NCBI GenBank assembly: GCA_900766795.1
Contig: CAAFWX010000027.1
Coordinates: forward strand, 1 to 6,162
Source of the DNA: Oscillospiraceae bacterium
GTDB lineage: Bacteria > Bacillota_A > Clostridia > Oscillospirales > Ruminococcaceae
Length of the DNA stretch: 6,162 nucleotides
Direction of reading: 5' to 3'
Below the pieces are notes generated by a model. That model saw only the letters and a program-made list of their open reading frames with translations, was not told the DNA's origin and did no database searches. The position numbers and the translations under genes were made by a program. Shown one piece after another: positions 1 through 6,162 of this stretch (the first letter of the stretch is position 1; each line of letters opens with the position of its first letter).

Positions 1-677
1 TTCTTGACCGCGCGAGCAGCTATATCGGCACGCTGATTGACGATTTGGTGACAAAGGGCTGCTCGGAGCCTTACCGTATGATGACTTCAAGGAGCGAATA
101 CCGTCTGATTTTACGGCAGGATAACGCGCCCGACAGGCTGCTTTCAATCGGGCATGATGTTGGGCTTGTATCTGACGAGCGTTTTGCAAAATTCAATGCA
201 GATTGCGAACAGCTTCGCGCGGAGATGGAGCGCATTAAATCGGTAACAATTCATGCGACAGAGAAAGTGAATGAACTTCTTGTCAGAAAGGGTTCTTCGC
301 CAATCACCGCGGGAGTTAAGCTGATTGAACTGCTGAAAAGACCTCAGCTTGACTATACTGATTTTGCTGAATTTGATAAGGATAGACCTGCTTTGAAATA
401 TTCTCTGGTAAATAAGCTGGAAATTGAACTGAAATATTCGGGTTATATCAAGATTCAGCAGGAACAGATTGAGAAAATGCGAAAGCTGGAGGAAAAGCTG
501 CTTCCGCAGGATATTGACTACAAAACAATCAAGGGGCTGCGCCTTGAAGCACAGGAGAAGCTGAATAAACACAAGCCGCTGAATGTCGGGCAGGCAGGGC
601 GAATTTCGGGCGTAAATCCCGCAGATGTTTCTGTGCTTTTGATTTGGCTTGCAGGAAAGGGTGAGAATAATGGATGA
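1..677 (+). CDS. mnmG: tRNA U34 carboxymethylaminomethyl synthesis enzyme MnmG, C-terminal part (5' end outside window)
   Basis: This is the FAD-dependent subunit of the cytoplasmic MnmE–MnmG complex, which modifies the wobble uridine (cmnm5U34) of several tRNAs. The reading frame enters at base 3 and gives 224 visible residues, roughly the last third of a protein usually near 620–630 residues. The FAD-binding N-terminus lies outside the window. Visible residues 8–19 (IGTLIDDLVTKG) and 22–46 (EPYR, TSRSEYR, RQDN, then DRL) are the conserved core of the family. Residues 178–213, including GLR and AGRISGVNPADVSVLL, match the conserved C-terminal helical domain that contacts MnmE and tRNA. The stop codon overlaps the start of rsmG by 8 bases, so the two are translationally coupled. 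Nothing looks broken. The family call is near certain; the promoter is not in the window. Confidence 0.97.
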   Translation, partial: LDRASSYIGTLIDDLVTKGCSEPYRMMTSRSEYRLILRQDNAPDRLLSIGHDVGLVSDERFAKFNADCEQLRAEMERIKSVTIHATEKVNELLVRKGSSPITAGVKLIELLKRPQLDYTDFAEFDKDRPALKYSLVNKLEIELKYSGYIKIQQEQIEKMRKLEEKLLPQDIDYKTIKGLRLEAQEKLNKHKPLNVGQAGRISGVNPADVSVLLIWLAGKGENNG

Positions 678-1371
678 CAGAATCGGATATGTTGTAAAAC
701 GCTTTGCGGACGCGGATATTTCTATAACCTCCGAGCAGGCTGAAAAATACGTTACTTTGTGTGATTTCATGGTGGAGTACAACCGAAATGTCAATCTCAC
801 TGCTATTACCGAATTTGAAGAGGTTGTTATGAAGCACTTTATCGATAGTGTGCTTCCGTTCGCCATGATTGATATTAAACAGGGCGCTTCCTTTATTGAT
901 GTCGGAACAGGCGCGGGTTTTCCTTCGCTTCCGCTGCTGATTTATCGCCCCGACCTTAAGGGCACGCTGTGCGACAGCTTGCAGAAGCGGTGCACTTACC
1001 TTGAACTGGCTTGCAAGAAAATTGGAGTGAATGCGGAGATTATTCATGCGCGCAGCGAGGAACTCGGGAGAAAGAAGCGCGAATGTTTCGATTTCTCGAC
1101 CGCAAGGGCGGTTGCCGCTATGCCTGTGCTTTCGGAATATTGTATTCCTTTTGTTAAGCGGGGCGGCTGGTTTATTGCTCTCAAATCGGTAAATGAAGAT
1201 GTGCAGTCAGCAGAGGGAGCTGTTAAGCTTCTTGGCGGCAGTATTGAGCAGGTTCGTGACTATAAACTCCCAAATGGTGACGACAGGCGGCTTGTTGTCG
1301 TGAAAAAAATATCGCAAACTCCGACAAAATACCCCAGAAGTTCAGCTAACATTGCAAAGAAGCCGCTTTAA
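670..1371 (+). CDS. rsmG: 16S rRNA (guanine527-N7)-methyltransferase RsmG (GidB)
   Basis: RsmG uses S-adenosylmethionine to make m7G527 in the 530 loop of 16S rRNA; in known species its loss gives low-level streptomycin resistance. The 233-residue product is of normal length. NLTAI (42–46) and HFIDS (56–60) are family signatures. FIDVGTGAGFP (75–85) is the SAM-binding motif I of the Rossmann fold. DFSTARAVA (141–149) and the GGWFIALK strand (165–172) follow as expected. The end, KYPRSSANIAKKPL, is the usual RsmG tail. I chose the ATG at 670, not the in-frame TTG at 649, because AGGAAAGGGTG lies just upstream and MDDRIGYV is a plausible start. It overlaps mnmG by 8 bases, the classic gidA–gidB pairing. 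The stop codon sits in the loop of an intrinsic terminator. Confidence 0.96.
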   Translation: MDDRIGYVVKRFADADISITSEQAEKYVTLCDFMVEYNRNVNLTAITEFEEVVMKHFIDSVLPFAMIDIKQGASFIDVGTGAGFPSLPLLIYRPDLKGTLCDSLQKRCTYLELACKKIGVNAEIIHARSEELGRKKRECFDFSTARAVAAMPVLSEYCIPFVKRGGWFIALKSVNEDVQSAEGAVKLLGGSIEQVRDYKLPNGDDRRLVVVKKISQTPTKYPRSSANIAKKPL

Positions 1372-1384
1372 TGCGGCTTTTTTT
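1360..1384 (+). terminator. Intrinsic terminator of the mnmG–rsmG unit, overlapping the rsmG stop
   Basis: AAGCCGC (1360–1366) pairs perfectly with GCGGCTT (1373–1379) around the loop TTTAAT, and a seven-T run covers 1378–1384. The rsmG stop codon TAA (1369–1371) lies in the loop, so the upstream arm is still coding sequence. This separates the mnmG–rsmG transcript from noc. Confidence 0.88.
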
Positions 1385-1428
1385 GTTGCAGAAATGCGGT
1401 TTTTGTCGGGAAATGCGATATAATCTTG

Positions 1429-1457
1429 TGGATATTATTTCCTGCTGATGGTATAAT
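1429..1457 (+). promoter_or_regulatory. Candidate sigma-A promoter of noc (extended −10)
   Basis: A perfect TATAAT at 1452–1457 is preceded by TG at 1449–1450, giving the extended −10 form TGnTATAAT. Seventeen bases further up is TGGATA (1429–1434), a 4/6 match to TTGACA. Transcription would start near 1464 and leave a leader of about 42 bases, ending in the strong GGGGAGG (1491–1497) eight bases before the noc ATG. A second perfect TATAAT at 1419–1424 has no convincing −35 element. The −35 overlaps a near-match to a DnaA box (1427–1435). Confidence 0.62.
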
Positions 1458-1505
1458 CAAAACATAGAAACCGGCCAACTGGCTTATCGTGGGGAGGATA
1501 CATAT

Positions 1506-2339
1506 ATGACAGGATTTATAAAACACAGAGAACCGACACAGAAAATTGTTATGCTTGAAACTGCGCTTTTGCGCCCGAACAGGTCACAACCTCGAAAGGA
1601 GTTTGACGAATGCGCTTTGCGGCAGCTTTCGGACAGTATAAAAGAAAATGGAATGCTCCAGCCGGTGTGCGTCAGAAAAAATGGCGCATTGTACGAGATT
1701 ATCAGCGGCGAAAGAAGAACCCGTGCAGCTAAGCTTGCGGGTTTGTGTGAGATTCCGTGCATTGTCATGAATGTGGACGACGAAAAGTCGGCTGTTCTGG
1801 CACTAATTGAAAACATTCAGAGAAAGAATTTGAACTACTTTGAGGAAGCACTTGCTATTGAGAAGCTGATTTCGGTCTACGGTCTTACTCAGGAAACCGC
1901 CGCAGAGCGGCTCGGAAAGGCACAAAGCACTATCGCAAACAAGCTTCGTCTGCTGCGTTTTTCCGATGAGGAAAGAAGCTTACTTTCCTCGGAGAACATT
2001 TCAGAGCGCCAAGCGCGTGCTTTGATTCGCATTTCAGATGAATCGCTTCGCATGCGCACTCTTCAAAAGGTTGTCGAGAAGAAACTCAACCTTGAACAAA
2101 CTGAGAAACTTGTTGCGGACATTATTGAGGAGAAACCCTTAACAACGCGGGAGAAGCATACCACAGGCAAAATGAAAAAGCTCATGAAGCAGTTTCCTCA
2201 GCCTCCGCGCCTCTATATGAATTCCATAAACAACTTGATAAAGCAGATGAGAGACGCCAAAATTCCCTGCGAAACGCAGAGCGAGAAGAAAGATGGCTAT
2301 TACGAATACATAATCAGATTTCCTGTTTCTGCTGTATAA
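1506..2339 (+). CDS. noc: Nucleoid occlusion protein Noc (ParB-family CTPase clamp)
   Basis: Noc binds dispersed NBS sites on the chromosome and, in Bacillus, tethers that DNA to the membrane to block septum assembly over the nucleoid. The 277-residue product has the ParB/Noc order: N-terminal CTP-binding domain with PNRSQPR (24–30), GERRTRAA (68–75) and ENIQR (102–106); a helix-turn-helix region at about 127–150 with KAQSTIANKLRLL; and a C-terminal dimerisation region with YMNSINNL (237–244) and YEYIIRFP (266–273), which resembles the Bacillus Noc end. Q140, K146, R151 and R168 fit the Noc rather than ParB pattern at the DNA-specificity positions. The position between rsmG and soj is the classical one. 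Only about 13 residues precede the core, so the Bacillus-type membrane-targeting helix looks reduced. The start is well supported by the RBS; in-frame sequence upstream shows no better one. Confidence 0.92.
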   Translation: MTGFIKHREPTQKIVMLETALLRPNRSQPRKEFDECALRQLSDSIKENGMLQPVCVRKNGALYEIISGERRTRAAKLAGLCEIPCIVMNVDDEKSAVLALIENIQRKNLNYFEEALAIEKLISVYGLTQETAAERLGKAQSTIANKLRLLRFSDEERSLLSSENISERQARALIRISDESLRMRTLQKVVEKKLNLEQTEKLVADIIEEKPLTTREKHTTGKMKKLMKQFPQPPRLYMNSINNLIKQMRDAKIPCETQSEKKDGYYEYIIRFPVSAV

Positions 2340-2356
2340 TTCTGCCGTAAAGCAGC

Positions 2357-2372
2357 TGTTCCACGTGGAACT
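2357..2372. other. parS: parS-like ParB loading site 1
   Basis: TGTTCCACGTGGAACT is a 16-base palindrome that fails only at its outermost base pair. It fits the parS family (TGTTtCACGTGaAACA in Bacillus, with C/G variants at the arms) and keeps the invariant CACGTG centre. The position between noc and soj-parB is typical, since primary parS sites cluster near the origin. I found no other CACGTG in the window. Confidence 0.88.
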
Positions 2373-2391
2373 TTTCGAGATGTGTCGAAAA
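2372..2391. repeat. Seven-base inverted repeat between the two parS-like sites
   Basis: TTTTCGA (2372–2378) and TCGAAAA (2385–2391) form perfect arms around the loop GATGTG. It sits almost exactly midway between the two parS-like palindromes, and its arms would form the top of the long RNA hairpin that joins them. Confidence 0.8.
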
Positions 2392-2415
2392 ATGTTCCAT
2401 GTGGAACATTTTTTT
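2388..2415 (+). terminator. Intrinsic terminator of noc, built from parS-like site 2
   Basis: The arms of parS-like site 2, extended by flanking A and T bases (2388–2392 with 2409–2413), make a hairpin with a tight ATGT loop, followed by TTTTTTT at 2409–2415. It stands about 50 bases after the noc stop and before the soj promoter. An alternative, longer hairpin pairs the two parS-like sites (2357–2408) and ends at the same T tract. Confidence 0.75.
2393..2408. other. parS: parS-like site 2 with altered centre
   Basis: TGTTCCATGTGGAACA has perfect seven-base arms (TGTTCCA/TGGAACA), but its centre is TG instead of the palindromic CG, so CACGTG becomes CATGTG. The centre lies 36 bases from that of site 1. 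It may be a weaker ParB site. It also forms the stem of the terminator that follows, which may explain its retention or its drift. Confidence 0.72.
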
Positions 2416-2457
2416 ATAAGAATTATTTAGAAATAACGATTTTTTATGAAAAAAGGC

Positions 2458-2486
2458 TTTATTTTTATTATAAGGTGTGATATAAT
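2458..2486 (+). promoter_or_regulatory. Candidate sigma-A promoter of soj-parB (extended −10), with AT-rich upstream DNA
   Basis: TGATATAAT at 2478–2486 is a perfect extended −10. The best −35 at 17-base spacing is TTTATT (2458–2463), only a 3/6 match. The stretch 2409–2470 is very AT-rich and could act as an UP element; it also holds the dyad TTATTTAGAAATAA (2423–2436). Transcription would begin near 2493, just before AAAGGGGGA (2502–2510), the RBS of soj. The parS-like sites lie about 80 bases upstream, within reach of ParB spreading. Confidence 0.65.
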
Positions 2487-2516
2487 ATAAGTAGTTTGTG
2501 AAAAGGGGGAATATTA

Positions 2517-3305
2517 ATGAGTATCGTAATCGGCGTTGTAAATCAGAAAGGCGGCGTTGGAAAAACCACCACCTCTGTGAATATTGCCGCCGGTCTGGGC
2601 ACTCTCGGAAGAAAAGTGCTTCTGATTGACTTCGACCCGCAGGGCAATGCGACAACAGGATTCGGTATAAAGAAAAAAACGCTGGATGTTACTACATATG
2701 ATGTTGTTATGGGCGAGCGCAGACCGCAGGACGCTATCATTCCGACCAGATATAAAAATGTGTCTATACTTCCTGCAACAAACCAGCTTTGTGCGGCTGA
2801 GCAGCAGCTTTTCGGTATGGAAAATCGCTCAACGCAGTTAAGAAAGGCTGTGTTGCAGATTAGAGATGACTACGACATAATCATTGTGGATTGCCTGCCG
2901 TCTTTGGGCATTCTGGCGACAAACGCGCTGCTGGCGGTGGACACAATTATTGTTCCTATGACCTGTGAGCATTTTGCTCTCGAGGGACTTGCGCAGCTTA
3001 TGCAGACGGTGAAATCTGTTAAGAAAAAAGCAAACCCGAACCTCACTATCATGGGTATTGTATTTACCATGCTGGACAAGCGTCTGCTTGCAAGCAACGA
3101 AATCATGCGTGAGATAAAGCGCAGCTTTGACAGCAGCGTGCTGTTCAAGACAGAGATTCCGAGAAACGTGCGAATTTCCGAGGCTCAGAGCAACGGCGAG
3201 CCGATAATGTACTACGACAAGAACTCTAAGGGCGCAGACGCATACAAGAGATTGTCAAAGGAAATTTTGGACAAGTGCCGCGAAATGGAGAAGAAAAATG
3301 GCTAA
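2517..3305 (+). CDS. soj: Chromosome-partitioning ATPase Soj/ParA
   Basis: This is a deviant Walker ATPase that dimerises on ATP, binds nucleoid DNA and is stimulated by ParB; in Bacillus it also controls DnaA. At 262 residues it is of typical chromosomal ParA length. The deviant Walker A motif KGGVGKTT lies at 11–18, with the signature lysine K11. LIDFDPQGN (36–44) is motif A'. IIIVDCLPSLG (121–131) holds Walker B D125; the more usual DCPPSLG has a second proline where L127 stands. EIPRNVRISEA (213–223) and YDKNSKGADAY (233–243) are the usual C-terminal landmarks. The ATG follows a GGGGGA RBS by six bases. The stop overlaps the parB start by 8 bases, which implies coupled expression. There is no N-terminal DNA-binding extension as in plasmid ParA type Ia. 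Confidence 0.96.
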   Translation: MSIVIGVVNQKGGVGKTTTSVNIAAGLGTLGRKVLLIDFDPQGNATTGFGIKKKTLDVTTYDVVMGERRPQDAIIPTRYKNVSILPATNQLCAAEQQLFGMENRSTQLRKAVLQIRDDYDIIIVDCLPSLGILATNALLAVDTIIVPMTCEHFALEGLAQLMQTVKSVKKKANPNLTIMGIVFTMLDKRLLASNEIMREIKRSFDSSVLFKTEIPRNVRISEAQSNGEPIMYYDKNSKGADAYKRLSKEILDKCREMEKKNG

Positions 3306-4155
3306 TAAGAGAACAAAAGGCAGCTTCATGGACCTGCTGGACGATAACGTTATCGAAAACAGCGAAGGCTCTACCACTCTCCGAATCAGCGATATTGAAC
3401 CAAACATCGACCAGCCCCGAAAGGACTTCGACAAGGACGCGCTTGCACAGCTTGCGGATTCAATTAACAAGCACGGCGTTCTCCAGCCGCTGATTGTACG
3501 CTCGCTTTCTTCGGGCGGATATCAGATAATCGCGGGCGAAAGACGTTGGCGCGCAGCTAAAATGGCGGGACTTTCAGAGGTGCCCGTTATCATTCGCGAT
3601 GATATTCGCGACGAGCAGATTATGCAGATTGCGCTGATTGAGAATCTCCAGCGCGAGAATCTGAATCCCATTGAAGAGGCTCGCGGGTACAAGGTGCTGA
3701 TGGAAAACTACCACATGACGCAGGACGAGCTTGCACAGGTGATTGGAAAGGCGCGTTCCTCTATTGCGAACAGCGTGAGTTTGCTCAATCTTCCCTATGG
3801 CGTCATGGATTTGCTCCAGAAAGGCGAGCTTACTGCGGGTCACTGCAAGGCGCTCAAGGCAATAAAGGATACCGCTTTGATGACGGAGGTTGCTTCCCGT
3901 GCGGCAAACGGAGAACTGTCCGTCCGTCAGATTGAAGCGATTGCGAAGCGTGAAGCAGAGCGTATTCGCGAGGAGGAAGAACAAAAGCAGATTACTCCGC
4001 GCGTAACATATTACACCGAGGTAGAAGTAAGCCTTGCGGAATCTCTCGGAACAAAGGTTAAGATTGCCGAGGGCAAGCGGGGGAATACCCTTCAGATAAG
4101 CTTCTCGGACGAGGAACAGCTTAAAGGAATACTTAAGCACTTTTTAGACGACTAA
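3298..4155 (+). CDS. parB: Chromosome-partitioning protein ParB (Spo0J)
   Basis: ParB loads at parS and slides along DNA as a CTP-dependent clamp. It recruits SMC in known Firmicutes and stimulates the Soj ATPase. The 285-residue protein has the CTP-binding motifs GERRWRAAK (80–88) and ENLQREN (115–121). Its helix-turn-helix region runs from about 140 to 163 with [13 protein letters not shown], then GHCKAL (181–186). An acidic and basic linker (about 216–230) leads to a C-terminal dimerisation domain (about 238–285). R153, S159, N164 and G181 occupy the DNA-specificity positions and look ParB-like, not Noc-like. The N-terminal peptide that activates ParA, usually GLGKGLDALF, is diverged to KGSFMDLL (7–14). 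The ATG lies within the end of soj behind GGAGAAG, supporting this start. Confidence 0.95.
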
Positions 4156-4160
4156 TTCGG

Positions 4161-4176
4161 ATATTTCCGAAAATAT
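4161..4176. repeat. Near-perfect 16-base palindrome between parB and serS
   Basis: ATATTTCCGAAAATAT is symmetrical except at one base pair. It overlaps a 5-base-pair hairpin, TTCGG (4156–4160) with CCGAA (4167–4171), that starts right after the parB stop. No T tract follows, so it is not an obvious terminator, and serS may be read through from the soj promoter. It could be a weak operator or chance in AT-rich DNA. Confidence 0.4.
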
Positions 4177-4202
4177 ACAATTATTTACAGGAAGGCAAAA
4201 CA

Positions 4203-5495
4203 ATGATAGACATTAAATTTCTCAGAGAAAACCCCGAAGCAGTAAAGGAAAACATCAGAAAGAAGTTTCAGGACCAGAAGCTTCCGCTTGTGGATGAGGT
4301 AATTGAGCTTGACGCAGAGCTTCGCAAGACAAAGCAGCGCGTTGAGTCGCTGCGTGCAGACAGAAACCGTATCTCCAAGGAGATTGGCGGCTATATGGCA
4401 AAGGGCGAGAAGGACAAGGCAGAGGAAGCAAAGGCTCAGGTTAAGGCTTTCGCCGACGAGATGGCTGAGCTTGACAAAAAGGAAGCCGAGCTTGAGGAGC
4501 GCCTGACTAAGATTATGATGACGATTCCGAACATCATCGACCCCTCTGTGCCCATCGGTAAGGACGACAGCGAGAATGTCGAGATAAAGCGCTACGGCGA
4601 GCCTGTTGTTCCGGATTTCGAGGTGCCCTACCACTCCGAGATTATGGAGAGCATGGACGGAATTGACCTTGACTCCGCGAGAAAGGTTGCCGGAAACGGC
4701 TTCTACTACCTCATGGGCGATATCGCAAGACTTCACTCCGCGGTAATTTCCTATGCAAGAGATTTCATGATTGACCGCGGCTTCACCTACTGCATTCCGC
4801 CTTTCATGATTCGCTCCAACGTTGTTACCGGCGTTATGAGCTTTGCGGAGATGGACGCAATGATGTACAAGATTGAGGGCGAGGACCTCTATCTTATCGG
4901 CACCTCCGAGCACTCCATGATTGGCAAGTTCATCGACACCATAAACGACGAGGACAGCCTGCCGAGAACTCTCACTTCCTATTCTCCCTGCTTCCGCAAG
5001 GAAAAGGGCGCACACGGAATTGAGGAGCGCGGTGTGTACAGAATCCACCAGTTTGAGAAGCAGGAGATGATTGTTGTCTGCAAGCCGGAGGACTCCGCAA
5101 TGTGGTTCGACAAGCTGTGGCAGAATACCGTTGACCTGTTCAGAAGCATGGATATTCCCGTAAGAACGATTGAGTGTTGCTCGGGTGACCTCGCAGACCT
5201 TAAGGTAAAGAGCTATGACGTTGAGGCATGGTCGCCCCGTCAGAAGAAGTACTTTGAGGTAGGCTCCTGCTCTAACCTCGGTGACGCGCAGGCTCGCCGT
5301 CTTAAGATAAGAGTAAAGGGCAAGGACGGGCAGAACTACTTTGCTCATACCCTGAACAACACTGTGGTTGCTCCTCCCAGAATGCTTATTGCATTCCTCG
5401 AGAACAACCTCAACGCTGACGGCACAGTGAACATTCCCGAGGTTCTCAGACCCTACATGGGCGGCAAGGACAAAATCGGCACTCCCAAGGCGTAA
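4203..5495 (+). CDS. serS: Seryl-tRNA synthetase, class II
   Basis: SerRS charges tRNA-Ser, and serves tRNA-Sec where selenocysteine is made. The 430-residue product has the standard layout. An N-terminal helical arm, strongly charged over about 30–105, is the antiparallel coiled coil that grips the long variable arm of tRNA-Ser. The class II core follows. Motif 1 ends at P200. The serine-binding loop is TSE (234–236), commonly TAE in the family. Motif 2 spans about 263–289 with CFRKEKGA and HQFEKQEM. Motif 3 spans about 382–400 with HTLNNT and PPR (R393). PEVLRPYMGG near the end is the usual tail. Motif 3 differs from the E. coli/Bacillus HTLNGSGLA form. AGGAAGG (4189–4195) lies seven bases before the ATG. 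No T-box leader fits in the 47-base gap after parB, so tRNA-sensing control is absent here. Confidence 0.97.
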   Translation: MIDIKFLRENPEAVKENIRKKFQDQKLPLVDEVIELDAELRKTKQRVESLRADRNRISKEIGGYMAKGEKDKAEEAKAQVKAFADEMAELDKKEAELEERLTKIMMTIPNIIDPSVPIGKDDSENVEIKRYGEPVVPDFEVPYHSEIMESMDGIDLDSARKVAGNGFYYLMGDIARLHSAVISYARDFMIDRGFTYCIPPFMIRSNVVTGVMSFAEMDAMMYKIEGEDLYLIGTSEHSMIGKFIDTINDEDSLPRTLTSYSPCFRKEKGAHGIEERGVYRIHQFEKQEMIVVCKPEDSAMWFDKLWQNTVDLFRSMDIPVRTIECCSGDLADLKVKSYDVEAWSPRQKKYFEVGSCSNLGDAQARRLKIRVKGKDGQNYFAHTLNNTVVAPPRMLIAFLENNLNADGTVNIPEVLRPYMGGKDKIGTPKA

Positions 5496-5512
5496 AATCT
5501 AACCGGTTGAAT

Positions 5513-5569
5513 TGTAATTTTGAAAAGGGTGGGATAATTACAATCTGTAAATTACAAAGAAAATTTACA
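5513..5569. promoter_or_regulatory. Cluster of TGTAA/TTACA half-sites, possible operator
   Basis: TGTAA occurs at 5513–5517 and 5546–5550, and TTACA at 5538–5542, 5552–5556 and 5565–5569. TGTAAATTACA (5546–5556) is a palindrome around one central base. Paired TTACA/TGTAA half-sites are known operators for BlaI/MecI/CopY-type repressors, but no regulator gene is visible here, so the assignment is tentative. The motif overlaps the stem-loop, and one explanation may exclude the other. Confidence 0.35.
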
Positions 5570-5590
5570 GATTGTATTGTTCTACCCTTT
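5524..5590 (+). repeat. Long imperfect stem-loop (29 base pairs, 8-base loop) between serS and the ABC gene
   Basis: The left arm 5524–5553 pairs with 5562–5590 around the loop ACAAAGAA (5554–5561). One base bulges (T at 5538/5539). The inner 14 pairs (5540–5553 with 5562–5575) and the outer seven (AAAGGGT with ACCCTTT) are Watson–Crick. The three remaining departures (5531–5583, 5533–5581, 5535–5579) are all G·U in a + strand RNA. No T run follows, so a simple terminator is unlikely. It could be a structured 3' end of serS mRNA, a leader element or a small palindromic repeat element. No target-site duplication is visible. Confidence 0.8.
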
Positions 5591-5598
5591 GTTATAAG
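5590..5598 (+). promoter_or_regulatory. Possible extended −10 of the ABC transporter promoter
   Basis: TGTTATAAG at 5590–5598 is an extended −10 with 5 of 6 core bases. No good −35 lies 16–18 bases upstream, where the right arm of the stem-loop sits. Transcription from it would start near 5605 and leave a leader of about 34 bases. A rival is TGGGATAAT at 5530–5538, which would begin transcription inside the stem-loop. Confidence 0.4.
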
Positions 5599-5638
5599 CG
5601 CAGAAAAGGCTTTTTTTGCAGAAAGACAAGGAGAAACT

Positions 5639-6162
5639 ATGGCATTCGTAACACTTGACGGCGTGTATAAGCGCTATCACATGGGTGAGGTAACTATCAA
5701 TGCGGCGGACGGAATGACGTTTGACATTGAAAAGGGAGAGTTCGTGATTATCGTCGGTCCAAGCGGCTCGGGAAAGACAACGGTGCTGAATATGCTGGGC
5801 GGTATGGACACCTGCGACGAGGGCGTAATCAGCGTCGACGGCGCGAGAATCGACGGCTTCAACAGAAAAAAGCTGACGGAATACAGACGCTATGACATCG
5901 GATTCATCTTCCAGTTCTACAACCTGCTCCCGAATCTCACCGCAAAGGAGAATGTCGAGCTTGCTGCGCAGACCACAAAGGACTATATCCCCGCCGCGGA
6001 GATTCTTGAAAAGGTAGGGCTTGGTGAGCGCCTGAATAACTTCCCCGCGCAGCTTTCGGGTGGCGAGCAGCAGCGCGTTTCCATTGCCCGCGCGCTCAGC
6101 AAGAAGCCGAAGCTTCTGCTTTGCGACGAGCCGACGGGCGCGCTTGACTACAACACGGGAAA
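5639..6162 (+). CDS. ABC transporter ATP-binding protein, MacB/LolD/YknY-like (3' end outside window)
   Basis: This is the cytoplasmic ATPase of an ABC system that normally pairs with a FtsX/MacB-type permease. Such systems act in peptide or drug export, lipoprotein handling or antimicrobial peptide resistance. The 174 complete codons cover most of the nucleotide-binding domain. Walker A GPSGSGKT is at 40–47, the Q-loop glutamine at 92 ([10 protein letters not shown]), the signature LSGGEQQR at 139–146, Walker [10 protein letters not shown] at 159–167 and the D-loop ALD at 168–170. The switch histidine lies beyond the window. The sequence style ([19 protein letters not shown]) is that of the MacB/YknY branch. 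AAGGAG (5628–5633) stands five bases before the ATG. No regulator or permease is in view, so the substrate cannot be told. It probably begins a new transcription unit, separated from serS by the stem-loop. Confidence 0.93.

What the first reader, a model, noticed from the sequence alone, without database searches (positions are those of the whole stretch)
2357..2415. Two parS-like sites that together form the noc transcription terminator
The sequence shows two 16-base parS-like palindromes with the short inverted repeat TTTTCGA/TCGAAAA between them and a seven-T tract directly after. In RNA, site 1 plus TTTTCGA can pair with TCGAAAA plus site 2 over about 22 base pairs, with a 2-base bulge and one G·U (2365 with 2400). 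Site 2 can also fold alone. Either fold ends at the same T tract. Thus a centromere-like DNA site would double as a terminator, and ParB bound there could block polymerase or change termination between noc and soj. The dual use is inference; the pairing is read directly.
Basis: partly seen in the sequence, partly recalled or inferred. Interest (0 to 1): 0.72.

Follow-up and report, generated by a model that had tools for sequence, protein, structure and literature searches.

The report
Centromere sites doubling as transcription terminator
Two DNA sites where a chromosome-segregation protein should bind also form, when copied into RNA, the hairpin that most likely ends the neighbouring gene's transcript, and most close relatives keep this arrangement although the sequence changes, so one short stretch seems to do two jobs.

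Summary
In the window plus 36 close relatives, 29 of 37 gaps keep a T tract right after the last parS, and 27 of these 29 a paired upstream arm. Across 26 aligned hairpins 94% of arm cells pair, and cells changed on both sides exceed all 500 shuffles (kinship not corrected). Some relatives lose parS identity in the upstream arm but keep most pairing; in L137 neither arm is parS, yet hairpin and T tract remain. Gaps without the parS hairpin more often have a separate terminator (6 of 11 against 2 of 27). Best reading: an intrinsic terminator of the noc transcript whose arms are parS, just before the soj-spo0J promoter. ParB binding, real 3' ends and any ParB effect on termination are untested; the T tract may also serve the promoter. 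Paired recognition sites as terminators are known for DNA uptake sequences; the searches showed none for parS.

The parts
1506..2339 (+). noc, ParB-family nucleoid-occlusion-type gene; its transcript would end at the hairpin
   Evidence: TIGR04285 nucleoid_noc 273.7 bits, below that model's cutoff of 315; best solved relatives are Noc; Noc-type residues at three of the four specificity positions of PMC7383237
2357..2372 (.). parS-like site 1 = 5' arm of the RNA hairpin
   Evidence: pattern match; fold; in relatives an intact parS or a decayed arm that still pairs at most positions
2372..2378 (+). inner 5' arm TTTTCGA (its first base is the last base of site 1)
   Evidence: pairs with 2385-2391; related inner arms in relatives
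2379..2384 (+). hairpin loop
   Evidence: fold
2385..2391 (+). inner 3' arm TCGAAAA
   Evidence: fold
2393..2408 (.). parS-like site 2 = 3' arm of the RNA hairpin; also folds alone
   Evidence: pattern match; fold; each of the 37 near-genus gaps has at least one site with up to 3 mismatches
2409..2415 (+). T tract, predicted 3' end of the noc transcript
   Evidence: sequence; T tract after the last site in 29 of 37 gaps
2457..2486 (+). predicted soj-spo0J promoter: CTTTAT 2457-2462, TG 2478-2479, TATAAT 2481-2486
   Evidence: CTTTATTTTT-N-TATAAT arrangement best-scored at 18-base spacing in 33 of 38 gaps; no transcription data
2517..3305 (+). soj (ParA) gene
   Evidence: ParA-family matches, the 25 rows shown all below their NCBIfam cutoffs; gene order noc-soj-spo0J
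3298..4155 (+). spo0J (ParB) gene, the expected parS-binding protein
   Evidence: TIGR00180 189.2 bits, cutoff 58.45; its top NCBIfam row is nucleoid_noc too, 226.9 bits, below cutoff; ParB-type R173 and G201 equivalents in the alignment to 6t1f

Best explanation
The stretch 2357-2415 is an intrinsic (Rho-independent) terminator of the noc transcript whose two arms are parS sites for Spo0J (ParB). As DNA, each 16-mer would be a ParB loading site. As RNA, site 1 plus TTTTCGA pairs with TCGAAAA plus site 2, and polymerase releases at the T tract, ahead of the separate soj-spo0J promoter at 2457-2486. Shown: sequence, predicted fold, conservation and co-change in relatives, fixed position before the soj promoter in most of them. 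Inferred: that termination happens here, that Spo0J binds the sites, and that the two uses share DNA by economy rather than by a regulatory link.
For: Fold z -6.8. Near-genus set (window, 35 congeners, one neighbour-genus genome): T tract after the last site in 29 of 37, paired arm in 27 of these 29; swapping 3' arms among the 27 lowers pairing (407 paired positions against a mean of 397.1, none of 20,000 swaps as high; 311 against 303.4, fraction 0.0002, for the 21 distinct arm combinations). Alignment A1 (26 of the 27; L101 left out for its long loop): 94.0% of 416 cells paired against 91.8% shuffled, 10 cells with both sides changed against 2.6, covariation 0.146 against 0.104, each 0 of 500 shuffles; pairs with a two-sided change 4 against 1.6 (3 of 500), further pair types 13 against 11.6 (37 of 500). 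The pair of site-1 position 9 with site-2 position 8 is G-C, G·U or A-U in 27 of 27, never A-C, with at least 5 changes on a quick Noc tree. Decayed upstream arms that still pair at most positions: L131, L132, L144, L150, and with more breaks L133, L173. L137: hairpin TCCCAATGATGG...TTGGGA plus T tract, -24.7 kcal/mol, neither arm parS. Separate terminator in 2 of 27 gaps with the parS hairpin and 6 of 11 without (Fisher 0.0035; lists, test). Best sense-strand terminator overlaps parS in 20 of 22 gaps of the genus-level set against 8.0 expected. Unequal neighbouring sites lie inverted rather than direct, 17 to 4, and 13 to 1 where a T tract follows. Outside the genus, 13 of 98 sites continue into 4 or more further complementary pairs (0.9% at other positions), and a T tract follows in 19 of 66 gaps against 5 of 66 on the opposite strand.
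Against: No transcript ends or ParB binding data. Shuffles and Fisher tests ignore kinship. CATG cores also occur at the parS site 3.5-4.4 kb upstream in several of the same genomes, so that change may come from ParB preference and only the orientation from pairing. Inner-stem matching is weak once relatives are thinned (27, 47 and 149 of 3000 permutations as good for 26, 21 and 13 rows). On the opposite strand, 8 of 10 genus-level terminators also overlap parS, and an A tract precedes a site in 13 of 39 genus-level gaps (T tract after: 29 of 39), so direction is less clean there. One slid structure (-2) has as many two-sided cells, 12, though it pairs in only 53%. Outside the genus, terminators overlap parS in 11 of 39 against 7.4 expected, no clear excess. 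In 25 of 29 gaps the last parS ends 39-42 bases before the -10 box, so the T tract may be kept for the promoter. The 2x2 classes were set by hand from two calls, and counting L137 among the separate terminators helps the result.
Confidence: 0.77

Rival explanations
1. A plain parS cluster: two or more parS sites near the origin for ParB loading. The hairpin follows from repeating a palindrome, and the T tract is chance in AT-rich spacer.
For: Clusters of 2-4 parS copies, several without a T tract after the last site, occur in other noc-soj gaps; 8 of 37 near-genus gaps lack the T tract; two palindrome copies always pair.
Against: T tract in 29 of 37 and strand-biased outside the genus, 19 against 5 of 66 gaps; inverted orientation of unequal sites; arms that pair without being parS; separate terminators more often where the hairpin is missing.
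Confidence: 0.12
2. The T tract is an upstream element of the soj promoter, and parS next to it lets ParB regulate soj-spo0J; termination is minor.
For: Last parS ends 39-42 bases before the -10 box in 25 of 29 gaps, which puts the T tract roughly where UP elements act (position recalled, not from a call).
Against: Where the spacing differs (window 72, L129 62, L130 61) the T tract stays with the hairpin, not with the promoter; the idea does not explain the upstream arm. The fourth exception, L132, has a poorly scored promoter call.
Confidence: 0.08
3. The palindrome works as DNA, for example as a cruciform or a preferred substrate for ParB dimers, not as RNA.
For: Long perfect palindromes around single parS sites without a clear T tract exist (L107, L216).
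Against: G·U pairs in 18 of the 416 arm cells help RNA but not a DNA cruciform; outside the genus T tracts follow on the noc-sense strand more often than on the other.
Confidence: 0.03

Closest known systems
Chromosomal parS of the ParABS (Soj-Spo0J) system
   Same: 16-bp palindrome with CACGTG core (CATGTG in site 2), beside soj-spo0J; Spo0J carries parS-type residues at positions 173 and 201
   Different: Positions 5 and 12 are C and G instead of the T and A of the consensus in PMC7383237; here the sites form the arms of a terminator-like hairpin, which none of the listings and passages I saw describes
Intrinsic (Rho-independent) terminator
   Same: Hairpin followed directly by seven T, downstream of a gene, conserved with two-sided changes
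   Different: Stem with a 2-base bulge, made of protein-binding sites
Paired DNA uptake sequences in Neisseria used as terminators
   Same: Closely spaced inverted copies of a DNA recognition sequence function as Rho-independent terminators (passages of PMC2397512)
   Different: Those are uptake signals spread over the genome; here the sequence is a centromere site at one conserved locus
Noc binding site (NBS)
   Same: Noc is a ParB paralogue and the sites lie just after noc
   Different: NBS is TATTTCCCGGGAAATA; these sites have the parS-type core, so they should belong to Spo0J

Membership tests
parS site | match to the 16-bp parS consensus | tested here: met
   3 mismatches each to TGTTTCACGTGAAACA, 1 each if positions 5 and 12 are left free; 2 found against 0.02 expected
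parS site | few copies, clustered near the par locus | tested here: inconclusive
   No genome held for the window. Of 43 congeners 39 have a hit, at most 4 per strand; listed hits lie mostly in the noc-soj gap and 3.5-4.4 kb upstream, some on other contigs, and the listing was cut
parS site | bound by the cognate ParB | not testable with these tools
   needs ChIP or a binding assay; Spo0J has R173 and G201 equivalents
intrinsic terminator | stable hairpin directly followed by a T tract | tested here: met
   -31.3 kcal/mol, z -6.8, T at 2409-2415; not among the hits of the consensus scan
intrinsic terminator | pairing kept by evolution | tested here: met
   with the caveat that kinship is not corrected
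intrinsic terminator | transcript 3' end at the T tract | not testable with these tools
   no RNA data held
NBS (Noc site) | CCCGGG core of TATTTCCCGGGAAATA | tested here: not met
   cores are CACGTG and CATGTG
Rfam RNA family | match at gathering score | tested here: not met
   0 matches in the window

The most novel reading that the evidence does not exclude
A centromere-terminator switch: ParB loaded on the parS pair and RNA polymerase finishing the noc transcript compete for the same 52 bases, so ParB occupancy tunes how much noc transcript reads into soj-spo0J, and termination in turn keeps polymerase from sweeping ParB clamps toward soj. Single parS sites inside extended hairpins with T-rich tails in other genera (for example L053, L110, L112, L117, L213, L227) would be the same device reached in other ways.
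Probability: 0.2. Interest if true: 0.82.

Novelty: new variant of a known kind. Interest (0 to 1): 0.62.

Why it matters
ParB loading at parS and transcription meet on the same DNA, and how they affect each other is, to my knowledge, little known. A natural element in which the parS sequence is itself the terminator, kept by most members of a genus and with natural variants where one feature is lost (L137: hairpin without parS arms; one clade: parS without T tract), makes that question directly testable with a short DNA fragment.

Tried and rejected
Strand asymmetry of substitutions as proof of RNA pairing: opposite a consensus partner, transitions that keep pairing outnumber those that break it 17 to 4 (counted by species), but sites of the clade without hairpin show the same C>T excess (13 C>T, 2 G>A), so a mutational strand bias can explain it; dropped.

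Overlap of terminators with parS outside the genus: 11 of 39 against 7.4 expected; not used as support. Nine gaps outside the genus have a parS inside an extended stem with a T-rich tail, but six of the nine also have an A-rich leader, so direction is unclear for those.

Orientation against T tract by Fisher test: p 0.088, not significant; the 17 to 4 count includes close kin.

Automatic classing of parS terminators was too loose in the clade without T tract: it gave 35 of 38 gaps a parS terminator, with a separate one in 5 of 35 against 3 of 3 (Fisher 0.0066). For the 2x2 test I used instead the hairpin list, put L137 among the gaps without parS hairpin, and typed the four counts by hand. Without L137 the second group would be 5 of 10 (not retested). 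By eye L139 and L167 also seem to have separate terminators; they were not counted. A first, looser partner search was replaced.

Scan of viral contigs with the paired pattern: 15 stretches, their sites printed, not followed up. Rfam: nothing. The first genome scan by Noc gave 13 loci, none a congener. Paper searches for parS with terminator words and for a binding site doubling as terminator gave no such report in their listings (in one search only 12 of 24 papers were listed); some searches were for uptake sequences, Noc specificity and parS distribution. Passages only were read: of the RA3 plasmid paper PMC7414963, which place a terminator and parS after orf11 and, in the 12 of 32 places shown, do not say that they overlap; and of PMC12779278, unrelated. 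In PMC7333895 the find call gave 0 for 'terminat' and in PMC5815017 0 for 'terminator'.

Full report
What is there. The window probably belongs to an Oscillospiraceae metagenome-assembled genome: its Noc is identical over its full length to P0001, named so in the database, on a 12,292-base contig. Gene order is mnmG end, rsmG, noc, soj, spo0J, serS, then an ABC-transporter ATPase-like frame (mnmG and the last one are my reading of the sequence, not scanned). The 15 site-site pairs are a by-product of repeating a palindrome; the inner arm and the T tract are not.

Which protein. For both ParB-family proteins the top NCBIfam row is nucleoid_noc, below its cutoff, so I separate them by gene order and residues. 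Noc here carries Q, K and R at the positions equivalent to 173, 179 and 201, and R at 184; Spo0J carries R, S, N and G at 173, 179, 184 and 201. I read this from the alignments, using the residues of PMC7383237 (passages), which reports R173/G201 for ParB-parS and Q173, K179, K184, R201 for Noc-NBS. With their CACGTG and CATGTG cores the sites should be Spo0J sites. In the congeners the listed parS hits are few and lie mostly in the noc-soj gap and 3.5-4.4 kb upstream, with some on other contigs (43 genomes, 39 with a hit, listing cut). One congener (G1143) has the T/A form at all three of its sites, and several genomes with a CATG form upstream also have it in the gap, though G1127, G1128 and G1129 show no exact CATG site there. 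Shared forms within a genome suggest sites that follow one binding protein.

Finding the kin. Noc searches of class and family samples gave at best 51% identity. A pattern search for paired TGTTCCA sites hit 10 of 394 order genomes and led, through G683, to the right family (247 genomes) and genus (43 genomes, 40 with a Noc match). With stretches fetched from nine more, the near-genus set is the window, 35 gaps from that genus and one from a neighbour genus (L101): 37 distinct noc-soj gaps. L137, of the same genus but with Soj at 65%, is treated apart. The other 7 of the 43 genomes gave no usable gap.

The hairpin is kept. In 29 of the 37 gaps the last parS is directly followed by a T tract, and in 27 of these an upstream arm pairs with it at a spacing that makes a hairpin. 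The other two (L135, L139) have a single parS with T7; for L135 the script found a separate terminator upstream, for L139 one is visible by eye. The 8 gaps without T tract form one clade (SH-aLRT 99, quick tree). Swapping 3' arms among the 27 lowers pairing: 407 paired positions against a mean of 397.1, none of 20,000 swaps as high; with the 21 distinct combinations 311 against 303.4, fraction 0.0002. On alignment A1 (26 hairpins) 94.0% of 416 arm cells pair against 91.8% in shuffles; cells with both sides changed are 10 against 2.6 and covariation is 0.146 against 0.104, each with none of 500 shuffles as high; pairs with a two-sided change are 4 against 1.6 (3 of 500) and further pair types 13 against 11.6 (37 of 500). 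Slid structures pair in 30-53% of cells, though one slide (-2) has 12 two-sided cells. The pair of site-1 position 9 with site-2 position 8 is G-C, G·U or A-U and never A-C in 27 hairpins, with at least 5 changes on the tree. None of these tests corrects for kinship. A further caveat: the CATG form also appears at the upstream parS of several of the same genomes, so ParB preference can explain the change itself; the hairpin would explain why the two copies face each other. Matching of the inner arms within species is better than between species, but weakly once kin are thinned: 27, 47 and 149 of 3000 permutations as good with 26, 21 and 13 rows.

Pairing outlives parS. In L131, L132, L144 and L150 the upstream arm no longer fits parS well but still pairs at most positions, partly through G·U; L133 and L173 pair less completely. 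In L137 the parS sites lie further upstream, and before the soj promoter it has TCCCAATGATGG...TTGGGA around an inner stem similar to the others', followed by a T tract; -24.7 kcal/mol. By my own count on the sequence this hairpin ends about 42 bases before the -10 box, as in most others.

Division of labour. A separate, non-parS terminator was found in 2 of 27 gaps with the parS hairpin (L098, L132) and in 6 of 11 without it (L100, L135, L137, L149, L151, L154); Fisher 0.0035 (hairpin list, separate terminators, test). This supports that the parS hairpin is the noc terminator where present. The looser automatic classing gives 5 of 35 against 3 of 3 (0.0066). Kin are counted as independent in both. 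In a third measure, on a genus-level set that includes L137 and the pattern-selected L076, the best sense-strand terminator overlaps parS in 20 of 22 gaps against 8.0 expected; on the opposite strand 8 of 10 do, so direction is not clear-cut by this measure.

Promoter. The gaps carry CTTTATTTTT-N-TATAAT before soj, 18 bases apart in 33 of 38, mostly with TG before the -10 box. Of the 29 T-tract gaps, 25 have the last parS ending 39-42 bases before the -10 box, so the T tract could also serve the promoter. But in the window (72 bases) and in L129 and L130 (62 and 61) the T tract stays with the hairpin; L132, the fourth exception, has a poorly scored promoter.

Outside the genus. Among 74 other noc-soj gaps taken from Noc hits, so not a random sample (L137 included), 69 hold a parS-like site with up to 2 mismatches. 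With up to 1 mismatch and L137 set aside, 66 of 73 gaps have 98 sites; 13 sites continue into at least 4 more complementary pairs (0.9% at other positions of the same gaps), with unlike flanks, such as GGGA-parS-TCCC-T7 in L053 and CAGGG-parS-CCCTG-T5 in L117. A T tract follows in 19 of 66 gaps against 5 of 66 on the other strand (18 to 4 discordant, 0.0043); in the genus-level set the figures are 29 and 13 of 39. However, terminators overlap parS in 11 of 39 against 7.4 expected by random placement, so outside the genus I claim only that such elements recur, not that they are the rule. Unequal neighbouring site pairs lie inverted 17 times and direct 4 times over all gaps, 13 to 1 where a T tract follows and 4 to 3 where none does; that contrast is not significant (0.088).

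What I conclude. The element works like an intrinsic terminator and is built from parS sites. Membership in both kinds is met for sequence features and unproven for binding and for transcript ends. [quoted passage not shown] Searches of the open library for parS with terminator, intrinsic terminator, rho-independent, roadblock, noc-soj intergenic or Term-seq showed no report of a parS terminator in their listings; most subscription papers are not in that library.

Noticed in passing
1362-1384: GCCGC-TTTAAT-GCGGC followed by seven T overlaps the end of rsmG, a likely terminator by eye; with the promoter-like site 1429-1457 noc looks like its own transcription unit between two terminators.
   Followed up: no
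5539-5576: A 15-pair inverted repeat with a T-containing tail between serS and the ABC-transporter-like frame.
   Followed up: no
L206, noc-soj gap positions 6-361: Eight parS-like sites in a roughly 48-base tandem array, each followed by TTTTTATG or a close variant.
   Followed up: no
L107, L211, L216, noc-soj gaps: Single parS sites at the centre of perfect 38-base palindromes, in L107 and L216 without a clear T tract; purpose unclear.
   Followed up: partly
L131, noc-soj gap around position 45: The first parS lies inside a palindrome of more than 40 bases, in addition to the parS hairpin downstream.
   Followed up: no
congeners, 3.5-4.4 kb upstream of the gap: A second parS site, probably inside the mnmG coding region (not checked), often shows the same variant as the gap sites of that genome.
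   Followed up: partly
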